From: Paludibacter sp.
GTDB lineage: Bacteria > Bacteroidota > Bacteroidia > Bacteroidales > Paludibacteraceae
Direction of reading: 5' to 3'
Assembly: GCA_030655595.1 (NCBI GenBank)
Contig: JAUSNQ010000172.1
Location: 1 to 6,944, forward strand
Length of the DNA: 6,944 nucleotides
Position numbers and translations under genes: made by a program. How positions within the stretch are numbered: the first letter of the stretch is position 1; every line of letters begins with the position of its first letter. This document shows, piece by piece, positions 1 to 6,944 of the stretch. The notes below the pieces were generated by a model. That model had not been told where the DNA came from and ran no database searches. It worked only from the letters and a program-made list of their open reading frames with translations.

Positions 1-161
1 ACACCCGGATAAATTACCATGTTGCGTAAGGCAAGAATCGGGAGACTAGCACCCGGGTCTAACTTAATATCATGAGAACGCTCATCTAAAGAGATAATCG
101 GAAAAACTTCCGACGAACCCATCATGTCATCTGAAAAGAAATTGTCAAATTGATTGCTCAT
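1..161 (-). CDS. lon: Lon ATP-dependent protease, N-terminal fragment (cut by window edge)
   Basis: Reading leftward from the ATG at 161, the frame stays open to the window edge (53 codons plus 2 bases). It starts MSNQFDNFFSDDMMG, is acidic and low in complexity, and then reaches LPILALRNMVIYPGV (residues 40-54). That stretch matches the first strand of the Lon substrate-binding (LAN) domain, usually written LPxLPLRxxVxFPG. Bacteroidota Lon proteins typically carry a comparable acidic extension of 30-40 residues before this motif. Lon is the cytosolic AAA+ serine protease that degrades misfolded and short-lived regulatory proteins; its ATPase and Ser-Lys protease domains lie outside this window. 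The first in-frame ATG was chosen because the next ones (residues 13-14) would remove the usual extension. No Shine-Dalgarno site is present; the 15 bases before the start are A/T-rich. The gene is divergent from the lipoprotein gene at 420. The identification rests on one motif plus context. Confidence 0.85.
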   Translation of the reverse strand, partial: MSNQFDNFFSDDMMGSSEVFPIISLDERSHDIKLDPGASLPILALRNMVIYPG

Positions 162-181
162 TTTAAATTGAATATATTTAC

Positions 182-194
182 TGCCATATTGGCA
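182..194. repeat. Short palindrome in the lon leader
   Basis: TGCCA-TAT-TGGCA is a perfect 5-bp inverted repeat around a 3-nt centre, about 20 nt upstream of the lon start. It lies inside the predicted 5' leader (from about 301 to 162). It could be a small operator or an RNA hairpin near the translation start. Its sequence is not the CIRCE heat-shock element. It is short enough to be chance. Confidence 0.25.
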
Positions 195-307
195 CGAATG
201 ATTACTATTTATAATTGTCTGGAAAAACGATTAGAACCAATGCATTTATTTTCAACAATTTATAAGATATTGCTTGAAAAGGATGCCCCCTAAGTCAATT
301 GATGTGC

Positions 308-337
308 CAAAGTTAGAAATAATCACCGACTTTCAAA
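308..337 (-). promoter_or_regulatory. Predicted lon promoter (Bacteroidota type)
   Basis: On the minus strand, TAACTTTG (308-315) is an exact match to the Bacteroidota -7 consensus TAnnTTTG. A TTTG -33 element (334-337) stands 18 bp upstream, close to the usual 19-21. The start site would fall near 300, giving lon a long leader of about 140 nt. No nearer match to TAnnTTTG was found between here and the lon start. Confidence 0.55.
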
Positions 338-348
338 AACATGTGGTG

Positions 349-380
349 TTTGGGAATACGTGAAATTTAGCGTAAATTTG
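349..380 (+). promoter_or_regulatory. Predicted promoter of the lipoprotein gene
   Basis: TTTG at 349-352 and TAAATTTG at 373-380 are separated by 20 bp, an exact fit to the Bacteroidota primary sigma-factor consensus (TTTG, 19-21 bp, TAnnTTTG). Transcription would begin near 385-390, leaving a leader of about 30-35 nt before the ATG at 420. Its -33 box lies only 11 bp from the divergent lon -33 box (334-337). Confidence 0.65.
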
Positions 381-419
381 TGCGGTGAACAATTAGTTAT
401 TTAGATTTAAATCAGCATC

Positions 420-1571
420 ATGAAACAATTTTTGTTTTTTATTCTTGTCCTAGGTATTTTATCCGCTTGCGATAGCGGCAACAAATTCAAAGTTGAAGGT
501 GTCATCGAAGGTGGCGGCGGAGAAATGGTTTACTTAGAGCACAACGGTCTATCGAAAAGCACCTTGCTCGATTCTACAAAAATCAACGACAAAGGGGAAT
601 TTCGTTTCAGGGCAAAAAGACCTCTCTATCCCGATTTTTACCGTTTGAAGTTGGGTTCTAAACAAATTCATTTTGCGGTTGATTCCACGGAGACCATTCA
701 TGTTACAGCGGCATTCGATAATTTTTCTACCGAATACGTCATCACCGGATCCGAATCGAACACAGATATTCAGATACTCCGAAAATCAGTCGCAGGCATC
801 CAAAGGAAAGCCAATCAGATTATCCGTGGCATGAACAGCAGCGAAAGAGACAAATTGCTGAATGAGCTATATGAGCGGATTGATGCCCACAAGGTAATTG
901 CGAGACCCATCATCCTCAAAAATCCCAGATCGGCTGCAGCTTATTTTGCTATCTTTCAAAAAGTAAACGATGCTTATATTTTTTCACCATACGTGAAAGA
1001 AGACCGGCCTTATTGTGGTGCTGTTGCGACATCTTATCACACCTATATGCCTGATTACGATCGTTCTAAAAATCTGTATAAATTAGTGATGGATGCCATA
1101 CAAGCAGATCGGCAGGCTCGTCAACAACAAAACTGGCGTGAGATAGTCGACAATGCAGCAACGGGTTATATCGACATTGAACTTCCCGACCGGAATGGAA
1201 ACAAACAGAAACTATCCAATTTGATAGGCAAAGTTATTTTGTTGGATTTTTCGGCTTACGAATCGCGCGAAAGCGTGCAGTACACATTTGCCCTGCGCGA
1301 ATTGTACAACAAGTTTGCTGCCGGAGGATTTGAAATATATCAGGTGTCGCTCGACCGCAACAAGATTTTGTGGGAAGATGCTGTGGAAAATCTGCCGTGG
1401 GTTTGTGTGCGGGATGCCAACGGACCGAACACCATACATGCTGCAACCTACAACATCACAGGTATTCCAAGTTATTTCCTGATTAACCGTGAGGGTGATA
1501 TTATCGGTCGTGATATGAATTTGCAGGCGTTGGAGAGAGAGATTCAGACACAGCTAAAAGCGAAGAGCTAA
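420..1571 (+). CDS. Lipoprotein with DUF4369-like N-terminus and cysteine-less TlpA/thioredoxin-like domain
   Basis: A 383-residue predicted lipoprotein. Residues 1-16 form a lipoprotein signal peptide ending in the lipobox LSAC, with Cys17 the lipidated residue. Residues about 23-110 (FKVEGVIEG..., LDSTKINDKGEFRF) resemble the DUF4369 beta-domain that often precedes thioredoxin-like domains in Bacteroidota. Residues about 115-245 are mostly helical. Residues about 246-380 form an AhpC/TlpA-like thioredoxin fold: VILLDF (272-277) marks the central strand and GIPSYFLI (348-355) carries the usual cis-proline, Pro350. At the active-site position, where TlpA has WCGPC, this protein reads ESRES (281-285), so both catalytic cysteines are serines (282 and 285). 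Only Cys17, Cys199 and Cys329 exist. Disulfide exchange is therefore unlikely; a binding or structural role in the cell envelope is more probable. The last residues (LKAKS) and the stop codon lie inside the 7-bp repeat array. It has its own promoter at 349-380. Confidence 0.82.
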   Translation: MKQFLFFILVLGILSACDSGNKFKVEGVIEGGGGEMVYLEHNGLSKSTLLDSTKINDKGEFRFRAKRPLYPDFYRLKLGSKQIHFAVDSTETIHVTAAFDNFSTEYVITGSESNTDIQILRKSVAGIQRKANQIIRGMNSSERDKLLNELYERIDAHKVIARPIILKNPRSAAAYFAIFQKVNDAYIFSPYVKEDRPYCGAVATSYHTYMPDYDRSKNLYKLVMDAIQADRQARQQQNWREIVDNAATGYIDIELPDRNGNKQKLSNLIGKVILLDFSAYESRESVQYTFALRELYNKFAAGGFEIYQVSLDRNKILWEDAVENLPWVCVRDANGPNTIHAATYNITGIPSYFLINREGDIIGRDMNLQALEREIQTQLKAKS

Positions 1572-1657
1572 GAGCGAAGAGCGAAGAGCTAAAAACTAAG
1601 AACTAAGAACTAAGAACTAAGAGCGAAAAAACTGAAAGATAATAGCTGAAAGATAAG
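1552..1657. repeat. Degenerate 7-bp tandem repeat array
   Basis: From 1552 to 1628 the sequence divides into 11 successive heptamers with consensus A(G/A)C(T/G)AA(G/A). In order: AGCTAAA, AGCGAAG, AGCTAAG, AGCGAAG twice, AGCTAAA, AACTAAG four times (1594-1621, perfect), and AGCGAAA. After a 1-nt shift four looser heptamers follow (1630-1657), including two copies of CTGAAAGATAA 14 bp apart. The array starts inside the 3' end of the lipoprotein gene and supplies its stop codon. From memory, similar simple intergenic arrays occur in some Bacteroidota genomes; I could not check this. Confidence 0.85.
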
Positions 1658-1701
1658 TTGAATACAATTAGCTTTTAGCTTTTAGCTCTTAGTTTTTAGC
1701 T
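1587..1701. repeat. Inverted repeat made of opposing heptamer arrays
   Basis: Positions 1587-1601 and 1687-1701 are a perfect 15-bp inverted repeat (AGCTAAAAACTAAGA and its complement). The right-hand block 1670-1701 is four to five of the same heptamers in reverse orientation. It can also pair in other registers: 1552-1561 is a perfect 10-bp complement of 1671-1680. The loop is long (85 nt), so it is not a typical intrinsic terminator. In RNA the right arm would end 9 nt before the queG ATG at 1711 and could limit access to it, or attenuate transcription between the two genes. Confidence 0.75.
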
Positions 1702-1710
1702 AAATTGAAC

Positions 1711-2634
1711 ATGTCTAAAGAATTAATCATAGAAAAGGCATTATCGGTTGGATTCGATGCTTGTGGCATAGCCCGGGCGGAAGCACTGACTGAGGATGCT
1801 GTTTTTTTGCGTGAGTGGTTGGATGCAGGTATGCATGGCGACATGGAATTTATGACCCGCAATTTCGAAAAGAGGACAGATCCGCAGGTATTGGTGCCGG
1901 GATGCAAAACGGTGGTTGTTGTGCTATTCAATTACTACCCCGAACGCAAACAAGATGCCGCCTTGCCTCAAATATCCAAATATGCATATTCGCAGGTCGA
2001 TTACCACACGGTGATCAAAGCAAAAATTCAGGAATTAGAAACACAACTTCAGGCAACATTTGGCGAAGCTTGTGTGGCCGAAGACTACCAACACAGCTTT
2101 GTCGATTCTGCGCCCGTACTCGAAAAACGCTGGGCACAAAAAGCAGGATTGGGTTGGATAGGCAGACATTCGCAACTCATCCATCCCAAATTTGGATCCT
2201 ATTTTTTCATTGGCATCCTGATGCTGAATATCGACGTAGAACCTTCCGAAGCACCTTTCCCATTTCGCTGCGGTAGTTGCCGGAAATGCATCGATGCTTG
2301 TCCGACCGGCGCACTCACAGGCGACGGACACATGGATGCCCGCAAATGCATTTCATACCTCACCATCGAAAGCAAATCAGATGTTCCCGACGAATTTAAA
2401 GACAAACTTTCGGGATGCATCGTGGGATGCGATATTTGCAACGATGTTTGTCCCTGGAACAAACGTTTTGCACAAACCCATAACCATCCCGAACTCGCTC
2501 CCACAGAAGCTATTTTTCATCTCAAAAAAGAAGACTGGGAATCCATGTCGGAGGAACAATACAAGGAGATATTCCGAAAATCGGCGGTAAGACGCGCAAA
2601 ATTGGAAAGAATTAAAAAGATTTTGCCAGACTGA
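1711..2634 (+). CDS. queG: Epoxyqueuosine reductase QueG
   Basis: A 307-residue cytosolic enzyme that reduces epoxyqueuosine to queuosine at position 34 of tRNAs with GUN anticodons, using a cobalamin cofactor and two [4Fe-4S] clusters. Residues about 55-135 correspond to DUF1730. FVDSAPVLEKRWAQKAGLGWIG includes the conserved VDSAPVLE motif, whose Asp132 is a proposed catalytic acid. The ferredoxin-like part reads CGSCRKCIDACPTGAL (Cys187, 190, 193, 197), then Cys213, then GCDICNDVCPW (Cys240, 243, 247). By the family pattern, 187/190/193/247 bind one cluster and 197/213/240/243 the other. An extra Cys236 lies in the same region. The protein ends with SAVRRAKLERIKKIL and lacks the C-terminal repeats of the longer E. 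coli form (about 380 residues), as shorter homologs do. ATG 1711 was chosen over TTG 1705. No clear promoter was seen just upstream (TAGCTTTT is a near match), so read-through from the lipoprotein gene is possible. Confidence 0.95.
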   Translation: MSKELIIEKALSVGFDACGIARAEALTEDAVFLREWLDAGMHGDMEFMTRNFEKRTDPQVLVPGCKTVVVVLFNYYPERKQDAALPQISKYAYSQVDYHTVIKAKIQELETQLQATFGEACVAEDYQHSFVDSAPVLEKRWAQKAGLGWIGRHSQLIHPKFGSYFFIGILMLNIDVEPSEAPFPFRCGSCRKCIDACPTGALTGDGHMDARKCISYLTIESKSDVPDEFKDKLSGCIVGCDICNDVCPWNKRFAQTHNHPELAPTEAIFHLKKEDWESMSEEQYKEIFRKSAVRRAKLERIKKILPD

Positions 2635-2670
2635 AATTTGTGTAAAAACTTTCACCATTTCAAAAAACAC

Positions 2671-2685
2671 ACTATCTTTTATAGT
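2671..2685. repeat. Small inverted repeat upstream of the DUF4062 gene
   Basis: ACTAT-CTTTT-ATAGT, a 5-bp stem with a 5-nt loop, lies 37 nt past the queG stop and next to the putative -33 TTG. It might be part of an operator or a weak end signal for queG, but it is short and AT-rich, so chance is a real alternative. Confidence 0.25.
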
Positions 2686-2712
2686 TGTTAACCAAAAATA
2701 ATTGTATTTTTG
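2685..2712 (+). promoter_or_regulatory. Predicted promoter of the DUF4062/AlbA_2 operon
   Basis: TATTTTTG at 2705-2712 matches the -7 consensus TAnnTTTG exactly. TTG at 2685-2687 is a plausible -33 element, though the 17-bp spacing is shorter than usual. Transcription would start near 2718-2722, leaving about 75 nt before the ATG chosen for the DUF4062 gene. Confidence 0.5.
2693..2712. promoter_or_regulatory. Palindrome over the -7 box (possible operator)
   Basis: CAAAAATA-ATTG-TATTTTTG is a perfect 8-bp inverted repeat with a 4-nt centre whose right half is the -7 element itself. A repressor bound here would block transcription of the downstream pair. The left half also gives a TAnnTTTG box on the minus strand, so a bidirectional promoter is an alternative. 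As an RNA hairpin it is too A/U-rich to be a strong terminator for queG. Confidence 0.4.
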
Positions 2713-2795
2713 TGTGATTTTTCTTGTTTTGCTCCAGTTTACCAGCAAGCATGTTCCAACAAAAAGAATGTAAGAACCCAAACCTAAATTTCATT

Positions 2796-3416
2796 ATGTT
2801 AGCAAAAAGAAATCATATACGGGTATTTGTTGCTTCCACAGTGTACAATTTCGAGTACCAACTAAAACAAATTTACGAATTATTGGATAGTTATGGATAC
2901 GATGTTCTAATGTCACACAAAGGAACTATTCTGTTAGATAGTTTACAGTCAAATTTAAGAAACTGTACCGGAGGAGTTGAAGAATGCGATGTTTTCATAG
3001 GCTTTATTAGACCAGATTACGGTTCAGGTGTTTTAGACAAAGGGGGTATGTCGATTACACATTATGAATTTGAAACTGCTTATTCTCGAAATATTCCAAG
3101 ATTCGTTTTAGCTGATTATCGTGTTGAGTTTACGAGAGCACTTTTTAAAAACTCATTCGTAATTGAAGAAATGACTTCAAAAAAGATTGATTTCAACAAT
3201 ATATCATTTGAGCGTAATGGTGTGATGGACACAAGATGTATCAGGATGTATAATGATGCTATAAAAGACAAGGAAATTCCTGCATCAAAACGAACTGGTA
3301 ATTGGGTACAGCCATATATTGGCTACGATGATATTAAGATGCACCTTGAAAGCCAATTTAAGTATCCTGAACGCATTCAAAAATTAATTGACAAATCAAA
3401 AAAAAATGAAATATGA
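2796..3416 (+). CDS. DUF4062 domain protein, first gene of a two-gene module
   Basis: A soluble 206-residue protein with no signal peptide or membrane segment. Residues 8-15 (IRVFVAST) form the first strand of a Rossmann-like fold and match the DUF4062 opening (VFVSST). CDVFIGFIRPDYGSG (64-78) is the family's most typical segment. SITHYEFETAY (86-96) carries the conserved Glu (Glu91) in an Ey..A context. DUF4062 is usually grouped with TIR and nucleoside-deoxyribosyltransferase-like folds, in which a comparable Glu is catalytic, and it appears at the N-terminus of many NACHT/STAND proteins; that is recalled family knowledge. Residues about 110-206 are lysine-rich and not recognised. ATG 2796 was chosen because the family motif begins a few residues later; ATG 2751 and TTG 2724 would add unmatched residues and run into the promoter. 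Its stop overlaps the next gene's start (ATGA). It is AT-rich: 19 of 60 bases are G/C at 3181-3240, against 29 of 60 in queG at 2041-2100. Confidence 0.85.
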   Translation: MLAKRNHIRVFVASTVYNFEYQLKQIYELLDSYGYDVLMSHKGTILLDSLQSNLRNCTGGVEECDVFIGFIRPDYGSGVLDKGGMSITHYEFETAYSRNIPRFVLADYRVEFTRALFKNSFVIEEMTSKKIDFNNISFERNGVMDTRCIRMYNDAIKDKEIPASKRTGNWVQPYIGYDDIKMHLESQFKYPERIQKLIDKSKKNEI

Positions 3417-4810
3417 GTGCAAAATCATTTATAAAAGAACTCATTAACCAACAAGAGGATAGAATTCTAGAATTTAAAATTGGTTGGAATGTAGAAGCTA
3501 TTTTGAAAACCATTTGTGCATTCTTAAATACTGAAGGTGGTTGGATTATAGTAGGTCATAACAAAAAAGATATTATTGGCTTAGCTGACATCACTGAACA
3601 AAATGTAAACGAGTTAAAACAAAATGCTTTAGATAATATTTTTCCGCAACCGCTTGTTTATGTTCAATTAGAAACAGTTGATGAAAAATCAGTTGTATTG
3701 CTCAATGTATTGAAAGGTTCAAGACAACCTTATTCTTACAAAAAAATATATTACATCCGAAAAGATAGTCAGACGGTAGAAGCTAGTCCAGACGATTTGA
3801 GTTTGATTTTAAGATCTTCTAACCAATATACATCAAGTTGGGAAAAACTTACTGTCGTTGATGCCACTTACAATGATTTAGATGAAAATGAGATATTCTA
3901 TACTATTGATGCGGCCAATAAACTTGGGAAAACTAAATCATTACCCAGTGGTTTAAAGGATTTTTTGAGTTACTTCCAATTGATTGACTATAATGCAGTA
4001 AAGAACGGTGCAATAATTCTGTATGGTAATGATCCAACAAAATTTTTCACCCAATGCCGCATACGCATTACCAATATGCCAGAAGGTGCTTCAGGTGATA
4101 ATTTCAACGATATTGAAATAATTGAGGATAATCTTTTTGTTTCTTTTAGTAAAGTGATGGACTACTTCAAGAAAAACAATCCTGTTGTAAGTGAATTTCA
4201 TCAAGATAGTCCGTTAAGAACAGATCGTGAAAAATATCCATTTGCAGCTTTGGACGAAGCCATTGTTAATGCAATGGTTCATCGAGATTACGGAGATATG
4301 TCGGGAGAAATAACTATCAATATTCATAAAGATAAAATCGAAATCATTAACTCCGGCAAAATTCCTTCTGACATAATTACTAAGAAAAATAATATTGAAT
4401 CTCACCATTCAGTTTTAAGAAATCCAACCATTGCTCATATGTTCTTCCTTAGAGGGAAAATGGAAAAATTAGGTCGTGGACTTTCACTAATTAAAAAACA
4501 ATTTGGTGATTTGGGGTTAAAGTCGCCAGAATGGACATTTCAAAGTGGGTATACAAAACTCACATTATACGGCATTCCGGAAGAAACTACAGTTAATTCA
4601 CGCATGTTTGTATTCATTAATCAAATGGAGCCCAATAGAGCTTACAGCCGAGAAGATTATATGTCATTCTTTAAAAATGAAGTAAAAGAAAGAACTGCTA
4701 GAATGGATCTACAAAAACTCACAGAAGGCGGCTGGATTAAGAAAATTGGAGACGGTCCACAAACGATGTATTCCAGAACAAGTAGAAAATTGCCGGATTT
4801 TGCCGGATAA
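3413..4810 (+). CDS. AlbA_2 (Schlafen-like) + GHKL ATPase + winged-helix protein
   Basis: A 465-residue soluble protein of the class often mislabelled RecG helicase; no helicase motifs are present. Residues about 10-125 are an AlbA_2 domain: E15, the LEFK motif (19-22), then ICAFLNTEGGWIIVG (33-47). Residues about 255-390 are a GHKL-type ATPase of the HATPase_c_4 kind: N-box EAIVNAMVHRDY (282-293) with the Mg-binding Asn286, IEIINSG (309-315) as the nucleotide-binding loop, LRNPTIA (335-341), and the glycine motif EKLGRG (351-356). Residues about 400-458 look like a winged helix (SREDYMSFFK, then ERTARMDLQKLTEGGWI). By family, such proteins bind DNA or RNA and act as ATP-gated regulators or effectors; the substrate is unknown. 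Start and previous stop overlap as ATGA, suggesting translational coupling with the DUF4062 protein. The final residues LPDFAG are encoded by two copies of a 9-bp repeat. Low G/C (21 of 60 at 3481-3540) suggests acquisition. Confidence 0.88.
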   Translation: MSAKSFIKELINQQEDRILEFKIGWNVEAILKTICAFLNTEGGWIIVGHNKKDIIGLADITEQNVNELKQNALDNIFPQPLVYVQLETVDEKSVVLLNVLKGSRQPYSYKKIYYIRKDSQTVEASPDDLSLILRSSNQYTSSWEKLTVVDATYNDLDENEIFYTIDAANKLGKTKSLPSGLKDFLSYFQLIDYNAVKNGAIILYGNDPTKFFTQCRIRITNMPEGASGDNFNDIEIIEDNLFVSFSKVMDYFKKNNPVVSEFHQDSPLRTDREKYPFAALDEAIVNAMVHRDYGDMSGEITINIHKDKIEIINSGKIPSDIITKKNNIESHHSVLRNPTIAHMFFLRGKMEKLGRGLSLIKKQFGDLGLKSPEWTFQSGYTKLTLYGIPEETTVNSRMFVFINQMEPNRAYSREDYMSFFKNEVKERTARMDLQKLTEGGWIKKIGDGPQTMYSRTSRKLPDFAG

Positions 4811-4894
4811 CACAAGCACCCAATACATAGAACACTAAAGTACAGCTACTTGACAAACATAACAGGTTTTATATTTTGCCGGATATTGCCGGAT
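4790..4894. repeat. TTGCCGGAT repeat cluster, two pairs
   Basis: TTGCCGGAT occurs at 4790-4798, 4800-4808, 4876-4884 and 4886-4894. Each pair has a 10-bp period and the pairs are 86 bp apart; flanking bases also agree (followed by AACA and AGCA). The first pair encodes the end of the AlbA_2 protein, with the stop codon beginning on the last base of the second copy. The second pair is intergenic. Either the gene end was duplicated or a mobile short repeat inserted twice. Confidence 0.85.
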
Positions 4895-4916
4895 AGCAAA
4901 TTAGTTTCATACAAAT

Positions 4917-4946
4917 AAAGAGCCGCACTAAACAGTGCGGCTCTTT
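4917..4946. terminator. Strong bidirectional intrinsic terminator
   Basis: AAAGAGCCGCACT-AAAC-AGTGCGGCTCTTT is a perfect 13-bp stem with a 4-nt loop between two convergent genes (stops at 4810 and 4966). T-rich sequence follows on both strands (CTCTTTATTC rightward, CTCTTTATTTG leftward), so it can end both the DUF4062/AlbA_2 transcript and the transcript of the secreted protein. Confidence 0.93.
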
Positions 4947-4965
4947 ATTCGTAGCTTAAATGCTA

Positions 4966-6792
4966 TTACAAAATCACTTTTGCAGTTTTGTTACCAATTT
5001 TAACCACCATCATTCCTTTAGCAGAAACAGGGATGGTATTCAAACCATCATTAGCAATACTGCTGATGACTTTTTGACCGATTACATTGTACACTTCCAC
5101 CAATTCTCCGGCAGTCGCATTGAAACGCAGAGTTCCGTTAACTGCAGTCACATCCGTTTTCATTTCAGGTCTTCTTATTGAAGTCATCAATGAGTTTGTA
5201 GGTGATGGAGTAGCTACTTCAAAATCGAAGCCTACATTTTGTGAGTAGGAATAATTACCACCTTCCATTTTCCTGCTTGCAGAAGTTGTATTCGATGTAT
5301 TCGATGACATGGCTGATCCCCATACCGGAACAGACGTTGTGCCATAAGGAACATAATCTTTGAAGGCTGCATTACCGGTAACGGATGCAATATCAGTTAA
5401 AACTATTGTAATATCCTCACTGCTTGTTAGCAGGATTACTTTACCGCCTGTCCCCGATGCAGCTATTTCAGACACCGCATCTGGATTTGGCAAATCGACA
5501 GTACCACCTGCACCCGCAGATGCCTGAATGAGGAAATGCGTTTTTGCCGGAATGCTTTTCCCATCAGGTATCACAACTTTGTTAGTTGCTGTTGATATTG
5601 TTGTTCCTGTTGCTGCTGATAAATACTGTACACTCCAACCGCTGATATCTACGGGTGATGTAGTGGTATTGTATAATTCGATGAAGTCGTTTTTCAAGAC
5701 AGCACCTGAGTTACCACCACCACCATATACTTCTGTAATAATTACATTAGGAGGGGTAACTTGAACCGGAGTGATAATGGATGTGCCGGTCAGGGCACGG
5801 GTAACGCTGACAGCACCCGGACTGCTCATAGTAAGTGTAGCCGAATGCGAACCGGCAGCAAGCGGTGTATAAGTAATTGTAACTGATGCATTAGAAACAG
5901 TACCTGCCGAAGGAGTAATAGAAGCTGGTAATGCAGAGAAATAAGCTGCATTTTCACCACTAATAGCAATTGAAATATCGCCTGTCAGGTTGGCACCGCT
6001 TACAGTTATATTTTCAGCATCAGAGTTACCTAAGGTAGCCGACATAGCCGGGATACTCACTTCAGAAACCGTGATGGTTGGCGTATTTGGAATAGGTGTT
6101 ACACCTAAAACGTCTGACCAGTTGGTAGCTACACGAATACCATCAACTATGATGCGCTGGGCAGCATTATACTGACGAAGATTAATAGCTCCAACATTTG
6201 TAAATGTAGCCGTTTCTGTGAAAAACTGATCAGGAGAACCTGGCTCAACTGATGGAACTGAACTAAGCACATACAAACTCGATACTTTGCTGGCAACATC
6301 CAGCTTTGCTACCAACAACACCGGAACTCCCGGAGTTATGGTTGTATAATTTGCCGGAGCATTAGTACCAATCCCAACACCGTTACCCGTCGCATTGACC
6401 CACACCCTTGTATAATTAAGAGTTGCATAAGGGCTTGGACCAAAGTGAAAGAAATAGCCGGCAGAATTCGTAGCTTCTGTCTGAATGATAAAAGCAGCAT
6501 ATACCGTTCCTGTTAGCGCATCAAAAGTGCGGTTTACGTCTTCACCATTGTTATCCAAATTTGCAGCACCACCGATTCCACTACTGGCATAACCGGTAAA
6601 ACTCAGACCAGGCACTACCACGTCGATTGATTGCGTACCTTCACCCGAATGGGCAGTCCATCCGTTAGCAGTTAGCAACGAACCGGCTGTATAATCGAAA
6701 TTCTCCACAAGCACTTGTGCAGAAAGCCCCGCACTTCCCACCAACAGCATGATAGCTGCGAGCATGGTTTTAAAAAAAGTAAGTTTTCTCAT
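4966..6792 (-). CDS. Secreted lamin-tail-domain protein with type IX secretion sorting domain
   Basis: A 608-residue exported protein. Residues 1-25 are a signal peptide (MRK, hydrophobic core, GLSA before Gln26). Residues about 26-230 look like a concanavalin/LamG-type beta-sandwich (VENFDYTAGSLL near the start, IIVDGIRVATNW near the end). Residues about 239-337 are an Ig-like beta-domain (ITVSGANLTGDISIAISG). Residues about 347-533 are a lamin-tail (LTD) domain: VIITEVYGGGGNSGAVLKND, FIELYN (370-375), then DISGWSVQY (382-390). Residues about 537-608 match the type IX (Por) type A sorting domain: VEVYNVIGQKV, then GMMVVKIGNKTAKVIL, which directs transport across the outer membrane. LTD modules with this motif often accompany extracellular nucleases, but no nuclease or other catalytic domain is present, so adhesion or carbohydrate/DNA binding is likelier. 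ATG at 6792 sits directly before the signal peptide; no Shine-Dalgarno site is seen. It ends at the terminator 4917-4946. Confidence 0.9.
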   Translation of the reverse strand: MRKLTFFKTMLAAIMLLVGSAGLSAQVLVENFDYTAGSLLTANGWTAHSGEGTQSIDVVVPGLSFTGYASSGIGGAANLDNNGEDVNRTFDALTGTVYAAFIIQTEATNSAGYFFHFGPSPYATLNYTRVWVNATGNGVGIGTNAPANYTTITPGVPVLLVAKLDVASKVSSLYVLSSVPSVEPGSPDQFFTETATFTNVGAINLRQYNAAQRIIVDGIRVATNWSDVLGVTPIPNTPTITVSEVSIPAMSATLGNSDAENITVSGANLTGDISIAISGENAAYFSALPASITPSAGTVSNASVTITYTPLAAGSHSATLTMSSPGAVSVTRALTGTSIITPVQVTPPNVIITEVYGGGGNSGAVLKNDFIELYNTTTSPVDISGWSVQYLSAATGTTISTATNKVVIPDGKSIPAKTHFLIQASAGAGGTVDLPNPDAVSEIAASGTGGKVILLTSSEDITIVLTDIASVTGNAAFKDYVPYGTTSVPVWGSAMSSNTSNTTSASRKMEGGNYSYSQNVGFDFEVATPSPTNSLMTSIRRPEMKTDVTAVNGTLRFNATAGELVEVYNVIGQKVISSIANDGLNTIPVSAKGMMVVKIGNKTAKVIL

Positions 6793-6944
6793 GTTTTTTA
6801 ATTTTTAAAAGTTATGATAATTAATTTTATTTTTCTCGTTTAATTGTATGTTTTACCTTCAGCATTGCCAGAATGAATACAAGGTGGTTTGGGTTAGTCA
6901 TAATGAAACCGGCATTTGGCAATTTGTATTTCATCATCCACACA
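6793..6944. other. Right-edge region with no supportable gene
   Basis: Positions 6793-6840 are A/T-rich leader sequence of the minus-strand secreted protein; no full TAnnTTTG box is visible for it (AAAAGTTA at 6807-6814 is a 7-of-8 match on the minus strand). Positions 6841-6944 are open to the edge in at least three frames: minus strand ending at 6827, plus strand from ATG 6848, and plus strand from a second ATG near 6873. None gives a recognisable protein, and the frames overlap, so at most one is real. Confidence 0.5.

Follow-up and report, generated by a model that had tools for sequence, protein, structure and literature searches.

A DUF4062 gene coupled to a Schlafen-type switch gene in Paludibacter: a putative two-gene abortive-infection module

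In the Thoeris layout, a stand-alone TIR-type protein is encoded beside a larger multidomain partner. In Swarozyc, an antiphage system made of a single gene, DUF4062 has been described as a TIR-like NADase (PMC13174449, bioRxiv May 2026); one chain (KpSwz) carries DUF4062, a stalk, and an HTH/winged auxiliary domain, and the phage portal is the trigger. NADase activity and phage defense are reported there for relatives of the protein considered here. The available text of PMC12839542, which refers to a preprint of Taboada et al. from 2025, describes a Schlafen RNase joined to a minimal histidine kinase and a wHTH domain as a bacterial architecture linked to defense. The window analyzed here, a 6,944-nucleotide stretch of Paludibacter sp. 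(assembly GCA_030655595.1, contig JAUSNQ010000172.1), carries DUF4062 and a partner with AlbA_2, GHKL, and winged-helix domains on two adjacent genes.

Organization and recurrence of the gene pair

As the original prediction had described, the DUF4062 gene and its partner are joined by an ATGA overlap, both are AT-rich, and a strong hairpin follows them (folding energy, −32.3 kcal/mol; z, −9.6) (Table 1). The element upstream of the pair is presumably a promoter, matching what we take to be the Bacteroidetes consensus; it was not among the matches listed by a sigma-70 scan.

Table 1. Features of the module in the window
Feature	Position	Strand	Remark
Promoter-like element, Bacteroidetes type (TTG, 17 nt, TATTTTTG)	2685..2712	+	Read from sequence
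DUF4062 (TIR-like) gene, 206 aa	2796..3416	+	
Putative catalytic Glu91 codon, DUF4062 gene	3066-3068	+	
Partner gene, 465 aa: SLFN_AlbA_2, HATPase_c_4 (GHKL), winged helix	3413..4810	+	
AlbA_2 (Schlafen) domain, partner residues 15-124	3455..3784	+	
N-box Asn286 codon, just 5' of HATPase_c_4 domain	4268-4270	+	
HATPase_c_4 (GHKL) domain, partner residues 299-385	4307..4567	+	
Winged helix, partner C terminus, residues 391-465	4583..4807	+	Matched to MarR-type winged helices by model and by structure
Direct-repeat copy 1, TTGCCGGATTTTGCCGGATAACA	4790..4812	+	Covers partner stop, encodes conserved C terminus
Direct-repeat copy 2, TTGCCGGATATTGCCGGATAGCA	4876..4898	+	
Strong terminator-like hairpin separating convergent genes	4910..4953	.	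Arm complementarity 95%

Across 394 genomes of a single phylum, that of the window, related DUF4062 sequences matched at 26 places in 18 genomes. The partner, whole or in part, lay directly downstream of 24 of 25 related DUF4062 genes, and the same 4-bp overlap joined 21 of these 24 pairs. One locus, L020, has a different, single-gene architecture. At the 24 places where the partner match was strongest (at least 225 bits), DUF4062 lay upstream in 21, one of these being cut by a contig end; 2 kept just a C-terminal DUF4062 remnant, and 1 lay at a contig end. No DUF4062 match was found at the 42 unpaired loci, although the status of L152 and L178 is unverified because just 1 and 95 nt of upstream sequence are available there. 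Among metagenome proteins, 89 partner clusters came from contigs at least 3 kb long, and 26 of them matched a DUF4062 cluster in the exact length of the longest contig, compared with 0 to 2 for six offset controls.

In the tree, one branch (100/97) sets apart the 24 paired partners, which form a single clade, and another (100/100) sets apart 14 DUF4062 fusions. In this second clade, which represents an independent fusion, DUF4062 is joined to the same HATPase-winged-helix module and AlbA_2 is missing. Restriction, Abi, and Wadjet families, among the 25 commonest families listed in the neighbor-set scans, were much commoner near the pairs than in hand-picked control regions (137 versus 137 open reading frames [ORFs]), with the neighboring ORFs being nonindependent because some loci, such as L066 and L067, share flanks. 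The original prediction had named rare co-occurrence and a lack of enrichment near defense genes as outcomes that would speak against it, and neither was found; adjacency, a single partner clade, and defense neighborhoods uphold its claim that the genes belong together as a module.

Conserved and variable parts of the two proteins

The window DUF4062 protein matched PF13271 with an E value of 2.4e-17 (63.3 bits against a cutoff of 24.7), and its C terminus extends about 110 residues beyond the Pfam domain, with the winged helix sitting on the separate partner. Glu91 is kept in 121 of 121 close relatives and matches KpSwz E97 by motif position alone. A Glu of the catalytic type was likewise present in all 21 stand-alone and all 14 fused genome copies in an alignment that omitted several broken copies. 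Neither PDB sequences nor PADLOC-DB 2.0.0 yielded a match to this protein up to an E value of 1, and NCBIfam gave zero matches for its gene and one, far under the cutoff, for the partner gene. No DUF4062 relative was found in phage records; in viral contigs, five stretches fit a DUF4062 pattern, and none of the five encoded a relative. The proposal that DUF4062 is a NAD-directed effector has since gained direct published support in relatives (PMC13174449), and the window protein probably destroys NAD as well.

In the partner, the GHKL residues E282, N286, H290, R291, N313, G315, G354, and G356 were invariant in 121 of 121 close relatives. A comparison with PADLOC-DB 2.0.0 returned three matches to this protein, all of them to pAgo-linked models (best E value, 9.8e-17; residues 197 to 361), and no known-system model in that database matched both window genes.

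The AlbA_2 domain is more variable. The window protein has E15, E20, and K22, yet residue 50 is Asn where most unpaired relatives carry Asp; we take these four positions to be equivalent to the catalytic residues of Schlafen RNases. E15, E20, and K22 are jointly kept in 34 of the 121 close relatives, and the combination E/E/D is found in 13. Counted as text matches near the N terminus, with the match in L060 looking spurious and L152 being truncated, the motif E-x4-E-x-K occurred in 6/24 paired partners versus 28/34 unpaired proteins, the Asp in 13/24 paired genome copies versus 31/34 unpaired rows, and both parts together in 2/24 versus 26/34. Three unpaired proteins (L154, L157, and L170) miss E-x4-E-x-K solely through an Asp in place of the first Glu. 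The putative RNase motif of AlbA_2 is partly eroded in the family.

The original prediction had cast AlbA_2 as the sensor. That role is unsupported because the domain varies and is dispensable, being absent from the fused DUF4062-HATPase-winged-helix clade, and we reject AlbA_2 as a conserved sensor. GHKL plus the winged helix is the conserved part and is therefore, as judged from sequence, the better candidate switch.

Short direct repeats at the 3' end

Direct repeats of 10 bp (motif, TTGCCGGATA) lie at the 3' end of the module. In the window lineage they are nearly private to it, accounting for 9 of 10 matches in the 394 genomes, and the promoter is without them; copy 2 is alike in L001 and L002, and the sequence between the copies had no match. 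Most modules of the clade carry short direct repeats with a period of 9 to 12 bp inside or just 3' of the switch gene. With L072 left out of the 24 paired rows because a contig end cuts it, such repeats were present in 19 of 23; L060, L077, L078, and L080 lacked them. They were also present in 9 of 30 loci selected by PF13749 score, a figure that describes those loci rather than HATPase_c_4 proteins at large. A rule that repeats occur within the gene or downstream, never at both sites, was too strong and was dropped because L001 and L002 carry in-gene and downstream copies. RNA structure of the 3' repeats was ruled out (fold z, 0.01). A repeat match on a viral contig (L150) was treated as chance; by eye, its eight listed ORFs included no recognizable related gene. 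The 3' repeats are possibly the module's own DNA site.

Possible function and relation to known systems

The pair most likely makes a phage-infected cell shut itself down. Our preferred reading, to which we assign a probability of about 0.5, is a two-gene abortive-infection module in which DUF4062 would be a TIR-like NADase executioner and the translationally coupled partner (AlbA_2, GHKL ATPase, and winged helix) would bind it and keep it inactive. The GHKL-winged-helix part would register infection, whereupon DUF4062 would be freed or assembled and would hydrolyze NAD+, so that the infected cell no longer supports the phage. Compared with ordinary bacterial Schlafens, DUF4062 would have taken over the output from the AlbA_2 RNase, which much of the family shows in eroded form. 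In this scheme we infer the physical complex, the inhibition, the trigger, and the loss of NAD+ caused by the window protein.

The strict coupling of the two genes is also consistent with a toxin-antitoxin-like arrangement, in which the partner would act chiefly as antitoxin and autorepressor, with the 3' repeats as its operator, and phage defense would be incidental. An intact partner adjoins a mere C-terminal DUF4062 remnant at L079 and L080, and a whole DUF4062 next to a broken partner was not seen among the 25 DUF4062 genes, cuts at contig ends aside, as such an arrangement would have it. However, the informative loci number just two, the repeats of the window lineage lie away from the promoter, and the invariance of the GHKL motifs hints at a switch that works actively, not at a passive inhibitor. 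We consider this explanation rather unlikely.

In a Thoeris-like order, DUF4062 would be the sensor, making a NAD-derived messenger, and the partner, binding that messenger through its GHKL pocket or AlbA_2, would be the effector. The layout does resemble Thoeris, with a TIR-like protein of some 200 residues standing alone beside a larger multidomain protein, and some relatives could have a nuclease as output, since E15, E20, and K22 are kept in 34 of 121. An effector should keep its nuclease residues, however, and these are lost in most close relatives (E/E/D in 13/121); moreover, the fused clade leaves DUF4062 as the only effector candidate, and the Thoeris models in PADLOC matched neither window gene. 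We regard this order as unlikely. A single switch with two outputs, RNA cutting by AlbA_2 and NAD+ destruction by DUF4062, seems to us quite improbable: E15, E20, and K22 are retained in the window protein as in those 34 relatives, and the Asp persists in 13/24 paired copies, but the window has Asn50 where 31/34 unpaired rows have Asp (text match), and both motif parts coincide in 2/24 paired versus 26/34 unpaired rows.

If the abortive-infection reading is true, a widespread bacterial Schlafen-type switch can swap the domain that kills, with some lineages using an RNase and others a TIR-like NADase. The NADase would have been gained at least twice, by different routes, and would belong to a family also found in human TEP1. 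With effector and controller on separate chains, inhibition and release would be directly testable. As a tentative and somewhat doubtful extension, the GHKL-winged-helix unit may be a plug-in immune switch addressed to a DNA site of its own: it would sit on the 3' repeats with its effector off, and a phage-driven change in that DNA or in its binding would fire the effector, whether a Schlafen RNase or a separate or fused DUF4062, the default RNase having been replaced by the NADase twice (as operon partner and by fusion). Nearly module-private repeats, if they are a binding site, would make an unusual self-contained alarm element.

Like Thoeris, the window pair combines a small TIR-type protein with a larger partner; unlike it, the partner has no SIR2 or SLOG-type effector, its domains being AlbA_2 and HATPase_c_4. 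The single-chain DUF4062-HATPase_c_4-winged-helix proteins (among L090 to L110), for which no name was found in the literature, couple DUF4062 to the same GHKL-winged-helix module but are fused, lack AlbA_2, and form a separate clade. The suggestion that no named system is involved stands in part: DUF4062 alone corresponds to Swarozyc and the partner to a known Schlafen type, whereas the pair is nameless in the literature searched, a search that supplementary Figure S1G of PMC13174449 (DUF4062 operons) lay outside. Swarozyc and the window pair share a DUF4062 whose Glu at the active-site position of TIR-type enzymes is invariant, a defense-island context, and the involvement of a winged helix. 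Unlike the one-chain Swarozyc, the window DUF4062 stands alone, its chain missing the auxiliary HTH/winged domain, beside a separate AlbA_2-GHKL-winged-helix protein. That partner has the same domain order as the bacterial Schlafen with minimal histidine kinase and wHTH in the available text of PMC12839542, and paired partners differ from unpaired bacterial Schlafens in having a DUF4062 gene upstream and in carrying E-x4-E-x-K in 6/24 rather than 28/34 cases.

Pairing and genomic neighborhood of the two genes

A profile built from the DUF4062 alignment (A1) was searched against 394 genomes of the phylum of genome G001 and, at an E value of 1e-15 or better, matched 26 places in 18 genomes. These represent 25 DUF4062 genes, since one ORF with a double DUF4062 holds two places, and at least three of the genes are broken (L011, L018, and L019). 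For 24 of the 25, the gene that follows in the same orientation matched the partner profile (A2), and several of these partners are broken or truncated at a contig end; only L020, a single ORF of 426 amino acids, departs from this arrangement. With ATG starts assumed, the genes overlap by 4 bp in 21 of the 24 pairs, and the other three have overlaps of 8 bp and 1 bp and a 28-bp gap. The original prediction that the two genes form a true module is right, and the adjacency found across genomes did not refute it.

Searching with the partner profile at an E value of 1e-40 identified 35 genomes and, among the matches listed, 44 places. A DUF4062 gene lies upstream at 21 of the 24 places that scored at least 225 bits (one of the 21 is cut by a contig end); two of the remaining three have a DUF4062 C-terminal remnant only, and one begins near a contig end. 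Among the 20 weaker places, 12 (L047 to L058) had no DUF4062 match within roughly 1.5 kb on each side, and at least one other (G308:C5) is paired, with a partner truncated where the contig ends. Of the 89 partner clusters in the protein database that lie on contigs of at least 3 kb, 26 had a longest contig of exactly the same length as that of a DUF4062 cluster (from the best 120 of 252 and the best 120 of 419 matches), and six offset controls gave 0 to 2 matches. The pair was also present on a Hymenobacter plasmid, adjoining conjugation genes, and G001 (3.3 Mb) contains 8 DUF4062 places and at least 13 HATPase_c_4 places.

Within the window, the overlapping, AT-rich character of the predicted two-gene unit was confirmed: the genes overlap by ATGA, and their GC content is 33% (GC3, 26%) versus 43 to 46% in three neighboring genes. 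The nearest relative, locus L001 from an uncultured Chlorobiaceae bacterium, is 81% identical in DNA sequence over 2793 to 4809, and beyond this only short 3' repeats match. Similarity is confined to the pair and these repeats, and therefore the two genes travel together, without their flanks.

Features of the window and of compared loci
Locus	Position	Strand	Feature	Remark
Window	420-1571		TlpA-like/DUF4369 gene	
Window	1552-1629 and 1668-1701		AT-rich tandem repeats, 14-nt spacing, with inverted counterpart	Between TlpA-like gene and queG
Window	about 1705-2634		queG	
Window	2796-3416		DUF4062 gene	ATG 2796 is the best start
Window	3413-4810		Partner gene	
Window	4790-4812 and 4876-4898		Double 10-bp direct repeat	Two TTGCCGGATA units, with variation at one or more bases
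Window	4966-6792	minus	LTD/DUF6383 protein	Convergent with the pair
L001	11378-11606		Four repeat copies	At and after partner gene end
L002	3695-3923		Four repeat copies	At and after partner gene end
L060	1984-3025		Tandem DUF4062 units	Upstream unit weak (25 bits to A1, no Pfam match)
L072	3-2795		Long NACHT partner behind double DUF4062 (Pfam)	
L072	2792-4015		Two tandem DUF4062 units	One ORF of 407 aa
L077	1325-5053		Long partner behind DUF4062 gene, with NACHT and FGE-sulfatase domains (Pfam)	
L078	1348-5073		Long partner behind DUF4062 gene, core identical to L077 in tree	Length similar
L079	1357-1407		DUF4062 C-terminal remnant, 17 residues	Abuts intact partner
L080	9633-9728		DUF4062 C-terminal remnant, 32 residues	Abuts intact partner

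The surroundings of 19 module loci were assessed using 137 ORFs of at least 100 amino acids lying no more than 6 kb away. As controls, 137 ORFs were randomly sampled from the 173 present in 19 regions picked by hand in eight of these genomes. At an E value of 1e-15, the neighbors matched 294 PADLOC families versus 69 for the controls, in line with enrichment near defense genes. Type I methyltransferase models matched up to 12 neighboring ORFs, mad2 matched 7, and JetC models matched 5, whereas no family matched more than three control ORFs (mad3, three; mad2, two), with Type I restriction, methyltransferase, and specificity models, NsnC, and PDC-S27 at one ORF each. Pfam families among the neighbors at 1e-8 included N6_Mtase (9), HsdM_N (5), Methylase_S (4), ResIII (4), AbiEii (3), HSDR_N (3), TIR_2 (3), RhuM (3), and JetD_C (2). 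The 25 most frequent control families, with counts from 3 down to 1, include none of these nine, each of which therefore occurs at most once in the controls. At L001 the pair lies between AbiLi/AbiLii (upstream) and AbiEi/AbiEii (downstream), and at L065 a Type I restriction enzyme and methyltransferase are encoded upstream; no other defense gene is present in the 6.9 kb of the window.

Direct repeats at the 3' end

The repeat copy at 4790 encodes the C-terminal LPD(I/F)AG of the partner family, and outside the genes the repeats are the part that stays alike between the window and L001. The pattern TGCCGGNNNNTGCCGGATAG had 10 matches in the 394 genomes and is nearly confined to the module: G001 has four, at the module, G002 also has four, G308 has a single one in what is left of a broken partner, and G092 has a stray one. 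No match was found with the reversed control pattern. G308 carries, at C34:9410-9709, a C-terminal partner remnant of the window's subfamily with two stops and with the repeat still present.

Other lineages have different repeats with a period of 9 to 12 bp, located in the final 300 nt of the gene or within 250 nt downstream of it. When 11 of 12 bases had to match, repeats were detected in 19/23 paired (the scannable rows of 24), 9/13 fused, and 6/11 unpaired cases, with 2/61 control genes and 3/52 neighboring genes; as exact 11-mers, the corresponding counts were 11/23, 6/13, 5/11, 0/61, and 2/52. A paired count of 18/19, with five rows left out and rows that are not independent, gave a Fisher p value of 9.9e-15. 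Repeats occurred in 10 of 12 paired lineages, as we grouped them, and in 9 of 30 members of an independent set chosen by PF13749. RNA folding of the 3' repeats gave no signal. Winged-helix regulators such as PhoP bind 7-bp direct repeats with 4-bp spacers (PMC4832192), and our leading idea is therefore that the winged helix of the partner itself may bind the 3' repeats.

Fusions, partner variants, and residue constraint

PF13271 alone was present in 86 of the 394 genomes. In 18 of 30 PF13271 loci (L081 to L110), a single ORF encodes DUF4062 together with the partner's middle-HATPase part (profile positions about 150 onward), and the AlbA_2 part of the partner profile had no match in these 18. 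Four of them are shorter, including two weak matches (L101, 22 bits; L110, 13.5 bits). Pfam showed DUF4062 with HATPase_c_4 and without AlbA_2 in all three ORFs scanned (L096, L106, and one in L071), and we found no name for this fused clade in the literature. In a tree of 72 rows, whose root is arbitrary and in which long branches were warned of (e.g., L060, L065, and L059), one branch (support, 100/97) set the 24 paired partners apart and another (100/100) the 14 fusions, the remaining rows being 34 unpaired proteins. The 42 unpaired loci tested gave no DUF4062 match; for L152 and L178 the upstream sequence is too short for a judgment. On a face-value reading, DUF4062 became linked to this GHKL-winged-helix switch on two or more occasions, in one case as a gene of its own and in another replacing AlbA_2. 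On an Acinetobacter baumannii plasmid (L060), DUF4062 adjoins a protein labeled Fic family, in which Pfam identified HATPase_c_4 and Fic-like_C, with an AlbA_2 match below the cutoff.

Among the window protein and 120 close relatives, E91 of DUF4062 is kept in 121/121, and this Glu is present in 21/21 stand-alone and 14/14 fused aligned genome copies, a set from which several broken copies were excluded. The GHKL residues E282, N286, H290, R291, N313, G315, G354, and G356 of the partner are likewise each kept in 121/121. The AlbA_2 residues E15, E20, and K22, which with Asp50 we take to be the Schlafen RNase positions, occur together in only 34/121, and E15, E20, and Asp50 in 13/121; the window partner keeps E15, E20, and K22 and has Asn50 in place of Asp. 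In the genome set, E-x4-E-x-K is present in 6/24 paired versus 28/34 unpaired proteins (Fisher p value of 2.7e-5, with non-independent rows), the Asp in 13/24 versus 31/34, and both in 2/24 versus 26/34. By these counts in the close-family and genome sets, erosion of the AlbA_2 motif is partial and lineage-dependent.

Proposed function and relation to known systems

The simplest reading is that the pair may be an abortive-infection switch. The partner would keep DUF4062 in check, its GHKL-winged-helix part would respond to infection, and DUF4062 would then consume NAD+; complex formation, the trigger, and the activity of the pair are what we infer here. That L079 and L080 have lost DUF4062 and kept the partner fits a restraining role of the latter, although these are two cases only. 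The main rivals to the abortive-infection switch are a Thoeris-like order of the pair and a toxin-antitoxin reading. Sensing by AlbA_2, as originally proposed, was not supported.

We found no paper naming this pair; the supplement of PMC13174449, which lay outside the search, may show it. PMC6299218 places Schlafen domains near and in prokaryotic Argonautes. DUF4062 proteins have been shown to be TIR-like NADases, some of which sit in operons with diverse enzymes (PMC13174449, a preprint of May 2026). The predicted role of DUF4062 as a NAD-directed effector is now backed by this published work on relatives, on which the assignment rests: KpSwz, the DUF4062 protein of the single-gene antiphage system Swarozyc, requires Glu97 for phage defense and depletes NAD+ on infection, with the phage portal as the trigger (PMC13174449).
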